From a bacterium A37T11 (GTDB lineage: Bacteria > Bacteroidota > Bacteroidia > Sphingobacteriales > Sphingobacteriaceae): a stretch of 64,000 bases of DNA. A model generated the notes under the pieces. The model did no database searches. It was not told where the DNA came from and saw only the letters and a list, made by a program, of their open reading frames with translations. The position numbers and the translations under genes are program-made. Location of the stretch: assembly GCA_900109895.1 (NCBI GenBank), contig FOBR01000011.1:1-64000 (forward strand). The letters run 5' to 3'. Position 1 is the first letter of the stretch. Each line of letters begins with the position of its first letter. This document shows positions 1 through 64,000 of the stretch, one piece after another.

Positions 1-26
1 TCCAGGTCAATGGCTGCTATCCCTAA

Positions 27-305
27 AATTTCCAACCCGGGCTTGGCTTTGCCAGCCTGTCCGGACCAGAAATAACCAACACCTGGAGTTGCCTTGCCTG
101 CTTTGCTAACAAAACTGGGATCGGCAGCAAGCACACAATTGCCGCTTCCATGCTCCCGGAGCAACTGGCTATTAAAGGACAGGAAGTCAAACTCCCGCTG
201 GAATTGGATTCTATACCTTTGTTCCTTATATTTGCCATACCTCCCCAACTGGAGAAAGTTGACACGACCTTTTATGCTCAAGAAGAGAATAAATGTCTCA
301 ACTAA
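27..305 (+). pseudogene. Open frame without start, possible gene remnant
   Basis: About 92 codons are open between a TAA at 24-26 and a TAA at 303-305, but no convincing start codon opens them. The C-terminal part reads like real protein (IKGQEVKLPLELDSIPLF, then a tail ending NKCLN). I do not recognise a family. It could be the 3' end of a gene whose upstream part is frameshifted or lies outside the window. The opposite-strand frame here looks like a shadow. Confidence 0.22.
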
Positions 306-702
306 AAACCGTTGCCTGCATTTATTGATAGTTGACATTTTATTTAAAATGTTGATAATTAATATATTGTATATATTCTTGCCCTTGGTGATCATACTTA
401 ACAGAATCGTGAGAAAATCCTATTAAGATACAGATTATCAAGGGTTTGTTATAATATTATTTCAAATAGTTTTCCACATATTTACCTAACAATCAAAAAC
501 ATAAATTAAATTTTAACGAAGTATTGATAACTTTAAATTTGATTAAACAATATACACCTCATAAACTATCGTCGCTTACACAGGCTCGCAGCCTACCGAA
601 CTATTCAGTTTTGAGATGTAAAAACGCATGGGAGCAGAACGTGTCATACGGTATTTTCTACCATCAGTTTATCGGCTTTATTCCATGCGTTTTTTTATTT
701 AT
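306..702. other. AT-rich intergenic stretch
   Basis: No frame here reads like a protein. The stretch is strongly AT-rich and lies between the left-edge remnant and the 3' end of the truncated kinase. Its only clear structure is the long-loop inverted repeat at 620-696, annotated separately. Confidence 0.5.
620..696 (-). terminator. Inverted repeat, probable terminator
   Basis: AAAAACGCATGG at 620-631 is the exact reverse complement of the start of CCATGCGTTTTTTT at 683-696. This gives a 12-bp stem with T-runs on both strands and a loop of about 51 nt. It lies just past the 3' end of the minus-strand kinase, so it may end that transcript or mark the junction that truncated the kinase. The long loop makes a classic terminator less certain. 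Confidence 0.4.
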
Positions 703-1509
703 TCAAATGTACGACAGGTTATGTTTCACGGCGTTCTCCAATAGGGGTTGCAGGGATAAGTGCGGCAACATCTGTTGTCTGTCTTCGTCTCTGATGGCCC
801 ATTCTACCTGCAAACCATGTTCAAATCGCATGCTCAGTAAATCAATATATGGCTGCACCTCATCAATCTCAATTTGCAGATATACCAATTGTTTTTCATA
901 GCTGTTCAAGGTGTAACGAAAATATTTTGCCATTTGACCTATAAACAGCTGTGCTTTTTGTGGATTTTCCACAATTATACCCGATAGGGTACTAAAGGAG
1001 TTAAATAAGAAGTGCGGGTTAATCTGCTGCTTTAATAGGTTTAGTTCTGCATGCAGGTATCTATTGTTGAGTTGTTCATTTTCCAACTCTTTGCGTCTGA
1101 TTGTCTTGAGCAAATCAGTAATTTTAACCATAAATACACCAAAAAGCATGCTCACGAGGTATCGAACCGTACATCCTGCCAGTATATACCTGTATTGTTC
1201 TCTTAATTTTCCAAAACCAAAAAACTGGATTATTGTAGAGATAAAGACGGAAATCACAAAAAAAATAATGCTAAAACATAGGATTTTGAATAAAGGTTTG
1301 GTAAGGTATGTAATGAGTAAACGAAAGAAATAAAAGCAAAATAGACCATTTATTAATATTTGGAAAATTAATTCAGGAAACGACAGATTGCCGATATGCC
1401 GGGCCATAATACCGTCTTCCTTTAGAAATGTGATCCGGGGTAAGTTTGCCGCCAGCGCAATAAATAGGGAAGAATATATTGCCAGATTTTGTTCTAATTT
1501 TCTGAACAT
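703..1509 (-). pseudogene. C-terminally truncated LytS-type sensor histidine kinase
   Basis: The protein is 268 aa. Several hydrophobic helices fill residues 1-130, a coiled stretch follows, then the LytS/YehU-type phosphoacceptor motif QQINPHFLFNSF with His166. It ends directly after the N-box (LLENAVKHN), three residues later, at a stop. Members of this family continue about 70-80 residues with the G-boxes of the ATPase domain, so ATP binding should be lost. No LytTR response regulator is adjacent. The start at 1509 gives the expected N-terminal helices. This is probably a remnant; a sensing role without kinase activity is possible but unsupported. Confidence 0.7.
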
Positions 1510-1660
1510 GGCATAAAGATGTAAAATTTATTTAGAATGGTTGCATAAAATGAGGTGAACCTGTAAAATTTGTAGGTGAAGTTAATTATGATTTTTTGTA
1601 AGGATATCCAATTACATTCGTCTATCTGGAAAAGTTTAAATTAGTAGTAAGTAGTGTAAT

Positions 1661-2209
1661 ATGAAAAAGATGATGTTAGTAATGATTGCAGCCTGTATCG
1701 GATATGGTGCAAGTGCCCAAACAAATCATGGTGACGGAAGTGCTTGTGCCGCGCCATCGGATACGGCTAAACAAGAAAACTATGTGATGATGTATAAGGG
1801 TAAGATGATGAAAATTGTCAGTGGGACACCTTCCCCCCTTACAGAACCTGTAAAGCTGAATAATGGGGCGAAAGTGAACGTGGATGGGTCTGTCAATCTC
1901 CCCGACGGAAAAACCATCAAAATTAAAGAAAATGAGATGGTGACGATGAGCGGAAAGATGTCGATGTATAAAGCGCCTGCAAAAGACAAATCTGTTTCCC
2001 AAGAAAACTATGTGATGATGTACAAGGGTAAGATGATGAAAATTGTCAGTGGGACACCTTCCCCCCTTACAGAACCTGTAAAGCTGAATAACGGGGCGAA
2101 AGTGAACGTGGATGGGTCTGTCAATCTCCCAGACGGAAAAACCATTAAAATTAAAGAAAATGAGATGGTGACAATGAGTGGAAAGATGTCGATGTATAAA
2201 GGAAAATAA
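1661..2209 (+). CDS. Secreted DUF6799-type protein with two identical repeats
   Basis: The protein is 182 aa with a Sec signal peptide (MKKMMLVMIAACIGYGASAQ). Two copies of a 67-residue module follow, each starting QENYVMMYKGKMMKIVSG and ending MVTMSGKMSMYK, joined by a nine-residue linker. The module resembles DUF6799, a short periplasmic or surface domain of unknown function in Bacteroidota; this is from memory of the pattern. It is Met- and Lys-rich. A terminator at 2255-2281 closes the transcript, so it appears monocistronic and separate from the following sigma factor. Function unknown; the Met-rich composition next to a putative metal locus is suggestive only. Confidence 0.8.
   Translation: MKKMMLVMIAACIGYGASAQTNHGDGSACAAPSDTAKQENYVMMYKGKMMKIVSGTPSPLTEPVKLNNGAKVNVDGSVNLPDGKTIKIKENEMVTMSGKMSMYKAPAKDKSVSQENYVMMYKGKMMKIVSGTPSPLTEPVKLNNGAKVNVDGSVNLPDGKTIKIKENEMVTMSGKMSMYKGK
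1772..2200 (+). repeat. Tandem 201-bp coding duplication
   Basis: Copy 1 (1772-1972) and copy 2 (2000-2200) lie 228 bp apart with a 27-bp spacer. By eye they differ at about six positions (tat/tac, aat/aac, ccc/cca, atc/att, acg/aca, agc/agt), all third-codon and all synonymous, so both copies encode the same 67 residues. Confidence 0.9.
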
Positions 2210-2254
2210 CTAATTGTATACCATATTTGGTTATATACAGTTTAAATCCTTTAG

Positions 2255-2281
2255 CCCTGGCACGGAAAGTGCCGGGGTTTT
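2255..2281 (+). terminator. Rho-independent terminator after the DUF6799 gene
   Basis: CCCTGGCAC, loop GGAAA, GTGCCGGGG, then a T-rich run. The nine-base stem has one G-T pair. Its position argues that the next gene starts at 2295 and not at the upstream in-frame ATG at 2214. Confidence 0.8.
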
Positions 2282-2294
2282 ACTATTTTTAGAA

Positions 2295-2861
2295 ATGAAT
2301 AACAAAGAAAAACTTAATGCACCTATGTGGGTTAAAAATTATGCGGACTTTCTTTATAATTTTGCATTGCAGCGGGTAAATGATGAAGAACAGGCGCATG
2401 ATTTGGTACAGGACACGTTTCTGTCTGCACTTGAAAAAATGGACACTTTTGAAGGAAATAGCAGCGAACTCACTTGGCTTCGAAGCATATTACGCAATAA
2501 GATCATAGATTTTTACCGGAAAAAGGCTTCCAGCCGTATGGTGAAAATAAGCCAGGATGCTGATGAAGGTGTGTCAGATTTTTTTGATGAAAATGGCATT
2601 TGGAAAGAAGCCCATATTCCCAAGCCATTTGCCGTTGAAGGTCACGATAGAATGAATACAAAAGAATTTTATAGCATGTTAGCAGCGTGTATGAAAAAGA
2701 TGCCTGGCCTATGGACGGCAGTTTTTACCATGAAATTTATGGATGAAGAAAAGACGGAAAACATTTGCAAATCGCTTCGTATTACGGCTTCGAACTGTTG
2801 GGTAGTCATTCACCGCGCCAAATTAAGTTTGAGGGAATGTATTCAAAGGAATTGGCTATGA
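2295..2861 (+). CDS. ECF-type RNA polymerase sigma factor
   Basis: The protein is 188 aa from the ATG at 2295, chosen because a longer frame from 2214 would run through the preceding terminator. Region 2 is seen in NFALQRVNDEEQAHDLVQDT and the following WLRSILRNKIIDFYRKK, and region 4 in the last 60 residues. The pattern fits the sigma-70 subgroup that travels with a tiny zinc-binding anti-sigma protein. Its stop overlaps the next start (ATGA), indicating translational coupling. It probably directs transcription of the downstream receptor and DUF4331 genes in response to a surface or periplasmic signal. Confidence 0.85.
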   Translation: MNNKEKLNAPMWVKNYADFLYNFALQRVNDEEQAHDLVQDTFLSALEKMDTFEGNSSELTWLRSILRNKIIDFYRKKASSRMVKISQDADEGVSDFFDENGIWKEAHIPKPFAVEGHDRMNTKEFYSMLAACMKKMPGLWTAVFTMKFMDEEKTENICKSLRITASNCWVVIHRAKLSLRECIQRNWL

Positions 2862-3148
2862 GAATAAAATTATTTATGTTTCTAAAATTCCGCGTTAAGC
2901 TGCGGACCAATTGCCGGCGTACCACGTATTTGCTTGAAAAAGGTAATACCACATCGCTTTCTCTTAAGGATGGATTTGATATGTATTTTCATTTGGCTAT
3001 TTGTCCATTTTGTAGTCTCTATAGAAAACAGAGCAAGATGATTCAACAGGCTGTTTGGCATATGTCTAAATTACCTGTTGGTATGGTGTATAGGATGGAT
3101 GAACAAGTCAAACATGAAATGAATGAAGAAATTCAAAAACGGCTATAA
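2858..3148 (+). CDS. Small zinc-finger-like anti-sigma factor
   Basis: The protein is 96 aa and starts inside the sigma stop codon. It carries a HLAICPFC motif, the H-x3-C-x2-C arrangement of ZAS-type anti-sigma proteins. There is no obvious membrane helix, so it is likely a soluble cytoplasmic partner of the preceding sigma factor. The family assignment comes from this motif, the small size and the coupling; the sequence is otherwise anonymous. Confidence 0.7.
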   Translation: MRIKLFMFLKFRVKLRTNCRRTTYLLEKGNTTSLSLKDGFDMYFHLAICPFCSLYRKQSKMIQQAVWHMSKLPVGMVYRMDEQVKHEMNEEIQKRL

Positions 3149-3243
3149 CATTAGCCGTTGTTACCTTTTTTTTAACATTTGGAAAGCATCATTTTACTGT
3201 AAGGATTTTGCCTTGTGTTCGTCCATTATGAAAAGAACCGGAC

Positions 3244-5496
3244 ATGAAATATTCTATTGCTATATTTTTTTTGCTATTAGCTGTTCCCTCCAAAGCACAA
3301 TATTTTAAAATTGACCTTAAATTAACAGATGCAATATCCAATACACCAATTAGTGGAGCACTTATTTCGACAAATGGAAGCCTTACAATAGCAGTGACAG
3401 ATGAAAATGGTTTGGCAAAACTGATTATTAAGAATACGGTAAAAGATAGTCTTCGTATTAATGCCTTAGGATATTTTTCCATAAAGATGTTTCCTAACCA
3501 GATTATGAATACGGTTGAATTAAAATTGTCGCCCAAATCAGTGCTCTTAGAGGATGTTAATATCGCTATGGTGGGCAGTAACCCATTTCATGTGCTTAGC
3601 CATACTGACATAAAATTACGCAGTATTGCTAATTCTCAGGAAGTGTTACGAATAATCCCTGGATTATTCATCGCACAACATCAAGGTGGTGGAAAAGCGG
3701 AACAACTTTTTTTGCGCGGATTTGATAACGATCATGGTACTGACCTTCTTCTGTCTGTAGATGGGATGCCGATTAATATGGTGTCGCACGCTCACGGACA
3801 AGGATATGCAGATAGTCATTTTATTATTCCGGAAACGATAGAAAGTACAAACTATGAAAAAGGGATGTATAACGTAACCAAAGGCGATCTGGCAGTTTCT
3901 GGGTTTGCAGAATTTCATACAACTAATATTCTAGACAAGAATGTACTAAAAGTTGAAGCTGGCCAATTTAACACCTATAGAGCATTGACCATGTTTAACC
4001 TACTGCCTTTGCATTTACGTAATCAGCAATCCTGGTATTTAGCAGGTGAATACCGGTATAGCAATGGTTATTTTGAACATTCCCAGGATTTCGATCGCAT
4101 TAATGTTTTTACGAAATACCATGGAAAAATTGGAGAAAATTCTTGGCTAAGCCTTAGCGCTTCAACGTTTCATAGCACGTGGAAAGCGTCGGGTCAAATT
4201 CCGGAAAGCGCTGTTAAGGCTGGGATCGTTGACTTTTATGGATCGTTGGATCCAAATGAAGGCGGCATAACGGGAAGAACAAATGTCAATATGGATGTTA
4301 TACGTTATTTTTCAAACGGAGATATCTGGCATAATCAACTCTATTATTCTAGATATACTTTTGACTTAAGTTCAAACTTTACCTTTTTTCTGGATGATCC
4401 GGTGAATGGGGATGAGATTCTGCAGCGGGAGAAACGCAATTTGCTGGGATATCATGGAAAATATACCCACCTTAATTCAATAGGCCATTTTAAGGCAACA
4501 TCAACTGCAGGTTGGGAAACGCGTATTGACCTTACAAAAGGTTCTGAATTATCTCACACTGTAAACCGGTATACATTAATCGAACCTATTAAATTGGGAA
4601 ACATTTACGAAACGCAAATAGGTTTTTTTTATAATGAAAATATATTATTTAGCAGTAAACTAAGCGCTGATTTAGGACTACGATTTGATTATCTGCACTA
4701 TCAATATAATAATAAATTACCTGATGACCCCACGTTGTATGGCGAGGGCATCTATAAATCGGATAATAACATATTCAGTCCAAAGTTAAAAGTGATGTAT
4801 CAAGCAACCGGCTCCACTCAATTATATTGGTTAGTAGGAAGAGGCTTTCATTCCAACGATGCTCGTGGTGTGGTAACTATAAAGCAGCAATCATTGCCAT
4901 CAGCCATTGGAACAGATGTAGGAATCGTCATGAAACCGGTAAGCAATTTATTAATTAATGCGGCGATTTGGTACAGCAAACTCCAAAATGAGTATGTATA
5001 CAGTGGCGATGGGGGCTCTGTAGCATTTAGTGGAAAAACAAGAAGAATAGGAATTGACGTTTCAGGAAGATATCAGGCTTTTTCATTTTTGTATGTGGAT
5101 ATGGACCTGAACTATGCTCATGGAAGGGCGGTCGATGAGTCATACGCTAAAAATTACATCCCACTGGCGCCGGTATGGACAAGTACCGGAGGTATAACCT
5201 GGATGCTAAAAAGCGGATTGAACGGGAGCTTTCGCTATCGTTACTTAGCTGATCGTCCCGCTAATGAAGACTATAGTTTAAAAGCTAATGGCTATTTAAT
5301 CAATGATTTGGTGATTAATTATACTGAAAGGAAATTTGAACTAGGTATTAGCGTCAATAACCTATTTGCCGTTCGGTGGAAAGAGGCTCAGTTTGCTACG
5401 GAGACACGCCTTCCCAATCAGGATCCCATCACAAGTATTGCTTTCACTCCGGGCACAAAATTTTCGAGCCTCCTTCACTTTAGTTGGTTTTTCTAA
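3244..5496 (+). CDS. TonB-dependent outer-membrane receptor
   Basis: The protein is 750 aa. The signal peptide (MKYSIAIFFLLLAVPSKAQ) is followed by a carboxypeptidase-regulatory-like beta domain (about 20-100), a plug (about 115-225: VLRIIPGLFIAQH, LFLRGFDNDHGTDLLLSVDG) and a long beta-barrel ending in aromatic SWFF. The plug has a His-rich patch, MVSHAHGQGYADSH, that could contact metal. It is not SusC-like, since there is no SusD partner and the length is shorter. It lies between the sigma/anti-sigma pair and the DUF4331 genes in the same direction, so it is probably the outer-membrane importer of this locus. The substrate is not shown by sequence; a metal or metallophore is inferred from the HupE-like neighbour. 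Confidence 0.9.
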   Translation: MKYSIAIFFLLLAVPSKAQYFKIDLKLTDAISNTPISGALISTNGSLTIAVTDENGLAKLIIKNTVKDSLRINALGYFSIKMFPNQIMNTVELKLSPKSVLLEDVNIAMVGSNPFHVLSHTDIKLRSIANSQEVLRIIPGLFIAQHQGGGKAEQLFLRGFDNDHGTDLLLSVDGMPINMVSHAHGQGYADSHFIIPETIESTNYEKGMYNVTKGDLAVSGFAEFHTTNILDKNVLKVEAGQFNTYRALTMFNLLPLHLRNQQSWYLAGEYRYSNGYFEHSQDFDRINVFTKYHGKIGENSWLSLSASTFHSTWKASGQIPESAVKAGIVDFYGSLDPNEGGITGRTNVNMDVIRYFSNGDIWHNQLYYSRYTFDLSSNFTFFLDDPVNGDEILQREKRNLLGYHGKYTHLNSIGHFKATSTAGWETRIDLTKGSELSHTVNRYTLIEPIKLGNIYETQIGFFYNENILFSSKLSADLGLRFDYLHYQYNNKLPDDPTLYGEGIYKSDNNIFSPKLKVMYQATGSTQLYWLVGRGFHSNDARGVVTIKQQSLPSAIGTDVGIVMKPVSNLLINAAIWYSKLQNEYVYSGDGGSVAFSGKTRRIGIDVSGRYQAFSFLYVDMDLNYAHGRAVDESYAKNYIPLAPVWTSTGGITWMLKSGLNGSFRYRYLADRPANEDYSLKANGYLINDLVINYTERKFELGISVNNLFAVRWKEAQFATETRLPNQDPITSIAFTPGTKFSSLLHFSWFF

Positions 5497-5558
5497 CAAT
5501 TAACCAACATTGTTGTAAGGATTCTTTTTCCGATCCGTCTATTACTTAAAAAATAGAC

Positions 5559-6233
5559 ATGAAAAGAAGTAAAAACAAAAAATGGCTAATCGCGGCAGCT
5601 GTTAGTGTGCCGCTAATGCTTGCGGGTGTTGTACTACTGCAGGCATCAGACCACGGCGATGCCCCTGCAATATCAGGTAAAAGTACGGATATCACCGATC
5701 TGTACGCGTTCCAGAGTCCTTCTAACAGTTCAAATTTGGTGTTAATAGGCAATGTACATGGCCTTCTAAGTCCGGAGGCATCCAAAACTGCGACCTTTGA
5801 TGAAAACACCCTCATTGAATTCAAGATTGACAACAACAATGATTTTGTAGAAGATCTAGTCATTCAATGCGTTGCAAAAGACGGAAAAATGTATATTTAT
5901 GGTCCACTGCTTCCAAAAACAAAAGGAGCCAAAAGCACGGTGTCAGGCACTGCCAGTGTCTCCGTTGATATTACCCCCTATGGAGCAGCTTCTCCAAAAA
6001 TAGCCACAGTACAAGGCATTTCTGCTTTTGCCGGACCAAGGGACGATCCTTTTTTCTTTGACCTTCCCCAGTACTTAAAAGTGGTAACAGGGGTTGCAGA
6101 CCATTTTAATAATCCAGGTTCAGATGCGTTAGCAGGTACAAATGTACTAAGTGTGGTTGTTGAACTACCAAAATCGTTGTTAAAAGGAACTGACAAAATA
6201 AACGTTTGGCTGGAGACAAAACAAAAAAGTTAA
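5559..6233 (+). CDS. DUF4331 family exported protein, N-terminal half
   Basis: The protein is 224 aa. A Lys-rich start and one hydrophobic segment (about 9-28) form a signal peptide or anchor. Then come the family hallmarks SDHGDAP and STDITDLYAFQSP and the body of a DUF4331-type fold. DUF4331 proteins elsewhere are commonly a single longer chain; this one stops after the first half and the following gene carries what looks like the second half. The function of DUF4331 is unknown. Conserved Asp/His at the mature N-terminus could bind a cation, which is inference. Confidence 0.8.
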   Translation: MKRSKNKKWLIAAAVSVPLMLAGVVLLQASDHGDAPAISGKSTDITDLYAFQSPSNSSNLVLIGNVHGLLSPEASKTATFDENTLIEFKIDNNNDFVEDLVIQCVAKDGKMYIYGPLLPKTKGAKSTVSGTASVSVDITPYGAASPKIATVQGISAFAGPRDDPFFFDLPQYLKVVTGVADHFNNPGSDALAGTNVLSVVVELPKSLLKGTDKINVWLETKQKS

Positions 6234-6251
6234 CTTAAAAAAATTGAACAA

Positions 6252-6791
6252 ATGAACGTATTTTCTAATATTTTGATCTTAGCTGTTGCATGCACGGCGT
6301 TTGCTTCCTGTCATGATGATGATGATGACGACCATACCATTCCTAATCAGGAAACAGTATATGATATCCAGGGTGATCAGGTTGGCAGGCCAGGACTTAA
6401 TGTGGTCTTTATTAGTGAAGGGGATAAAGACAAGTTTAATGAAACAGAACCCTCAGCCATGGCTTCATTGTTTGGCGCACAAATTAAATCCAAACTGCTG
6501 GCATTAAATCCTGATTACACTACCAATAAAATAGGTCTTAATGCTGACCAATTTTCAGGAGCTCTTTCCACGGATGTGTTAAATGTGTCGCTCAATGGAC
6601 CCACCACATACTATGATGGAACAAATGTACTCACTGGCCGTAAGTTGGAGGACGATGTCATCGACGATAGTTTTACGCTGATCTTTGGAGGACCTAATGG
6701 TACTGCAAAGCCGGGATTGGTATCTGATCACGTAGATCACAACGATAAAGACTTCCTTTCGGCATTCCCCTATGAGGCTGCTCCGTGGTAA
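6252..6791 (+). CDS. DUF4331-like lipoprotein, C-terminal half
   Basis: The protein is 179 aa. The lipobox FASC (Cys20) is followed at once by an Asp/His tract (HDDDDDDH). The body contains NVSLNGPTTYYDGTN, LEDDVIDDSFTLIFGG and the terminal SDHVDHNDKDFLSAFPYEAAPW pattern (split here for length) that resembles the end of DUF4331 chains (NDxxFLxxFPYxAPP). The gene starts 18 bp after the previous stop, in the same operon. The acidic/His tract next to the lipid anchor would suit cation capture at the membrane surface, which is an inference. Confidence 0.75.
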   Translation: MNVFSNILILAVACTAFASCHDDDDDDHTIPNQETVYDIQGDQVGRPGLNVVFISEGDKDKFNETEPSAMASLFGAQIKSKLLALNPDYTTNKIGLNADQFSGALSTDVLNVSLNGPTTYYDGTNVLTGRKLEDDVIDDSFTLIFGGPNGTAKPGLVSDHVDHNDKDFLSAFPYEAAPW

Positions 6792-6855
6792 TTATTCTTA
6801 AACTTATTACGCAGGCCAGAACACGTGTTTCTGGCCTATTTTATCTCTGATAGTT

Positions 6856-7467
6856 ATGATTACCATTTTGGGGCATGTCATCATTAAAGAGCTTTCGCAT
6901 ATGTCTGCAGGTTCAGCCATATGGACCTACCTTGTTTTAGGGATCAAGCATATTATTCCGCTAGGGTTTGACCATATTTTATTTATCATCTCCCTATTTC
7001 TGTTAAGCCCAAACCTAAAAATAGTAGGTATACAAGCCAGCACATTTACATTAGCACATTCCATCACGCTGGGACTGGCTATGTATCACCTGGTCAACCC
7101 TCCGCCTGCAATTGTTGAACCGCTCATCGCTGCATCCATATTATTAGTTGCGCTGGCCAATATTTTCAGGCCGGGCTTACATTCATCCCGGGTAGTGATC
7201 ATTTTTATATTCGGCTTAGTGCACGGGCTAGGCTTTGCTACGGTATTAACAGGTCTTGGTCTTCCTGAAAATCGCTATTTTCTGGGTTTGGTCATGTTCA
7301 ATCTGGGAGTGGAAATCGGTCAGTTTACGATTATTCTGGCGGCATATGCTATATACTTACTGATTCAGGCCCGTCATATTGCATACAGAACCTACGTGGT
7401 CATCCCAACTTCTATATGCATTGCTGTCATCTCGTTTTATTGGACCATCCAGCGGTTATTCTTTTAG
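6856..7467 (+). CDS. HupE/UreJ_2-family membrane protein, putative metal permease
   Basis: The protein is 203 aa with about six membrane helices. Conserved polar motifs sit inside helices: IPLGFDHILFII, FTLAHSITLGLAM and IFGLVHGLGFATVL, the His/Asp pattern of the HupE/UreJ_2 family. Related HupE/UreJ proteins are linked to nickel (and cobalt) entry for hydrogenase and urease; members of this branch in Bacteroidota have no assigned substrate. It follows the DUF4331 pair after 64 bp. Its 3' end overlaps the convergent TPR gene by 12 bp. It probably passes the ion across the inner membrane. Confidence 0.8.
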   Translation: MITILGHVIIKELSHMSAGSAIWTYLVLGIKHIIPLGFDHILFIISLFLLSPNLKIVGIQASTFTLAHSITLGLAMYHLVNPPPAIVEPLIAASILLVALANIFRPGLHSSRVVIIFIFGLVHGLGFATVLTGLGLPENRYFLGLVMFNLGVEIGQFTIILAAYAIYLLIQARHIAYRTYVVIPTSICIAVISFYWTIQRLFF

Positions 7468-8739
7468 CTTTTCAATGTCATCCAGCATTGCCGGACTCAG
7501 ATCATATGGACTATCCGCTGCCTTTTCCAAGTAGTTTTGTGCATCAAATCCGTGTTCTGCATTCTTTAAGAGCTTACCCATATAGTATAGTTCCACTGCC
7601 TCCAAGGGCTGTCCAGAAACATATTGATCAAAAATAGGAAGTGCTTGCTTGGTTTTATGGTTAATAAATAAGGCATAGGCATACCACGCATGTGTTTGTG
7701 GTGTAGCCCGATCAGCTAGTTCGGCATAGGCAAGCCGCTCTGCCAGGCTCGGCTCCTGAAGTATGCCCGAATACAGTTCTATTAAATATTTGCTGTACAT
7801 CTTGCCATATTTAGGGTCAGTCGCACGTTTGGCAAATTCATGCGCATAATACTTGGCACGCGAGGCATGGTGAGCCCAACTTTCCAGTTGATAAAGCCTG
7901 AAGAAGGGTTCAGGTAGCTGGTTGCGTTGAGCTACTAAATGCAGTATACGCTTAGCCTGCACAGCATCTGCATCATGGATTAGAGCGACCAAGCTTAGCC
8001 CTAGAAGTGAATGCAAGTCCGCCGGGTTTAGCAATAAAGCCTTTTTCCAGGCAGTCACCGCTTTTTCCGGTTTATTGGCATGCAAGAACAAATCACCCAG
8101 GTTAGAAAGTGCCAATGCTTTTAATGCATGTTGGTGGCCAGCTAGAACTACTGCTCGGTCCATTGCCGCCAGCGCGCTATCCGTTTTTCCATCCAAATGG
8201 TCTTGTTTAGACTTCCTGAAATAATAGTTGAAATCCTGATAAACCTTTAGTTGATCAAGGTTATAGGCAGCCTCTTGATAGTGGCCAAGCTCAAAAGCCA
8301 CATCATAACTTAGGTTGTAATATACATAGAGCCTAATTCCTAGATTTTTGGCTTCCTTTAATAGACTATCCGCCATCGAAAAACGATGTTGCATGATGGC
8401 TAATGAAACCATGGAGAGCATAGGGGGTGCCAGCTTATGATGAAATGCCGAATCTATGTGTTGATAAATGCGGAAAGCCTCTTTAACATCGCCTATGTGT
8501 CCGGCTAATTGAAAATTTTTTACCAGAGTAGCTGCATACTGGCTTTCATTGACATTACCAACAGACTGCAGGTTTATACGTCCCTTCCAATACTTCATAT
8601 TGATCCTATTTGAACCCAAAAGCGAGTCTGGCGTATAGTGTTGGTATAGCGTGTCAACCAGACTTTTGGATACCAATGGCTGCTTTTTACTACAGGAAAG
8701 CAGTATACTTACAGCTAAAAAGGCCCATGTTATACGCAT
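7456..8739 (-). CDS. TPR-repeat lipoprotein
   Basis: The protein is 427 aa with a lipoprotein signal (MRITWAFLAVSILLSCSKKQ, Cys16). The rest is helical with TPR-like repeats (for example LSNLGDLFLHANKPEKAVTAWKKAL, split mid-helix here, and LLNPADLHSLLGLSLVAL). It runs opposite to the HupE-like gene and overlaps its 3' end by 12 bp. TPR lipoproteins scaffold protein complexes. The tail-to-tail fit with the DUF4331/HupE genes suggests a shared function, but no partner is proven. Confidence 0.75.
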   Translation of the reverse strand: MRITWAFLAVSILLSCSKKQPLVSKSLVDTLYQHYTPDSLLGSNRINMKYWKGRINLQSVGNVNESQYAATLVKNFQLAGHIGDVKEAFRIYQHIDSAFHHKLAPPMLSMVSLAIMQHRFSMADSLLKEAKNLGIRLYVYYNLSYDVAFELGHYQEAAYNLDQLKVYQDFNYYFRKSKQDHLDGKTDSALAAMDRAVVLAGHQHALKALALSNLGDLFLHANKPEKAVTAWKKALLLNPADLHSLLGLSLVALIHDADAVQAKRILHLVAQRNQLPEPFFRLYQLESWAHHASRAKYYAHEFAKRATDPKYGKMYSKYLIELYSGILQEPSLAERLAYAELADRATPQTHAWYAYALFINHKTKQALPIFDQYVSGQPLEAVELYYMGKLLKNAEHGFDAQNYLEKAADSPYDLSPAMLDDIEKLKE

Positions 8740-8745
8740 AAATGC

Positions 8746-9042
8746 CTATTTTGCCGCAATAATTTCCAGAAATTCAATAGAAGGGTCCGCATGGAAGAGC
8801 TCTGGAGCTTTGGCCATCAATTGAGCAACTAACTGACCGGTTAGATGGGCATTTCTTCCTTCTTCTTTTGAAAAGGTATCGAATATGCAAAAAGTGGAGG
8901 GCCCTATTTTGAACGCAAACCAATGCACTGTATCAGGCTCTGCATTAGCCAGTGTCAATCCCTGCAGTAAAAAATCTGCTAATTCCTGTTCTTTTCCTGG
9001 ACAGGCTTCCAATTTTGCGAGTAATCCTAATGTAATTTCCAT
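8746..9042 (-). CDS. ABM-domain protein, putative quinol monooxygenase type
   Basis: The protein is 98 aa, a single antibiotic-biosynthesis-monooxygenase (ABM) ferredoxin-like domain: LLAKLEACPGKEQELADFL, then DTVHWFAFKIGPSTFCIFD, and a C-terminal strand. The size is typical for the cofactor-less YgiN/ABM family that oxidises or isomerises small quinone-like molecules, though many members have unknown substrates. It lies 6 bp upstream of the TPR lipoprotein on the same strand, so the two may be cotranscribed. Confidence 0.75.
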   Translation of the reverse strand: MEITLGLLAKLEACPGKEQELADFLLQGLTLANAEPDTVHWFAFKIGPSTFCIFDTFSKEEGRNAHLTGQLVAQLMAKAPELFHADPSIEFLEIIAAK

Positions 9043-9108
9043 ATATGACTATAGACGGATCACGGCGTGGTACCTTACAAGATTTAAAAAAAAAGTATCA
9101 ATAGGAGA

Positions 9109-10686
9109 TTATTCCCCAACGGTTATTCCTTTTTGCTGCCAGTGCTTCTTAAATACGTCAAGTTGTTTGACAAACTGCTCATAATTTTTTTGGCTTTTGG
9201 CGGTCCAGCCCACTTCTGCATATGCTGCAATGCGGGGGAACGTCTGCCTGTACATATCCGCATCAGTTGGAATCCACTCTCCCCACATTTGAGTGCCTAA
9301 CCCCAAGACCTGTTTTTGATATTTTTCTTCGATATCGGTAGGCACTGGGTCAAAATCGTAGGCTTTCTGTAGCGGAATAGTTTTGTAATCGTAATCAAGA
9401 TAAGTGTATACATGGTAGGAGTTCACCATATCATATCCTTTTCTAAGCGCGTCATTGATCAGGGAAGGGTCTCCTTTCCAAAACTGTACAATGGTTTTTG
9501 GGGACAGTTTGCCTGAAGCTGGAGGCATTTCCGTATTATACTCATGCAATTTAGCACCTAAAATATCATTCCATCCCATCATTCGTTTTCCTTTAGCACT
9601 CAGGAAGTTGGAAATGTCGTTGGTAAATGCAATTTGCAAATCAGCTGGCGATGTCAAATTATGTGCCTTCATATAGGCTTGTACAGTTGGGGAGGCCATC
9701 CATTGGTCATATTTAACCTCATCGCCCCCAATGTGGATGACGTCTGAAGGAAATAGTGCAATCACTTCATTCAGCACATCATGAAGAAAGGTGATCACTT
9801 TTGGATCAGTCACATCAAATATATCATACTTCACACCAAATGAGGTGGGTACTGAAATGGGTTTTTTAGTGACACCCAACCATGGGTATGCAGCGATAGC
9901 GGCACTTGAATGTCCAGGCATTTCAATTTCAGGTACAATCTTGATATGAAGTGATGCAGCATAACGGATGATTTCCCGAATTTCGTCTTTCGAATAGAAG
10001 CCCTCATGGGATTTTCCATCATAGATCTTGCTATTCCAGTCGCCAATTTGGGTAGAATCACGTTTCCCCCCAGTTTTGGCCAATAAGGGGTATTTATTAA
10101 TGGCTAGCCGCCATCCCTGGTCTTCAGTCAAATGCCACTGAAAAATATTCATTTTTAAAGAGGCCATTTCATCCAGCAATACTTTGACAGCAGGTGCACC
10201 TTTAAAATAGCGGCCCTCGTCCAGCATAAAACTGCGCCAGCCAAACCTGGGTTTGTCTTTTACATAAACAGCGGCTACAGTAAGACCTGCTCCTGTCTCT
10301 TTTTTATGGATGAGTTGCCTGAGCGATTGGATACCGTAAAACACGCCACTACGATCAGCCCCTATAATAACTATACCATTATTATTAACCGTCAGTTCAT
10401 AGCCTTCTAACCCTAAATCAGCTTTTTTGGAGACATCTATTAATAGCTTGATATAGCTGGTCTTGCTTTTATTAGTGGTGGAATGCGCACCAAAATCATC
10501 ACCCAATACTTTTACTAAATAATCTGCCTCAGGCTTTAGCACCTTTTCTGCATAAACTCCTGTAAGATCAGGCAGGTCTATAGCGGCATTTTTACTTTCC
10601 AGCAGCAAGGGTTGTGGAATGATGCGTTGTGCAATAGAATCAATAATTAATGAAGAAAATACAAAAACAGTAAGTAAATATTTCAT
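9109..10686 (-). CDS. GH20 beta-N-acetylhexosaminidase
   Basis: The protein is 525 aa from the ATG at 10686, which opens a signal peptide (MKYLLTVFVFSSLIIDSIAQ). A longer frame upstream has no such signal and crosses the operator region. An N-terminal GH20b-like domain (about 20-145) precedes the TIM barrel with WHLTEDQGWRL, EIEMPGHSSAAIAAYP and the catalytic pair in HIGGDEV (Asp322-Glu323). It would release terminal beta-GlcNAc or GalNAc in the periplasm or at the surface. A LacI-type palindrome lies 84 bp upstream, shared with the divergent GH29 relic. Confidence 0.92.
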   Translation of the reverse strand: MKYLLTVFVFSSLIIDSIAQRIIPQPLLLESKNAAIDLPDLTGVYAEKVLKPEADYLVKVLGDDFGAHSTTNKSKTSYIKLLIDVSKKADLGLEGYELTVNNNGIVIIGADRSGVFYGIQSLRQLIHKKETGAGLTVAAVYVKDKPRFGWRSFMLDEGRYFKGAPAVKVLLDEMASLKMNIFQWHLTEDQGWRLAINKYPLLAKTGGKRDSTQIGDWNSKIYDGKSHEGFYSKDEIREIIRYAASLHIKIVPEIEMPGHSSAAIAAYPWLGVTKKPISVPTSFGVKYDIFDVTDPKVITFLHDVLNEVIALFPSDVIHIGGDEVKYDQWMASPTVQAYMKAHNLTSPADLQIAFTNDISNFLSAKGKRMMGWNDILGAKLHEYNTEMPPASGKLSPKTIVQFWKGDPSLINDALRKGYDMVNSYHVYTYLDYDYKTIPLQKAYDFDPVPTDIEEKYQKQVLGLGTQMWGEWIPTDADMYRQTFPRIAAYAEVGWTAKSQKNYEQFVKQLDVFKKHWQQKGITVGE

Positions 10687-10769
10687 TTCTATTTTTTTGC
10701 TAGGGTTATCATTACAAATCGAATACAATAATAAGTATCTCTTTTTGAAAATATGTGCAAGTTTAGAAC

Positions 10770-10781
10770 GCAAACGGTTGT
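10770..10781. promoter_or_regulatory. LacI-type operator candidate 1
   Basis: GCAAACGGTTGT fits the LacI-family palindrome GCAA-nCGn-TTGC with one mismatch. It lies between the divergent GH20 gene and the GH29 relic. Near-identical sites are at 11864 and 25121. Confidence 0.55.
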
Positions 10782-10832
10782 TTAAAATTTGATGTTTGAA
10801 AACATTATAATAAACTCGTAATATTGTAAGAC

Positions 10833-11286
10833 ATGAATAAACAAACAGCAATTATCTTAATTTTAATAATAGTTTCATTGCAGGTTAGCAGGGCACAATT
10901 TCCTGGAGTTTCGGCCCAACGGGTCTCGGTAGCGCTAAAGCATGGAGCACATCATCTGGGAAAGCGTATGGACCCACAGATGGAAATTTAAACCAAAGGC
11001 CTGGGCTGCCAAGGCGAAGCAGATGGGTGCCCGCTACGTTATCATCACTACGAAACACCACGATGGTTTTTGCATTTGGCCAAGCAAATATACCGATTAT
11101 ACCATTGCGAATACACCTTATAAAAAAGATGTTCTTAAAGAAATCGTCGATGCCTACGACGCGGTCGGCATAGATGTTTACCTCCGCAAATTCGAAGACA
11201 AACAGTATTTATTTCCTATTACCGATAGAAGATTTGTGTTAAATCAAAATTTAACCCAAAACCAGGGATGGGAAGAGGTAAAATAA
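10833..11286 (+). pseudogene. GH29 fucosidase relic fused to a SusD C-terminal tail
   Basis: The first 50 codons (signal peptide, then FPGVSAQRVSVALKHGAHH) closely match the intact GH29 gene at 14015, then hit a TAA after DPQMEI. A deletion removes the part equivalent to residues about 52-110. Homology resumes in another frame (WAAKAKQMGARYVIITTKHH to VGIDVYL, about 11000-11180). The sequence then switches to RKFEDKQYLFPITDRRFVLN and NQNLTQNQGW, which is the end of a SusD/RagB protein. Two deletions have therefore joined a GH29 gene to the end of a susD gene, and a SusC/SusD pair was probably lost between them. Confidence 0.8.
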
Positions 11287-11320
11287 ACGGATGATCCGGA
11301 ACAGATCACGTGGAAGAAGC

Positions 11321-11350
11321 AGGGATGCAGCCGTTAATGGCTGCGTCCCT
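11321..11350. repeat. Perfect-stem hairpin between two relics
   Basis: AGGGATGCAGCC, loop GTTAAT, GGCTGCGTCCCT: a 12-bp stem with one G-T pair. No T-run follows, so it is not a standard terminator. It sits exactly between the SusD tail and the propeller relic, so it may mark a recombination or insertion junction. Confidence 0.6.
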
Positions 11351-11820
11351 GTATCCGTCAGCATGCCAATAGTGGGGATAAGATCGATGATAAGCTGTTT
11401 GTCGGTTCTAATAATTCAGGATCTTCCAGCAGGCTGGCCGTAATAGATCTGACAGACGATCACGGCGGAGCCGGTTATTCATTTAAATACTATACCAGCG
11501 CTTCAAATTATTCTGGGGCATCAAGGGTAAGGGGTATCGCTATTGCGCCCAATGGCGATCTATTCGTGTCTTCCCAAGAGTATAATTCGGTGTTTAAAAC
11601 AGATGTGTTTCAGTCTGTCGGCGGCGCGAATGTGGCGCTCATGGCTGGCCAGGGAGTTACTGGTACCAACCATTCACGCACCAATGGCCCGGCATTCGAA
11701 GCATCTATGCTTGGCGTATTAGGCATGTCTTACAATCCGTATACAGGCACTTGGTATGTGGCCGAAGGAGATAATAGTGGCACTAAGGTCCGGATCATCC
11801 GGTCTGCCGACATCCCATGA
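11350..11820 (+). pseudogene. C-terminal fragment of a beta-propeller-like protein
   Basis: A frame open from about 11338 encodes DDKLFVGSNNSGSSSRLAV, RVRGIAIAPNGDLFVSSQ and a final strand ending VRIIRSADIP. The pattern is that of an NHL/SMP-30-like propeller. There is no signal peptide or plausible start at the fragment head; an internal ATG at 11566 would give only 84 aa. It is probably the 3' remnant of a surface protein from the same deleted polysaccharide locus. Confidence 0.55.
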
Positions 11821-11863
11821 GCGGTCACCATTGCACTGATGAAACAAACGATATTAAAGATAC

Positions 11864-11875
11864 GCAAACGGTTGC
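11864..11875. promoter_or_regulatory. LacI-type operator candidate 2
   Basis: GCAAACGGTTGC fits the palindrome GCAA-nCGn-TTGC exactly, 54 bp upstream of the GH2 start. It would control the GH2-GH29-GH20-GH31 operon. Confidence 0.6.
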
Positions 11876-11928
11876 TTGCCATAAAAGTATATATGCTAGT
11901 TTATGAATGCTTATAATTGCCGTTAACT

Positions 11929-14010
11929 ATGTTTACATCATCGTTTATTTCTGCAAAAGTTAAATGGATCACTTATGTATACCTGTTGCTGATAACAGGG
12001 TGGAGCAACGTCTATGGGCAAACAGCCCGTCAAATGATCTCCTTCAACGATCATTGGCAGTTCAGAAAGGGAGCTTACGATAAACGAATTGATACCTTGT
12101 CCAATGGCTGGGAAGAGGTCAGCATCCCCCATACTTTTAATCGCGAGGATATGCAATTGGGTAAAAACTTTTATACCGGGGGCGCTATTTACCGTAAATC
12201 TTTTTTTGTTGATAGTGCATTAAAAGGGAAGCGACTTTTCTTGCGGTTCGAAGGCGTCGGCTCAGTAGCCAAATTGTATGTCAATGAACAATATTTGGGT
12301 GACCACCGGGGTGCATATGCTGCGTTTACTTATGAGATCACCCATTCTGTTAAATTTGGACAGGAAAACACAATCTTGGTCCAAGTTAATAATGAAGCCA
12401 GAAAAGACATTATTCCCGTAAATAATTTTCTGTTTCCGGTATATGGGGGTATTTACCGGCCGGTAAGCTTCATCATCACAGGGCCTATAAATTTTACAGC
12501 GACAGACTACGGGTCTTCTGGTGTCTCTATTCGCCAAAACAAGGTGTCGGACACGGGGGCTACGATACAGATCAATGCAAAGCTGGAAAACAAAACACCA
12601 GGCCGGCAAGCTATCCAGTTGCAAACAGACATCCGGGACCAGCAAGGAAAGCTTGTAATGACAGAAAAGACGCCTGTCTTACTCAGTCCACAAGGTTTTA
12701 CTCTGGCTGAGCAACGCATTAGCCTCAAAAATCCACATTTGTGGAACGGTGTAAAAGATCCTTACCTGTATCGTATGACCCTTTCGCTCAAACAGGGTGA
12801 TAGCACGCTTGATGAACAAGTACAGCCCCTGGGGCTACGATATTATGAAATAATTCCAGGCAAAGGGTTATTCCTTAATGGAGCGCGCTATCCAATGCAC
12901 GGTGTGACCAGACACCAGGATCGCTGGGGTTATGGTAGTGCGCTTAGCCACTCGCAGCATCTGGAAGATATGCAACTGATTAAGGAAATGGGGGCCACGA
13001 CCATTCGGCTGGCCCATTATCAGCAGGCAGAAGATATGTATGCCCTGGCAGATAGCATGGGATTCCTGATCTGGGCTGAGATTCCTTTTGTCAACAGTAC
13101 CTCTTTTGAAGAAAGTGACAATGCGAAGCAACAACTTACCGAACTCATCCGTCAAAATCGCAACCATCCGTCCATCTATATTTGGGGCATGCACAATGAG
13201 GTGTATTCAAAGACCGCAGACGGCCATGTCCCTGTGCTGACACGCCAGCTGGCTGATCTGGCAAAGACAGAAGATCCAGATCGGTTAACAGGGTCTGTAA
13301 ACGGTTATGGTACGATGAACCGTCCGGAAAATCTGAATGCAGATGTGCAAGGCATGAATCGTTATTATGGATGGTATGAAGGCCAGATAGGCGACATGAA
13401 AGGGTGGGCTGAAAAATTGCAGAAGGACTATCCGGATTATAAGCTGATGCTGATGGAATATGGGGCGGATGGCAATATCGATCAGTCTTCTGAAGAATTG
13501 CCCACGGAACGGGATCCGGTAGATGGGCAATTTTTCCCAGAAAATTACCAGACGGAAACGCATATACAACAATGGGCTATTATTGAAAGCCACCCGTATA
13601 TCACCGCTTCCTATCTTTGGAATATGTTTGAATTCGCCACGCCTATGTGGGACAGGGGCGGCGTAAAAGCAAGAAACTTAAAAGGGCTGATTACCATTGA
13701 CCGGAAGCGTAAAAAGGATGCTTATTATTGGTATAAGGCTAATTGGAATCCGGCGCCCATGATCTACCTGGCTAACCGGCGTGATAATCTCCGCAAAAAA
13801 AGACAAACAAGTGTACAAGTGTTTTCCAATCTTACGGGGATCAAGCTTTGGGTTAATGGAAAATCGTATACCAGCACACCAGGTGTTAATAGCAAACATT
13901 TTATTTTTAAAAACGTTCCATTAAGAAAAGGGACCAATCATATACAGGCAAAAGCTACCCTAAATGGCAAAGAATATACCGACGAAATGGAGTGGAAATA
14001 CATCAACTAA
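11929..14010 (+). CDS. GH2 beta-galactosidase-type glycosidase
   Basis: The protein is 693 aa from the ATG at 11929 (a TTG 12 bp earlier is less likely). After the signal peptide (ending near VYGQ) come the GH2 sugar-binding jelly-roll, the immunoglobulin-like domain and the TIM barrel. The acid/base Glu424 is in IWGMHNEV and the nucleophile Glu510 in LMLMEYGA. RLAHYQQAEDMYALAD is typical of bacterial beta-galactosidases of this branch. GH2 also includes beta-mannosidases and glucuronidases, so the sugar is not certain; galactose fits the O-glycan context. It is the first gene of an operon with GH29 (4-bp gap). Confidence 0.85.
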   Translation: MFTSSFISAKVKWITYVYLLLITGWSNVYGQTARQMISFNDHWQFRKGAYDKRIDTLSNGWEEVSIPHTFNREDMQLGKNFYTGGAIYRKSFFVDSALKGKRLFLRFEGVGSVAKLYVNEQYLGDHRGAYAAFTYEITHSVKFGQENTILVQVNNEARKDIIPVNNFLFPVYGGIYRPVSFIITGPINFTATDYGSSGVSIRQNKVSDTGATIQINAKLENKTPGRQAIQLQTDIRDQQGKLVMTEKTPVLLSPQGFTLAEQRISLKNPHLWNGVKDPYLYRMTLSLKQGDSTLDEQVQPLGLRYYEIIPGKGLFLNGARYPMHGVTRHQDRWGYGSALSHSQHLEDMQLIKEMGATTIRLAHYQQAEDMYALADSMGFLIWAEIPFVNSTSFEESDNAKQQLTELIRQNRNHPSIYIWGMHNEVYSKTADGHVPVLTRQLADLAKTEDPDRLTGSVNGYGTMNRPENLNADVQGMNRYYGWYEGQIGDMKGWAEKLQKDYPDYKLMLMEYGADGNIDQSSEELPTERDPVDGQFFPENYQTETHIQQWAIIESHPYITASYLWNMFEFATPMWDRGGVKARNLKGLITIDRKRKKDAYYWYKANWNPAPMIYLANRRDNLRKKRQTSVQVFSNLTGIKLWVNGKSYTSTPGVNSKHFIFKNVPLRKGTNHIQAKATLNGKEYTDEMEWKYIN

Positions 14011-14014
14011 TCTC

Positions 14015-15469
14015 ATGAATAAGTTAAAACAAGCAATATCGATCTTTCTATGGGTAATAGTGTCATTGCAGGTTAGCATGGCACAGTTTCCGGGAGCTTC
14101 TGCCCAACGGGTTTCTGTAGCGCTAGAACACGGAGCACATCACCTAGGTAAACGTATGGACCCACAGATGGACACCTGGCGTAACTATGGATTGGGACAA
14201 TTTATCCATTGGGGGCTATATGCTATTCCTGGTGGGCATTGGCAGGGCAAATACTACCCTGGTGCCGCGGAGTGGATACGATCCTGGGATCAAATGCCCC
14301 ATGATGTTTATGACAACCTATACAAGCAGTTTGATCCTAAGAAATTCAATGCGAAGGAATGGGCTGCACAAGCAAAGCAGATGGGGGCGCGCTACGTCAT
14401 CATCACTACTAAACACCACGATGGCTTCTGCATTTGGCCAAGTCAATATACCGATTATACCATAGCGAATACACCGTATAAAAAAGACGTTCTAAAAGAG
14501 ATCGTCGATGCCTACGACGCGGTGGGCATTGACGTTTACCTCTATTTTTCCATTATAGACTGGCACCAGCCCGGCTATCAGGCCGATGAACCCAAGACAA
14601 CCACAGAAAAAGCTTCTTATGAAACATTTAAGGCATTTACGGCAAACCAACTCAAAGAGCTTTTGACCAACTATCCCAGTGCCAAAGGGCTTTGGTTTGA
14701 CGGGACTTGGGATGCCTCGTGGGTAGCACAGGCTGCTTTTGCTGATAGTCTGGATAGTACTTTGCGCGCCATGCGTCCCGGTCTCATCATTGGGAGCCGT
14801 TTCCGGGCCGATGAAAATGGCAAGCGACATTTCGATACCAATGGTGATCTGATAGGTGACTACGAGCAAGGGTGGGAACGCAAACTGCCCAGCAAGATCG
14901 AAGACGTGCATGGCAACGATTGGGACTGCGTTATGACTGTACCTGAGAACCAGTGGGGGTATCATTCTGAGTGGCGTGGCCACATAAAAACCAGCACTGA
15001 GCTTATTGAAATGATGGCGCTGTCTGCGTCACTTGATGGAAACTTTGTCTTGAACTTTGGCCCGGACGGACAAGGGCAGATCCGCCAGGAAGAGACCAAG
15101 CTTGCTAAGGAGATCGGCGACTGGATGGCAGTAAACCACGAAGCAATCTATGACTGTGGATACGCTGGCCTTCAAAAGCAGGATTGGGGTTATTTTACTA
15201 AAAGCGGGAAGACTGGGAAAATGTATCTGATCGTTTTTAACATTCCCGTCTCAGGTCAGCTAAAAGTGAAGCTTCCATCAGGACAAAGCATTGCCCAGCT
15301 CTACCGCCTGGACCAACCTGGCAAGAAGCTAAGCAGCGAGGAGATCCATAAAAATGAATACCTGGTCACCTTGGATAAAACTGCCGAATCGAAACCCTTT
15401 GTCATCGTTTTAGAAAGCAGTAGCCAGAAAAAGGAGAGTGCTATGCAGTATGAAAAAGCAAGGACTTAA
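14015..15469 (+). CDS. GH29 alpha-L-fucosidase
   Basis: The protein is 484 aa from the ATG four bases after the GH2 stop; the longer in-frame start would overlap GH2 by 47 bp and displace the signal peptide. Motifs: FIHWGLYAIPGG, VIITTKHHDGFCIWPS, YFSIIDWHQPGY and the nucleophile Asp229 in GLWFDGTWD. A small C-terminal beta domain follows. It removes alpha-linked fucose from glycan ends. The relic at 10833 is a decayed paralogue; the surviving parts are almost identical at the protein level. Confidence 0.92.
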   Translation: MNKLKQAISIFLWVIVSLQVSMAQFPGASAQRVSVALEHGAHHLGKRMDPQMDTWRNYGLGQFIHWGLYAIPGGHWQGKYYPGAAEWIRSWDQMPHDVYDNLYKQFDPKKFNAKEWAAQAKQMGARYVIITTKHHDGFCIWPSQYTDYTIANTPYKKDVLKEIVDAYDAVGIDVYLYFSIIDWHQPGYQADEPKTTTEKASYETFKAFTANQLKELLTNYPSAKGLWFDGTWDASWVAQAAFADSLDSTLRAMRPGLIIGSRFRADENGKRHFDTNGDLIGDYEQGWERKLPSKIEDVHGNDWDCVMTVPENQWGYHSEWRGHIKTSTELIEMMALSASLDGNFVLNFGPDGQGQIRQEETKLAKEIGDWMAVNHEAIYDCGYAGLQKQDWGYFTKSGKTGKMYLIVFNIPVSGQLKVKLPSGQSIAQLYRLDQPGKKLSSEEIHKNEYLVTLDKTAESKPFVIVLESSSQKKESAMQYEKART

Positions 15470-15518
15470 AATTCTTTTTTTAATAATTGTTATCCTTTAA
15501 AATTTTAAGACACTCAAT

Positions 15519-17138
15519 ATGAGAAACTATTTCTACACCATAATCCTTTTTTTATTTAGCCTGCCAATTTGGGCACAACAAACCTGTTCTATCATTCCAG
15601 CTCCGCAACATGTAACAGCGGCAAGTGGTGTTTTTAAGCTGAGCGATCAAACTTCGATCACGCTTGGAACCCCGGCATTGAAGAGTGCCGCTCAGTATAT
15701 TCAACAATCCCTGTTGCGCCTGCGGACGATTTCTTTGAGCATAGCGCCGTTAGGAACAAAAGGTTCGGCGATCCACCTGCTACTTGACGCAAAGCAAAAG
15801 CCCGAAGCCTATATCCTTGACGCAGAACCCGAAGGCATAACTATTGCCGGTGGCGACGAAGCCGGGGTTATCAATGGTATTTCCAGCCTGTTGCAATTGG
15901 CGGTTGCTGAACCGCTCACGGCTACGGGGGGCATAGACATCCCATGCTGGCATATCACAGATCAACCTACCTACGGATGGCGGGGGCTTATGCTCGATGA
16001 ATCCCGCCATTTTATCGGCAAAGAAAAACTGCTGTCATTGATAGACTGGATGGCTTTTTATAAATTAAACCGCCTGCACTGGCACTTGACCGATGAGCCT
16101 GCCTGGCGGCTGGAAATACGCAAATACCCGAAGCTGGCATTGATCGGTGGGGTAGGCGACTATCAGGATCCCAAAAAGCAAACAGCCTATTACAGCCAGC
16201 AGGATGTGGCAGAGATCGTGTCTTATGCGGCACAACGAAACATCACCATTATACCCGAAATCGATATGCCAGGCCATGCCACGGCAGCCATCCGTGCCTA
16301 CCCGGAGTATAATGGAGGCGGCAGCGCAGCGCATCCTGACTTTACGTTTGACCCCGCGAAAGATGGGACTTACACCTTTCTAACCCATATATTGCGCGAA
16401 ACCAATACCCTTTTCCCATCAGGTATGCTGCACTTGGGAGGCGATGAAGTGAGTTTCGGGACCGAAAAGTGGAATCAAAATTTGGGTATAAAAAAGCTAA
16501 TGGCCGATAGTGGTTACAAAGATCTGAAAGACGTTGAACACTATTTTATGGAGCGTATGGCCGATTCGGTTTATAAAATGAACGCCAAACTGCTCGCCTG
16601 GGACGAAATGGCCGATATCCATCTGCCGCCAGATAAGACCATTATTTTTTGGTGGCGCCATGATCAGCCCAATCAACTTCAGAAAACACTTGACAAAGGA
16701 TATAAGACTGTCGTTTGCCCGCGGCTGCCTTTTTACTTTGATTTTGTGCAGGACAGCACGCATCGGTCAGGGCGAAAGTGGGGAAATCGTTTCAGTAGTT
16801 TAAAAGACGTTTATCAATTTAATGTTCATGAATGGGTGCATAAAAAAGAGCAGCAAGCTCAAATATTGGGTATACAAGCCAATTTGTGGACAGAAACAGT
16901 AACCAACGATAACCGACTGGATTATCTTTTATTCCCTCGAATGGCCGCATTGGCTGAAGCGGCATGGAGCAGCGATTCCGAAAAGGACTTTAACCGTTTT
17001 GGGAAAAACCTTCAAAAACAATTCTCCCTGTATCGCGAGCAGAATATCTATTTTTACAATCCTTTTAATCCGTCTGAAATCCCGGAGCCGATCTATTTTA
17101 AAAAGGACCGCAAAGATTTAAACGCCAAAGAAAACTAA
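15519..17138 (+). CDS. GH20 beta-N-acetylhexosaminidase
   Basis: The protein is 539 aa with signal peptide MRNYFYTIILFLFSLPIWAQ, a GH20b domain (about 25-145) and a catalytic barrel with RGLMLDESRHFIGKE, LHWHLTDEPAWRLEIRKYP, IIPEIDMPGHATAAIRAYP and the Asp309-Glu310 pair in LHLGGDEVSFG. The full catalytic set is present, unlike the third GH20. It lies 49 bp after GH29 and 4 bp before GH31 in one operon, fitting sequential removal of GlcNAc/GalNAc after fucose and galactose. Confidence 0.92.
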   Translation: MRNYFYTIILFLFSLPIWAQQTCSIIPAPQHVTAASGVFKLSDQTSITLGTPALKSAAQYIQQSLLRLRTISLSIAPLGTKGSAIHLLLDAKQKPEAYILDAEPEGITIAGGDEAGVINGISSLLQLAVAEPLTATGGIDIPCWHITDQPTYGWRGLMLDESRHFIGKEKLLSLIDWMAFYKLNRLHWHLTDEPAWRLEIRKYPKLALIGGVGDYQDPKKQTAYYSQQDVAEIVSYAAQRNITIIPEIDMPGHATAAIRAYPEYNGGGSAAHPDFTFDPAKDGTYTFLTHILRETNTLFPSGMLHLGGDEVSFGTEKWNQNLGIKKLMADSGYKDLKDVEHYFMERMADSVYKMNAKLLAWDEMADIHLPPDKTIIFWWRHDQPNQLQKTLDKGYKTVVCPRLPFYFDFVQDSTHRSGRKWGNRFSSLKDVYQFNVHEWVHKKEQQAQILGIQANLWTETVTNDNRLDYLLFPRMAALAEAAWSSDSEKDFNRFGKNLQKQFSLYREQNIYFYNPFNPSEIPEPIYFKKDRKDLNAKEN

Positions 17139-17142
17139 TTAC

Positions 17143-20100
17143 ATGAAAAGTCTTTTTCCTAGATTTAAAAAAGCGTTAACATTTTTAATTATTGTTTTTC
17201 CTGCATTTGTATATTCTCAGGGTAATTCACATCCGCAGGTGGTGGGTGCGCAGCGCATCAACCCAACCTCGATAGAGGTTTTGCTTTCAAATAACCAACG
17301 GATCACGATCGATTTCTATGCAGAAAATATCTTCCGGCTCTTTCAGGATCCTTCTGGCGGGATGGTCCGTGATCCGGAAGCTAAACCCGAAGCCAGCATC
17401 CTAACGGATCAACCGAGAACCATCGTTTCCCCGCCTGGCCTGCAGGACGAAAAAGACCGCATCTCCATCAGTACCCAAAAGATAAAACTGGTTATAGACA
17501 AGCAAAGTGCTTTGTTTCAAGTGATCAATCAAAGTAGCCATAAAACGGTGTTGAGCATGGCTGCTCCAACACAGTTTGATCCTGCGAAAACCACTCTGAG
17601 CATCCAAGAAAATGCCGGCGAATATTTTTATGGGGGAGGGGTACAGAACGGGCGATTTTCACACCGTGGTAAAACTATCGCAATTGAAAATCAAAATAGT
17701 TGGACGGATGGCGGGGTCGCATCCCCAACGCCTTTCTTCTGGTCTACTTATGGCTACGGTTTACTGTGGCATACTTTTGCCAAAGGAAGGTATGATTTCG
17801 GCGCCAAAACGAAAGACGTGGTGACCCTCTCCCACGAAACTACTTATCTGGATGTCTTTTTAATGATCGATGAGCAGGCAAAATCACTTTTGGGCGATTT
17901 TTACCAACTAACCGGCCATCCGGTATTGCTTCCTGAATTCGGTTTTTACGAAGGCCACTTGAATGCCTACAACCGCGATTATTGGAAAGAAGATCCAAAA
18001 GGCATTTTATTTGAGGACGGAAAACACTATACCGAAAGCCAAAAAGATAACGGCGGCATCAAAGAATCGCTGAATGGGGAAAAGAACAACTTTCAATTTT
18101 CGGCCAGAGGGGTTATTGACCGGTATAAAGACCATGACATGCCCTTGGGCTGGATATTGCCAAACGATGGGTATGGGGCCGGCTATGGCCAAACTGAAAC
18201 ACTGGAGGGAAATGTTCAGAACCTAAAAAACCTAGGGGATTATGCCCGCAAAAATGGGGTAGAAATAGGTTTGTGGACGCAGTCTGACCTGCACCCGAAG
18301 CCGGAAGTCAGCGCGTTGCTGCAACGGGATATTGTGAAAGAAGTGCGGGATGCCGGCGTGCGCGTACTTAAAACCGATGTAGCCTGGGTAGGTTCCGGAT
18401 ACTCTTTTGGAATGCATGGTGTGGCCGATGTGGGCCATATTATGCCCTACTATGGGCTTAACAGCCGGCCCTTCATCATCTCTCTGGATGGCTGGGCAGG
18501 TACACAACGTTATGCAGCCGTTTGGACAGGTGATCAAACAGGTGGCATTTGGGAATACATCCGTTTTCACATACCCACTTATATTGGCTCCGGACTATCC
18601 GGGCAGCCCAACATCACTTCAGACATGGATGGTATTTTCGGCGGCAAAAATCCCATTATCAATACCCGCGATTTCCAATGGAAGGCATTTACCCCGATGC
18701 AGTTAAACATGGACGGCTGGGGCGCCAATGAAAAATACCCGCATGCCCTTGGCGAGCCGGCTACTTCCATCAACCGCCATTACTTAAAATTAAAATCGGC
18801 TCTGTTGCCCTATACCTATAGTATCGCTAAAGAGGCGGTGGATGGCTTACCCATCATGCGGGCCCTATTCTTGGAATACCCCAACGCGTATACCTACGGC
18901 ACTGCCACACAGTATGAATATCTATATGGACCCAGTTTACTTATTGCCCCTATTTACCAGGCTACGAAAGCCGATGATCAGGGCAATGACATACGTAACG
19001 GCATCTACCTGCCCGAAGGCACGTGGATTGACTACTTTACAGGTGAAAAATACGAAGGGAACCGGGTCATCAACCAGCTCGCAGCCCCCATCTGGAAATT
19101 ACCTGTGTTTGTAAAGAATGGGGCCATACTTCCGATGGCCAATCCCAATAACCACGTTTCTGAACTGGACCATACCAACCGCATCTTTGAAATTTACCCT
19201 TTCGGGAAAAGTGCATTTGACCTCTACGAGGACGACGGAAGGACGGAGGCTTACAAAACAGGGCAAGGCGTTTATACCCGCATCGAATCTGTATTGGACG
19301 ATCGCCGGCAAGTAACGCTCACTATTTACCCTACAAAAGGAAGTTTTGAAGGTTTTGAGAAGATTAAAACAACAGAATTCCGGATCAATGTAACCGAAAA
19401 ACCAAAAAAGGTACGCGCCAGTGCCGGAAAGCACACCATCAAACTTACCGAAGTCCATTCAAAAGCTGACTTTTTAAAACAAGCGGATGTTTATTATTAC
19501 GACGCCACACCCGATCTAAATCAGTTTGCGACCAAGGGGAGCGCGTTTGAGCAGGTGCACATACGTAAGAATCCGCAAGTGCTGATAAAGATCAGCTCAA
19601 CAGACGTCACGCAAAACCAAATTAGCTTGGTTATGCAAGGATTTATTTTTGAACCTGCCGATAGCCTTCGACGGTCATCCGGGAAATTAACAACCCCTGA
19701 CCATATCCAAGTACCTGACAGCTTAAAAACAGCTTATTCGCTCACACCCACATGGAATAAGGTAGCTAATGCCGATTATTATGAAATAGAACGTGATAGT
19801 ATGCTTTATTCAACCATCAAATATCCTGGGCTGTTGTTTGATGGCTTGACGCCCGAAACAGACTATTCCTTTAAATTGCGTGCAGTAAACAAGGACGGTT
19901 TTTCTGACTGGGCCGCATTTAATGCCCGTACAACATCCGATCCGCTGGAATTTGCCATTCAGGGCATCCGGGGTGAAACTACCGCTGCGAACCAACGGGG
20001 GGAAGGCCTTGCGAAACTATTTGACTTTGACGAAAGCAACCTTTGGCATACCAAATGGGATACCAATGCGGTGCCTTTTGACCTTGTAATGGACCTGAAA

Positions 20101-20967
20101 ACCATCAATCAACTGGATAAGTTTGTGTATCTGCCACGCATCGGACAAGGGAATGGCGTGTGGTTAAAAGGTCGCGTTTCCATTAGTCCGGATAATAAAA
20201 GCTGGACAGAAACAGGCGTTTTTGAATGGACAAATGACGGAGAAACCAAAACATTTACCTTTAAAGAACACCCAACGGCACGCTATATTCGCATAAACCT
20301 TCAAGAAGCAGTTCGGGGCTTCGGCTCTGGGCGCGAATTGTATGTCTTTAAAGTGCCCGGCACGGAAAGTTACCTTCCCGGAGATATTAATCACGATCGG
20401 CTGGTAGACCGTAACGATTTTGTTTCCTATAAAAACTATACTGGTTTAAGAGCGGGCGATGCAGATTTTGAAGGGTACATCAGCAAAGGTGACCTGAATG
20501 GAAATGGGTTGATTGATGCTTACGATATTTCGGTGGTGGCCACCAAGCTGGACGAAGGCGAAGAAGATGAGCGCCCTGCCGAAAAAGTTGCCGGTAAGCT
20601 GTTATTATCTACTCCAAAACAGCATTATGATGCTGGTGAGATGGTTGAAATCCAGGTGAAGGGCGTAGGCCTGAGTGCTGTTAATGCTCTCAGCTTTGCG
20701 GTTCCATATAATCCCAACGATTATGAATTTGTTGGCATAGCGTTGCAGGGTGTAAAATCAATGGAAAACCTCACAAACGACCGGCTCCATAGCAACGGAA
20801 AAAAAATACTTTACCCGACATTTGTTAATGTGGGTTTAAAGGATGCTGTTGAAGGGAATACAGATCTTTTCATTTTAAAATTCAAGGCCAAACACCCCAT
20901 CCATTTCAACTTGAAAGCCGTGGATGGATTGTTGGTAGATAGAAAATTGGATGCAGTGCAGTTTTAA
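17143..20967 (+). CDS. GH31 multidomain glycosidase, possible alpha-N-acetylgalactosaminidase
   Basis: The protein is 1274 aa with a signal peptide (cut near VYSQ). An N-terminal beta domain leads into the GH31 barrel with candidate nucleophile Asp412 (VLKTDVAWVGSGYSFG) and acid/base Asp464 (AVWTGDQTGGIWEYI). Modules after the barrel: FN3-like (about 850-935), F5/8C/CBM32-like (about 940-1075), a type-I dockerin-like pair of Ca loops (GDINHDRLVDRNDF, GDLNGNGLIDAYD; about 1079-1140) and a cohesin-like beta domain (about 1150-1274). The catalytic motifs and the CBM32/dockerin layout recall the GH31 branch with alpha-GalNAc activity on mucin-type glycans (EfNag31A-like). That is from memory and not proven; alpha-galactosidase is the main alternative. 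Confidence 0.8.
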   Translation: MKSLFPRFKKALTFLIIVFPAFVYSQGNSHPQVVGAQRINPTSIEVLLSNNQRITIDFYAENIFRLFQDPSGGMVRDPEAKPEASILTDQPRTIVSPPGLQDEKDRISISTQKIKLVIDKQSALFQVINQSSHKTVLSMAAPTQFDPAKTTLSIQENAGEYFYGGGVQNGRFSHRGKTIAIENQNSWTDGGVASPTPFFWSTYGYGLLWHTFAKGRYDFGAKTKDVVTLSHETTYLDVFLMIDEQAKSLLGDFYQLTGHPVLLPEFGFYEGHLNAYNRDYWKEDPKGILFEDGKHYTESQKDNGGIKESLNGEKNNFQFSARGVIDRYKDHDMPLGWILPNDGYGAGYGQTETLEGNVQNLKNLGDYARKNGVEIGLWTQSDLHPKPEVSALLQRDIVKEVRDAGVRVLKTDVAWVGSGYSFGMHGVADVGHIMPYYGLNSRPFIISLDGWAGTQRYAAVWTGDQTGGIWEYIRFHIPTYIGSGLSGQPNITSDMDGIFGGKNPIINTRDFQWKAFTPMQLNMDGWGANEKYPHALGEPATSINRHYLKLKSALLPYTYSIAKEAVDGLPIMRALFLEYPNAYTYGTATQYEYLYGPSLLIAPIYQATKADDQGNDIRNGIYLPEGTWIDYFTGEKYEGNRVINQLAAPIWKLPVFVKNGAILPMANPNNHVSELDHTNRIFEIYPFGKSAFDLYEDDGRTEAYKTGQGVYTRIESVLDDRRQVTLTIYPTKGSFEGFEKIKTTEFRINVTEKPKKVRASAGKHTIKLTEVHSKADFLKQADVYYYDATPDLNQFATKGSAFEQVHIRKNPQVLIKISSTDVTQNQISLVMQGFIFEPADSLRRSSGKLTTPDHIQVPDSLKTAYSLTPTWNKVANADYYEIERDSMLYSTIKYPGLLFDGLTPETDYSFKLRAVNKDGFSDWAAFNARTTSDPLEFAIQGIRGETTAANQRGEGLAKLFDFDESNLWHTKWDTNAVPFDLVMDLKTINQLDKFVYLPRIGQGNGVWLKGRVSISPDNKSWTETGVFEWTNDGETKTFTFKEHPTARYIRINLQEAVRGFGSGRELYVFKVPGTESYLPGDINHDRLVDRNDFVSYKNYTGLRAGDADFEGYISKGDLNGNGLIDAYDISVVATKLDEGEEDERPAEKVAGKLLLSTPKQHYDAGEMVEIQVKGVGLSAVNALSFAVPYNPNDYEFVGIALQGVKSMENLTNDRLHSNGKKILYPTFVNVGLKDAVEGNTDLFILKFKAKHPIHFNLKAVDGLLVDRKLDAVQF

Positions 20968-20992
20968 CCGCAAATGATAATTAAAACAACGT

Positions 20993-22279
20993 TCATTTAA
21001 ACGACAGCACAAAATGGTGGCGGCCTTCTCTAAACTGGTAGTATACCTGCCAGCCATAGAGCTGACAGATTTGCCGAACAATAGCTAAGCCCAGGCCAGC
21101 GCCATCGCTATCCGGGCCTTTGGAAAATGGTTTAAATAACTTATCCTTATTTAGGGGCTTTACGGCCGTATTTACCACCTCAAAGGTGCGCGGGTTTAAA
21201 GTAATGGATAACTCAGCACTGCGCGGGCTATGCAGGCTGGCATTGGAAATTAAATGTTGTACCAAAATTTCAGCCAGCGCTTTATTCATCTGCAAACTCA
21301 CCCCCTTTTCTATATTGGCCTTCACTTTGATGCCCTTTTCGTGGTGATATTCTGATAGCAAGCTTAGCATACTCTCCACTTCACGGCTTAAATTGACCGT
21401 CCCGGTTGATCCAAATTTCTTATTGTCAAATTTGGCCAGTACCAAAAGATCTTTATTTATTTTGGATATGCTGCTTAGGGCCGTATTTAGCTCCAATAAA
21501 TGTTGCTTTTGACTCTTTGAAACCTCTTCAAGTTGTAATAACTGATCAAGTTTTGCCTGCGTAAGCTCCAGTGGAGCCTCCAGTATATGGCTTACCTTTT
21601 CCGTCAATTTCTTTTGCGCACTGTAGGTGGCTATATGACGGTCAACCATGCTCGTCAAAGCAGCCTCTAGTTCGGCAAATTCCAAAATATTTTCTGGAGT
21701 TACTACTAACCGCTCCTCACTGCTCAGCTCATGATCTTTAATCCGGGCCAGCATTGCCTTAAATGGTTTCCAAATCCGTGCGGAAACGGAACGATTTATA
21801 AGTATAAAACCACCTGTCAGGAGTAGAAAAAAAAGCAGGGTAGCAGTAATAAAAAGCCTGGAAGCTACCCTGAATTCACCACTTTGCGTCTCTATGGTAA
21901 GCTGATATGGATTATCATGAATAAGCAAATAAGTTATCAGACTTCGGTAAGGAACTTTATGTTCCTTGCCTGCAAGTTTATAAGTCCTGGTCATGTTAAA
22001 TACGCTGTCCTTCGGAAAAGTAGAGGTATAATAAGGCACAATCAGCGAACCTGGGTTAAGGTTATTCCACATATGTACCATTTGCTTCAAGTCAGGCTCA
22101 TTCAGCTTGCTGTGCTCCAGCTTTCGGCGGGTAAAATCGGCTGTGAGTTGGTTATGCTTATCCAACTGGGTATTCCATATATAACGGATAATGCCGTAAC
22201 AAACAGGAACGCTGCAAGCAAATACAAGGAGGGTATAACTAATAAAAAACAATAGCGGCTTTCGGAGTAGTCGGGTCAT
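20993..22279 (-). CDS. Sensor histidine kinase, orphan
   Basis: The protein is 428 aa. Two membrane helices (about 11-31 and 138-160) enclose a periplasmic sensor of roughly 105 residues. The dimerisation helix has an atypical H-box, KVSHILEAPLELTQ, keeping the His. The N-box is degenerate (QHLISNASLHS) while the G-boxes remain (KPFSKGPDSDGAGLGLAIVRQI). No response regulator is adjacent. It lies tail-to-tail with the GH31 gene (25-bp gap), so a link with glycan sensing is possible but only positional. Confidence 0.85.
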   Translation of the reverse strand: MTRLLRKPLLFFISYTLLVFACSVPVCYGIIRYIWNTQLDKHNQLTADFTRRKLEHSKLNEPDLKQMVHMWNNLNPGSLIVPYYTSTFPKDSVFNMTRTYKLAGKEHKVPYRSLITYLLIHDNPYQLTIETQSGEFRVASRLFITATLLFFLLLTGGFILINRSVSARIWKPFKAMLARIKDHELSSEERLVVTPENILEFAELEAALTSMVDRHIATYSAQKKLTEKVSHILEAPLELTQAKLDQLLQLEEVSKSQKQHLLELNTALSSISKINKDLLVLAKFDNKKFGSTGTVNLSREVESMLSLLSEYHHEKGIKVKANIEKGVSLQMNKALAEILVQHLISNASLHSPRSAELSITLNPRTFEVVNTAVKPLNKDKLFKPFSKGPDSDGAGLGLAIVRQICQLYGWQVYYQFREGRHHFVLSFK

Positions 22280-22284
22280 TTATG

Positions 22285-22292
22285 CAAATATA
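22285..22292 (-). promoter_or_regulatory. Bacteroidota -7 box for the histidine kinase gene
   Basis: On the minus strand the sequence TATATTTG matches TAnnTTTG, 5 bp upstream of the kinase ATG. No good -33 box is visible at the expected distance, so this is tentative. Confidence 0.35.
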
Positions 22293-22356
22293 AATTATTT
22301 TCAAAATAAATAGCAGGTATACGCGGTGATCGCACGATATTTGCCTTATAAATAGT

Positions 22357-22962
22357 ATGCAAAAAAGAATCATTTTACAAGTCATCATCATGCTGGCCCT
22401 TGCAAGTTGCGGCGTCAATAAACAGGCAAAGCAACTTAAAGCCTTTGAAAGCTGCCATTATGAACTACACGCTGCTGATAGTTTATTTGTAGCAGGTACA
22501 GATGTATCCAGCCTAATAAGCAGCCGGGGTAAAGACCTGGGCAGCCTGCCAGGAATTGCCTTGGGCTTTTTAAGCAGAGAAGTGCCATTAACGGGTCTTT
22601 TGCGGGTAAACATTAGCAACCCTGGCAAAGAATTGGCAGGAGTCAACCAGTTTCAATATAAAATACTGTTACAAGATAAAGAGGTAGCTACCGGATTTTC
22701 AGACCAGCGTATTGAAGTGCCGCCCGGAAAAACGGTCACGGTACCCGTTAGGATAAAAGCAAATATCTACAAGCTGCTGCAGGACCGCAGCACGGTCAAT
22801 GAGATCATGGATTTTATAGCGGGAGCAAAAGGCAATGGCCCTGAGAAAAAAACAAAGGTGGCCCTTAAAATAAAGCCAACACTGGCTCTGGGCAACCAAA
22901 CCATCAATTACCCGGGATACATCACCGTTGAACGGGAAATTAGTAGCAGCAAAATCCGGTAA
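22357..22962 (+). CDS. LEA-type-2-like (WHy domain) lipoprotein
   Basis: The protein is 201 aa with a lipobox (MLALASCG, Cys19). The body has the LEA_2/WHy pattern of an Ig-like beta-sandwich: VPLTGLLRVNISNPGKELAG, FQYKILLQDKEVATGFSD and RIEVPPGKTVTVPVRIKAN. Such lipoproteins are common in Bacteroidota and without a fixed function; plant relatives are stress- and desiccation-related. It stands alone on the plus strand and a -7 box for the next gene follows its stop. Confidence 0.7.
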   Translation: MQKRIILQVIIMLALASCGVNKQAKQLKAFESCHYELHAADSLFVAGTDVSSLISSRGKDLGSLPGIALGFLSREVPLTGLLRVNISNPGKELAGVNQFQYKILLQDKEVATGFSDQRIEVPPGKTVTVPVRIKANIYKLLQDRSTVNEIMDFIAGAKGNGPEKKTKVALKIKPTLALGNQTINYPGYITVEREISSSKIR

Positions 22963-22969
22963 TTTTAGC

Positions 22970-22977
22970 TACCTTTG
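22970..22977 (+). promoter_or_regulatory. Bacteroidota -7 box upstream of the third GH20 gene
   Basis: TACCTTTG matches TAnnTTTG, 23 bp before the ATG at 23001. The -33 region is weak. It suggests the third GH20 is transcribed separately from the main GH operon. Confidence 0.4.
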
Positions 22978-23000
22978 TATTAGATATTAAATACAAAGTC

Positions 23001-25091
23001 ATGGCTAAACGGTATGTTATAAAAAACGTTCTGCGGGCTATTGGAGTTATTTGTTTGCCATTATTATCCCAGGCACAAGACAGCGTAGCAATTATTCCGA
23101 GGCCCGTGTTGCTTCAACAGGATACAGGATATTATCATTTTGAAGCCTTGAGCGACATATATGCGCTGGATGATTTTAAAGAATCGGCAGACCTACTACA
23201 CGATCACCCTTTTATTCATTTTAGTGAAATTAAAAGAATAAAATCACTCCATAAAATACCAAAAGCTGGCATTCTGTTACTGACGCCTGATCAGGGCGAT
23301 AAATTGGCCGACAATGCCTATCGTCTTCAAATTGATCCGGTTTCCATTCGGATAACTGCCCACAACCGTGAGGCTATGTTAAACGGTATTCTTACGTTAA
23401 TGCAATTGGCCTATACGCAGCCAAACCCGGATAGTGCCCGGGTACCCTGTCTGTTAATTGAAGACGCACCCCGGCTTTCCTATCGGGGGGTGGGGCTGGA
23501 TGTTTCGCACCATTTTTTCCCGATAACCTTTCTGAAAAAGTTTATTGACCTAATGGCGCTCTATAAATTCAACACATTTTACTGGCATTTGACAGATGCG
23601 CCTGGCTGGCGGCTGGAAATAAAAAAATATCCGGAACTTACGCAGAAAGCTGCCTGGCGCACACATGTACTTTGGAAAGATTGGTGGAATGAAGGGCGAA
23701 GGTATACGGAAGCCTACACCCCAAACGCCAGCGGAGGCTATTACACGCAGGATGAAGCGCGCGAATTGGTAGCTTACGCTGCCAGGAAAGGCGTAAATGT
23801 TATCCCCGAAATCGAATTCCCCGGACACTCCGATGAAGTACTGGCCGTATATCCCAACTTATCCAGTTCAGGCAAACCTTACCAGGAAAGTACCTTTAAC
23901 CTGGCCAATGAAGAAACGTACACCTTTATAGAAAATGTATTTACAGAAGTGATGGATATTTTTCCTTCACCTTTTATAGCTATTGGAGGTAAGGATGTCA
24001 ATGCCCAGGATACCCTGCAAAGTGCTGCCATAACGCGCGTGGCTGAGTTTGTAAAGTCAAAAGGGCGAAAACCGATTGGATGGAATGAGCTTCCTGATGG
24101 CGGATTGCCTGCAGGCCAACTAAATTTTGATCAATACCAAAGTGATCCAAGGAAGCAGCCAGAAGCTACCGGTGGCTATCTACCCATCGATAGTGTATAT
24201 GCCTTTGAACCGGGAGCGCAGGCCAATATCCTGTCAACCTACATTCCTACCACCGAACTGTTGGAATACATGGTGTACCCCAGGGCCCTGGCTTTGGCAG
24301 AAGTGACCTGGACAGCGAAAGATAGGAGAACATACGCGGATTTCCAAAAACGGCTGCAGCAGCATTATCGTTTACTACAGCGATGGAATGTAAACTATTA
24401 TCGGCCATCTTTTGATGCCGCCATTACCGCAGTTTATGACCCTGTCAAACAGGCCAATATTCTGCAAATACAAAGTGAGCAATACCAGTCGGACATTCAC
24501 TACACCATTGATGGAACTGATCCTACTTTTCATTCGCCCATATACACCGATCCCTTTACCCTGTTAGCCACCGCCAATGTCAAAGCAGCCCTGTTTGATG
24601 ATACAGTTAGGGTAGGCAACATTTCTGAATTAACCGCAGATATTCACCGGGGCATAGGCAAGAAGATCACATACCTGAACAAATGGGCTGATGGATATGC
24701 TGCCGGAGGTGAAACTGCTTTGCTGGATGGGCAAAAGGGCAGCACACTTCATAACGATGCACATTGGCAGGGATTTTTAACAGATTTTGATGTGAGCATT
24801 GATTTTGAAAGAAGAGAAGACCTGGAAAGCGTTTCCCTGCGCTTTATGCAAAATGCGGGGGCCGGCATCTTGATACCTGCCTCGGTTAGCATCCTGTTGT
24901 CAGACGATGGCAAGAATTATCGGGAAGTGCAAACCCTGACCAGTAGTATACCGGCCACCGCTGGTAAGCTTCGATTTAAGAACTTTACGTTCAACATGGA
25001 AGGAAAAAGTAAACGAGGCAGGTACCTGCGTATTATAGCCAAAAATAAACCTGGGGCATTTTTGTTTACTGATGAAGTGGTGATCTATTAG
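23001..25091 (+). CDS. GH20-family protein with altered catalytic pair and C-terminal F5/8C domain
   Basis: The protein is 696 aa with a signal peptide (ending near LSQAQ). The GH20 fold motifs are present (FYWHLTDAPGWRLEIKKYP, VIPEIEFPGHSDEVLAVYP), but the catalytic Asp-Glu is replaced: FIAIGGKDVNAQ has Lys331-Asp332 where the two neighbouring enzymes have GGDEV. The segment after it is also shortened. A chitobiase C-terminal-like strand domain (DIHYTIDGTDPTF, about 475-545) and a discoidin-like domain (about 555-696) follow. It is probably catalytically dead or changed, perhaps a glycan-binding surface protein. The frame is intact, so it does not look like a pseudogene. Confidence 0.82.
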   Translation: MAKRYVIKNVLRAIGVICLPLLSQAQDSVAIIPRPVLLQQDTGYYHFEALSDIYALDDFKESADLLHDHPFIHFSEIKRIKSLHKIPKAGILLLTPDQGDKLADNAYRLQIDPVSIRITAHNREAMLNGILTLMQLAYTQPNPDSARVPCLLIEDAPRLSYRGVGLDVSHHFFPITFLKKFIDLMALYKFNTFYWHLTDAPGWRLEIKKYPELTQKAAWRTHVLWKDWWNEGRRYTEAYTPNASGGYYTQDEARELVAYAARKGVNVIPEIEFPGHSDEVLAVYPNLSSSGKPYQESTFNLANEETYTFIENVFTEVMDIFPSPFIAIGGKDVNAQDTLQSAAITRVAEFVKSKGRKPIGWNELPDGGLPAGQLNFDQYQSDPRKQPEATGGYLPIDSVYAFEPGAQANILSTYIPTTELLEYMVYPRALALAEVTWTAKDRRTYADFQKRLQQHYRLLQRWNVNYYRPSFDAAITAVYDPVKQANILQIQSEQYQSDIHYTIDGTDPTFHSPIYTDPFTLLATANVKAALFDDTVRVGNISELTADIHRGIGKKITYLNKWADGYAAGGETALLDGQKGSTLHNDAHWQGFLTDFDVSIDFERREDLESVSLRFMQNAGAGILIPASVSILLSDDGKNYREVQTLTSSIPATAGKLRFKNFTFNMEGKSKRGRYLRIIAKNKPGAFLFTDEVVIY

Positions 25092-25120
25092 ATCAGTATC
25101 TGCTTGCGCACAAAAAATGG

Positions 25121-25132
25121 ACAAACGGTTGC
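25121..25132. promoter_or_regulatory. LacI-type operator candidate 3
   Basis: ACAAACGGTTGC fits GCAA-nCGn-TTGC with one mismatch, about 95 bp upstream of the GH109 gene. The core CAAACGGTTG is identical in sites 1 and 2. Confidence 0.55.
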
Positions 25133-25227
25133 GTGTACGGTATGCTTGGAAGTGAAAAATATACTGGCTATCCTTGTAAGGAAATTAAAACAATAGCCCA
25201 TTTTGTATCACTAATCAAAATTATCAC

Positions 25228-26649
25228 ATGCCAACAGATCGCAGAAACTTTCTTCGCCACCTCACTTTCCTTTCAGGGGCTGTAGCAGCAGGCGCACCCA
25301 GCCTGGCCAAGGCCATTAATCCTGAAAACCCCGTTATTTATACGCAAGGACAGAAGCCGCAGCAATTTAATATGAGCGGTTATGCAGCCCCAAAAATTCC
25401 CACCGTACGTGTCGGAATTATCGGTCTGGGTATGCGGGGACCAGGCGCCGTTAATCGGCTGTCTATGATAGAGGGAGTTGAAATAAAAGCCCTATGTGAT
25501 AAAGATTTGTCCAGAGTGACCAAAGCGCAGTCAATTCTTGAAAAACAAGGACTGCCCCAAGCTAAAGCTTATTCTGGCGAAGATGGCTGGAAAGCAATGA
25601 TTGATAAGGAAGACCTTGACTTGGTATATACCTGCACCCCGTGGTATTTACATACGCCCATATGCCTGTATGCTATGGAGCACGGCCGGCATGTAGCCAG
25701 CGAAGTGCCCATTGCCTTAACCCTGGACGAAGCCTGGTCGTTGGTAGAAACCTCAGAAAAGACCAAAAAGCATTGTATGATGCTAGAGAATTGCTGTTAC
25801 GACTTTTTTGAGATGCTAACGTTGAATATGACACGGAATGGAATGTTTGGAGAACTGGTACATGCAGAAGGAGCCTATCTGCACAATTTGCTCGACCTCA
25901 ATTTTAATAAAAACGGCTATGCAGATATGTGGCGGCTCAAGCAAAATGGCCATCGCAACGGCAATTTATACCCTACCCATGGCCTGGGCCCCATTGCTCA
26001 GTGCCTCAACATAAACCGCGGGGACAAAATGGACCACCTGGTATCCATGTCGTCCGGCGATTTTATGATGGCCGATGAAGCTAAAAAAAGAGCAGCAACG
26101 GACGATTTCTACAAACCCTTTGTGGGCTTGAACTACCGGGGTAATATGAACAACACCATAATCCATACCCAACTAAACAAAACCATCCTGGTTCAGCACG
26201 ACGTCACTTCGCCCCATGTATATTCACGCATCCATAAATTGGTGGGTACAAAAGGCATCGTTAGCAAATACCCGGTCGAAAATATATCATTGGGAGACGA
26301 TGAATGGCTAAAAGAACAAGAATTGAAGGATTTGTACGATAAGCATACGCCTGAGCTTATCAACCATGTCGGGGAGGTAGCTAAAAAAGTAGGGGGGCAC
26401 GGTGGTATGGACTTTGTCATGGACTGGCGACTAATTGATTGCCTGCGCAATGGCTTACCGCTTGATCAGGACGTGTACGATGGAGCCCTTTGGAGCGTTA
26501 TTGGCCCATTGAGTGAACAGTCTGTCGCTGGCCGGTCAAAGACCATCGATATCCCTGATTTTACCAAAGGGGCCTGGAAAACCAATAAACCCGTTAACTT
26601 AACATTGGACGGAGGCGGCACCACACAAGTAAGAAATCAAAAAGGTTAA
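25228..26649 (+). CDS. GH109-type NAD-dependent alpha-N-acetylgalactosaminidase (Gfo/Idh/MocA fold)
   Basis: The protein is 473 aa. A twin-arginine signal (DRRNFLRHLTFLSGAVAAGA) fits a cofactor-loaded exported protein. The Rossmann domain begins RVGIIGLGMRGPGAVNRL. It continues with family-like motifs TCTPWYLHTPICLYAMEHG, GNLYPTHGLGPIAQCLNINR and GGHGGMDFVMDWRLIDCL. These match GH109 enzymes, which cleave terminal alpha-GalNAc (blood group A type) by an NAD-dependent elimination/addition. Other Gfo/Idh/MocA oxidoreductases share the fold, but the Tat signal, the motifs and the glycosidase context favour GH109. A LacI-type site lies upstream. Confidence 0.85.
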   Translation: MPTDRRNFLRHLTFLSGAVAAGAPSLAKAINPENPVIYTQGQKPQQFNMSGYAAPKIPTVRVGIIGLGMRGPGAVNRLSMIEGVEIKALCDKDLSRVTKAQSILEKQGLPQAKAYSGEDGWKAMIDKEDLDLVYTCTPWYLHTPICLYAMEHGRHVASEVPIALTLDEAWSLVETSEKTKKHCMMLENCCYDFFEMLTLNMTRNGMFGELVHAEGAYLHNLLDLNFNKNGYADMWRLKQNGHRNGNLYPTHGLGPIAQCLNINRGDKMDHLVSMSSGDFMMADEAKKRAATDDFYKPFVGLNYRGNMNNTIIHTQLNKTILVQHDVTSPHVYSRIHKLVGTKGIVSKYPVENISLGDDEWLKEQELKDLYDKHTPELINHVGEVAKKVGGHGGMDFVMDWRLIDCLRNGLPLDQDVYDGALWSVIGPLSEQSVAGRSKTIDIPDFTKGAWKTNKPVNLTLDGGGTTQVRNQKG

Positions 26650-26689
26650 ATGAGCTGAATATTCCGCTATATTTCCTGAATTACTTTTG

Positions 26690-26720
26690 AAGCGATCTTG
26701 CTAACTATGCAAGATCGTTT
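26690..26720 (+). terminator. Terminator after GH109
   Basis: CGATCTTGC (26693-26701), loop TAACTAT, GCAAGATCG (26709-26717), then TTT: a perfect nine-base stem extended by A/T pairs. It separates GH109 from the following GH29 gene. Confidence 0.75.
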
Positions 26721-26758
26721 CATTATATACCAATTTAAAGATACTAATAAGCTTATTC

Positions 26759-28153
26759 ATGATGACAAAACCACAATTATTTGTATTAACCGCTTTATTG
26801 AGCTTTGGGGGCCTGTTAAAGGCTCAAACAAAAGACCTTCCGGCCTGGGCTAAGGAAACCCCTGAACAGAAAGAAGCTCGCCTGGCCTGGTGGAAACACG
26901 ACCGTTTCGGTATGTTCATCCACTGGGGTCTCTATTCAGTACCCGCCCGGCATGAATGGGTGCAAAACCGCGAAGAGATTTCACCTGCTGACTATAAAAA
27001 CAGGTATTTTAACATCTTCAACCCCGATTTGTATGATCCGAAAGAATGGGCCGCCGAGGCAAAAGCCGCAGGCATGAAATATGCCGTGCTTACCACACGC
27101 CACCATGAAGGGTTTGCCTTATGGGATACCAAATTCAGCGATTATAAAGCAACCAATACACCGGCAGGAAGAGATCTTTTTAAAGAATATGCTGAGGCCT
27201 TTCGTGGAGCAGGCCTTAAAGTGGGCATTTATTTTTCACTGATTGACTGGCACCACCCTGATTTTTTGATAGACCGCAATCATCCTATGCGCAACAATAA
27301 GGAGGCAAGGGCCGCCAATAGTCAAAAAGATATGAACAAGTTCAGAAAATTCCTGAAGGATGAGCTGCGTGAACTACTAACCAATTACGGTAAAATCGAT
27401 CAAATATTCTTTGATTTTTCCTATCCCGGCGAAGATGGCAAGGGCCATGATGACTGGGATAGCGAAGGCTTACTCAAAATAGCCCGTGAGTTGCAACCAG
27501 GCATTATCATCAATGACCGGCTTGACCTCAATGACAAAAGCTATGGTTGGGATTACCGCACGCCCGAGCAATTTATGCCTCAGGAATGGCCTACTGAAAA
27601 CGGGCAGCGCGTTCCATGGGAAACTTGCCAAACCTTCTCAGGCTCGTGGGGATATGACCGCGATGAAACCACTTGGAAAAGTACCAATCAATTAATTGCT
27701 ATGCTCATTGAAACCGTGAGTAAGGGAGGTAACCTACTGCTCAACGTAGGGCCAACAGCCAGGGGCAATTTTGATGACCGTGCCAATTCGCGCCTGGAAG
27801 GCATGGGTGCCTGGATGAAGTATAATAGCCGCTCCATTTATGGATGCACAGCTGCACCAGCTGATTATACAAAACCTGAAAACTGTTTTTTAACCTATAA
27901 TCCCGATACCAAGCGACTCTATGTACACTTATTACAATGGCCATTTAAAACCCTTTATCTGCCGGGCTATAAAGGCAAGGTAAAATACGCACAGTTCCTG
28001 CATGATGGTTCAGAAATTAAGTATACCGCCCGCTCATCAGCATCCCATGCTTCGCATACCACGGTTACCGCCGGCGAAAATGACCTTATTGTTAACCTGC
28101 CGGTTCAAAAGCCCAATGTGGAAATACCGGTGATCGAGTTGTTTTTGGAATAA
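26759..28153 (+). CDS. GH29 alpha-L-fucosidase, second type
   Basis: The protein is 464 aa (two ATGs in a row, 26759 or 26762), with a signal peptide ending near LLKAQ. Motifs: FGMFIHWGLYSVPARHEWVQ, VLTTRHHEGFALWDTKFSDY, YFSLIDWHHPDF and a probable nucleophile Asp219 in QIFFDFSYPG, where the 14015 enzyme has WFDG. The divergence suggests a different fucose linkage specificity. A C-terminal beta domain completes it. It is flanked by terminators on both sides, so it is its own transcript. Confidence 0.88.
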   Translation: MMTKPQLFVLTALLSFGGLLKAQTKDLPAWAKETPEQKEARLAWWKHDRFGMFIHWGLYSVPARHEWVQNREEISPADYKNRYFNIFNPDLYDPKEWAAEAKAAGMKYAVLTTRHHEGFALWDTKFSDYKATNTPAGRDLFKEYAEAFRGAGLKVGIYFSLIDWHHPDFLIDRNHPMRNNKEARAANSQKDMNKFRKFLKDELRELLTNYGKIDQIFFDFSYPGEDGKGHDDWDSEGLLKIARELQPGIIINDRLDLNDKSYGWDYRTPEQFMPQEWPTENGQRVPWETCQTFSGSWGYDRDETTWKSTNQLIAMLIETVSKGGNLLLNVGPTARGNFDDRANSRLEGMGAWMKYNSRSIYGCTAAPADYTKPENCFLTYNPDTKRLYVHLLQWPFKTLYLPGYKGKVKYAQFLHDGSEIKYTARSSASHASHTTVTAGENDLIVNLPVQKPNVEIPVIELFLE

Positions 28154-28175
28154 AAAAATTAAAAGGAACAAACAA

Positions 28176-28211
28176 AAAAAGGGGGTGACTGATCAAAGTC
28201 AACCCCTTTTT
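28176..28211. terminator. Bidirectional terminator between convergent genes
   Basis: AAAAAGGGGGTGACT and AGTCAACCCCTTTTT form a stem with one mismatch around GATCAA. A/T runs on both sides serve the GH29 gene (plus) and the lipoprotein gene (minus). Confidence 0.85.
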
Positions 28212-28228
28212 CATTAAGCAAAGGTTTG

Positions 28229-29749
28229 TTAGAAATTTTCATCCACGGGCGTATCCCAGTCTGTATTAAAAGATATCCCAAAATCACCGTTTGGGCCATT
28301 ATTCACCGTCAGTAGCTGACCGGTAAAGGACACCTGTACATTATTTTTAATGGCACTACTCACTGTAAAGGTCCTTAAGAGCTGATCTCCGGCATCATAC
28401 GCATTAATGGTATAACTGATCGGTTGGGCGGTGGTCAGTGTGCCCAAAAATTCATTAAAAGATAGCGTTACGCCGCTTACAAACGGATCCGTAAACGAAA
28501 TTTTGTTAATGCCGTCATCCGGCAATGAGCCTGCACTAAAAGGATTGTACCAGAAGTTTGCATGTACGCGGCTTACCTCAATCTTTTTAACCGAAGTTAA
28601 ACCCGTTGCATCCGTAAAATGGAAGGCAATATTGCTATAAAATCGGGATAATGCAGCCTCTTTTTCTATCGGCCCGTCGCTCACGACAATATCGTCCACT
28701 TTGGTGCCAAAAATCACAGCCTGGTCATTATCAAAGTAATTACCGGCATAAAAATCGGTTATTGCATGCAGCGAAGTAGGCAGCCTTAATTCCTGATCAG
28801 ACACATTCGATAAAAATACCGCCGAATAGGTGCCTGGAGACAGTTGTACTGCCAAAGAAGGTTGCGTATCATCCAGATCATAGGCCGTAGTTCCACTGGC
28901 TTCCAAGGTGTCAGCCACCGAATCAAAAATGTAATAATGTATGTTGGAGACCGTAGCCGGATTTTCCGGATTATCGGGCCCACTCGTTCCGGTATAGATG
29001 CCCGTGAGACGGATATTATCGATACGGAAGGTACCTGAATTAGGATTATAATCCGTATTGGCCGGTATTGGTTCAATTTTTAAAATTAATGAATTACTTG
29101 CCAAAAGATTTGAAAATGAACTTAAATCAAAGGAATAGTGGTTCCAACCTGAAGAACTAAAGTTTGTAAAAGGATTTGTTGCGGATATAACGGCGTAGCT
29201 TTCTCCACCGTCTGAAGAATAGGATATGCTGAAATCTTTGGGCCCCGTACCCGAACCGCCGGTTGAAAATGAAAGGTTTGACAAATTAGATATTTTCGCG
29301 GCAGGAATCGTAATCTTAATACTGGTGGGGGCTATGGTACTAAAACTTTGTCCGGCTTCGTACAAAATATCGTCATCTTCGTATTTATATCCAGCGGGAA
29401 AAGATGCAGACGATCCTTCTTTTGCCACAAAAGTAATCTCCGCCCCATCATCCGCGGCGATATCCGGCAAGAGGTTCGACTGGTTAAAAGACCAGAAATA
29501 CACAAATTGCGGGTCAGAGCCCGGGCTAATGTTAAGATGCTGGCCATTCGTGGCAGACTTTAGCTTTAACGGCCTTAGTGTGGCTTTAGCTGAACTAAGC
29601 GGGTTAATTTCCGTTTTAAAGCCAGATAAATGAAACGAAACGGTTTGTGCTTCGCCTGGATCCGGCTTCATTTGGGGTTTTTCTTTTTTGCAGTTACTTA
29701 GCATCAATAGCAGGGCTGCTAAGCAAACAAGTAGTTTGTTTGTTTTCAT
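28229..29749 (-). CDS. Large surface lipoprotein with beta-sandwich and fimbrillin-anchor-like domains
   Basis: The protein is 506 aa. A lipoprotein signal (LAALLLMLSNC, Cys20) is followed by a Lys/Pro linker. Residues about 85-245 look like a discoidin/choice-of-anchor sandwich (FSISYSSDGGESYAVI, WNHYSFDLSSFSN, FRIDNIRLTGIY). Residues about 265-506 alternate short strands, as in FimB/Mfa2-like anchor or DUF4493-type proteins. No catalytic motif is seen. It faces the glycosidase cluster across a bidirectional terminator, so a role in surface glycan binding is possible but not shown. Confidence 0.6.
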   Translation of the reverse strand: MKTNKLLVCLAALLLMLSNCKKEKPQMKPDPGEAQTVSFHLSGFKTEINPLSSAKATLRPLKLKSATNGQHLNISPGSDPQFVYFWSFNQSNLLPDIAADDGAEITFVAKEGSSASFPAGYKYEDDDILYEAGQSFSTIAPTSIKITIPAAKISNLSNLSFSTGGSGTGPKDFSISYSSDGGESYAVISATNPFTNFSSSGWNHYSFDLSSFSNLLASNSLILKIEPIPANTDYNPNSGTFRIDNIRLTGIYTGTSGPDNPENPATVSNIHYYIFDSVADTLEASGTTAYDLDDTQPSLAVQLSPGTYSAVFLSNVSDQELRLPTSLHAITDFYAGNYFDNDQAVIFGTKVDDIVVSDGPIEKEAALSRFYSNIAFHFTDATGLTSVKKIEVSRVHANFWYNPFSAGSLPDDGINKISFTDPFVSGVTLSFNEFLGTLTTAQPISYTINAYDAGDQLLRTFTVSSAIKNNVQVSFTGQLLTVNNGPNGDFGISFNTDWDTPVDENF

Positions 29750-29876
29750 GAACCAAGAATTAAAGAGTTAAAAAAATTGTATTTATATATTGAATGCCTG
29801 TATATGACCCGGTGGATTGGGCCACGTCAGCATGTAGCAGCCAGCGTTTTAAAAACGTGATGCAATATTAAAAATA

Positions 29877-29914
29877 AAAGTGAACAATGGCTATACAATA
29901 ACCTTGTTCACTTT
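29877..29914. terminator. Stem-loop terminator downstream of the START-domain gene
   Basis: AAAGTGAACAA and TTGTTCACTTT form a perfect 11-bp stem with a loop of about 16 nt. A/T-rich flanks follow, 19 bp past the minus-strand stop. Confidence 0.7.
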
Positions 29915-29932
29915 GTTCATTTTTATTGTAAG

Positions 29933-30574
29933 TTAATCCGCAATGAACGGAAGTTGTGCATTTTGGTATTTAGGCAGCTTAAGTTGCTCTTTCATTTTCT
30001 TAAAACTCTCAATAGGGCCTTGGGCGGCAAACATATTGACCATCCAGGCGGGTATAACTCCACCCGGATCTACTTGTAAAGTGTATTCTACCTGTATTTT
30101 TTGCTTGCTTATGGGTTTAATAACCCAGCGGCCTTTTGACTGGCTAATGCGTACAATCCCTTCCCTGGGGTCTACCCAGCCAGATACCGCAGGCCCGTCA
30201 ATCGTCACAACCTTCGTTTCCTTATCCTGCGAGGCGCGCATGTGCGCTACAAAATCACGGTTTTCCAAAGGCCAGGGGATGTTGATTTCTGAATAGTAAT
30301 AAAGTTCAGCAGGCGATACCTGTTTTAACAGCTTGCACGATTTGGTGTGATACACCCATTCTTCCCCGGCTTTAACATCTAATAACAATTTGACCAGTTG
30401 TGAGGCGCTGGCATCCAGCTCGCAGGTAGCTTTGATGGCTTTGACCTTTGAATCAGCCACAGCCTTTGAATAGACATTTATGCCCTGTTTATTGGTTACA
30501 AATTTCCAGTTTTCTTGGGTAAAGGCATTCGTCAGGCAGCTACTCAGCATTAAAAAAATGATCAATTTTTGCAT
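29933..30574 (-). CDS. Exported START-domain protein
   Basis: The protein is 213 aa with a signal peptide (ending near NAFTQ). A START/polyketide-cyclase-like lipid-binding fold follows: GINVYSKAVADSKVKAIKA, EEWVYHTKSCKLLKQVSP, INIPWPLENRDFVAHMRAS, a Trp-rich strand and a C-terminal helix (QGPIESFKKMKEQLKLP). Bacterial START proteins bind hydrophobic ligands; the ligand here is unknown. It stands alone between two divergent or convergent neighbours. Confidence 0.8.
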   Translation of the reverse strand: MQKLIIFLMLSSCLTNAFTQENWKFVTNKQGINVYSKAVADSKVKAIKATCELDASASQLVKLLLDVKAGEEWVYHTKSCKLLKQVSPAELYYYSEINIPWPLENRDFVAHMRASQDKETKVVTIDGPAVSGWVDPREGIVRISQSKGRWVIKPISKQKIQVEYTLQVDPGGVIPAWMVNMFAAQGPIESFKKMKEQLKLPKYQNAQLPFIAD

Positions 30575-30694
30575 AGCTGCAAATATCCGGATACTTTAAG
30601 CAAATATGGTCCTGCATATTTCTGGGGAAAGTCATATTTCAAATAATATTATTCAAATGCTTACCTTAGCCACAAAATCAAGCAAGTTACGTAT

Positions 30695-31465
30695 ATGAAG
30701 ATAGCCACCTATAATGTGAATAGTATCAATGCACGTTTACCTGTCGTGCTTCGATGGCTGGAAGAAACTAAGCCCGATGTGGTCTGTTTGCAAGAATTAA
30801 AGGCACCACAAGAAAAATTCCCGGAACAGGTGCTCCGTAGTGCGGGTTACCATGCCATTTGGCATGGGCAGAAAAGTTATAATGGTGTAGCAATCCTATC
30901 CCGCAGTGAAGATATTCAAGAAATGGGGCGGGGCCTTGCAGGCGATCCGGAAGATGTGCAAAGTCGGCTTATAGAAGCCCAAATAAACGGTGTGCACGTT
31001 GTGTGCCTGTATTTGCCCAACGGCAACCCGGCCCCCGGCCCAAAATTTGACTATAAACTTAGCTGGTTTGAAAGGTTTAAGCAGCACACGGCCCAATTGC
31101 TTACCAAAGGCACACCGGTGGTGCTTACTGGCGACTATAACGTGATGCCCACAGACCTGGATGTATACAAACCAGAACGCTGGGTGAACGATGCCTTGTT
31201 CCGTCCAGAAAGCCGTGAGGCTTTCCATACGCTGCTGGCCCAGGGTTGGACAGATGCCATCCGCAAATTGTATCCCACTGAAACAATCTATACCTACTGG
31301 GACTACTTCAGGGATGCCTTTAGCCGTAACGCTGGCTTGCGCATAGACCATTTCCTGCTAAGCCCAGACCTTGACAAGCGCCTTTTGGCAGGCGGTGTTG
31401 ACCGGAATGTGCGCGGTTGGGAAAAATCGAGTGACCATGCCCCGGTTTGGATAGAAATTAGTTAA
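30695..31465 (+). CDS. xth: Exodeoxyribonuclease III (AP endonuclease)
   Basis: The protein is 256 aa, the full family length. It starts MKIATYNVNSINARLPVVL and has the metal-binding Glu in VVCLQELKAP, YNGVAILS, the active-site pair GDYNVMPTDLDV, LRIDHFLLSP and the terminal SSDHAPVWIE. It repairs abasic sites and removes 3' blocks in DNA. It has no functional link with the surrounding loci and is a chromosomal housekeeping gene. Confidence 0.95.
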   Translation: MKIATYNVNSINARLPVVLRWLEETKPDVVCLQELKAPQEKFPEQVLRSAGYHAIWHGQKSYNGVAILSRSEDIQEMGRGLAGDPEDVQSRLIEAQINGVHVVCLYLPNGNPAPGPKFDYKLSWFERFKQHTAQLLTKGTPVVLTGDYNVMPTDLDVYKPERWVNDALFRPESREAFHTLLAQGWTDAIRKLYPTETIYTYWDYFRDAFSRNAGLRIDHFLLSPDLDKRLLAGGVDRNVRGWEKSSDHAPVWIEIS

Positions 31466-31548
31466 TATGCGTAAAAATTAAAAATAGTTGCAATTTTCAT
31501 CTACATTTCGTATTATTGTTCAACTTATCTAAAGATTATTGAAATAAT

Positions 31549-32151
31549 ATGTACCCCGAAGCAACCCATGATGAAAAAGAACTGCTTATAAAGCTAAGGG
31601 GCGGGGATGAAAATGCCTTTAATACCATATATAACGAATATAAAAAGCGTATGGCCACCAATCTCATGCGCATTTTAAAATCAAGGGAACTGGTTGATGA
31701 AACGTTGCAGGATCTCTTTATGAAATTGTGGCTAAACCGTGAAAAAATAGATGTGCAGCAGCCCATTCGTGGGTATTTATTCAGAATTGCTGAAAACCTC
31801 GTCGCTGACCTTTTCCGTCAGGCTGCAAGGGATAAAAAGATACGGGCACACCTCAGTAGTACCCTGCAAGAAGCTTACAGCTACATTGAAGAACGCCTGT
31901 TTGCCGAAGAAAATCGTGCGCAGCTGATTAGCGCGATCGACAAACTCCCGGAGCAACGACGCAAGGTATTTGTGCTTTGTAAGCTCGAAGAAAAAAGCTA
32001 TGCCGAAGTCAGCCAGCTGTTAAACATCTCTACCACCACCATCAACGACCACATCACCCGGGCAAATGCCTTTCTGAAAGAACACTTTGCCACCCAAACA
32101 GGTATCGGCGCGCTTTTCATAGCCACATTGTTTATGGCCTTAGAAAAATAA
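31549..32151 (+). CDS. ECF sigma factor of SusC/SusD locus 1
   Basis: The protein is 200 aa. Region 2 is around FNTIYNEYKKRMATNLMRIL and DETLQDLFMKLWLNREKI; region 4 has LPEQRRKVFVLCKLEEKSYA and EVSQLLNISTTTINDHITRA; a hydrophobic C-terminus follows. This is the Bacteroidetes ECF family in which a FecR anti-sigma and a TonB receptor form trans-envelope signalling. The fecR gene follows 103 bp later. It probably transcribes the SusC/SusD locus when substrate is bound. Confidence 0.9.
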   Translation: MYPEATHDEKELLIKLRGGDENAFNTIYNEYKKRMATNLMRILKSRELVDETLQDLFMKLWLNREKIDVQQPIRGYLFRIAENLVADLFRQAARDKKIRAHLSSTLQEAYSYIEERLFAEENRAQLISAIDKLPEQRRKVFVLCKLEEKSYAEVSQLLNISTTTINDHITRANAFLKEHFATQTGIGALFIATLFMALEK

Positions 32152-32253
32152 TCTCTTTCAAAAAGAGGTCGTTACCAAAATTCCAAAAATTTATTCAAAA
32201 CAGAGCCGTTGATTTTTTCCGCTTAAGCGTACTGCTGTCTAAAATCATGGAAA

Positions 32254-33501
32254 TTGAAAACAGCAGCAGAAATAGTCGTCATCTTTAAAAAGTTCCTGGA
32301 CAACCGGCACACCCAGGCCGACCTGGATGCGCTGGTAGCCTATTTCGACCAGGCAGCAGACTATACCACCCTACGAGACCTGGTGTATGAAGAACTAAAA
32401 AGACTGGACAGCGAAGGCGTAGACCAGCAGGAAATAAAAGAACTGCTGCAAGACGTAGACCACAAACTAGCCAATCGCCTGCGCCGCCATCGCATTACAC
32501 GTCTGTACATCCGCTGCGCAGGTGCCGCCGCCATCCTTATAGTTACCTTAAGCACCGGCTACTACTTTTATCAGCCCCATCCAACTGCCCCACCTAATAC
32601 CTCCATCGCCAATGAAATAAAGCCCGGCTTTAACCAAGCCACATTGACATTGGCTGATGGTACAAAAGTGAACCTTGACAGCGCCAAATCCGGCATTCAA
32701 ATAAGCGACAAGGATATTAGTTATAATGATGGAACAAAAATCGTAGCAAAAACAATCGTAAATAGTACGATGTTAACTTTGTCCACACCTAAAGGAGGCC
32801 AATACCAAATCATCCTCAGCGACGGAACTAAGGTTTGGCTCAACGCCGCCAGTACTTTAAAATATCCATCCCGCTTCAGCGGCGATAGGAGAGAGGTGAT
32901 TTTGGAGGGAGAAGGATACTTCGAGGTAAACAACAATCCTTCAATCGACGGCATGCAGGCTAATCGTAAATCGTACCTCGTAAATCGTAAATCAACTGTG
33001 CCTTTCATCGTTAAAAGCAAAAACCAAGAAATTACCGTATTAGGTACCAGTTTTAATGTCAAGGCCTTCGCGGATGAAAAAGAAACAAAAACTACCTTAG
33101 TAGAAGGAAAAGTCCAGGTCAGATCGAAAAACTTAAAACTTAAAACGTATAACGTACAACTTTTAGCCCCAATGCAGCAAGCCGTGGTTAACGGAGATAA
33201 CCTGACAATTAGCGAAATCGATATAAATAACGAACTAGCCTGGCGCCAAAACAAATTTTCTTTCGAGGGAAAAACTTTCCGGCAGATTATGGACGAGGTT
33301 GCCCGCTGGTACGACCTGGAGGTGGTTTATGATGGCCCCGTTCCGGAAGCTACCTTCTTTGGTGACGCCTACCGCAATAAAAACCTCTCTATAGTACTCG
33401 GCCTGCTGCAGAGTGCCCATATACACTATCAGGTAGAGCCCGGCCATCGGCTGGTCATCCATAACCAAAACGGAAAAGACAAACCCATACCCAAGAAATA
33501 A
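32254..33501 (+). CDS. FecR-type anti-sigma factor 1
   Basis: The protein is 415 aa. A cytoplasmic sigma-binding region (1-83) precedes one membrane helix (about 84-106, CAGAAAILIVTLSTGYYF). The FecR domain (GGQYQIILSDGTKVWLNAAS, VLGTSFNVKAF) and a C-terminal DUF4974/STN-like domain follow. The best in-frame start is TTG at 32254; the nearby ATG at 32247 leads to a stop after 13 codons. The start may be mis-set or slightly damaged. An imperfect AATCGTAAATC repeat adds a NRKSYLVNRKS stretch at residues about 237-247. Central blocks are almost identical to FecR 2 (46773). Confidence 0.85.
   Translation: MKTAAEIVVIFKKFLDNRHTQADLDALVAYFDQAADYTTLRDLVYEELKRLDSEGVDQQEIKELLQDVDHKLANRLRRHRITRLYIRCAGAAAILIVTLSTGYYFYQPHPTAPPNTSIANEIKPGFNQATLTLADGTKVNLDSAKSGIQISDKDISYNDGTKIVAKTIVNSTMLTLSTPKGGQYQIILSDGTKVWLNAASTLKYPSRFSGDRREVILEGEGYFEVNNNPSIDGMQANRKSYLVNRKSTVPFIVKSKNQEITVLGTSFNVKAFADEKETKTTLVEGKVQVRSKNLKLKTYNVQLLAPMQQAVVNGDNLTISEIDINNELAWRQNKFSFEGKTFRQIMDEVARWYDLEVVYDGPVPEATFFGDAYRNKNLSIVLGLLQSAHIHYQVEPGHRLVIHNQNGKDKPIPKK
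32961..32993 (+). repeat. AATCGTAAATC short repeat in FecR 1
   Basis: Three imperfect copies of TCGTAAATC in succession are translated in frame as NRKSYLVNRKS. Similar units lie in FecR 2 at 47192-47223. Confidence 0.7.
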
Positions 33502-33523
33502 CGGATGAATACATAACTGAATC

Positions 33524-33590
33524 AGACGTGTTGACCCGCGTCTATAAAAAAAGGAGAGTGCGTCCAACACTCCCCTTAAAAGGTCCGGAT
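33524..33590 (+). promoter_or_regulatory. Two-hairpin leader upstream of SusC 1
   Basis: Hairpin 1 is AGACG (33524) paired with CGTCT (33539-33543). After an A-rich spacer comes hairpin 2, GGAGAGTG-CGTCCA-ACACTCCC (33553 on), then CTTAAAAGGTCCGGAT. The same layout precedes SusC 2, with a compensatory pair change in hairpin 2. It may act as a terminator/attenuator or an mRNA-processing signal that sets the FecR:SusC ratio. Confidence 0.65.
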
Positions 33591-33650
33591 AACAGGCTTA
33601 TCTATATGCACAAAATAAAACATGTTTACTATCCAAACCCAACAAATATA

Positions 33651-36600
33651 ATGAATAAAACTTACTTATTACGGGTGATGAAGTTACTCATATTCTTTAT
33701 TACCGGCGGTTTTTTGACCATTCATGCCGCCAGTTATTCCCAAACAATAACCCTCAAGGGCCAGAACCTTACCCTGCGCGAAGCCTTGCAGGCCATCCGC
33801 CAGCAGAGCGGCTACGCCATATTTGGTTCCAATGAATTAATGAAGGAAGCAAAGCCCATCACGGTCAACGCGCAGGCAGTGCCCTTAAATAAATTTTTGG
33901 ACCTCGTATTCCGGGATCAGCCTTTGACCTACCGGATGATTGATAATAGCATTCTGGTGGAACACAAAGAAAATCCTCAAGCCGCCACCATATCGGGCGA
34001 TACGCCGACCGAAAACCTCATACTCGCCTATCAGGAAATAAAGGGTAGGGTAGTGGACAGTTTGGGAAATCCTTTGCAAGGTGCATCAGTAAAGGCTAAA
34101 GGCTTACAGTTGAGTACGATGACCAACAAGTCGGGTGAATTCGTCCTGAACAATGTACCCAAAGATGCCATATTGATTATTTCGTTCATTGGATACCAGT
34201 CCAAAGAAGTACCTGCAAGTGCTGATCTGGGTAATGTGGTGTTAAGTTATTTGAGATCGGAGTTGGAAGAAGCGGAGGTCACTGTTAATACGGGCTATCA
34301 AACCATTCCTAAAGAACGGGCAACTGGGAGTTTTGAATTAATTGATAATAACTTGTTAAATCAGCGAGTCTCACCCGATATCTTGAGCAGGCTTGATGGG
34401 GTAAGTAGTATCAACTTCAACAAAAGTACCGGCCCTGCTATGACAATAAGAGGTCTAAGCACCATTAATTCAAATACAGATGTACTACTTGTAGTGGATA
34501 ACTTTCCCTATGAAGGCGACATATCCAATATTGATCCAAATGATGTAGCCACAGTCTCCATATTAAAAGATGCAGCAGCATCTTCCATTTGGGGTGTCCG
34601 CGCTGGAAACGGCGTTATCGTAATTACGACAAAAAAAGCAAGCTATGGACAGGCAATTAAGGTGCAATTCAATTCCAATGTCAGTATTCAGGAGAAACCC
34701 GATTTATCTTATCTCCAACTAATGTCTACGAGTGACTATATTGACGTGGAAAAACAACTATTTCAAAACAACTACCGCTTCTCGGATACATCCTCGATAT
34801 ACCACTATCGTTTTTCTCCGGTGTATGAGATTTTGTTTCAAGAACAAAAAGGGCTCTTATCCGGCACGGAAAGCCAACATCAAATTGACGCACTTCGATC
34901 ACTGGATATACGTGACGAATTCAATAAGTACCTATACGGGAATGCAGTAAACCAACAATATAATTTAAACTTAAATGGAGGATCTGACAGGGTAAGCTAT
35001 TTCATTTCGGGCGGGTTTGATAAGAATGTGGATGAGCTAAGTGCTGGTTATAATCGGGTAAACCTGCGGAGCAAGAACACATTTAAACTGACCAAAGATC
35101 TACAATTTAATGCAGACATAGCCTATACACAAGGTAAAACGACTTCGGGGAAACCCAGCTATCAAAGCCTACAGTCTACGCTTTATCCGTATACGAAATT
35201 GGCAGATGGAGATGGCAACGCCGAGCCTTTTTACATGTACCGGCAAGGGTATTTGGACACGGTGGGACAAGGTCTTCTGCTTGATTGGAATTATTATCCC
35301 CTCACAGATTATCAGTATAACCGTACAGTCAGTAAACTTCAGAGTGTGGTAGCTAGTTCGGGACTGGATTATCATTTTTTATCACATTTTGACCTCTCTT
35401 TGCAGTATCAGTATGAGCGTCAGCAGCTGAATGATGAAGCATTGAAAACCGAGGAAAGCTATTTTACACGTGACCTGATCAACCGCTTTTCAGTTATAGG
35501 CTATCAAACAGGTACGGTAAAATATAATGTTCCTTTAGGAGGAGTCTTAGATAATGGTGGTAGTTTGTTGGAATCTCATAATGTCCGCGGGCAACTGAAT
35601 TATCGCCAACAGTGGAACAAGCACGAAATAAATGTGCTTGCAGGTTATGAAATCAGGGGGATTAAAAACCGATCCAGCGGTTATCGACGCTTTGGCTTCG
35701 ATCCCGAGGTGCTGACCTATGGCAAAGTGGACTTGGTAAATAGTTATCCGGATCTAAGTACCGGATATAATAGCTATATACCAGACTATGGGACAGAAAC
35801 AAGCACCAATAGGCATTATTTGTCAGCATTTGCCAATGCAGCTTACACCTACAATAGTAAATATACATTTTCGGGTAGTTTGAGAAGAGACGGTTCAAAT
35901 CTTTTTGGCGCCAACACCAATGACAAATGGAAGCCCCTTTGGTCGGTCGGAGCAAGCTGGGACATCGCCAAGGAATCATTTTATCATGTCGATTGGGTGC
36001 CTGCACTCAAACTGCGGACAACCTACGGATACAACGGGAATATACCGTATAGAACATCAGTATTGACCTTGCGAATGTATTCTAATGATACGTACACCAA
36101 TCTGGTGAATGCTGGAGTAGACAATTACCCGAACCTGGAGCTCCGCTGGGAAAGCACACGTATGATCAACACTGGACTGGATTTTTCTTTGAAGAATGCT
36201 GTTGTAACAGGAAGTATTGACTATTTTACCAAAAAAGGAACAGATTTAATAGGCTCCGTACCGGTAGATTGGACGACAGGTGTTGGTACAAGTATATTCA
36301 ATAATGTGGCAAATATGAGCGGACATGGGTGGGACTTCAATTTGAATGCACGTGTGCTGGAAGGTGCCTTAAAATGGCAAGCGGCCTTCTTACTCGGTTT
36401 AAACAGTAATAAAGTTACTAAATACTATATAGCTTCCATGAACGGCAGCAACTTTGTGAATGGTCAATACTATATTTCAGCATTGGAAGGTAAAACGTTG
36501 TATGGAATGTTTGGCTACCGCTGGGCGGGCTTGGATGCCAGCGGAAACCCGCAAGGTATTTTAGATAATCAACCAAGTAAAGATTACTCCACCATCTTGG

Positions 36601-37133
36601 GAGCCCAAACACAAGTTTCCGACTTGGTGTATTTCGGTTCGGCTATTCCTACCAAATACGGCAACCTGAATAATACCCTCCGTTGGAAAAACTGGGGACT
36701 GACCGCTTCCATTTCCTATAAATTTGGTTATTTCTTTAGACGGCCGTCGGTCAATTATAGTCAATTGCTATCTGGTATAGTCACCAGTTCTGATTTTACC
36801 AAACGCTGGCAGAAACCGGGAGATGAACTAACCACCAATGTGCCGGCTTTTTCTTATCCTGTATCGACAAACAGTGCAAGCTTCTACAGTGGGACGGAAA
36901 TATTGGTTGAAAAAGCAGACCACATTCGCTTACAATATATTAACCTAAACTATGACTTTAAATGGAAATCGGGAGGTAAAAATGTGTTGGATGCACAGCT
37001 TTATATCAATGTAGACAATTTGGGGATAATCTGGAAGGCTACTTCCTTTGATGTCGACCCCGATTACCCCGAAAATTTAACAACTATTCCGCCTGCCAGA
37101 AAGATTTCATTGGGCGTACGCATTAATCTATAA
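33651..37133 (+). CDS. SusC/RagA-family TonB-dependent transporter 1
   Basis: The protein is 1160 aa from the ATG at 33651, which opens MNKTYLLRVMKLLIFFITGG and a signal sequence; an upstream extension crosses the leader hairpins. Order: STN domain (about 35-110, LTLREALQAIRQQSGYAIFG), carboxypeptidase-regulatory-like domain (about 125-205, IKGRVVDSLGNPLQGASVKA), SusC plug with VNTGYQTIPKERATGSFELI and VSILKDAAASSIWGVRAGNG, then a 22-strand-type barrel. The STN domain signals to FecR. With SusD it forms the outer-membrane bin-and-lid importer. No CAZyme accompanies it, so peptides or an unusual substrate are possible. Confidence 0.93.
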   Translation: MNKTYLLRVMKLLIFFITGGFLTIHAASYSQTITLKGQNLTLREALQAIRQQSGYAIFGSNELMKEAKPITVNAQAVPLNKFLDLVFRDQPLTYRMIDNSILVEHKENPQAATISGDTPTENLILAYQEIKGRVVDSLGNPLQGASVKAKGLQLSTMTNKSGEFVLNNVPKDAILIISFIGYQSKEVPASADLGNVVLSYLRSELEEAEVTVNTGYQTIPKERATGSFELIDNNLLNQRVSPDILSRLDGVSSINFNKSTGPAMTIRGLSTINSNTDVLLVVDNFPYEGDISNIDPNDVATVSILKDAAASSIWGVRAGNGVIVITTKKASYGQAIKVQFNSNVSIQEKPDLSYLQLMSTSDYIDVEKQLFQNNYRFSDTSSIYHYRFSPVYEILFQEQKGLLSGTESQHQIDALRSLDIRDEFNKYLYGNAVNQQYNLNLNGGSDRVSYFISGGFDKNVDELSAGYNRVNLRSKNTFKLTKDLQFNADIAYTQGKTTSGKPSYQSLQSTLYPYTKLADGDGNAEPFYMYRQGYLDTVGQGLLLDWNYYPLTDYQYNRTVSKLQSVVASSGLDYHFLSHFDLSLQYQYERQQLNDEALKTEESYFTRDLINRFSVIGYQTGTVKYNVPLGGVLDNGGSLLESHNVRGQLNYRQQWNKHEINVLAGYEIRGIKNRSSGYRRFGFDPEVLTYGKVDLVNSYPDLSTGYNSYIPDYGTETSTNRHYLSAFANAAYTYNSKYTFSGSLRRDGSNLFGANTNDKWKPLWSVGASWDIAKESFYHVDWVPALKLRTTYGYNGNIPYRTSVLTLRMYSNDTYTNLVNAGVDNYPNLELRWESTRMINTGLDFSLKNAVVTGSIDYFTKKGTDLIGSVPVDWTTGVGTSIFNNVANMSGHGWDFNLNARVLEGALKWQAAFLLGLNSNKVTKYYIASMNGSNFVNGQYYISALEGKTLYGMFGYRWAGLDASGNPQGILDNQPSKDYSTILGAQTQVSDLVYFGSAIPTKYGNLNNTLRWKNWGLTASISYKFGYFFRRPSVNYSQLLSGIVTSSDFTKRWQKPGDELTTNVPAFSYPVSTNSASFYSGTEILVEKADHIRLQYINLNYDFKWKSGGKNVLDAQLYINVDNLGIIWKATSFDVDPDYPENLTTIPPARKISLGVRINL

Positions 37134-37143
37134 TAGTAAGGAT

Positions 37144-38511
37144 ATGATAATTGATAACAAAATAATCGGTTTATTTTTGATTGGATTTTTTCTGGTCACG
37201 TATACATCGTGCAACGATTACTTAGATGCCAAATCGGATGCAAGTTTGGTAGTTCCGAACAAAGTCAGCGACTTACAAGCTTTGCTAGATAGAACCTATA
37301 TTATGAATACAAGAGCTGCTATTTACGGAGAAGCAAGTTCTGACAACTATTACTTGTCAAATGAGGTTTGGTTGTCATTATCGGAAGCAGACAGAAACTT
37401 ATATGGATGGGGTGATGAAATTGTATACTACGATGGTTCTGATAACGGATGGTCTAGTTGTTATCAGGCGGTATACTACGCGAACTTGGCCTTGGAGCAA
37501 ATCGTAGGTATTGACAAAAATACCTCTAGTGAAGATGCATGGAATAACGTGAAAGGTTCTGCCCATTTCTTTCGGGGTTATTATTTCTATATGGTGGCGA
37601 GTACTTGGGCAAAAGCTTTTGATGAAAATACGGCTTCCAGTGACCTGGGTATTCCCCTAAGACTAAATTCTGACTTTAATATTAGATCTACCCGTGCTTC
37701 AGTTAAGGAGACTTATGAGCAGATTTTGACCGACTTAAAGTTAGCGGTGCCGTTGTTACCTGTGATGCCTGAGCATGTAATGCGGCCGTCTAAACCCGCT
37801 GCTTATGCAATGTTATCCAGGGTTTATCTGGCTATGCGGGAATATCCACAAGCAAAATTGTATGCTGATTCTTGCTTAATGCTCAAATCGGATTTGATGG
37901 ATTACGGTGCTATAAATGGCAGCTTATCCTATCCAATTCCTCAATTTAATGAAGAAACAATTTTTTATACACACGCATATATAGCGCCATTAGATGACTA
38001 TAAAGGAAGGATTGATTCCTTTTTATTTAATGAATTTGATGATTTTGATAAGAGAAAAGAATTGTTTTTTTATGGTATTTCGGATTCTTCTGTGTCATTT
38101 AGGGGGAGTTATAGTAGTTCCTTTTCTTTATTTGTTGGCTTGGCTACCGATGAAGTGCTCCTAAACAAAGCAGAGTGTGCTGTTCGCTTAGGTGATGTTT
38201 CAGGCGCACTCAGCGACTTGAACGCATTGCTCGAAAAAAGGTGGATAGTGGGTACTTATGTGCCAATTACAGCTACCAGTCCAGACGAAGTGCTAGCATT
38301 GGTTTTAACAGAGCGCAGGAAAGAACTATTGATGCGTGATCTGCGTTGGATGGATATCAAACGCTTGAATAAAGAAGGCGCTAATATTAACCTTACACGT
38401 AATTTGAACGGTGAGGTTTATGAATTGCCAGCTAATTCACCCAAGTTTGCCCTACCAATACCTATTCGGGTCATTGAAGAAACGGGTATGCCACAAAATC
38501 CTAGGAAATGA
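37144..38511 (+). CDS. SusD/RagB-family lipoprotein 1
   Basis: The protein is 455 aa with lipobox TYTSC (Cys23). N-terminal NDYLDAKSDASLVVPNKVSD, helical TPR-like core (AHFFRGYYFYMVASTWAKAF) and C-terminal ERRKELLMRDLRWMDIKRLN and LPIPIRVIEETGMPQNPR are hallmarks of SusD. It is the surface substrate-binding lid for the preceding SusC, 10 bp away. Its stop overlaps the next start (ATGA). Confidence 0.93.
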   Translation: MIIDNKIIGLFLIGFFLVTYTSCNDYLDAKSDASLVVPNKVSDLQALLDRTYIMNTRAAIYGEASSDNYYLSNEVWLSLSEADRNLYGWGDEIVYYDGSDNGWSSCYQAVYYANLALEQIVGIDKNTSSEDAWNNVKGSAHFFRGYYFYMVASTWAKAFDENTASSDLGIPLRLNSDFNIRSTRASVKETYEQILTDLKLAVPLLPVMPEHVMRPSKPAAYAMLSRVYLAMREYPQAKLYADSCLMLKSDLMDYGAINGSLSYPIPQFNEETIFYTHAYIAPLDDYKGRIDSFLFNEFDDFDKRKELFFYGISDSSVSFRGSYSSSFSLFVGLATDEVLLNKAECAVRLGDVSGALSDLNALLEKRWIVGTYVPITATSPDEVLALVLTERRKELLMRDLRWMDIKRLNKEGANINLTRNLNGEVYELPANSPKFALPIPIRVIEETGMPQNPRK

Positions 38512-39689
38512 GAACATATATAATATGCGTGCTTCTGTCAATTAATAGTATTACAAAGGCGCAGTCTTTTATGCTAACAGGTAAACTGGAGCAGTGGCGT
38601 TGTCCCATAACGGTAAGCGTTCAATTGCAATGGCAGGGACAGGATGGCGAGACAAAGGTTGAAACATCCAAGATTCAAAATGGAACATTTGCGTTTGCCG
38701 GAACAGTTAATGGACCTGTCAAAGCCTTTTTATCCTTGATAAATACTTTGGATCCTTTACTAAAAAAAGATTATTGGCAAGCACCAATTACAGTGTACTT
38801 GGAGCCGGACACCTTGTCGTTTCTAAGTAAAGATAGTCTTATGGCGCATTTAGAATGTGTGTCCAACTCCGAGACCAATCGTAACTATGCCGTCTTAAGT
38901 CGATCCTTGGCAGGAGCAAATTTTGCTGAACAGTGCATTTGGGATGAATGGCGAGCAGCTGACAAAGCAGGAAAGATAAATGAATCATTTAAAGCGAACC
39001 ATTACAAACGGCTGTACGAAAATAAGATATTGCGTAAGGAACTTGTCAGTACTTTTATCAAAACGCATCCCAATTCAATTGTCAGTTTAGATGCTTTGGT
39101 AGATTGTTACGCGGGTTCTACTCCAGCCTATACCAAAATAGCGCCCTTGTTCTTTTCTCTGGATGAAAAAGTACGGAAGACAGAAAGGGGGAAAGAATTT
39201 GCACATCGATTGGAATTATTAGCTAAGACTGATATAGGTTCTATTGCCCCAAATTTTGCGTTGCCTGATACGGCGGGTAACATCCAGCGGTTACAAGGCT
39301 TTCGCGGTAGGTATGTGCTCATTGACTTTTGGGCTTCTTGGTGTGGAGGATGTAGGGCAGAAACTCCATATATGCGCAAGGCGCTAGAAAAATATGGAGA
39401 TTGTGGCTTTACTATCGTTGGCGTTTCGCTGGATAAAGATAGGGATGGAGGTGCAGATGCCGAAAAAAAAGTATTTCGGGGTAGGGATGCGTGGATCAAA
39501 GCAATGAAAGAAGACCAGACTTCCTGGTTGCAGCTGTCGGATTTAAAGGGGAATGATAGTCCTGTTGCTAAAGCCTATGCCGTGAAATTCATTCCTGCCA
39601 ATTTCCTGATTGACCCTAATGGTAAGATTATTGCAAAAGATTTAAGAGGACCCTATCTGGAGGAAAAGCTGTATGAACTAATAAAATGA
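38508..39689 (+). CDS. TlpA-like thiol-disulfide protein with DUF4369-type N-terminus
   Basis: The protein is 393 aa with a signal peptide (ending near ITKAQ). A DUF4369-like beta domain and helical spacer fill about 20-240. A thioredoxin/AhpC-TSA domain follows with WASWCGGCRAETPY (Cys279, Cys282) and the cis-Pro region KFIPANFLIDPNG. Such proteins are coupled to many SusC/SusD pairs in this family, probably reducing or isomerising disulfides of envelope proteins or substrates. Translationally coupled to SusD by ATGA. Confidence 0.9.
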   Translation: MRTYIICVLLSINSITKAQSFMLTGKLEQWRCPITVSVQLQWQGQDGETKVETSKIQNGTFAFAGTVNGPVKAFLSLINTLDPLLKKDYWQAPITVYLEPDTLSFLSKDSLMAHLECVSNSETNRNYAVLSRSLAGANFAEQCIWDEWRAADKAGKINESFKANHYKRLYENKILRKELVSTFIKTHPNSIVSLDALVDCYAGSTPAYTKIAPLFFSLDEKVRKTERGKEFAHRLELLAKTDIGSIAPNFALPDTAGNIQRLQGFRGRYVLIDFWASWCGGCRAETPYMRKALEKYGDCGFTIVGVSLDKDRDGGADAEKKVFRGRDAWIKAMKEDQTSWLQLSDLKGNDSPVAKAYAVKFIPANFLIDPNGKIIAKDLRGPYLEEKLYELIK

Positions 39690-39696
39690 TTTGAAG

Positions 39697-40101
39697 TTAT
39701 AATTGAAGCCAATAATCCGTCATCAGCAACAGCAGCAGGTACAGCGACTTAAACCCGGTTAAGGCGCGGCCCAGCTGGTTGAGTACGGTATTTGGCGAGA
39801 GTTGAAGCTGCTCGGCTATTTCGTCCGGGCTCAGGTCATCGAGATAACACATACGGAAAATGGTTCGTTGGGCTGCTGACATTTCGCTCGGCAGGGCCTC
39901 AATCGCCAAGTAAAACCCCCTGGCCAGCAAGCGGGCATCAGCCTGGTCCTGAGCTGATTTCAGCGATTCCAGTAATTCATCTACCGGTACATAACGCTCC
40001 TGCTGTTCCATGCTGCGGTATACGCTGTAACGGGCAACGGTGCTTAGGTCGGCGGGCGGGTTGTCAATGTGGACTTCTTCCCGGCGCTCCCAGAGCTGCA
40101 T
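39697..40101 (-). pseudogene. C-terminal fragment of an ECF sigma factor
   Basis: The frame encodes 134 aa from an internal ATG. It begins MQLWERREEV, the end of sigma region 2.2, and keeps a complete region 4 (MSAAQRTIFRMCYLDDLSPD, EIAEQLQLSPNTVLNQLGRA) and a hydrophobic tail. Region 2.1 is missing; only YVQNI, followed by an odd RNPP insert, remains upstream before stops. It is divergent from the FecR head at 40168. It belongs to a decayed SusC/SusD locus. Whether the fragment is expressed is unknown. Confidence 0.65.
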
Positions 40102-40167
40102 AAAGATGGGCGGATTCCGGATATTTTGTACATACTATTAAAGGCCGTACCAAAAGCCGCGTAAACA

Positions 40168-40340
40168 ATGCTGACAAAAGAAAAATTCATATAGCTGCTG
40201 CAAAAATTCAATGCCGCGCAGGCCACGCCGCAGGAAGAAGAATTGCTGCGTACCTATTACAGTCTTTTTTGGCAGGAGCAGACGTGCTGGACAGTCTGAC
40301 GCCCGGCCAGAAACAAGCCATCCGGCAACGATTGGAAACG
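40168..40340 (+). pseudogene. N-terminal relic of a FecR anti-sigma gene
   Basis: ATG at 40168 opens MLTKEKFI, then a TAG, then LLQKFNAAQATPQEEELLRTY (shown in part), a frameshift near FWQE, and ADVLDSLTPGQKQAIRQRLE. The pattern aligns with the start of FecR 2 (EAFLKLLDAYQKGQASAEEK). One nonsense codon and one frameshift mark it as dead. The minus-strand frames across it are shadows. Confidence 0.6.
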
Positions 40341-40400
40341 AAACACTTTCGTCCTGCTCGCACGCGGAACTACCTGTTGCCAAATGGTATCGGGTATTAG

Positions 40401-40517
40401 GCTTATGTTGCGATCTCCACAACCTACATCCTGCCACCCAACGATCCGCGCTACACCCTTCCGATACCGCCCAATGTCATTGATTTAAATCCCGAAATGC
40501 CACAAAACACGCGATGA
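40401..40517 (+). pseudogene. SusD C-terminal tail relic
   Basis: The frame reads ISTTYILPPNDPRYTLPIPP and NVIDLNPEMPQNTR then stop, the typical end of SusD/RagB. Everything between the FecR head and this tail, including any SusC, is deleted. Its stop overlaps the next ATG (ATGA), exactly as SusD 1 does with its TlpA gene, so the original coupling is preserved. Confidence 0.75.
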
Positions 40518-41827
40518 AAAAAATATCCTTGTTACTTATGATGCTCTGTATGGAAATGTTTGGAATTGGGGCGAATAGTTACGCACAGACCAAGCCCTCC
40601 CGTGCGCTTCAAATCGGAGACACTGTTCCCAATCTTTCCCTGGGCACCATTATTAACTATAAAAAGAAAAGTGCTCAAATCAAAGATTTTCAGGGAAAAA
40701 TGCTGATTCTAGATTTCTGGACTACTACCTGTGGTGGATGCCTGGCCTCTTTTCCTAAACTTCAGCACTTACAGAAAAAGTTTGGTGACCGCATCCAAAT
40801 GATGCTGGTCACTGATTATAAAGACAAAGCGTATAACCAAGCTTTTTTTAACAAAAGAAAAAAAATTGGAAAACCGGTTACCCTTCCTTCCGTTGTCGAA
40901 GATACTTTGTTGAAGCAATACTTTCCCATTGATGGGTTACCCCACGTGGTCTGGATTGATGGTAGATCCGTTGTCAGGGCGATCACAAATGGCAGTACCT
41001 TAACGGAAGATCATATCTTGGAGATGTTGAAAAACGCGGTAGTACCTACTTTCCGGATGAAGAAGAAACTGGTCAAATTTGACAGGCATACCCTTGAAAA
41101 CCCCTACATTATTCGCTATCCGGAAGGAAAACCCGAACATGGGCTGCCAGGCATCCGTTCGGTATTTACTGGTTACATTGACAGCCTGCACAACAGGATG
41201 TATTATCTGCATCAGCGGGCAGACTTTACCCGGATCTTCTTTTCTAACACGTCGGTGCCCGAAATGGTCAGACAGATCGGGGCGCTTGCTTATTTTAGCG
41301 GCGATAGCCTTTCTGCGGATTACCTCACCTATTAGGGCTTTGTTAAGGAAAAAGGTACATCTTTTCCTTACAAAGAACTTTCTGATTTTAAAAAGTTGAA
41401 TTATGATACATTGGAAGAAATGCGGGCACATCACTTTTTCTGCTACGAAATCACGCTGCCACCAAGGTATTCATTGGCGCTGGCAGGCAACTGGATGATG
41501 CAGGACCTGGAACGCTATTTGAACTTTCGCATCGGTTTTAAGGGTAAAGAAGTGGATGTACTATATTTGAAACCCATGGATGGAAACGGTAAAGATATCC
41601 TAAAACAGCCAGCGAACGGTGTAGCGATTGATCAATTCACCTATTTCTTAAATCAAAACGGGAATCTGCCCTTAATCATAGATAAGACAGGATGGCAAAA
41701 ATTGGGATGCCGAGAACCCTGGACGATTTCAGTTCTTTCGCTAGATAAGTTGCAGGATACAATGAAGACGTTTCATTTAAAATTGGAACGAGCCCGGGTA
41801 TTTATCAGGCAGGTAGTCATTGAATAA
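40514..41827 (+). pseudogene. TlpA-like thioredoxin gene split by an in-frame amber codon
   Basis: The frame is open for 273 codons (signal peptide; redoxin motif LDFWTTTCGGCLASFPKL with Cys73 and Cys76), hits TAG at 41333-41335, and continues in the same frame for 163 codons from GFVKEKG to FIRQVVIE. The C-terminal half (LPPRYSLALAGNWMMQDLER) is the extra domain of Sphingobacteriaceae TlpA-like proteins in SusC/SusD loci. A single TAC/TGG-to-TAG type change would explain the break. The first 273 aa could still fold as a thioredoxin. Confidence 0.75.
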
Positions 41828-41893
41828 ACGAAAAAAAGGGGTTCTAGTATTTTAGAATTACTTATTTTACCCTTACCCGGCCCACTTAAAATT

Positions 41894-43507
41894 CTAAGAT
41901 TGTATCACTTCTTCTTCCTTATAAACTACCTTCCCTTTAGTGAAGGCCAGGGCCAGCTTGTGAACGGTCTTTCCTTGGTTAAGGTAAGGCTTGTAATAAA
42001 GTTTTTCGTTTATCTGTTTCATCCCGCTAGCCAGAGCAGCTTCCAGGCCCTCTTTTTCCGAGGTAAATTTAATTTCCACCACATAAATATGCTTATCAAA
42101 CAGCAATACGGCATCGGTACGGCCATTTCCATGAGTGCTTTCTCCAATATGGTTAATGTTTGAAAGGATCATGGCCAGTTGAAACAACGCCTGATAATGG
42201 CTTTCGTTTTTATTGGAATCATGGGTGTTGTGCGTGGTATTTGCCAAGAGAATATCCAGGCTTTCCACTGCAGCGGTCGTGTTACCTTCACTAAATGCCA
42301 CCCTGATATTTTTGCTTAATTCATGCAGGTTGCTGACGTTATCCCGGTAGATATCCATCAATATCAATTCAGAAATAGCTTTTCGCACCTCTTCATTCGG
42401 TATTTGTAACTCGTAGCTGCTCTCTTCCTCATCAAAAGATTTGATGGTTAGGTAACCTGACTGGAATAAAAGGCCGATACTATTGAGCTTATCAATCGTC
42501 TGACCTTCTATAAAGGTATTTGGCACACTGATAGCGTCCTTCAGTACAGTGTTCAGGTTATTCCCCGTATTCAGCAGTTTCAGGAGAAAGGTAGGGGTGC
42601 CAGTATTGTACCAAAATGGATTGAAAAGACCTTTTTCAAACAATAACAAAACAGAATAAGGGTTGTAAACAAAAGCATTTCCATCCCAACTGTAACCATT
42701 GTACCAGTGTTTAATATCCGCCAGCACCGCCGCTTTTGATTTCGTCTTATTTCGTGCTAAATTTTCGATATGCCCGCTAAAGAAATATTCCAATTCTGCC
42801 TGGCTATACCCGCATATACCCGCGTAGGATGCATCGAGGCTAATATCGTTCAGGTTATTAAAGCCAGAGAAAATGGACGTCTGGCTAACCTTCGTAATAC
42901 CGGAAACTATTAAGAATTTTAGCATAGAGGATGATGCTTTCAATACACCATAAAACGTTTGCAGCACTGTGCGTATATCTTCGGCTCTTTTAGGATCATC
43001 AATAGCGTCTAAAATGGGTTTATCATACTCATCTACAAGTACTACCACTTTTTTTCCCGTGCTAACAACCAATAAACGAATCACCTCCCTTAAAATAGCG
43101 GGAGGGGTATGATAAGGTATCTCAAAGCCGAAGTTAGCTGCCAGACCCAGCAGTAGTGCTTTCAGGTCTTCCTCAAATTTTTCAACACTGCCCGCGTCAA
43201 GCGTCATGTCCAGCTTAATAACCGGATAGGTTTCCCAATCTATCTTGTCTTCAATATACAACCCTTTAAACAGGTTTTTTTTCCCTTCAAAAACGGCCTT
43301 GATCGTGCTTAACAGCAAGCTCTTTCCAAAACGGCGCGGACGACTCAAAAAAAAAGATTTTCCCCCAGCCTTCAGCATTTGAAAGATGTACTCCGTTTTA
43401 TCTACATAAATACTATTGAGCAACGGAAAGTCCTCAAAACTATCCAAACCTACGGGTAAATTTTTTAAATCCCCGTTTCCAGCTTGAAAATTCGTTTCAT
43501 GATGCAT
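41894..43507 (-). CDS. AAA-ATPase-like protein with C-terminal PD-(D/E)xK nuclease domain
   Basis: The protein is 537 aa. Start pattern LPVGLDSFEDFPLLNSIYVD, P-loop SRPRRFGKSLLLSTI, Walker B VVVLVDEYDKPI, sensor-like LIVSGITKVSQTSIFSGFNN, then a C-terminal PDDEXK_9-like core (GRTDAVLLFDKHIYVVEIKF). This is the AAA-ATPase_like/DUF1703 family, abundant in Bacteroidota and often multi-copy; its function is unknown, with mobile or defence roles suspected. A truncated paralogue lies at 44846. A -7 box (TATATTTG on the minus strand, 43512-43519) is just upstream. Confidence 0.85.
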   Translation of the reverse strand: MHHETNFQAGNGDLKNLPVGLDSFEDFPLLNSIYVDKTEYIFQMLKAGGKSFFLSRPRRFGKSLLLSTIKAVFEGKKNLFKGLYIEDKIDWETYPVIKLDMTLDAGSVEKFEEDLKALLLGLAANFGFEIPYHTPPAILREVIRLLVVSTGKKVVVLVDEYDKPILDAIDDPKRAEDIRTVLQTFYGVLKASSSMLKFLIVSGITKVSQTSIFSGFNNLNDISLDASYAGICGYSQAELEYFFSGHIENLARNKTKSKAAVLADIKHWYNGYSWDGNAFVYNPYSVLLLFEKGLFNPFWYNTGTPTFLLKLLNTGNNLNTVLKDAISVPNTFIEGQTIDKLNSIGLLFQSGYLTIKSFDEEESSYELQIPNEEVRKAISELILMDIYRDNVSNLHELSKNIRVAFSEGNTTAAVESLDILLANTTHNTHDSNKNESHYQALFQLAMILSNINHIGESTHGNGRTDAVLLFDKHIYVVEIKFTSEKEGLEAALASGMKQINEKLYYKPYLNQGKTVHKLALAFTKGKVVYKEEEVIQS

Positions 43508-43627
43508 GCCCCAAATATAAGCATAAATTTTTGACGGATGTCAGGGGCACTTAACTCTGCATGCTGTAACCAAAAACACTCAAAACCTCCAGCACCCACT
43601 TCGGCTGCCCTGTTAACCTAAATTTCT

Positions 43628-43635
43628 TATCTTTG
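43628..43635 (+). promoter_or_regulatory. -7 box for the AAA ATPase gene
   Basis: TATCTTTG matches TAnnTTTG, 18 bp before the ATG at 43654. The -33 region is unconvincing. Confidence 0.35.
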
Positions 43636-43653
43636 TTCCAATTATAAGAGAAC

Positions 43654-44724
43654 ATGTCAAGATATTTCAACATAGCAGGCCCGTGTAATCCGGTCGACCA
43701 CTACATGATCGATGCGAGTGAGCGTCTGAAGGCTGTATTGCCGCTTATAGATCAAAAACAGTATTTCGTGATCCATGCGGCCCGGCAAAGTGGTAAAACT
43801 ACCTTGCTGCTCGACTTGACTGCCCAACTCAACAGTAGTGGTAGGTATTATGCGTTATATTGTTCACTGGAAGCCTTGCAAGGGGTGACGGATCCGAAAG
43901 AAGGTATTCCTGCCTGCGTAAAAAGTATCAAATCAGCCTTGTTGTTCTCAAAAATACCAGGAATCGAAAGATTTGCGGCATCTGCCGATTTTTCTGACGT
44001 GACAAACGTATTAAAGAATGAGTTGGCTACATTTTGCCATGTCCTTGACAAGCCATTAATCATTTTCTTTGACGAGGCAGATTGTATGAGCCAAGGAACA
44101 CTGATCTCGTTTCTCCGTCAAATAAGAAATGGGTATAACACGCGCGCTCAGGCACCCTTTGTACACTCATTAGCTTTAGTAGGTATGCGAAATATAAGTG
44201 GCAGCCTTTTTAATATTGTGACCAAATCGTTAACCCTTCAAAATTTCACCTACGAAGAAGTTCGTGACCTCTATGCACAACATACAGCCGATACCGGCCA
44301 GGTATTCGAAGAAAATGCGGTAGTGCTGGCTTTTGAACAAACACAAGGCCAACCCTGGCTGGTAAATGCCATTGCCAGGGTGGTCATCATGGAGATCCTG
44401 GCTTCGGATTATTCCAAACCTGTTACTGCTTTGTTAGTGGATAAAGCCATCCAAAACATTATTCTGCGGCGCGATACCCACATAGACAGCCTGCTAGAAC
44501 GATTAAATGAGGAACGGGTGAAGAAAGTAATAGAACCCATTATTATTGGCGAAGGAAGCGAAATTGATAAGCTCTCTGATGATTTTAATTATGTTAAAGA
44601 CTTGGGCCTGATACGGGATACCAAAGACACGCTTGAACCGGCAAACCCTATTTATGGAGAGGTCATCATCCGAACACTCAGCTATAATACCCAGGATAGC
44701 TTACAGAAGAGTGAAAACCCCTAA
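43654..44724 (+). CDS. AAA-family ATPase
   Basis: The protein is 356 aa. Walker A HAARQSGKTTLLLDL, Walker B PLIIFFDEADCM, and a LALVGMRNISGS sensor segment. The C-terminal part is helical with a winged-helix-like end and shows no PD-(D/E)xK core. It resembles the prokaryotic AAA ATPases that sit beside the PDDEXK_9 family, but is a different branch from its two neighbours. Function unknown. It is divergent from the 41894 gene across 146 bp and is followed by the pseudogene at 44846. Confidence 0.75.
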   Translation: MSRYFNIAGPCNPVDHYMIDASERLKAVLPLIDQKQYFVIHAARQSGKTTLLLDLTAQLNSSGRYYALYCSLEALQGVTDPKEGIPACVKSIKSALLFSKIPGIERFAASADFSDVTNVLKNELATFCHVLDKPLIIFFDEADCMSQGTLISFLRQIRNGYNTRAQAPFVHSLALVGMRNISGSLFNIVTKSLTLQNFTYEEVRDLYAQHTADTGQVFEENAVVLAFEQTQGQPWLVNAIARVVIMEILASDYSKPVTALLVDKAIQNIILRRDTHIDSLLERLNEERVKKVIEPIIIGEGSEIDKLSDDFNYVKDLGLIRDTKDTLEPANPIYGEVIIRTLSYNTQDSLQKSENP

Positions 44725-44809
44725 AAATGCCGCGATACCTCAAAGACGGCAAATTACAATAGTAGGCTGTTAAGGCACGACGCAGCAGACTTACTTGCAT
44801 TTATTATAA

Positions 44810-44840
44810 TTGCTTATCTAAGCAACTTTATCTAAGTTTG
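44810..44840 (+). promoter_or_regulatory. Promoter upstream of the AAA pseudogene
   Basis: TTG at 44810-44812, then 20 nt, then TAAGTTTG at 44833-44840 gives a near-ideal Bacteroidota promoter 6 bp before the ATG at 44846. Confidence 0.55.
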
Positions 44841-44845
44841 CAGTT

Positions 44846-46012
44846 ATGATGAAAAATTTGCCGGTCGGCCAGCAGGATTTTGAAAAGTTGATTCGCAAAA
44901 ATTGCGTATATGTGGATAAAACCGCATATATCCATCAAATGCTCCTGTCTGGTGGGGACACTTTTTTCCTGAGCCGGCCGCGTCGCTTTGGTAAAAGTTT
45001 GCTGTTAAGCACCATTAAGTCAATCTTCGAAGGAAAGAAAGAGTTGTTCAAGTGGCTTTATATCGAAGATAAGATCGATTGGGAGCCGCATCCTGTCATC
45101 ATGCTGGACATGACGAAAGATACGGCAACGGCAGAAACATTGAAACTGGCCCTTGCCAGTCTATTGAAATCAATTGCTCAAATTCATCAGGTTGATTTGG
45201 AATATCACGAAGAATCACCATCCACTATGTTAGAACGACTTATTAGCTTGTTGTTTTTGAAAACCGGCAAGCAAGTGGTTGTATTGGTAGATGAGTACGA
45301 CAAGGCCATATTGGATCAAATCGATGACCTGGAACAGGCCAATGCCATGAGGGAAGTGCTTTATACATTCTATGGGGCTTTAAAGTCATCATCCACTTAT
45401 TTGAAACTTCTCTTAGTCACTGGCATTACCAAAATTAGCCAAACCTCCATTTTCTCCGGTTTCAATAATCTCAAAGATATCAGTTTTCACCCGCAGTATA
45501 CCGCTATTTGTGGTTACAACCAGCAGGAGCTGGAAGTCAATTTTGCGGAATATATCCGGCACACTGCGCAGGTTACTGATTCCAGCGAAGAAAAGACCCT
45601 GGCGCTCATCTAATTCTTGTACAATGGCTACAGTTGGGATGCAGCAAATTTTGTATATAATCCCTACTCGGTACTTTTGTTATTTGATTATGGGCGATAT
45701 AATCCATTTTGGTACAGTACAGACACGCCAACCTTTCTGCTAAAACTATTAAAAACAAAAGATACGTTAGAAAAAGTGCTGAAAGAATCCATTCGTGTAA
45801 CGGAGACCTTTACAGAAGGTCAACGGATCGAAAGCCTGAGTAGCCTGGCCTTACTTTTCCAGGCAGGATACCTGACGATAAATAATTTTGACCGGAAAGC
45901 CGGCTACTATTATTTACAAATACCGAACGAAGAAGTACGGATGGCTATTAATCAACTTGCCCTTGCTTTTACCAGGGGAGAATTAGCTTATCAGGAAGTC
46001 ATTTACCAATAA
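44846..46012 (+). pseudogene. AAA-ATPase-like/PD-(D/E)xK gene, disrupted
   Basis: It is homologous to the 41894 gene from LPVGQQDFEKLIRKNCVYVD through SRPRRFGKSLLLSTI and VVVLVDEYDKAI. A TAA at 45611-45613 interrupts the frame, which then continues in the same phase (FLYNGYSWDAANFVYNPYSV). Near the end EEVRMAI jumps straight to NQLALAFTRGELAYQE, so about 100 residues holding the nuclease core are deleted. Two independent lesions show decay, although the promoter remains. Confidence 0.85.
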
Positions 46013-46095
46013 AAAGTAATATTTATTTTATTTTCTTATTATTGCTTATTATTGCATACGGATTAAGTATTAAAATACCGTTTGATGGCAGTAGC

Positions 46096-46680
46096 ATGAA
46101 GAAAATAGATAATCAATCTGAAAAACAACAACTGGAGCTGCTCAAACAGGGGGATCATGGTGCTTTTGAGTATATTTATAAAAACTACTATGAGTTTTTG
46201 TATATATACGCCTATAAACTGACCGGAGATCACAGTGAAAGCGAGGATTTGGTTCAAAATCTTTTTTCAGAGCTTTGGCAGAAGCATGCGGAGATGGATA
46301 TCCGTACCAGCCTACTGCCGTATCTGTACCGGTCGCTGCGGCATGATTTTCTGGATCTGCAACGGGCAAATACCACCCGTACGGGTTATTATGAAGATTT
46401 CGTCACCTTCAGCAATGCCTATCAGCAGGGGCCGGATGCTTATTTAGCCGAAAAGGAAATCATAGCCAAACTAGAACAGTTAGCCGAATCCTTGCCCGGC
46501 AAAATGGGACAAGTTTTCTTATTGGTTAACCTCAATGGCCACAGCCCAGCCGAAATAGCCGCGCTGCTAAACCTATCAGAACGCACCATCGATAACCTGC
46601 TGAGCAAAGCCACGCAAAGCATGAAATTAAAACTAGGATTAGCCATAGCGCTTTTCATTTCGTCTATATTGACCGCTTAA
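46096..46680 (+). CDS. ECF sigma factor of SusC/SusD locus 2
   Basis: The protein is 194 aa from the ATG at 46096, where MKKIDNQSEKQQLELLKQGD fits the family start; an in-frame ATG at 46042 adds an unrelated leader. Region 2: FEYIYKNYYEFLYIYAYKLT and SEDLVQNLFSELWQKHAEM. Region 4: LPGKMGQVFLLVNLNGHSPA and EIAALLNLSERTIDNLLSKA. The C-terminus is hydrophobic. The partner FecR follows 92 bp later. Confidence 0.9.
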   Translation: MKKIDNQSEKQQLELLKQGDHGAFEYIYKNYYEFLYIYAYKLTGDHSESEDLVQNLFSELWQKHAEMDIRTSLLPYLYRSLRHDFLDLQRANTTRTGYYEDFVTFSNAYQQGPDAYLAEKEIIAKLEQLAESLPGKMGQVFLLVNLNGHSPAEIAALLNLSERTIDNLLSKATQSMKLKLGLAIALFISSILTA

Positions 46681-46772
46681 AAGCCTTTCTAAAACTTTTT
46701 TCATTTTTTTCGTGAAAATCCTTGCCGGCAAACGCCATGTAGGTATAAAAGGATAAAAAGTTAGTTGGCAAA

Positions 46773-47945
46773 ATGGATCACGAGGCGTTTCTGAAATTAT
46801 TAGATGCTTATCAAAAGGGCCAGGCTTCCGCAGAAGAAAAGGAGCTTGTGGAAACTCATTTTGCCAGCTACCTGAAAAGCCATCCCCAATTGCCCGAAGC
46901 AAACCGCATGCAACAGGCCAAAAAAAGGGGATGGCAAAAGCTGACACAACCCCGTACTTTCGTATCTAACTACCGTATATGGGCCGCAGCAGCCATCCTA
47001 CTACTCGCCAGCATCGGCATCTACCTATTTAAATACTACACCCCAACCGCAGACATCAAGCCTGGCTATAACCAAGCTACCCTGACATTAGCCGACGGTA
47101 CAACCGTGGATTTAGATAGTGCCAAACGCGGAATCCAAATCAGAGACGAGGACATTAGTTATAATGATGGAACAAAAATCGGAGCAAAAACAATCGTCAA
47201 TCGTAATTCGTCAATCGTAAATAGTACGATGTTAACCTTGTCCACACCTAAAGGAGGCCAATACCAAATAATCCTCAGCGACGGAACCAAAGTTTGGTTA
47301 AACGCAGCCAGTACCTTGAAGTACCCAAGCCGCTTCTGCGGCGATAGGAGAGAAGTCTTTTTAGAAGGCGAAGCCTACTTCGAAGTAAACAACAATCCTT
47401 CGATCGACGGCATGCAGGATAATCGTAAATCTTCCGCTGGCGCGCGCGTGCCGCGCGTGCCGTTTATAGTAAAAACCCCAAAACAAGAGGTTCACGTCTT
47501 GGGCACTTCCTTTAACCTAAGCGCGTATCCAACTGAAACCAGCGAAAAAACCACCTTAGTAGAAGGAAAAGTCCAAGTCAGGTCGAAAAACTTAAAACTT
47601 AAAACGTATAACATACAACTTTTAGCCCCAATGCAGCAAGCCGTGGTTAACGGAGATAACCTGACAATTAGTGAAATCGATATAAATAACGAACTAGCCT
47701 GGCGCAACAACAAATTCAGCTGGGCAGGCAAAACTTTTTCCCAGATCATGGATGAGCTGGCACGCTGGTATAACATCGATATTAAATACCAAGGGCCAAT
47801 ACCTGAGCTAGGCTTTTACGGTGGAGCCAAGCGTAACCAAAACTTATCCTTTGTATTACATATACTGGAAAGTGCCGGAATAACGTATAAACTAGAGGGC
47901 CGTACACTGACCATTCTGGGCAAAAAATCGAGAGGACAACCCTGA
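46773..47945 (+). CDS. FecR-type anti-sigma factor 2
   Basis: The protein is 390 aa. Sigma-binding N-terminus (MDHEAFLKLLDAYQKGQASA), one membrane helix (about 68-86, IWAAAAILLLASIGIYLF), FecR domain and C-terminal DUF4974-like domain (LGFYGGAKRNQNLSFVLHIL). Two central blocks (47150-47424 and 47553-47706) are nearly identical in DNA to FecR 1, while the ends differ. A GC-rich insert, SSAGARVPRVP, and AATCG repeats interrupt the FecR domain. It relays substrate signals from SusC 2 to the sigma factor. Confidence 0.9.
   Translation: MDHEAFLKLLDAYQKGQASAEEKELVETHFASYLKSHPQLPEANRMQQAKKRGWQKLTQPRTFVSNYRIWAAAAILLLASIGIYLFKYYTPTADIKPGYNQATLTLADGTTVDLDSAKRGIQIRDEDISYNDGTKIGAKTIVNRNSSIVNSTMLTLSTPKGGQYQIILSDGTKVWLNAASTLKYPSRFCGDRREVFLEGEAYFEVNNNPSIDGMQDNRKSSAGARVPRVPFIVKTPKQEVHVLGTSFNLSAYPTETSEKTTLVEGKVQVRSKNLKLKTYNIQLLAPMQQAVVNGDNLTISEIDINNELAWRNNKFSWAGKTFSQIMDELARWYNIDIKYQGPIPELGFYGGAKRNQNLSFVLHILESAGITYKLEGRTLTILGKKSRGQP
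47192..47223 (+). repeat. AATCGTCAATCGTAA short repeat in FecR 2
   Basis: AATCGTCAATCGTAATTCG followed by TCAATCGTAAATAG: imperfect copies of a roughly 9-bp unit, read in frame as IVNRNSSIVNS. FecR 1 has only IVNS here, so the unit has expanded within the gene. Confidence 0.65.
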
Positions 47946-47953
47946 AACTAAAC

Positions 47954-48020
47954 AGACGTTTTGACTTGCGTCTTAAAAAAAAGGAGCGTGTTAGCTGCAC
48001 GCCCCTTAAAAGGTCCGGAT
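47954..48020 (+). promoter_or_regulatory. Two-hairpin leader upstream of SusC 2
   Basis: Hairpin 1 is AGACG (47954-47958) with CGTCT (47969-47973). Hairpin 2 is GGAGCGTG-TTAGCTG-CACGCCCC (47983-48005), followed by TTAAAAGGTCCGGAT as in locus 1. Relative to locus 1 the fifth stem pair is C-G in place of A-T, and the loop differs. Confidence 0.65.
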
Positions 48021-48083
48021 ATCCTTTATATCCACTGCGCGTAAATAAAAGAATTGTTAACTATCCAAAACCCATCAAAATTA

Positions 48084-51000
48084 ATGACAAAAACTTACAT
48101 ATGCAAAGTTATGAGACTACTGGTACTCCTACTTTTTGGCGGCTTTATGCAACTTAGTGCCAATACATACGCACAACAGGTTACACTACGAGGCAAAGAC
48201 ATGCCTTTTAGCAAGGTGCTGGATGCCATCCGGCAGCAAACGGACTACGAGGTAATGGTGGGTCTGCCTAGCCTTAAATTGGCGCGACCGGTTAGTGTTG
48301 ACGCTAACGGGTTGTCTTTGGAAGCGTTTTTAAAAGAAATTATAAAAGGACAGCCTTTCACCTATAAGATAGAGGAAGGGACGGTGATTTTGAAGGTTAG
48401 AGATGAAATGATGTCACAAAAAATTACGCTGTCCGAGAAAAAGGTGCCGATCCAGAAGGTGTTTGATAAGATCAGCACACAGACCGGTTATGATTTTTTG
48501 TTCTCGGATGATATTCTAAAAGATGCCAGGCCTATCAGTATTGAAGTTACAAATGCTGAATTGAAATTTGTTTTAAACCAGATTTTTGAGGGGCAGCCGC
48601 TGGAATATGCTATTGAGGACAAATCGATTGTGGTGTCTAAGAAAGCGGCTTCGATTATTAAATTTAGAACGGCTTTAGCTTTTCCCATCACTGTTTCCGG
48701 CCGGGTTACCGATTCGACAGGTACGCCTCTGATTGGGGCGACTATCAAAACAAAGGATCTGTCTGTCCTTTCCGACAAGGAGGGAAATTTTTCAATAACC
48801 GCGGAAATCGGCAGCCAGGTAACAATATCTTTTATCGGCTATGTAACCTATACTTTTGGAGTAATGGACAATCTTCCTTTTCAAAATATCACCTTACATG
48901 GCGCTTCTTCAAAATTGGAAGAAGTTAAGATCACGGTGAATACGGGATATCAGCAATTGCCAAAGGAGCGTGCTACAGGTTCGTTTGATCTCATTGATAA
49001 TAAGATATTGAATAGGTCTGTAAGTACCGACATATTAAGCAGGTTAGACGGAATTGCAAGTGGTGTTTTCTTTAACAAAAACAAGACAGGAAATGATCCA
49101 ACAATCAGTATTCGGGGGAGAAGCACATTGTTTGCGAATACTGATCCGTTAATTGTCTTAGATAACTTTCCCTATGATGGCGATCCTAACAATATCAACC
49201 CCAATTACATTGAATCTATTACAATTTTAAAAGATGCCGCAGCGGCATCTATCTGGGGGGTGAGGGCAGGTAATGGCGTGATTGTTTTAACCACCAAAAA
49301 AGGCAAATATAATCAAAAGCCAAAAGTGTCCTTTAACTCTAATATAACTATTAGTGGGAAGCCGAATTTATACAGTGTCCCTCAATTATCATCAGCGGAA
49401 TTTATTGAGTTGGAAAAATATTTATTTTCTAAAGGATATTATAATATTTACCTAAAATATTTGCCTAAAAATCCCGAATCGCCTGTAGTTGACATCTTAG
49501 ATGAAAGGCAACGGGGCATAATTTCTGCCCAGGATTCCGCTATACAATTAGGTGCTCTAGTTAACAATGATATACGAAAAGACGAATTAAAATATTTATA
49601 TAGGAAACCGATAAATCAACAATATAATATTAGCATCAATGGTGGTGGTGATAATAACCAATATTATTATTCAATTGGATATGACCATAACACTTTAAGT
49701 AGTATCCCTAATTCGGACAATCGGATCACATTGATTGCGAGGAATAATTATTTGCTGGTCAATAAAAAACTTGAAATATCTACTGATTTAAACTACACAA
49801 AAAGGGTATCATATTCTAGCACAAATAGCTTCGGAGCGTCATTTCCATACTTAAGGCTGGCGGATGACAAAGGTAGGCCGTTAGTTGGTTACAATAGTAG
49901 TTACAGGCAAAACTTTTTAGACACTGCCGGCTCAGGTCATTTACTAAACTGGCAATACAGTCCTCTGGACGAAATTAATGCAAAAGATAATATTAGCACC
50001 ACGGTAGAATATCGGGCAAACATTACCGCCAATTATAAAATTTTAAAATCTCTCAATTTTTTAGCCAGTTACCAATATACGAAAGGAAGTCAAGGCAACG
50101 TTGGCGACCATTCAGAAAACTCTTACTACGTACGAAATTTGATTAATCAGTATTCTCAAGTTGACTATGTAACCGGTGAGGTTACTCGACCAATTCCATT
50201 AGGAGATATTTTGTCAAGAATGAATAATGAATATTCAATAAATTACGGTCGTGCGCAATTAAATTTTCAAAATCATTCAGAAAAACATTCTTTTAATGCG
50301 CTTGCCGGATTTGAAATCAGAAATTACAATTCTAACAGCTATAGTTTTAATCAATATGGTTATGATCCGGCTACAGCAACTAGTTTGAACGTTAATTATA
50401 ATCAGCTTTATAGTAGCTTTGTTAATGGACAGGATTCTTTTATTCCAAGCCCTCCTGAAGCTTCCTATACAATTGATAATGTAATATCCTACTTCTCGAA
50501 TGCTGAATATACTTACTTAAACAAGTATTCAATATCAGGTAGCGTACGAAGAGATGAATCAAATATATTTGGAGTTAATGCTAATTTAAAAGGAGTTCCA
50601 TTATGGTCTTTAGGTTTAAGTTGGAAACTTTCTAATGAGAATTGGTTTAAAAACATAATCGATTTCCCAGATTTGAGGGTTAGGTTGACGGATGGTTATA
50701 ATGGCAACATAATTAAATCTTTATCAGCCTATACAACTGCAAACGTTGACAATAATGCAGGGGGAAGTCCATTCGGAGCGCCTGTAGATTATATTGTTAA
50801 TCCACCTAATCCCTCATTATCGTGGGAAAAAGTGCATATCTTAAATGCTGGTTTGGATTTCTTCACTCAGAATAAGATTTTTTCCGGATCTATCGACTTT
50901 TATAAAAAAAAGGGCGTAAACTTAATAGGGTCTACACCAATTGCCCCACAAACGGGCGTGGACAGAGTTACCGAGAATACCTCATCTGTAATGACAAAAG

Positions 51001-51800
51001 GGATCGATCTAATGTTAAATACCATCAACATCAATAATAAATTTTCTTGGAAAACCACTTTTTTTGCAAATTATGTTAGGGATAAAATACTTGATAATCA
51101 AAACAGTCTGGGTGCTATCATAAATTATGTAAATCAAAATTATAGCAGCCCGATGGTAGGACGACCGTATTCCGCTATCTACAGCTTTCCTTCAGGACCT
51201 CTAGATAACAAAGGAAATCCACAAGGCTATTTGGATGGTCAGTTAAGTGAAAATTATTCTGCTATTTTAAATTCGACAAACACTAATGAATTGAAATACA
51301 ATGGTCCTGCTACACCCACGTTTTATGGATCAGTACTAAATTCCTTCGGGTATAAAAATTTTAGTTTGTCTTTTAATATAATATATAAAGGGGGGTATTA
51401 TTTCAGACGTGGCTCCTACGTTTTAAATGCCAATAATTACAAACAGGCCGATTATGATCTCAGATGGCAAAAACCTGGAGATGAAACTCACACAATCGTT
51501 CCTACCAGCATTTATCCAGTTGATGGTTCACGAAACACGTTTTTCTTAAGTTCGGATAAATTAGTTTTAAAAGGTGATAATGTTAGATTGAAAGACATCC
51601 AAGCAAGCTATACGATCACAGGTAACAAACAATTTAATCCTTGGTTTTCTTCAATTCAAATATATGCATATGTATCTAATATAAATTATATTCTTTGGAG
51701 TGCAAATAAATTAAACCTTGATCCAGATTTCGTTCAAAATGGTTCATATGCCTTAAAAACACCGGGCAGTTATTCATTGGGATTGCGTTGTAATTTTTAG
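48084..51800 (+). CDS. SusC/RagA-family TonB-dependent transporter 2, with two STN domains
   Basis: The protein is 1238 aa from the ATG at 48084 (MTKTYICKVMRLLVLLLFGG signal). Two consecutive STN-like domains (about 35-105, PFSKVLDAIRQQTDYEVMVG; about 110-185, PIQKVFDKISTQTGYDFLFS) precede the carboxypeptidase-regulatory domain (VSGRVTDSTGTPLIGATIKT), the plug (VNTGYQQLPKERATGSFDLI; ITILKDAAAASIWGVRAGNG) and the barrel. SusC 1 has only one STN. It pairs with SusD 2 for outer-membrane import. The region from the plug onward is visibly more AT-rich than the flanks. Confidence 0.93.
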   Translation: MTKTYICKVMRLLVLLLFGGFMQLSANTYAQQVTLRGKDMPFSKVLDAIRQQTDYEVMVGLPSLKLARPVSVDANGLSLEAFLKEIIKGQPFTYKIEEGTVILKVRDEMMSQKITLSEKKVPIQKVFDKISTQTGYDFLFSDDILKDARPISIEVTNAELKFVLNQIFEGQPLEYAIEDKSIVVSKKAASIIKFRTALAFPITVSGRVTDSTGTPLIGATIKTKDLSVLSDKEGNFSITAEIGSQVTISFIGYVTYTFGVMDNLPFQNITLHGASSKLEEVKITVNTGYQQLPKERATGSFDLIDNKILNRSVSTDILSRLDGIASGVFFNKNKTGNDPTISIRGRSTLFANTDPLIVLDNFPYDGDPNNINPNYIESITILKDAAAASIWGVRAGNGVIVLTTKKGKYNQKPKVSFNSNITISGKPNLYSVPQLSSAEFIELEKYLFSKGYYNIYLKYLPKNPESPVVDILDERQRGIISAQDSAIQLGALVNNDIRKDELKYLYRKPINQQYNISINGGGDNNQYYYSIGYDHNTLSSIPNSDNRITLIARNNYLLVNKKLEISTDLNYTKRVSYSSTNSFGASFPYLRLADDKGRPLVGYNSSYRQNFLDTAGSGHLLNWQYSPLDEINAKDNISTTVEYRANITANYKILKSLNFLASYQYTKGSQGNVGDHSENSYYVRNLINQYSQVDYVTGEVTRPIPLGDILSRMNNEYSINYGRAQLNFQNHSEKHSFNALAGFEIRNYNSNSYSFNQYGYDPATATSLNVNYNQLYSSFVNGQDSFIPSPPEASYTIDNVISYFSNAEYTYLNKYSISGSVRRDESNIFGVNANLKGVPLWSLGLSWKLSNENWFKNIIDFPDLRVRLTDGYNGNIIKSLSAYTTANVDNNAGGSPFGAPVDYIVNPPNPSLSWEKVHILNAGLDFFTQNKIFSGSIDFYKKKGVNLIGSTPIAPQTGVDRVTENTSSVMTKGIDLMLNTININNKFSWKTTFFANYVRDKILDNQNSLGAIINYVNQNYSSPMVGRPYSAIYSFPSGPLDNKGNPQGYLDGQLSENYSAILNSTNTNELKYNGPATPTFYGSVLNSFGYKNFSLSFNIIYKGGYYFRRGSYVLNANNYKQADYDLRWQKPGDETHTIVPTSIYPVDGSRNTFFLSSDKLVLKGDNVRLKDIQASYTITGNKQFNPWFSSIQIYAYVSNINYILWSANKLNLDPDFVQNGSYALKTPGSYSLGLRCNF

Positions 51801-51817
51801 TCAAACAAACTTAAGTC

Positions 51818-53206
51818 ATGAAAAAATTAAATTATATAGCATTTACTTTATTGTTATCAATAATGTCTTGTGCAAAAAGTGAATTTTTAAATAAAAAATC
51901 AAATAGTAATATTATTGTACCCACCACATTGAAAGATTTTAATCATCTTTTAGATAATTACTACAATGTTTCCTTATCAAGCTGTTTACCAACTATATCT
52001 TCAGATGAATATTATTATTCTTCTTTAGACGACTATACTGCTGTTTTTACACAAACAGAGAAAAATTCATTTATATGGGCTAAAGATCCTTATGGTGGTG
52101 ACGCAATTCAAGCGGATTGGAATAATGCTTACACTGCAACTTTTTATTGTAACGTCGTATTAGACGGATTTAAAAACCTGTCCTATGATGATCAAGAATC
52201 ATCTCAAGGGAAATTTGTTAAAGGATGGGCACATTTTGTGAGAGCATTTAAATATTACAGTTTAGTACAAATATTCGGTGCAACATATAACGATCATACC
52301 GCCTCTTTAGATTTGGGCATTCCAATTAAGACTACACCAAATATTGATGAAATTAAGCAACGAGCGACTATTAAAAAAAATTTTTATAATCAAATTTTTG
52401 AGGATATTTTTGAGTCACTAAATTTGCTACCTAGCCAATTTGATAACCTTCATCCAAACCGTCCATACAAAGGGTCTGCTTATGCTCTTTTAAGTAGAAT
52501 GTATTTAAATATGCATGATTATACCAATGCAGAAAAATACGCTGACAATGTTTTATCTATGAATATTGCTTTGGTTGACTACAATACTCTAGATACCAAT
52601 TCCACTTACCCTATTTCCACTCAATTTCCTGAAACGTTATATTGGACAGAGCAATGGAATTATTCGGTATGCGGGACCGGCGATGGTGCCACGGTTAAGA
52701 TCGATACTAATTTGATTTCGACATATAATCCTAACGACTTGCGACGGTTAATTTTTTATAGTACTACCATCTCTGATGGTAAAAAGTATTATTTGATGAA
52801 AGGTGGCTATGCGGGAAGAATATTTGGATTCGGAGGCCTTGCAATTGATGAGATGTATCTGATTAAAGCGGAATGTCTCGCGAGAAGAGATAAACTTACG
52901 GAAGCTAATAAAACGTTGGATGAATTACTGACTATGAGATTTAAAGCAGGTACCTACAGACCTTTTACCGTTACTGATAAAAATATTGTACTGAATAATA
53001 TTTTAATGGAGAGGCGAAAGGAGTTAATTTTTCGAGGAACCAGATGGGCTGATTTAAAACGGTTAAATCAAGAAGGAGCAAATATTACTATAACTCGATT
53101 ATTAGGTGGGACTGTATATACACTTTCGCCAAACGACCCTAGATATATAATGCCCATACCTGAAGAGGAAATTTCATTGAGTCATATAGTTCAAAATTTA
53201 AGATGA
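51818..53206 (+). CDS. SusD/RagB-family lipoprotein 2
   Basis: The protein is 462 aa with lipobox LSIMSC (Cys18). SusD features: NIIVPTTLKDFNHLLDNYYN, FVKGWAHFVRAFKYYSLVQI, ERRKELIFRGTRWADLKRLN and the terminal IMPIPEEEISLSHIVQN. It starts 17 bp after SusC 2. AT-rich codon use. It binds the substrate at the cell surface; no CAZyme in the locus hints at its identity. Confidence 0.92.
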   Translation: MKKLNYIAFTLLLSIMSCAKSEFLNKKSNSNIIVPTTLKDFNHLLDNYYNVSLSSCLPTISSDEYYYSSLDDYTAVFTQTEKNSFIWAKDPYGGDAIQADWNNAYTATFYCNVVLDGFKNLSYDDQESSQGKFVKGWAHFVRAFKYYSLVQIFGATYNDHTASLDLGIPIKTTPNIDEIKQRATIKKNFYNQIFEDIFESLNLLPSQFDNLHPNRPYKGSAYALLSRMYLNMHDYTNAEKYADNVLSMNIALVDYNTLDTNSTYPISTQFPETLYWTEQWNYSVCGTGDGATVKIDTNLISTYNPNDLRRLIFYSTTISDGKKYYLMKGGYAGRIFGFGGLAIDEMYLIKAECLARRDKLTEANKTLDELLTMRFKAGTYRPFTVTDKNIVLNNILMERRKELIFRGTRWADLKRLNQEGANITITRLLGGTVYTLSPNDPRYIMPIPEEEISLSHIVQNLR

Positions 53207-53362
53207 TTTTTAAATTAATGTTATTAGGTGTTTTTATCTGAATAATTATGTGCAAGTTACAATCGGTTGGCTTGTAAATAAATTGTAATATTTAAATTTT
53301 ATTGTTGTGTTACCAGAAACACTCATTAGTACCCAAATTACTGTTATATATTTTTATTTATT

Positions 53363-54880
53363 ATGTTCAAATTAAAGCCTATCTTAATAATTGGGGGGTT
53401 GCTGGCCTTTTTTTCTCAATGGTCGAGTGCCCAGATTAAGCAAAGAAAGTTTAGTTTAAGTTGTCAAATTTCTTCGTTGCCACAGAGTTTGAAATCTGTA
53501 AAAATTATTTACTACAAATATTATTTTAGCACTTACAATACTGAACATGCGATTGAATTAGACGTTAATGTCAAGAAAGGGAAATTCAATTGGTATCCTA
53601 AAGGGATGAACAACCTAGGGTACATCAAAATCATAATTGATTCAGGAAAGTTCAACCAATTTAGCAATGTACAATTTCTTGTCGAACCGGAAGATAATAT
53701 AAAAATGAGAATCGGCCCAAATGGTGCAGTTTTCTCCGGTCATGGAGCCGAGAAATATCAACTAACATATAATCTATCCTTGGCCAATTACTACCCGAAA
53801 GCCCTTTCTGGAAAAGGACTTGAAAACATGTTCACTAGTAGAAGTAAAGTAGCCGATTCTATTTTAATTCAGCAAAAGCAATATTTAATGAGTAATAAGG
53901 GGCGGATTTCAAAAAAAGTCTACGAAATTTTGAAATTAAATGCATTATGTGATAATCGGCAGAAACTTATAAATGAAATGAGCAACCTTTCGGCATTTAG
54001 GACGATATCATTACACGATAAATTTTATGCGCGGTTAATTAATAATCATCAACGAATTGCGCCTGGCCCGATGATTGACTCTAATGTCTTTCTAAGCTCT
54101 AACGTTTATACTGATTATCTGCTTAGTAAAATCCGTTACCAAGCTTTTTATATGAGTGAAGTTGATTCTGCGCATTTTGAAACGTATTCCCAAAGATTTT
54201 CCTATATGTTTCATGTGATTCGTAATTCTTATTCGGGAGAGCTACGTGATAAACTTTTCATAACATTATTTAACTATGCTCTTCCAATAAGTGATAGCGC
54301 GACTGTATATTTTGATAAAGCGATTAACCTTTCGAAAACAAATTCACGATTTTATAGGTTACTTATCGATCTAAAAAAAAATTCCAAAGGTTCTGAGGGA
54401 TTCAATTTCAATTTGGAGGATAGTACTGGCAAAACATTTAGGCTTTCTGATTTCAGGAACAAAGTGGTGGTTTTGGATATGTACTATTACGGATGTCATC
54501 CATGCGCAGATTTAAACCGTGCAATGACGCCCATCTTTGAAAAATATGCCAATAATACCCAAGTTGTTTTCATTACAGTTAATCAAGATGATAAAAAAAA
54601 TTTTATTGCCGCAGTAAAAACCGGATTGTATACACATAAGGGATCGTTAAACCTCTATACAAATGGACAAAAACTATCTCATCCATTTATAAAATATTAT
54701 GGTTGGTATGGCGCGCCGCAGCAAATGATCTTGGACAAATCTGGAAAAATTCTCGCTTTAAATCCATTACGTCCCATGTTATCAGGGGACAGCGATCATG
54801 ATACCGCTAGCTTGAACCCTCACGATCCAGGTACGCTTCATTTGATTGATTTAATTGAAGAAGGATTATCCGCTCATTAA
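53363..54880 (+). CDS. TlpA-like thiol-disulfide protein, large
   Basis: The protein is 505 aa with a signal peptide (ending near WSSAQ). A DUF4369-like region and a long helical spacer lead to a C-terminal thioredoxin domain with DMYYYGCHPCADLNRAM (Cys378, Cys381), an unusual CHPC centre compared with CGGC in locus 1. The GWYGAPQQMILDKSGKILAL segment supplies the cis-Pro. It is separated from SusD by 156 bp that contain no gene, so it may have its own promoter. Confidence 0.85.
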   Translation: MFKLKPILIIGGLLAFFSQWSSAQIKQRKFSLSCQISSLPQSLKSVKIIYYKYYFSTYNTEHAIELDVNVKKGKFNWYPKGMNNLGYIKIIIDSGKFNQFSNVQFLVEPEDNIKMRIGPNGAVFSGHGAEKYQLTYNLSLANYYPKALSGKGLENMFTSRSKVADSILIQQKQYLMSNKGRISKKVYEILKLNALCDNRQKLINEMSNLSAFRTISLHDKFYARLINNHQRIAPGPMIDSNVFLSSNVYTDYLLSKIRYQAFYMSEVDSAHFETYSQRFSYMFHVIRNSYSGELRDKLFITLFNYALPISDSATVYFDKAINLSKTNSRFYRLLIDLKKNSKGSEGFNFNLEDSTGKTFRLSDFRNKVVVLDMYYYGCHPCADLNRAMTPIFEKYANNTQVVFITVNQDDKKNFIAAVKTGLYTHKGSLNLYTNGQKLSHPFIKYYGWYGAPQQMILDKSGKILALNPLRPMLSGDSDHDTASLNPHDPGTLHLIDLIEEGLSAH

Positions 54881-54903
54881 ATATTTTTCCAAATACACAA
54901 AAC

Positions 54904-55361
54904 ATGAAAATATACAAGTTAACAGCAATTTTATTATTGTTAATATTTTTGAAGATTAGCGCAATGGCAAATACCTATGTTGTCAATTGTACCGCAGAAT
55001 CAGTTACAGACAATTCTAAAGGAATCTTAGTTAGGGATAACTGGTCAGATACGCTACATTATAAAAATGGGAAGATTGTATTCTCGCTCAGGCAAGGGAA
55101 GGATATTCGGGTGATACGACCCTATACAGAAAATTGGGTGATCAAGCTGTACGCAATTGTTTCCAAGTTCCGCAGTCCTATATCAAAGCGAATCCAAATT
55201 CACCTTTAAGTATTACCGCTTTAGAAATGATGGGATGCGGTGGCGGCGCTTCGGGTGTTACTTTTGAGACTTTAAAAATCTTGTTTGGGCAAGTTTCAAA
55301 ACCTGTCCGGGAATCGAAAGCGGGACGGAAATATGAGGCATTTTTAGCTACGCTTCACTGA
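54904..55361 (+). pseudogene. DUF4369/TlpA-type gene remnant with internal deletion
   Basis: The first frame (54904 on) gives a signal peptide and a short N-terminal domain (VIRPYTENW), then goes out of phase. Reading continues in a second frame from about 55130: GDQAVRNCFQVPQSYIKANP, NSPLSITALEMMGCGG, then a stop at 55361. The second part matches the helical spacer of TlpA-like proteins (IKANPNSPxSLxAL). The redoxin domain is missing. A deletion has joined two pieces out of frame. Confidence 0.65.
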
Positions 55362-55397
55362 TTTTATGTTTAATAATTTTATCCTATAGCAAAACCA

Positions 55398-55847
55398 ATG
55401 AAAAGAATTTTATTAATCATGTTCCTATTTATAAGGGTTAGAACAGCCGAAGCTCAGATCGAAACGCCGGTTAAATGGAGTTATGCAGCGAAGGGAACAT
55501 CTCCAACAGAAGCTGTATTGTTCCTAAAGGCGACCATTGACCAGGGTTGGCATATTTATTCGGTAAACCAGGCGGAAGGTGGGCCGATAAAAACGAGCTT
55601 TAGTTTTATTAGAGACAAAAAGTTTGAGTTAATGGGGAAAGAAAGGGAACCCGCTCCTCACACCAGTTTCAATAAGACCTTTAAAATTGATGTAGGTTAC
55701 TTTGAAAAATCAGTGATTTTTCAGCAGAAGATTACGCTTACTGGTAAGATTGCATTAGAGGTGAAGGGTTCAGTGGACTATATGGTTTGTAATGGTCATA
55801 AATGCCTTCCACCGGAAACGGTCGACTTTACTACACCCGTCAGATAA
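55398..55847 (+). CDS. DsbD N-terminal-domain-like exported protein
   Basis: The protein is 149 aa with a signal peptide (ending near TAEAQ). The body matches the DsbD N-terminal immunoglobulin-like domain: LFLKATIDQGWHIYSVNQAE, a long strand region, and the redox-like CNGHKCLPPETVDF close to the end. Such stand-alone domains can accept electrons from DsbD or a TlpA-like protein. Its place after two thioredoxin-type genes supports an envelope redox role. Confidence 0.8.
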   Translation: MKRILLIMFLFIRVRTAEAQIETPVKWSYAAKGTSPTEAVLFLKATIDQGWHIYSVNQAEGGPIKTSFSFIRDKKFELMGKEREPAPHTSFNKTFKIDVGYFEKSVIFQQKITLTGKIALEVKGSVDYMVCNGHKCLPPETVDFTTPVR

Positions 55848-56197
55848 TAAATAATTCTGGGTTGTTACGTAAACTCACGAGTTAGGTCATATTGACAAAA
55901 AGATATATTTTACAGGTCAGAGCGGTTCGGCCTGGTTACGTTCTATGATTTCATTATAGTTAGTTCGATATTTATGCTATAGATGTGATAGTATGTAAGC
56001 CAACAAAATACCACTGTTGAATTTATCAATTTGGTGGATAAAGCCTTAAAGCAGAATTGAAAAAATGATAGGTTCATCTAAGAAACAGCTTCCAAATATA
56101 AATTTATGTCAATCTATTTTTTTTAATTAAAGTGTTTGGTTTCTATGGAAGCGGTGTTAAATTGTATTCGAGCATATTTAAAATTGATCACCATACA
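55848..56197. other. AT-rich intergenic stretch, no gene recognised
   Basis: About 350 bp without a supported gene. One short frame near 55872 reads THELGHIDKKIYFTGQSGSAW, with a HExxH-like string, but it is bounded by stops and has no start. This may be a scrap of a decayed gene. Confidence 0.4.
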
Positions 56198-56515
56198 TTG
56201 GAATTTAAAAAAGTAATCTTTTATTTATTGGCCTTTTGCCTCTTACTCACCTCCTGTGGACAGCCGGAAACCCCGATTGGCAACACCTTGATCCGGAAAA
56301 AGATGGCGTGTTTGGCATCAGCGACGACCGGGCTTATGATGAATTGCTTAGAGACAAAACTGGCACATCAGTCATTGTCGCCGTGCTGGATGGGGGTGCT
56401 GATACGGGTCATGAAGACCTAAAATCAATACTTTGGATAAATAATAAGAAAAAACAAGCAATGGTATCGATGACGATGGCAACGGTTACATTGATGGCGG
56501 TCCGTAGGCAAAAGG
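56198..56515 (+). pseudogene. Subtilase (S8 peptidase) lipoprotein, 5' fragment with frameshifts
   Basis: TTG at 56198 opens a lipoprotein signal (KKVIFYLLAFCLLLTSCG). After a shift near 56270 a second frame carries WQHLDPEKDGVFGISDDRAY and the S8 catalytic Asp region VIVAVLDGGADTGHEDLKS. A further shift near 56455 leads to GIDDDGNGYIDGG, the loop that follows in subtilases of this group. The His and Ser regions are absent. Two frameshifts plus truncation make it a clear pseudogene. Confidence 0.75.
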
Positions 56516-56839
56516 CTCATTGTTCACCTCCCAACCCAAACAGCGAACGCAGAAACGAAGGTTCTACGTATTGATGGACACGGATTTCTTTACTTTCCAA
56601 GTGATAACTTACGAATACGCTGCCTTCATAATTACCTGAACTGGCTTGGGAAGTAGCAGGCAACAGGTCATTTTTTACCTGCTATAACTCCCCACATATT
56701 CTCCCAATTTGAAATAATTCGAACAGAAAATAAATTTCCGAAAATCGCTTCCCCGGCAATTTTTTCCCTCGATTATCTTGTTTATTTTTACACTTTCAAA
56801 TCAAATTTGAAATTGACGGTTTAACGATAAACGAATTTT
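56516..56839. other. Intergenic stretch with an inverted repeat before the Crp-like gene
   Basis: No gene seen. TTCAAAT-CAA-ATTTGAA at 56795-56811 is a perfect 7-bp inverted repeat about 30 bp upstream of the Crp-like start and could be its operator. Its spacing differs from the classic FNR/CRP box. Confidence 0.4.
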
Positions 56840-57418
56840 ATGTATCTACAACAAATGATTGAACTTTTTACCCAACTAAATTACCCGGAAACATTAATTA
56901 AAGAAAACCTTCTACCCATCCTGCAGGGCCGTGTGTTCCATGAGCGGAAGACGCTCCTTCACAAAAATGAAATCCCAAAAGAGCTGCATTTTGTAGCCAA
57001 AGGCTATGGCCGCGTATCCTACCTGAATGATGATCAACAAACCATCACCGCTCGTTTTGTGAAACCTGTTGAGTCGTTAAACCTTAACCAGGATTTCCTG
57101 AAGCAAATCCCTTCTCCGGTTCGGTTGGAAGTTTATAAAGAAAGCTATGTCTATACCATAACCTATGAAAATTTCAGTAAGCTTTACGATAACGATCACC
57201 AGTTTAAAAAAGCGATCACCTTGCTTCTGGCCAAACAGCTCTATGATAAGGCCAGGGATGCCGAGATCCTTAAAATAAGTAAACTTAAATTTGCCCGTAT
57301 ACTTGCTTACCTGCCGTATTATCCGGACCTGAAAACCCATGCCTCCAACCCGGAGATCGCCAGCAAGCTGGGTATCTCAAGCACCACCGTTTGGCGATAT
57401 TTTAATAATAAGAAATAG
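56840..57418 (+). CDS. Crp/Fnr-family transcriptional regulator
   Basis: The protein is 192 aa. The N-terminal cyclic-nucleotide-binding-like beta-roll (LLHKNEIPKELHFVAKGYGR, VSYLNDDQQTITARFVKPVE) lacks the arginine-rich cAMP pocket, and the C-terminal winged helix ends NPEIASKLGISSTTVWRYFN. This is the common Bacteroidota Crp/Fnr type with unknown effector. It is followed 3 bp later by an AraC-like regulator on the same strand, so the two probably form one operon upstream of the lysis-like cassette. Confidence 0.85.
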   Translation: MYLQQMIELFTQLNYPETLIKENLLPILQGRVFHERKTLLHKNEIPKELHFVAKGYGRVSYLNDDQQTITARFVKPVESLNLNQDFLKQIPSPVRLEVYKESYVYTITYENFSKLYDNDHQFKKAITLLLAKQLYDKARDAEILKISKLKFARILAYLPYYPDLKTHASNPEIASKLGISSTTVWRYFNNKK

Positions 57419-57421
57419 CCC

Positions 57422-58405
57422 ATGGAAGAATACCTGGTGGTAAGGCCATCAGAATGGTATAGCCAAATCGTTAGGGAGGCTGCCGTGGAGCCATTATGGC
57501 TTAAGCAACGCATACCCTATGCCAGGCTCCAACACCAGATCGCAGGCCGTTCAACCATCTGCTCGCAGACCTACAAGGGACTGCATCACGTCATCGGATA
57601 TTACGAGGGACGGTTGCACCGAAATCTGGAAATTACGGTACAACTGGGCAAGCAGATGCTATTGGGTGTGATTGTGCTGGAAGGGGTTATGCGGCTGCCC
57701 GGTAATGAACCAAGGCGACCAAAACTGGCCCGCAGCAAACAATGCTTTCTGGCTAGCAGGCCGCCTGGCACTTGCCGTATACAACTGGACAAGGGCCCTG
57801 TGCGATTGCTGCTGTTTGCCCAGGAAAAGGCTTGGGTAACGAAATGGGAGCACCGCTTTACCCATATTAGGCCTTTACTACTGCCCTTACTTCAAGGTAG
57901 GGATGAATCCTTGCTGCTTCCGCTCCAAAAATTGAATAGTGGAATCAGCAGGCCGCTAAAACAACTGTTGAAGCTAAAGCCGGATGAACATACCAACCTG
58001 GAATTAGCGCAACTGCAACTGATGGAGGAAATGCTGAAAGGCTACGACCTGCAGATGGCTAAGGGCAATGTGACCCTGCGCGAAACGTATGTACAGCTGG
58101 TAGAACGATTTGAGTTGGCGGTTTATGCCGGGCTGCTTGCCGGTGCGCCAGAAAATATAGCGCAGCTGATCGACCGCCTTGGCACGAGTGATGATACGCT
58201 GCGACGCGCCTGCCATGAAGTGCATCGGGAGGCTCCCAAGCAGGTGCAGCTTACCTTTAGCTTTGGATGGGCCCAATCCCAATTGCGGGCAGGTGCAGCA
58301 CCGATGGAAGTGGCTTCCAAAATGGGCTACGCAGAGTATACCAATTTTAGCCGGCAATACAAAAAACGGTTTAAACGATTGCCATCCAAGGATAAAGGCA
58401 ACTGA
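57422..58405 (+). CDS. AraC-family regulator
   Basis: The protein is 327 aa. There is a long N-terminal sensor region of unknown type and a C-terminal domain with two helix-turn-helix units; the second is clear (APMEVASKMGYAEYTNFSRQYKKRF, split here: YAEYTNFSRQYKKRF). The first HTH (ENIAQLIDRLGTSDDTLRRA) fits AraC proteins. It has the same length and plan as the regulator at 61572, but the two share little outside the HTH. The pair flanks the cassette at 59.2-61.5 kb and is a natural candidate to bind the TGTCAA repeats. Confidence 0.85.
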   Translation: MEEYLVVRPSEWYSQIVREAAVEPLWLKQRIPYARLQHQIAGRSTICSQTYKGLHHVIGYYEGRLHRNLEITVQLGKQMLLGVIVLEGVMRLPGNEPRRPKLARSKQCFLASRPPGTCRIQLDKGPVRLLLFAQEKAWVTKWEHRFTHIRPLLLPLLQGRDESLLLPLQKLNSGISRPLKQLLKLKPDEHTNLELAQLQLMEEMLKGYDLQMAKGNVTLRETYVQLVERFELAVYAGLLAGAPENIAQLIDRLGTSDDTLRRACHEVHREAPKQVQLTFSFGWAQSQLRAGAAPMEVASKMGYAEYTNFSRQYKKRFKRLPSKDKGN

Positions 58406-58515
58406 AATTTGCAGCAATCGGCCATTTGAAACACCTTGGCCATTAGACATATTTGCGTCGATGTTTAATGTTTAACTGGCTGTCTGTTTGGCAGAACTCC
58501 TGATAGACGGCCCAA

Positions 58516-58803
58516 ATGGTTTATCAGATGAGAATACATGTACGATTGCTTGTCAATTTGGACAAAAACGTGAGCAAACTGCTCATCCTGCTGGAGCGGC
58601 TGGAAAAACAGCACCAACCTGTTTTATCACACGAAGAAGAACTGGCAGACCGCGCAGACACCGAGTGGGTGCTGGAATTTCTGGGCATCAGCCTGAACAC
58701 CTTTAAGACCCATGTACGCTATGTGCAGCTGACCCCCAAAATCATTGGCGCCCGGGAATACTACTCCAAGCAGGAAGTTTACCGGATGATGCGCCGGAAG
58801 TAG
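58516..58803 (+). CDS. Small helix-turn-helix protein
   Basis: The protein is 95 aa. An N-terminal helical part (LLVNLDKNVSKLLILLERLE) is followed by a MerR/excisionase-like HTH (WVLEFLGISLNTFKTHVRYV) and the ending YYSKQEVYRMMRRK. Proteins of this size and type are common regulators on Bacteroidota conjugative elements and prophage remnants. An in-frame start at 58525 is possible. It may help control the adjacent cassette. Confidence 0.65.
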   Translation: MVYQMRIHVRLLVNLDKNVSKLLILLERLEKQHQPVLSHEEELADRADTEWVLEFLGISLNTFKTHVRYVQLTPKIIGAREYYSKQEVYRMMRRK

Positions 58804-59105
58804 GGATTTGGCCTGCGGCCGCTGCTATTTGGCGGGTAAGCAAAATGGTGACGACTGCAGGCTTTTTTCTTTGGCTTATGAGCGGAGCTAAGCTGCGCAC
58901 AAGGGCAGCTGTTTTCCATACGGGTAAAACCCTATTACCTATAAGCAACGCTTTTTTTCACTTAATCGATGTGGTAGAGGCGGCATGCGCAGGCGCTGCG
59001 CCTGGAGTCGCCGTTGGATGCCTTTAAGCATCCTGTTTAAGACTGCATCCATTGGCATTATGCCTGCAGGTTTGCAGGCTACAAGCACAAGAATAATCGC
59101 TGAAA
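58804..59105. other. Gene-free region with palindromes upstream of the repeat array
   Basis: No supported gene; a 60-codon frame at 58845 looks random. AGGCG-CTG-CGCCT (58991-59003) and GCCTGCA-GGTT-TGCAGGC (59062-59079) are perfect small hairpins. The second lies 29 bp before the TGTCAA array and might be a terminator stem without a T-run or a protein-binding site. Confidence 0.5.
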
Positions 59106-59107
59106 GG

Positions 59108-59153
59108 TGTCAAAATCTGTCAATCACTGTCAACCGCTGTGAAGTTTTGTCAA
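59108..59153 (+). repeat. Five TGTCAA repeats at exact 10-bp spacing
   Basis: TGTCAA begins at 59108, 59118, 59128, 59138 (as TGTGAA) and 59148. The 10-bp period puts every copy on the same face of the helix. The array ends 3 bp before the -33 box of the cassette promoter, where an activator array would be expected. The intervening bases differ, so it is not a plain tandem copy. Confidence 0.85.
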
Positions 59154-59156
59154 ATA

Positions 59157-59187
59157 TTTGTAATACAGCTATTTGTGTATATGTTTG
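59157..59187 (+). promoter_or_regulatory. Consensus Bacteroidota promoter of the lysis-like cassette
   Basis: TTTG at 59157-59160, 19 nt, then TATGTTTG at 59180-59187, an exact match to TTTG-N19-TAnnTTTG. Transcription should start near 59192-59195, at the first base of the following hairpin. Confidence 0.75.
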
Positions 59188-59191
59188 CTCC

Positions 59192-59224
59192 GTGATCAAT
59201 GGAGATCACCTTAAAAAAGGAGGT
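59192..59224 (+). promoter_or_regulatory. 5'-UTR hairpin and consensus Shine-Dalgarno
   Basis: GTGATC-AATGGA-GATCAC (59192-59209) would form a hairpin at the extreme 5' end of the mRNA, a place where stems protect from decay. AAGGAGGT at 59217-59224 lies 4 nt before the ATG at 59229. Such a full Shine-Dalgarno is rare in Bacteroidota and rather phage-like. Confidence 0.65.
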
Positions 59225-59228
59225 AATT

Positions 59229-59615
59229 ATGAGACAAGTATTCACAGCATTCCGGGCAGCAGTGATGCCACAGCTACCGGAAGCATTAGACCTGCGGTGG
59301 TGGGCATGGCAGGGATGGATCCCGGTATTGACAGTCGCGCAATGGGCGCTATTAACTGTACTGTTCCTAAAAAGCGGCGAGATCATCCGGCAATACGACC
59401 CCACTGCTGGTTTAATAGGCGGCGACGTGATCAATGCCCTGATCTTATGTCTGCTCATCGTAGACAGTTTTGCCGTAGGCGCCTGGCTGCTCATGCAGCT
59501 GATCAAAAAAAGTTTTATTAAAAATGTATCCGCATGTTTAGAAACAAAAATCTGTCTATTATCCTATTGGGGCTTGGTCTTGCTCTTTGTCTGGGTGTTC
59601 TCACTGGTGGTGTAA
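59229..59615 (+). CDS. Small membrane protein, holin-like
   Basis: The protein is 128 aa, started at the ATG behind the strong Shine-Dalgarno (an earlier in-frame ATG at 59199 would use the hairpin as coding sequence). Three membrane segments are seen at about 29-47 (GWIPVLTVAQWALLTVLFL), 68-91 and 107-128. There is no recognised family signature. Small size, three helices and the place directly before, and overlapping, a peptidoglycan hydrolase gene are the layout of holin-endolysin pairs. The holin role is an inference from architecture. Confidence 0.6.
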   Translation: MRQVFTAFRAAVMPQLPEALDLRWWAWQGWIPVLTVAQWALLTVLFLKSGEIIRQYDPTAGLIGGDVINALILCLLIVDSFAVGAWLLMQLIKKSFIKNVSACLETKICLLSYWGLVLLFVWVFSLVV

Positions 59616-60199
59616 CCGTCATCCCGAGTGAAGGCAGAGGTAGGGAAATGTGGGGAATCGAGGGATCTTCTAAGTGCGGAGGTAGGGTTTTTAATAGCAG
59701 GGATTCTTCGATTCCACTGCGTTCCACTCAGAATGACGCCAGAAGAAGATTGCAGCAGATCTACACGGCCGAAATTGGCGTACGTGAAGCCACCGGCCAT
59801 AACGATGGTACCAGAGTGCAGGAATATTTGCAATACGTCCATCTAAAAGGTAATTTTTCCTACTGCGCAGCCTTCACATGCTGGGCGCTAGGAAAGGCAG
59901 GTATAAATAATCCCAAAAATGGCTGGGCGCCAGCTATGTTCCCGGAAAAGAGGGTGGTGTGGAAAGGAGGGAAGCATAATGATGCGATTAATCGCGTCTT
60001 TACAGGCGACGTATTCGGCATCTATTTCTCCAACCTCAAACGCATTGGCCACTGCGGGTTTGTAGACAGTTGGGACCGCACCTGGTGCATAACGGTAGAA
60101 GCCAATACCACAGACATCCGTGCCGGCCCTGGTGAAGGTGTATTCAAAAAGAAACGATTGGTCAAGACCATTTATAAGGTGGCTGATTGGGTTAATTAG
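59534..60199 (+). CDS. CHAP/NlpC-like peptidoglycan hydrolase (endolysin-like)
   Basis: The protein is 221 aa and overlaps the preceding gene by 82 bp in another frame. An N-terminal hydrophobic segment (LSIILLGLGLALCLGVLTGG) acts as signal or anchor. Residues about 29-68 are encoded by a 120-bp inverted-repeat insertion. The catalytic domain follows: IGVREATGHNDGTRVQEYLQ, the candidate nucleophile Cys111 in NFSYCAAFTCWALGKAG, and candidate His173 in RIGHCGFVDSW. It should cut peptide cross-links in cell wall. Phage endolysin or a domesticated hydrolase are both possible; no phage structural genes are nearby. Confidence 0.75.
   Translation: MFRNKNLSIILLGLGLALCLGVLTGGVTVIPSEGRGREMWGIEGSSKCGGRVFNSRDSSIPLRSTQNDARRRLQQIYTAEIGVREATGHNDGTRVQEYLQYVHLKGNFSYCAAFTCWALGKAGINNPKNGWAPAMFPEKRVVWKGGKHNDAINRVFTGDVFGIYFSNLKRIGHCGFVDSWDRTWCITVEANTTDIRAGPGEGVFKKKRLVKTIYKVADWVN
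59618..59737 (+). mobile_element. 120-bp inverted-repeat (MITE-like) insertion inside the hydrolase gene
   Basis: The left end GTCATCCCGAGTG and right end CACTCAGAATGAC are imperfect inverted repeats; further inside, GAATCGAGGGATCTTC mirrors GATTCTTCGATTCC. Such GTCATyCyGAGTG elements are scattered in many Bacteroidota genomes (family knowledge). Its length of exactly 40 codons, without a stop, keeps the gene in frame between the signal segment and the catalytic domain. Confidence 0.7.
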
Positions 60200-60257
60200 T
60201 TCGTTGGTTATTAGTGTAATATCAATTACGATCAATTTACAATATTCACTTAAATTA

Positions 60258-60379
60258 TTAACGCTGCCGGTCAAGCGAACGGCCTCGGGATAATAGCGAA
60301 AGGAGATCCCGGTGAGCCGTAGGTGAACCGAAGCTCCTGTAGCGGTTATCCCAGCCGTGAGATGACCGGCCAGCGTTAA
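60258..60379 (+). ncRNA. Approximately 122-nt nested hairpin RNA or structured leader
   Basis: Outer stem: TTAACGCTG-CCGGTCA (60258-60273) with TGACCGG-C-CAGCGTTAA (60363-60379), 16 pairs and one bulge. Inside: CGGC with GCCG, GGGATAA (60287-60293) with TTATCCC (60346-60352), AGGAG (60301-60305) with CTCCT (60334-60338), CGGT with ACCG. An alternative local stem CGGGAT/ATCCCG (60286-60291 with 60306-60311) would exclude the GGGATAA pairing. It sits in the 219-bp gap between the hydrolase and FN3 genes. No family recognised; an mRNA leader, a small RNA or a DNA cruciform are all possible. Confidence 0.6.
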
Positions 60380-60418
60380 AAAATTAATTAATTCACATTT
60401 AAATTAATACTAAAAAAA

Positions 60419-61051
60419 ATGAAAAGATTCGCAGTAAACAATTTCAAAAAATTAGGGGATGACCAGTTGGTCACCGAGGTTAAAACAATTATCGAGGCGA
60501 TGACCGTGAATGTGGTGCTGTTTGCGACGCCGTCGCCGGCACTGGCCGATGTGCAGATAGCACTGACGGATTTTGAAGGAAAACTGGCGGTGTCCAGGCG
60601 CCGGGGTAATCCGATGGAGACCAGTGTTAAGAATGAAAGCAAACTCGTGTTGGCAGAGCTGATGCGAAAGCTGGCCTTTTATGTAAACGATGTAGCGGCA
60701 GGTACGCTGAGCGTATTGCTAGCTTCAGGCTTTAAGTTAAACCAAAGCCTGGCCAATGGTTTGCCACCGGAAACGCCGGATGGGCTAAGGCTCCGTGAGG
60801 GCCGGCAAAAAGGCCAGATCAGGCTGGACTTTAGCCCGGTGGCCACCGCACGCGCGTATGAATACCGCTTTACTTCACAATTAACTTCTGATGGCAAGCC
60901 AGTGTGGGATGAACGTTTCCATACCACTACATCATTCAACAACGTATTGTCGCCTGTGGAAGCAGGTCTTACCTATTATGTACAGGTACGGGCGCTGAAT
61001 GCGCATGGGGCGAGTGATTGGAGTTATGTGCTGGATTATATTGGAAGGTAA
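60419..61051 (+). CDS. FN3-domain protein of unknown function
   Basis: The protein is 210 aa without a signal peptide. The N-terminal half is helical (FKKLGDDQLVTEVKTIIEAM, ELMRKLAFYVNDVAAGTLSV). The C-terminal half (about 118-207) is a fibronectin type III fold (GQIRLDFSPVATARAYEYRF, GLTYYVQVRALNAHGASDWS). Similar proteins of about 210 aa recur in Bacteroidota without known function. The lack of a signal within a cassette of membrane and wall-active proteins suggests a cytoplasmic cargo or a protein released by the neighbours. That is speculative. Confidence 0.75.
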   Translation: MKRFAVNNFKKLGDDQLVTEVKTIIEAMTVNVVLFATPSPALADVQIALTDFEGKLAVSRRRGNPMETSVKNESKLVLAELMRKLAFYVNDVAAGTLSVLLASGFKLNQSLANGLPPETPDGLRLREGRQKGQIRLDFSPVATARAYEYRFTSQLTSDGKPVWDERFHTTTSFNNVLSPVEAGLTYYVQVRALNAHGASDWSYVLDYIGR

Positions 61052-61058
61052 AGGGAAC

Positions 61059-61517
61059 ATGAAAAAAATATTGTTATTCTTCCTCCTTCTCACAGGCTGC
61101 GCTGGGTTTAAAGCGACTAATCTGCATACGAATAGTGCTAAAGAGCAGGAGCAACGGGTGTACGATAGCCTGCAGACACAACAGGTGAAAAGTAGTTTTA
61201 ACCTCCTGGAGCATCAGTGGCAACAGGATAGTGTGACCTACAAAGCGATGATCGGTGTCAGCGGTACAGGAGCCAGGATCTGGGTGACGGGCAGTGGACA
61301 GAAAGTCAGCCTTTCCCAAAAACAGCAGGATAGTAGCCGGACGGATAGCCTGGCTACGCACATCCAGTTAAATCAGGAACATAAACAGCAGGAACAGCAA
61401 ACGGTGAAGAACACGAGGCAATTCAGCTTGAACATTTACTGGGTGTTACTTTCCATCGGGTTGCTGGCCCTGGCTGTTTATTTTGTACGCAAATACTGGC
61501 CAAAAAGCCCGGGATAG
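61059..61517 (+). CDS. Lipoprotein with C-terminal membrane helix, unimolecular-spanin-like
   Basis: The protein is 152 aa from the ATG at 61059, 8 bp after the FN3 stop (an earlier in-frame ATG at 60999 lacks a signal). Lipobox LLTGC (Cys14), a long Gln-rich probably coiled-coil middle, then one helix near the C-terminus (YWVLLSIGLLALAVYFVR) and a basic tail. An N-terminal lipid anchor for the outer membrane plus a C-terminal inner-membrane helix is the defining plan of phage u-spanins, which fuse the two membranes. No sequence family recognised; the role is inferred from architecture and the holin/hydrolase neighbours. Confidence 0.6.
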   Translation: MKKILLFFLLLTGCAGFKATNLHTNSAKEQEQRVYDSLQTQQVKSSFNLLEHQWQQDSVTYKAMIGVSGTGARIWVTGSGQKVSLSQKQQDSSRTDSLATHIQLNQEHKQQEQQTVKNTRQFSLNIYWVLLSIGLLALAVYFVRKYWPKSPG

Positions 61518-61571
61518 TATGCGGGAAAAAGCTAACTCCAAATTCCTCTGTTAAGCCGAAATTAGCTGAAA

Positions 61572-62555
61572 ATGAACGGACAATTTATGGAATCTACGTT
61601 TACAATAAATGTCATCACTCAATTTCCGGATGCCCGGCTTAGTAGCCGCCGTCCTGCTACGGTAAGGTACCGCTGGGAGTATGCACAAACTGAGTATTGG
61701 GAGCATGAACGGTTTACCTTATGGCATGCCCAGTTTGACGGCCGGCATGCCTACATCCGATACCTGGAACTGGATGCAAAGGAAGCTATGGTGTTGGAAT
61801 TTGAGGCAATCAGGGCCGATATGCATTGGATTTGCCAGCTGGGACAAGATTCGATATTCGTACAGGAGGACAGGGAAGAGGTGCAGCTTGAGGTGGAGAC
61901 CTGCCGGGTGTGTTATTTTACCCCCGGTAGGTTTTTTTGGAGGGTAAAAAAGGGATTGAACCGTATTTATATCCAGCAGATGGGCAGTGACTGGATTAAG
62001 CGTTATAAAAAAATTTATCCCAACCTGGCTCCGTATATCCAGGCACAGGAAGGTGGTATGCTGGGCTGTATGGTTTCTGAATGTATAAAACTGGATGCAC
62101 GGATACTGGTGCAGTTACAATACTTGGCCGATACCCCTAAACAGGTAGGCATGGCAATGGATGCCGCAATTTACCTGCCCGCCTGCAACATCGTAGAGAT
62201 TAGTGAACGGGACCTTTCAGGCACGTTCCCGCTGGGCGAGCCGGAAGTTGTGTTGGCAAAGGTCGTGTACGGTTACATTATCAAACAAGTGAAATTGATT
62301 GTGCTGCCATCCATCAGCCAGCTGGCAGAACAGCTGCATGTGGATCCTGTGTACATGAGCAGAGCCTTTAAACAGTTTTTCCACAAAAAACTGATCGACT
62401 TTATGATTGAGCAAAAGGTGCTGGAAGGGGATAGGTTGATGAAAGAAGAAGGCTTCAATGTCTCAGAAACGGCAGATAAGTTAGGGTATAGCAGTGTAGC
62501 CCGATTTAGTAAGCAGTATAAAAAGGTAATGGGGCATTCGCTGAGTAGGAGGTAA
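61572..62555 (+). CDS. AraC-family regulator, second
   Basis: The protein is 327 aa. The N-terminal region of about 220 residues is of unknown type and Trp/Tyr-rich (VRYRWEYAQTEYWEHERFTL). The C-terminal AraC domain has both HTHs: ISQLAEQLHVDPVYMSRAFK and NVSETADKLGYSSVARFSKQ, then YKKVMGHSLSRR. It follows the spanin-like gene by 54 bp in the same direction and may autoregulate the cassette. Together with the 57422 gene it brackets the cassette. Confidence 0.85.
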   Translation: MNGQFMESTFTINVITQFPDARLSSRRPATVRYRWEYAQTEYWEHERFTLWHAQFDGRHAYIRYLELDAKEAMVLEFEAIRADMHWICQLGQDSIFVQEDREEVQLEVETCRVCYFTPGRFFWRVKKGLNRIYIQQMGSDWIKRYKKIYPNLAPYIQAQEGGMLGCMVSECIKLDARILVQLQYLADTPKQVGMAMDAAIYLPACNIVEISERDLSGTFPLGEPEVVLAKVVYGYIIKQVKLIVLPSISQLAEQLHVDPVYMSRAFKQFFHKKLIDFMIEQKVLEGDRLMKEEGFNVSETADKLGYSSVARFSKQYKKVMGHSLSRR

Positions 62556-62572
62556 ATGTAAAAATTTGTATA

Positions 62573-62597
62573 GATAATCGGAAAATTTCCGATTATC
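62573..62597. promoter_or_regulatory. Perfect 12-bp palindrome, operator candidate of the AbiE pair
   Basis: GATAATCGGAAA, one central A, TTTCCGATTATC: a perfect inverted repeat. It covers the -33 region upstream of the AbiEi-like gene. AbiEi antitoxins are known to repress their own promoter through inverted repeats. Confidence 0.75.
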
Positions 62598-62609
62598 GTA
62601 TTAAATTAT

Positions 62610-62617
62610 TACATTTG
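62610..62617 (+). promoter_or_regulatory. -7 box of the AbiE operon
   Basis: TACATTTG matches TAnnTTTG and ends only 4 bp before the ATG at 62622. Transcription would start at or next to the start codon, so the mRNA may be leaderless. Confidence 0.6.
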
Positions 62618-62621
62618 TGCC

Positions 62622-63260
62622 ATGGATTTCAGACAAGCGATACAGCCATTCTCCGGACAGCCCATCTATCATTGGCTGTTGATGTCTTTATTAAAGGGCT
62701 ATAAGCGTCCTAATGATAAGATCCACGAATTGTTGCAGAGCGGAACGTTGGAAGCGGTGAAGAAGGGCTTATATGTGGTGGGAAATAAGCTTGGACTACA
62801 ACAGCCAGAACCTTTTTTATTGTCCAATCATCTTTATGGACCCAGTTATGTTTCAATGGATGCGGCATTGTCTCATTACGGCCTAATACCTGAACGGGTA
62901 TATGAAATTTCAGGTGTAACAGCCAAGATATCCAGACAATTTATCACTAAGCAAGGGGTGTTTAACTATATTCATCTCCCGATGCCCTACTATTCTTTTG
63001 GTATACAACAGGTAAAGATAGCTGACCGCCAGTTTGCAATGATGGCTTGCGCCGAAAAGGCGCTCATGGATAAGGTGGTCACAACATCCGGGCTGGTATT
63101 GCGGAGCAGGAAGGGAGCCTTTGAATACCTAATTGAAAACCTCCGTATGGAAGAAGGGCAACTAAAAGAGATGAATCTATCTATTATGAAGGAGTGGAGC
63201 CGTAATGCCCCCAAGAAGGAGAGCCTATTGTTTGTTATTGACATGATCGGAAATTTATGA
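62622..63260 (+). CDS. abiEi: AbiEi-type antitoxin/transcriptional regulator
   Basis: The protein is 212 aa. The N-terminal winged-helix region (YHWLLMSLLKGYKRPNDKIH, LQSGTLEAVKKGLYVVG) and the body with GPSYVSMDAALSHYGLIPER, FNYIHLPMPYYSFGIQQVKI and CAEKALMDKVVTTSGL fit the AbiEi/Rv2827c-like antitoxin family. In type IV systems it represses the operon and counteracts the AbiEii nucleotidyltransferase. Its stop overlaps the toxin start (ATGA). Confidence 0.85.
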   Translation: MDFRQAIQPFSGQPIYHWLLMSLLKGYKRPNDKIHELLQSGTLEAVKKGLYVVGNKLGLQQPEPFLLSNHLYGPSYVSMDAALSHYGLIPERVYEISGVTAKISRQFITKQGVFNYIHLPMPYYSFGIQQVKIADRQFAMMACAEKALMDKVVTTSGLVLRSRKGAFEYLIENLRMEEGQLKEMNLSIMKEWSRNAPKKESLLFVIDMIGNL

Positions 63261-64000
63261 TTAGGGAATGGCTTAATACTTACCAGCCCAAAAATAAGGA
63301 AGAAGCCCTGCAGGCCCTCAGAGAAATTATGCAGGAAGTAACATTGGCTGGGTTATCACGGACGGATTTTTTTGAACATGCGGCTTTTTATGGCGGAACG
63401 GCGCTACGCATATTTTATGGCCTGAATCGATATTCTGAGGACTTGGACTTTTCATTATTGCAGATTAATGAAGATTTTGAATTGGAAAAATACCTACAAG
63501 CCATACAAACGGAGTTTGAGGTATTGGGTATGACTGTGTCCATCCGTGAGAAAGATAAAACCCATAAAACAGCCATTGAGTCAGCCTTCCTAAAGTCTGA
63601 AACAATCTGGAAAGAGTTGGTTCTTGAACATATGCTGCCTGAAATTGGTTTGACAGAACGGGCAAACATAAAAATAAAGGTGGAAGTTGACACCAAACCT
63701 CCCCTTGGTTTTGAGACGGAAGTGAAGCTGTTGCTGCGGCCATTTTCCTTTTATGTCCGGTGCTTTACGCTATCTGATCTGTTTGCCGGAAAAATGCATG
63801 CCTTGTTATTCCGTAAATGGAAAAATAATGTAAAAGGACGGGACTGGTATGATATGGAATGGTACATTAAAAAAGGTACTCCCCTCAATCTAACCCATTT
63901 TTTGATCCGCGCACAAGAGAGTGGCGACTGGACCAACGAGTCTATAACAGAAAATGATATCATGAACCTTCTAAAGGATCGTATTGATACCGTTGATTTT
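63257..64000 (+). CDS. abiEii: AbiEii-type nucleotidyltransferase toxin, cut by the window edge
   Basis: The frame is open from the ATG at 63257 to the right edge (248 codons), so the C-terminus is missing. It has the nucleotidyltransferase signature HAAFYGGTALRIFYGLNRYS followed by EDLDFSL (the D-x-D metal site) and later KIKVEVDTKPPLGFET and LFAGKMHALLFRKWKNNVKG then RDWYD, all typical of AbiEii. These toxins block growth, in some cases by adding nucleotides to tRNA. It is translationally coupled to the antitoxin. Confidence 0.88.
   Translation, partial: MIREWLNTYQPKNKEEALQALREIMQEVTLAGLSRTDFFEHAAFYGGTALRIFYGLNRYSEDLDFSLLQINEDFELEKYLQAIQTEFEVLGMTVSIREKDKTHKTAIESAFLKSETIWKELVLEHMLPEIGLTERANIKIKVEVDTKPPLGFETEVKLLLRPFSFYVRCFTLSDLFAGKMHALLFRKWKNNVKGRDWYDMEWYIKKGTPLNLTHFLIRAQESGDWTNESITENDIMNLLKDRIDTVDF

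Follow-up and report, generated by a model that had tools for sequence, protein, structure and literature searches.

A multi-copy lysis-like cassette with an FN3-fold protein in the Sphingobacteriaceae bacterium A37T11

The cassette and its envelope proteins

The window analyzed in this study, which is the whole stretch of 64,000 nucleotides of contig FOBR01000011.1, contains a unit of four genes on one strand in the order three-segment membrane (TM) protein, wall hydrolase, FN3 protein, and lipoprotein, all of them located where they had been predicted. Genes were called as the longest open reading frames, without a trained caller. The features of the locus are as follows:

58516-58803, + strand: gene of a DNA-binding protein (P0005), small and HTH_17/excisionase-like, with a relative upstream of most cassettes
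59108-59153, no strand assigned: repeat array of five TGTCAA (one with a mismatch) at 10 bp spacing, by direct reading of the sequence
59229-59615, + strand: gene of the TM protein, 128 aa, with three hydrophobic segments, holin-like, AAGGAGG upstream; family A3
59534-60199, + strand: gene of the CHAP-type peptidoglycan hydrolase, with an N-terminal hydrophobic segment
59534-59615, + strand: dual-coding overlap of the TM and hydrolase genes, 82 bp, each frame encoding a hydrophobic segment
60232-60370, no strand assigned: dispersed repeat in the hydrolase-FN3 gap, similar to numerous other stretches of the genome
60419-61051, + strand: gene of the FN3 slot protein, signal-less, N-half helical and C-half FN3
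61059-61517, + strand: gene of the lipoprotein, with a lipobox Cys, C-terminal hydrophobic segment, and basic tail; u-spanin topology

The original prediction of a 128-aa membrane protein whose gene overlaps that of the hydrolase is borne out, the overlap being 82 bp, and the C-terminal membrane segment predicted for the lipoprotein can be read together with the lipobox Cys and the basic tail. As a description of the unit, the prediction holds for the four genes but omitted the upstream HTH gene (58516-58803) and the TGTCAA-type array (59108-59153). The start of the predicted feature, position 59108, is exactly the start of this array. AraC-like regulators do flank the cassette as described; they reappear near few of the loci and on either strand, and are therefore treated as flanking genes and left out as conserved partners. 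The dispersed repeat at 60232-60370 is outside the mechanism proposed below.

The four roles had been assigned without recourse to sequence families, but two of them do have family support (CHAP/endolysin and FN3). The window hydrolase matches a PHROG endolysin family at 2.1e-7, and a relative does so at 2.3e-12. Taken alone, it reaches CHAP at E 0.022, under the Pfam cut-off, and stays below the cut-off of NCBIfam TIGR02594; all 18 hydrolase paralogues of the genome match CHAP at E<=0.05 (best 1.3e-8) and share invariant Cys111, His173, Glu189, and Asn191, and the family is thus one with the Cys/His active site of CHAP enzymes and endolysins. The hydrolase profile found no credible match among solved structures, two scorpion toxins at E 1.7-1.9 being taken as chance. 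In 107 of 112 hydrolases, a hydrophobic segment lies within the N-terminal 110 residues, and because of this membrane segment of its own the enzyme may be exported without a holin.

Three hydrophobic segments are present in 106 of 111 TM homologues, in which the mean number of K+R is 4.8 at the N-terminus, 0.6 in loop 1, 3.1 in loop 2, and 0.13 at the C-terminus. The predicted N-in/C-out topology of the TM protein differs from the class I holin pattern. Its gene is upstream of the hydrolase gene in 111 of 112 loci, a few of them with 0.9-2.6 kb in between, and an overlap of exactly 82 bp is shared by 92 of 111 loci; within the genome of A37T11, 15 of the 18 copies have this length and the remainder 79 or 85 bp. 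Judged by predicted segments and gene position, the TM protein resembles holins in being a small inner-membrane protein encoded beside an endolysin. Holin family matches were found neither for the window protein (P0001) in Pfam, NCBIfam, and PHROGs nor for single TM relatives in PHROGs or Pfam, so the TM protein is not filed as a holin; it would be a candidate for permeabilizing the membrane in the manner of one.

A permissive pattern identified a lipobox in 91 of 101 lipoprotein homologues, and none of these 91 has Asp at +2. By a simple threshold, 75 of the 91 have the C-terminal segment; among the misses shown, the majority terminate in a W-rich hydrophobic stretch. An outer-membrane lipoprotein signal and a C-terminal membrane helix, which together define a u-spanin, occur here in one protein. 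Between the lipobox and the membrane segment, 75 of the 91 lipoproteins have no cysteine and 16 have one or two; none of 58 phage u-spanins has a periplasmic cysteine according to the excerpts of PMC6139136. Topology and position fit a u-spanin, an activity that we predict for the lipoprotein.

Copies of the cassette and relatives in phages

The genome of A37T11 contains 18 TM-hydrolase-FN3 cassettes, the window copy included, with an intact lipoprotein in 16; related copies bring the number to approximately 20, and profile counts for this genome are lower bounds (20 candidates scored). We identified 94 further loci, nearly all in Sphingobacteriaceae, which were chosen by their hydrolase, so that its presence there is by construction (duplicates removed; the loci that are named represent the top 80 of 130 found). 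Removal of duplicates reduced the locus set from 120 to 114. Of the 94 external loci, 93 have the membrane gene and 84 the lipoprotein gene, as expected if both accompany the hydrolase in other genomes, and the order TM-hydrolase-lipoprotein is kept in 101 of 101 loci that have all three genes. Among the loci fetched, the form free of phage genes dominates, which agrees with the predicted conservation of gene order without phage genes; as this form is the commonest, homologues are not limited to prophages.

The cassette is under purifying selection, with dN/dS of 0.07-0.48 wherever computable: 0.07-0.36 for the TM gene (16 of 18 pairs), 0.08-0.48 for the hydrolase gene (18 of 18), and 0.20-0.42 for the lipoprotein gene (10 of 18, the rest being saturated or without a copy). 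The hydrolases of the genome are 46-65% identical to that of the window. Truncated copies are L021, L171, and L172, and two others, L169 and L173, are located where a contig ends. Neighbors of the cassettes, read by eye, include SusC/D, FecI/R-like, and two-component genes.

The predicted tie to phage lysis is supported by homology with TM, hydrolase, and lipoprotein genes in phage contexts. On the phage-like Persicobacter plasmid CP012855.1, a TM gene (2.4e-10) overlaps a hydrolase gene (2.2e-30), and both adjoin a terminase gene (PHROG 2.7e-14) and a portal-like gene (9.3e-5). On a prophage contig, L157, a hydrolase (PHROG endolysin 1.3e-14) and a lipoprotein (2.4e-9) are encoded in the company of phage genes for a major head protein (3.6e-41), for head-tail adaptors, and for tail completion; the 96-aa membrane gene of this contig was not matched by the TM profiles. 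An IMG/VR contig has a TM gene (1.2e-5) overlapping a hydrolase gene (6e-38) by 79 bp. Given these distant homologues among phage genes, the triad most plausibly represents a lysis module of phage origin that the host has adopted.

No phage genes were seen by eye beside the copies of the genome, within approximately 3.5 kb upstream and 2.5 kb downstream, as had been stated for the window. A search of the genome for the terminase family phrog_2 found a single weak match, which is on a different contig (C26), and together these results leave a complete prophage unsupported for this genome. Searches of 50,697 phage records at E 0.001 or 0.01 found no match for the hydrolase, FN3, lipoprotein, or TM protein of the window. 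Relatives are distant: one relative of the hydrolase has eight matches in the same records (29-36%), the window hydrolase has 13 matches in plasmids (27-32%), and viral contigs contain six hydrolase relatives found by an alignment query (25-32%) and three found by one relative (35-36%). The cassette as phage or plasmid cargo was rejected on these grounds, and a defence island was rejected as well, as none of eight proteins matches a known defence protein in PADLOC at E 0.01.

Upstream regulator, repeat arrays, and slot protein

An HTH gene was detected upstream by profile in 76 of 114 loci, including 16 of 20 own copies, and not in the other 38. The HTH protein of the window matches PHROG 668 HTH at E 0.0021 and has no Pfam match at E 0.1; its relatives match Pfam HTH_17, and one of them matches a PHROG excisionase/regulator at 2.7e-6. 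Since the z-score of the array scan assumes a fixed match rate of 0.27, a shuffle control was used. Arrays at z>=5 occur in 50 of 73 gaps between the HTH gene and the operon versus 12 of 2,920 shuffles, and 46 of the 50 have a period of 10, 11, 21, 22, 33, or 42 bp. The best array of the upstream 4.3 kb falls inside this gap in 57 of 75 loci, where 10.4 are expected. The remaining 23 gaps have no array at z>=5, including that of the window, whose array scores z 4.5 at period 10, under the cut, and was reported by TRF at 59117-59140 (period 10, score 34). Arrays differ between copies and resemble iterons. The HTH gene and the array offer a regulatory handle and a series of candidate regulator-operator pairs.

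The FN3 slot protein of the window, modeled with a pLDDT of 91.8, matches FN3 among solved structures by both profile and fold, and models of the FN3-type and DUF6266 slot proteins both have an FN3 fold at the C-terminal end. In 105 of 112 hydrolase loci, the slot is filled by FN3, DUF6266, or a member of either of two further families. Along the hydrolase tree, labeled by same-strand slot genes, the DUF6266 label changes 14 times and the FN3 label 13 times, of which at least 11 and at least 10, respectively, are forced by starred branches; another labeling (own copies apart from FN3, two-slot loci assigned to C13 or C29) gives 16 and 13 changes. Twenty further slot loci (16 DUF6266 and 4 FN3), picked mostly for an absent hydrolase match, include 12 with the small membrane protein of a second module, 11 of these with DUF5675; the same front end is thus paired with a second wall-enzyme module. 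The slot gene stands alone in seven of the 20, indicating that the release module is dispensable for the slot protein. This fits a slot protein that is swapped among operons, with the DUF5675 module or alone, as the payload of interchangeable release modules; of the two roles first proposed for the FN3 protein, cargo would be preferred to modulator. One DUF6266 match (24%), retained as a lead, is in phage record OP209177.1, with three DUF6266 genes in all in addition to a CHAP gene and a Rep-like gene. Our literature search, with preprints and most subscription papers outside its scope, returned no paper on DUF6266; the cassette yields function hypotheses for both DUF6266 and DUF5675.

Proposed function and comparison with known systems

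We hold with moderate confidence that the cassettes are approximately 20 paralogous, phage-derived lysis operons kept by the host, in which regulated opening of the envelope frees the slot protein. The HTH protein would bind the helically phased array before the operon and either hold it off or switch it all-or-none, and in some loci a histidine kinase/LytTR pair might feed this switch. With the operon on, the slot protein (FN3 or DUF6266) would build up in the cytoplasm, where the lack of a signal sequence (no hydrophobic N-terminus) would place it. The three-segment membrane protein may depolarize or perforate the inner membrane, the membrane-anchored CHAP enzyme would cut peptidoglycan, and the lipoprotein, with its lipid in the outer membrane and its C-terminal helix in the inner membrane, might open the outer membrane in a u-spanin-like way. 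The cell, probably one of a minority, would then open and let out the slot protein and other content. The likely function is release of the slot protein through a regulated opening of the envelope, be it lytic or non-lytic, with the activities and the cargo status being predicted from sequence and gene order, and the whole suggests a viral lysis kit turned into a controlled release or self-destruction programme. The missing holin family match, a topology unlike that of class I holins, the cysteines of 16 lipoproteins, the loci without an HTH gene or an array at z>=5, and the slot genes that stand alone count against this reading. Keeping approximately 20 copies of a programme that kills the cell would also come at a high cost, a point in favor of a function that is non-lytic or very rarely used.

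A more far-reaching version is put forward tentatively: A37T11 might run a whole kit of release programmes, up to twenty or more of them and insulated from one another, each with its own regulator-iteron pair and each firing separately, all-or-none, in a few cells, where it would open the envelope to let out its own FN3-fold protein. Regulator, array, and payload would make up an exchangeable front end, and the back end, likewise exchangeable, would be either of two phage-derived wall-opening modules that are unrelated to each other.

The TM protein, anchored hydrolase, and doubly anchored lipoprotein might instead form a lasting, non-lytic conduit across the envelope, a local opening for export or surface display of the slot protein. 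The N-terminal hydrophobic segment of 107 of 112 hydrolases, a lipoprotein that would span the periplasm, the approximately 20 copies in one genome, and the non-lytic mode claimed for type 10 secretion in the excerpts of PMC9527704 would suit such a device; its homologues among phage genes argue against it, as does the set itself, in which nothing recognized resembles an outer-membrane channel, and we regard it as unlikely. It is quite improbable that the operon serves abortive infection or another form of self-destruction, killing infected cells after the HTH protein and array sense a phage: this could explain a lysis module without a phage, many copies with differing arrays, and a phage-like HTH protein (one relative at 2.7e-6 to the PHROG excisionase/regulator), but it leaves the slot protein unexplained, and both the lack of PADLOC matches for eight proteins and the SusC/D, FecI/R-like, and two-component neighbors seen by eye speak against it.

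A selfish or mobile cassette, moved by the excisionase-like HTH protein and the iteron-like array with the lysis genes as cargo or addiction genes, would account for multiple copies and repeatedly swapped parts. We consider it very unlikely, as no recombinase or transposase was recognized by eye among neighbors recurring in at least five loci, the own hydrolases are 46-65% identical to the window copy and hence not recent jumps, and the array lies before the operon, not at both ends. Decaying prophage remnants without present function, which phage derivation and the truncation of L021, L171, and L172 might suggest, are already disfavored by dN/dS well below 1 and have hardly any probability left given the invariant catalytic residues, the kept overlap, the regulators and arrays of their own, and the lack of other phage genes seen.

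In the papers covered here, host-run lysis cassettes come from a few Gammaproteobacteria and Clostridia. Judged by titles and abstract starts, with preprints and most subscription papers outside the search, no description of a system of the A37T11 type was found. The DLP12 module of Escherichia coli K-12 differs from the A37T11 set in copy number, and to our knowledge it has no slot protein and no arrays. In the excerpts of PMC7918800, the lysis genes of this defective prophage act on the host envelope and in vesicle production, which resembles the adopted lysis module proposed here, whereas the DLP12 module sits in a recognized defective prophage. The lysis cassette of the phage T1 type comprises a pinholin, a SAR endolysin, and, last, the u-spanin gp11 (excerpts of PMC6139136). 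Similar to it, the A37T11 set encodes a lipoprotein with a C-terminal membrane helix last and an enzyme with an N-terminal membrane segment; different from it, the enzyme is of CHAP type, the set is host-encoded beside its own regulator genes, and the window TM protein and lipoprotein are without a match in 50,697 phage records.

A close likeness, by description and not by sequence, is to type 10 secretion and the lysis cassettes known from Serratia marcescens and Yersinia entomophaga. There, genes for a holin, a wall hydrolase, and a spanin that are not part of a prophage serve protein release, in Y. entomophaga by a specialized subpopulation that lyses (excerpts of PMC10847048; PMC9527704). 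The A37T11 set likewise has holin-like, peptidoglycan hydrolase, and spanin-like genes outside a prophage, with the holin and spanin identities resting on topology. Unlike the examples described in these excerpts, it occurs in Bacteroidota, has a unimolecular spanin-like lipoprotein, a hydrolase with a membrane segment of its own whose gene overlaps that of the TM protein by 82 bp, approximately 20 copies with differing arrays, and a small FN3-fold slot protein within the operon. A system that is family-wide in Bacteroidota, with many natural variants, replicates within one genome, and recognizable phage relatives, opens to experiment the question of whether programmed lysis is maintained in bacteria as a strategy for public goods or for release.

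The cassette in the window and across genomes

The original prediction of a membrane protein, an overlapping hydrolase, a signal-less FN3 protein and a lipoprotein was borne out at the window locus, where all four genes are present and complete:

59229-59615, three-segment membrane protein of 128 aa
59534-60199, CHAP-type hydrolase, overlapping the membrane protein gene
60419-61051, FN3 protein without a signal
61059-61517, lipoprotein with a C-terminal membrane segment

Searches with the window proteins matched CHAP and FN3 weakly in Pfam (under the cut-off) and an endolysin in PHROGs (2.1e-7). Between the hydrolase and FN3 genes lies a dispersed repeat (60232-60370) with many similar stretches across the A37T11 genome. 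The window hydrolase linker carries about 35 additional residues, coded at 59616-59740, DNA that by eye resembles an in-frame inserted GTCATCCCGAG...AGAATGACG repeat; odd linkers also occur in some other copies. Nearby, 62622-63260 encodes a protein similar to AbiEi antitoxins of type IV toxin-antitoxin systems (E 1e-5, under the cut-off), and a short ORF at 56236-56574 resembles the beginning of a subtilisin-type protease before breaking off.

The module is amplified in the A37T11 genome (5.09 Mb, 60 contigs). A DNA search with the stretch returned 61 matches, many of them the dispersed repeat, and protein searches returned 23 matches for the hydrolase (E 0.001) and 17 for the membrane protein (E 1). 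Nineteen fetched regions and the window form a set of 20, with the FN3 gene in 20, the hydrolase in 18 and the membrane gene in 18; of the 18 copies, 16 have an intact lipoprotein, one (L012) lacks it and one (L021) has it truncated. As 14 of the 18 hydrolases form a single clade in the hydrolase tree (support 100/99), most copies represent amplification within the A37T11 lineage. Further copies in this genome are:

L168, DUF6266-membrane protein-hydrolase-lipoprotein operon
L169, copy cut by a contig end
L170, HTH-FN3 pair
L171-L173, fragments

At the limits used, the hydrolase was found in 45, the membrane protein in 33 and the FN3 protein in 25 of 151 Sphingobacteriaceae genomes including A37T11, and the hydrolase in eight of 395 genomes of the phylum, A37T11 counted among them. 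The best 80 of 130 loci belong to Sphingobacterium, Pedobacter, Parapedobacter, Daejeonella, Sinomicrobium and a member of the Sphingobacteriaceae. Removal of duplicates left 114 loci (20 from A37T11, 94 others), of which 112 contain the hydrolase by choice because loci were picked via this gene; the two others (L024 and L025) are A37T11 FN3 loci. The membrane gene is present in 111, the lipoprotein in 101 and the HTH gene in 76. Gene order, proposed earlier as a check, is membrane protein-hydrolase-lipoprotein in 101 of the 101 loci having all three.

Selection, topology and phage relatives

The three-gene module is conserved and under selection. Hydrolase residues Cys111, His173, Glu189 and Asn191 do not vary among 18 paralogues. 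An overlap of exactly 82 bp is shared by the membrane protein and hydrolase genes in 92 of 111 loci, with a hydrophobic segment encoded in each frame. Across 18 close pairs, with the overlap region excluded, dN/dS was 0.07-0.36 for the membrane protein (16 pairs computable), 0.08-0.48 for the hydrolase (all 18) and 0.20-0.42 for the lipoprotein (10).

Three hydrophobic segments are present in 106 of 111 membrane proteins. Their mean positive charges (N-terminus 4.8, loop 1 0.6, loop 2 3.1, C-terminus 0.13) predict an N-in, C-out orientation; the protein is not classed as a holin. A permissive pattern identified a lipobox in 91 of 101 lipoproteins, none with Asp at +2. A simple threshold detected the C-terminal segment in 75 of these 91; of those listed as missing it, most finish with a hydrophobic, W-rich stretch. 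The region from lipobox to membrane segment is free of cysteine in 75 of the 91 and contains one or two in 16.

Homologues also sit in phage contexts. On the Persicobacter plasmid CP012855.1 the membrane gene overlaps the hydrolase gene, and a terminase and a portal-like gene adjoin. A contig from a genome of the phylum (L157) carries hydrolase and lipoprotein among a major head protein, head-tail adaptors and a tail completion protein; its 96-aa membrane gene, overlapping the hydrolase, did not match the membrane protein profiles. In an IMG/VR contig (L165) the membrane gene overlaps the hydrolase by 79 bp. Three loci judged by eye to be phage (L158, L160 and L163) encode hydrolase relatives, each adjoining a lipoprotein gene, that of L163 giving no match to the lipoprotein profile. 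The six phage-context rows group together in the hydrolase tree with moderate support (78/84) and long branches. These contexts make a phage lysis module the best reading of the phage-derived triad, with the Sphingobacteriaceae copies as a domesticated branch. The earlier interpretation, a possible domesticated programme for lysis or protein release, was essentially right.

HTH genes and repeat arrays

HTH genes and arrays precede most copies. Degenerate arrays with periods of 10-11, 21-22 or 42 bp lie between HTH gene and operon. When every period between 9 and 44 was scanned, the best upstream signal exceeded z 6 in 58 of 112 loci (46 at 11, 21, 22 or 42 bp) and the best downstream signal in 13 of 109 (six at these periods). 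For 57 of 75 loci the best helical-period array sits in the HTH-operon gap, where length would predict 10.4. Of 73 gaps, 50 reached z>=5, versus 12 of 2,920 dinucleotide shuffles. The 50 include 18 FN3 operons, 16 of which have a period of 21/42 bp, and 31 operons with DUF6266 or the family C13, of which 27 have 11, 22 or 33 bp. By eye, in 22 arrays, the motif varies from cassette to cassette but is common to relatives (some Pedobacter have TTACC, some Sphingobacterium have TTCGGG), and inverted copies close several arrays. The window array, five TGTCAA-type repeats at 10-bp spacing (z 4.5), is at the weak end of the range.

Same-strand upstream histidine kinases occur in 23 and LytTR response regulators in 25 of 114 loci. 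A 318-aa protein without a Pfam match (L125:1243-2199 and relatives) is upstream on the same strand in 18 of the 18 loci that have it. Upstream of the HTH gene, some cassettes have a rhomboid protease (Pfam match in L017, by eye in L177) and an Xre-like regulator, and in several (L081:4892-5296, L019) a small protein family without a Pfam match (C12) lies near a LytTR membrane protein.

The partner protein and known systems

The FN3-fold partner is swappable. FN3, DUF6266 or either of two unnamed families is present in 105 of 112 hydrolase loci; FN3 follows the hydrolase in 27 and precedes it in 18. On well-supported branches of the hydrolase tree, the partner label changes at least 11 times for DUF6266 and at least 10 for FN3. 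Both predicted structures (pLDDT 91.8 for FN3, 85.9 for DUF6266) comprise helices followed by an FN3-type sandwich. DUF6266 occurs in 67 of 151 Sphingobacteriaceae genomes, frequently with many copies per genome, and some of these genomes lack the hydrolase. Of 20 further partner loci, taken mostly from sites without a hydrolase, 12 have an alternative module's small membrane protein (11 of these with DUF5675), one has the triad and seven the partner gene alone. DUF5675 relatives occur in 144 phage records; among 12 listed, three (from two phages) are annotated as transpeptidase or L,D-carboxypeptidase/transpeptidase and nine as hypothetical. That one front end accompanies two unrelated wall-enzyme modules favours the partner being a payload. 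An 8-kb phage record (OP209177.1) has three DUF6266 genes adjoining a CHAP gene and a Rep-like gene.

The module would open the envelope, with or without killing the cell, and the partner would be the released protein. Phage unimolecular spanins (PMC6139136) combine a lipobox with a membrane segment at the C-terminus, a layout that the lipoprotein here shares by predicted topology. By analogy, the module may work like type 10 secretion, whose gene content is present here.
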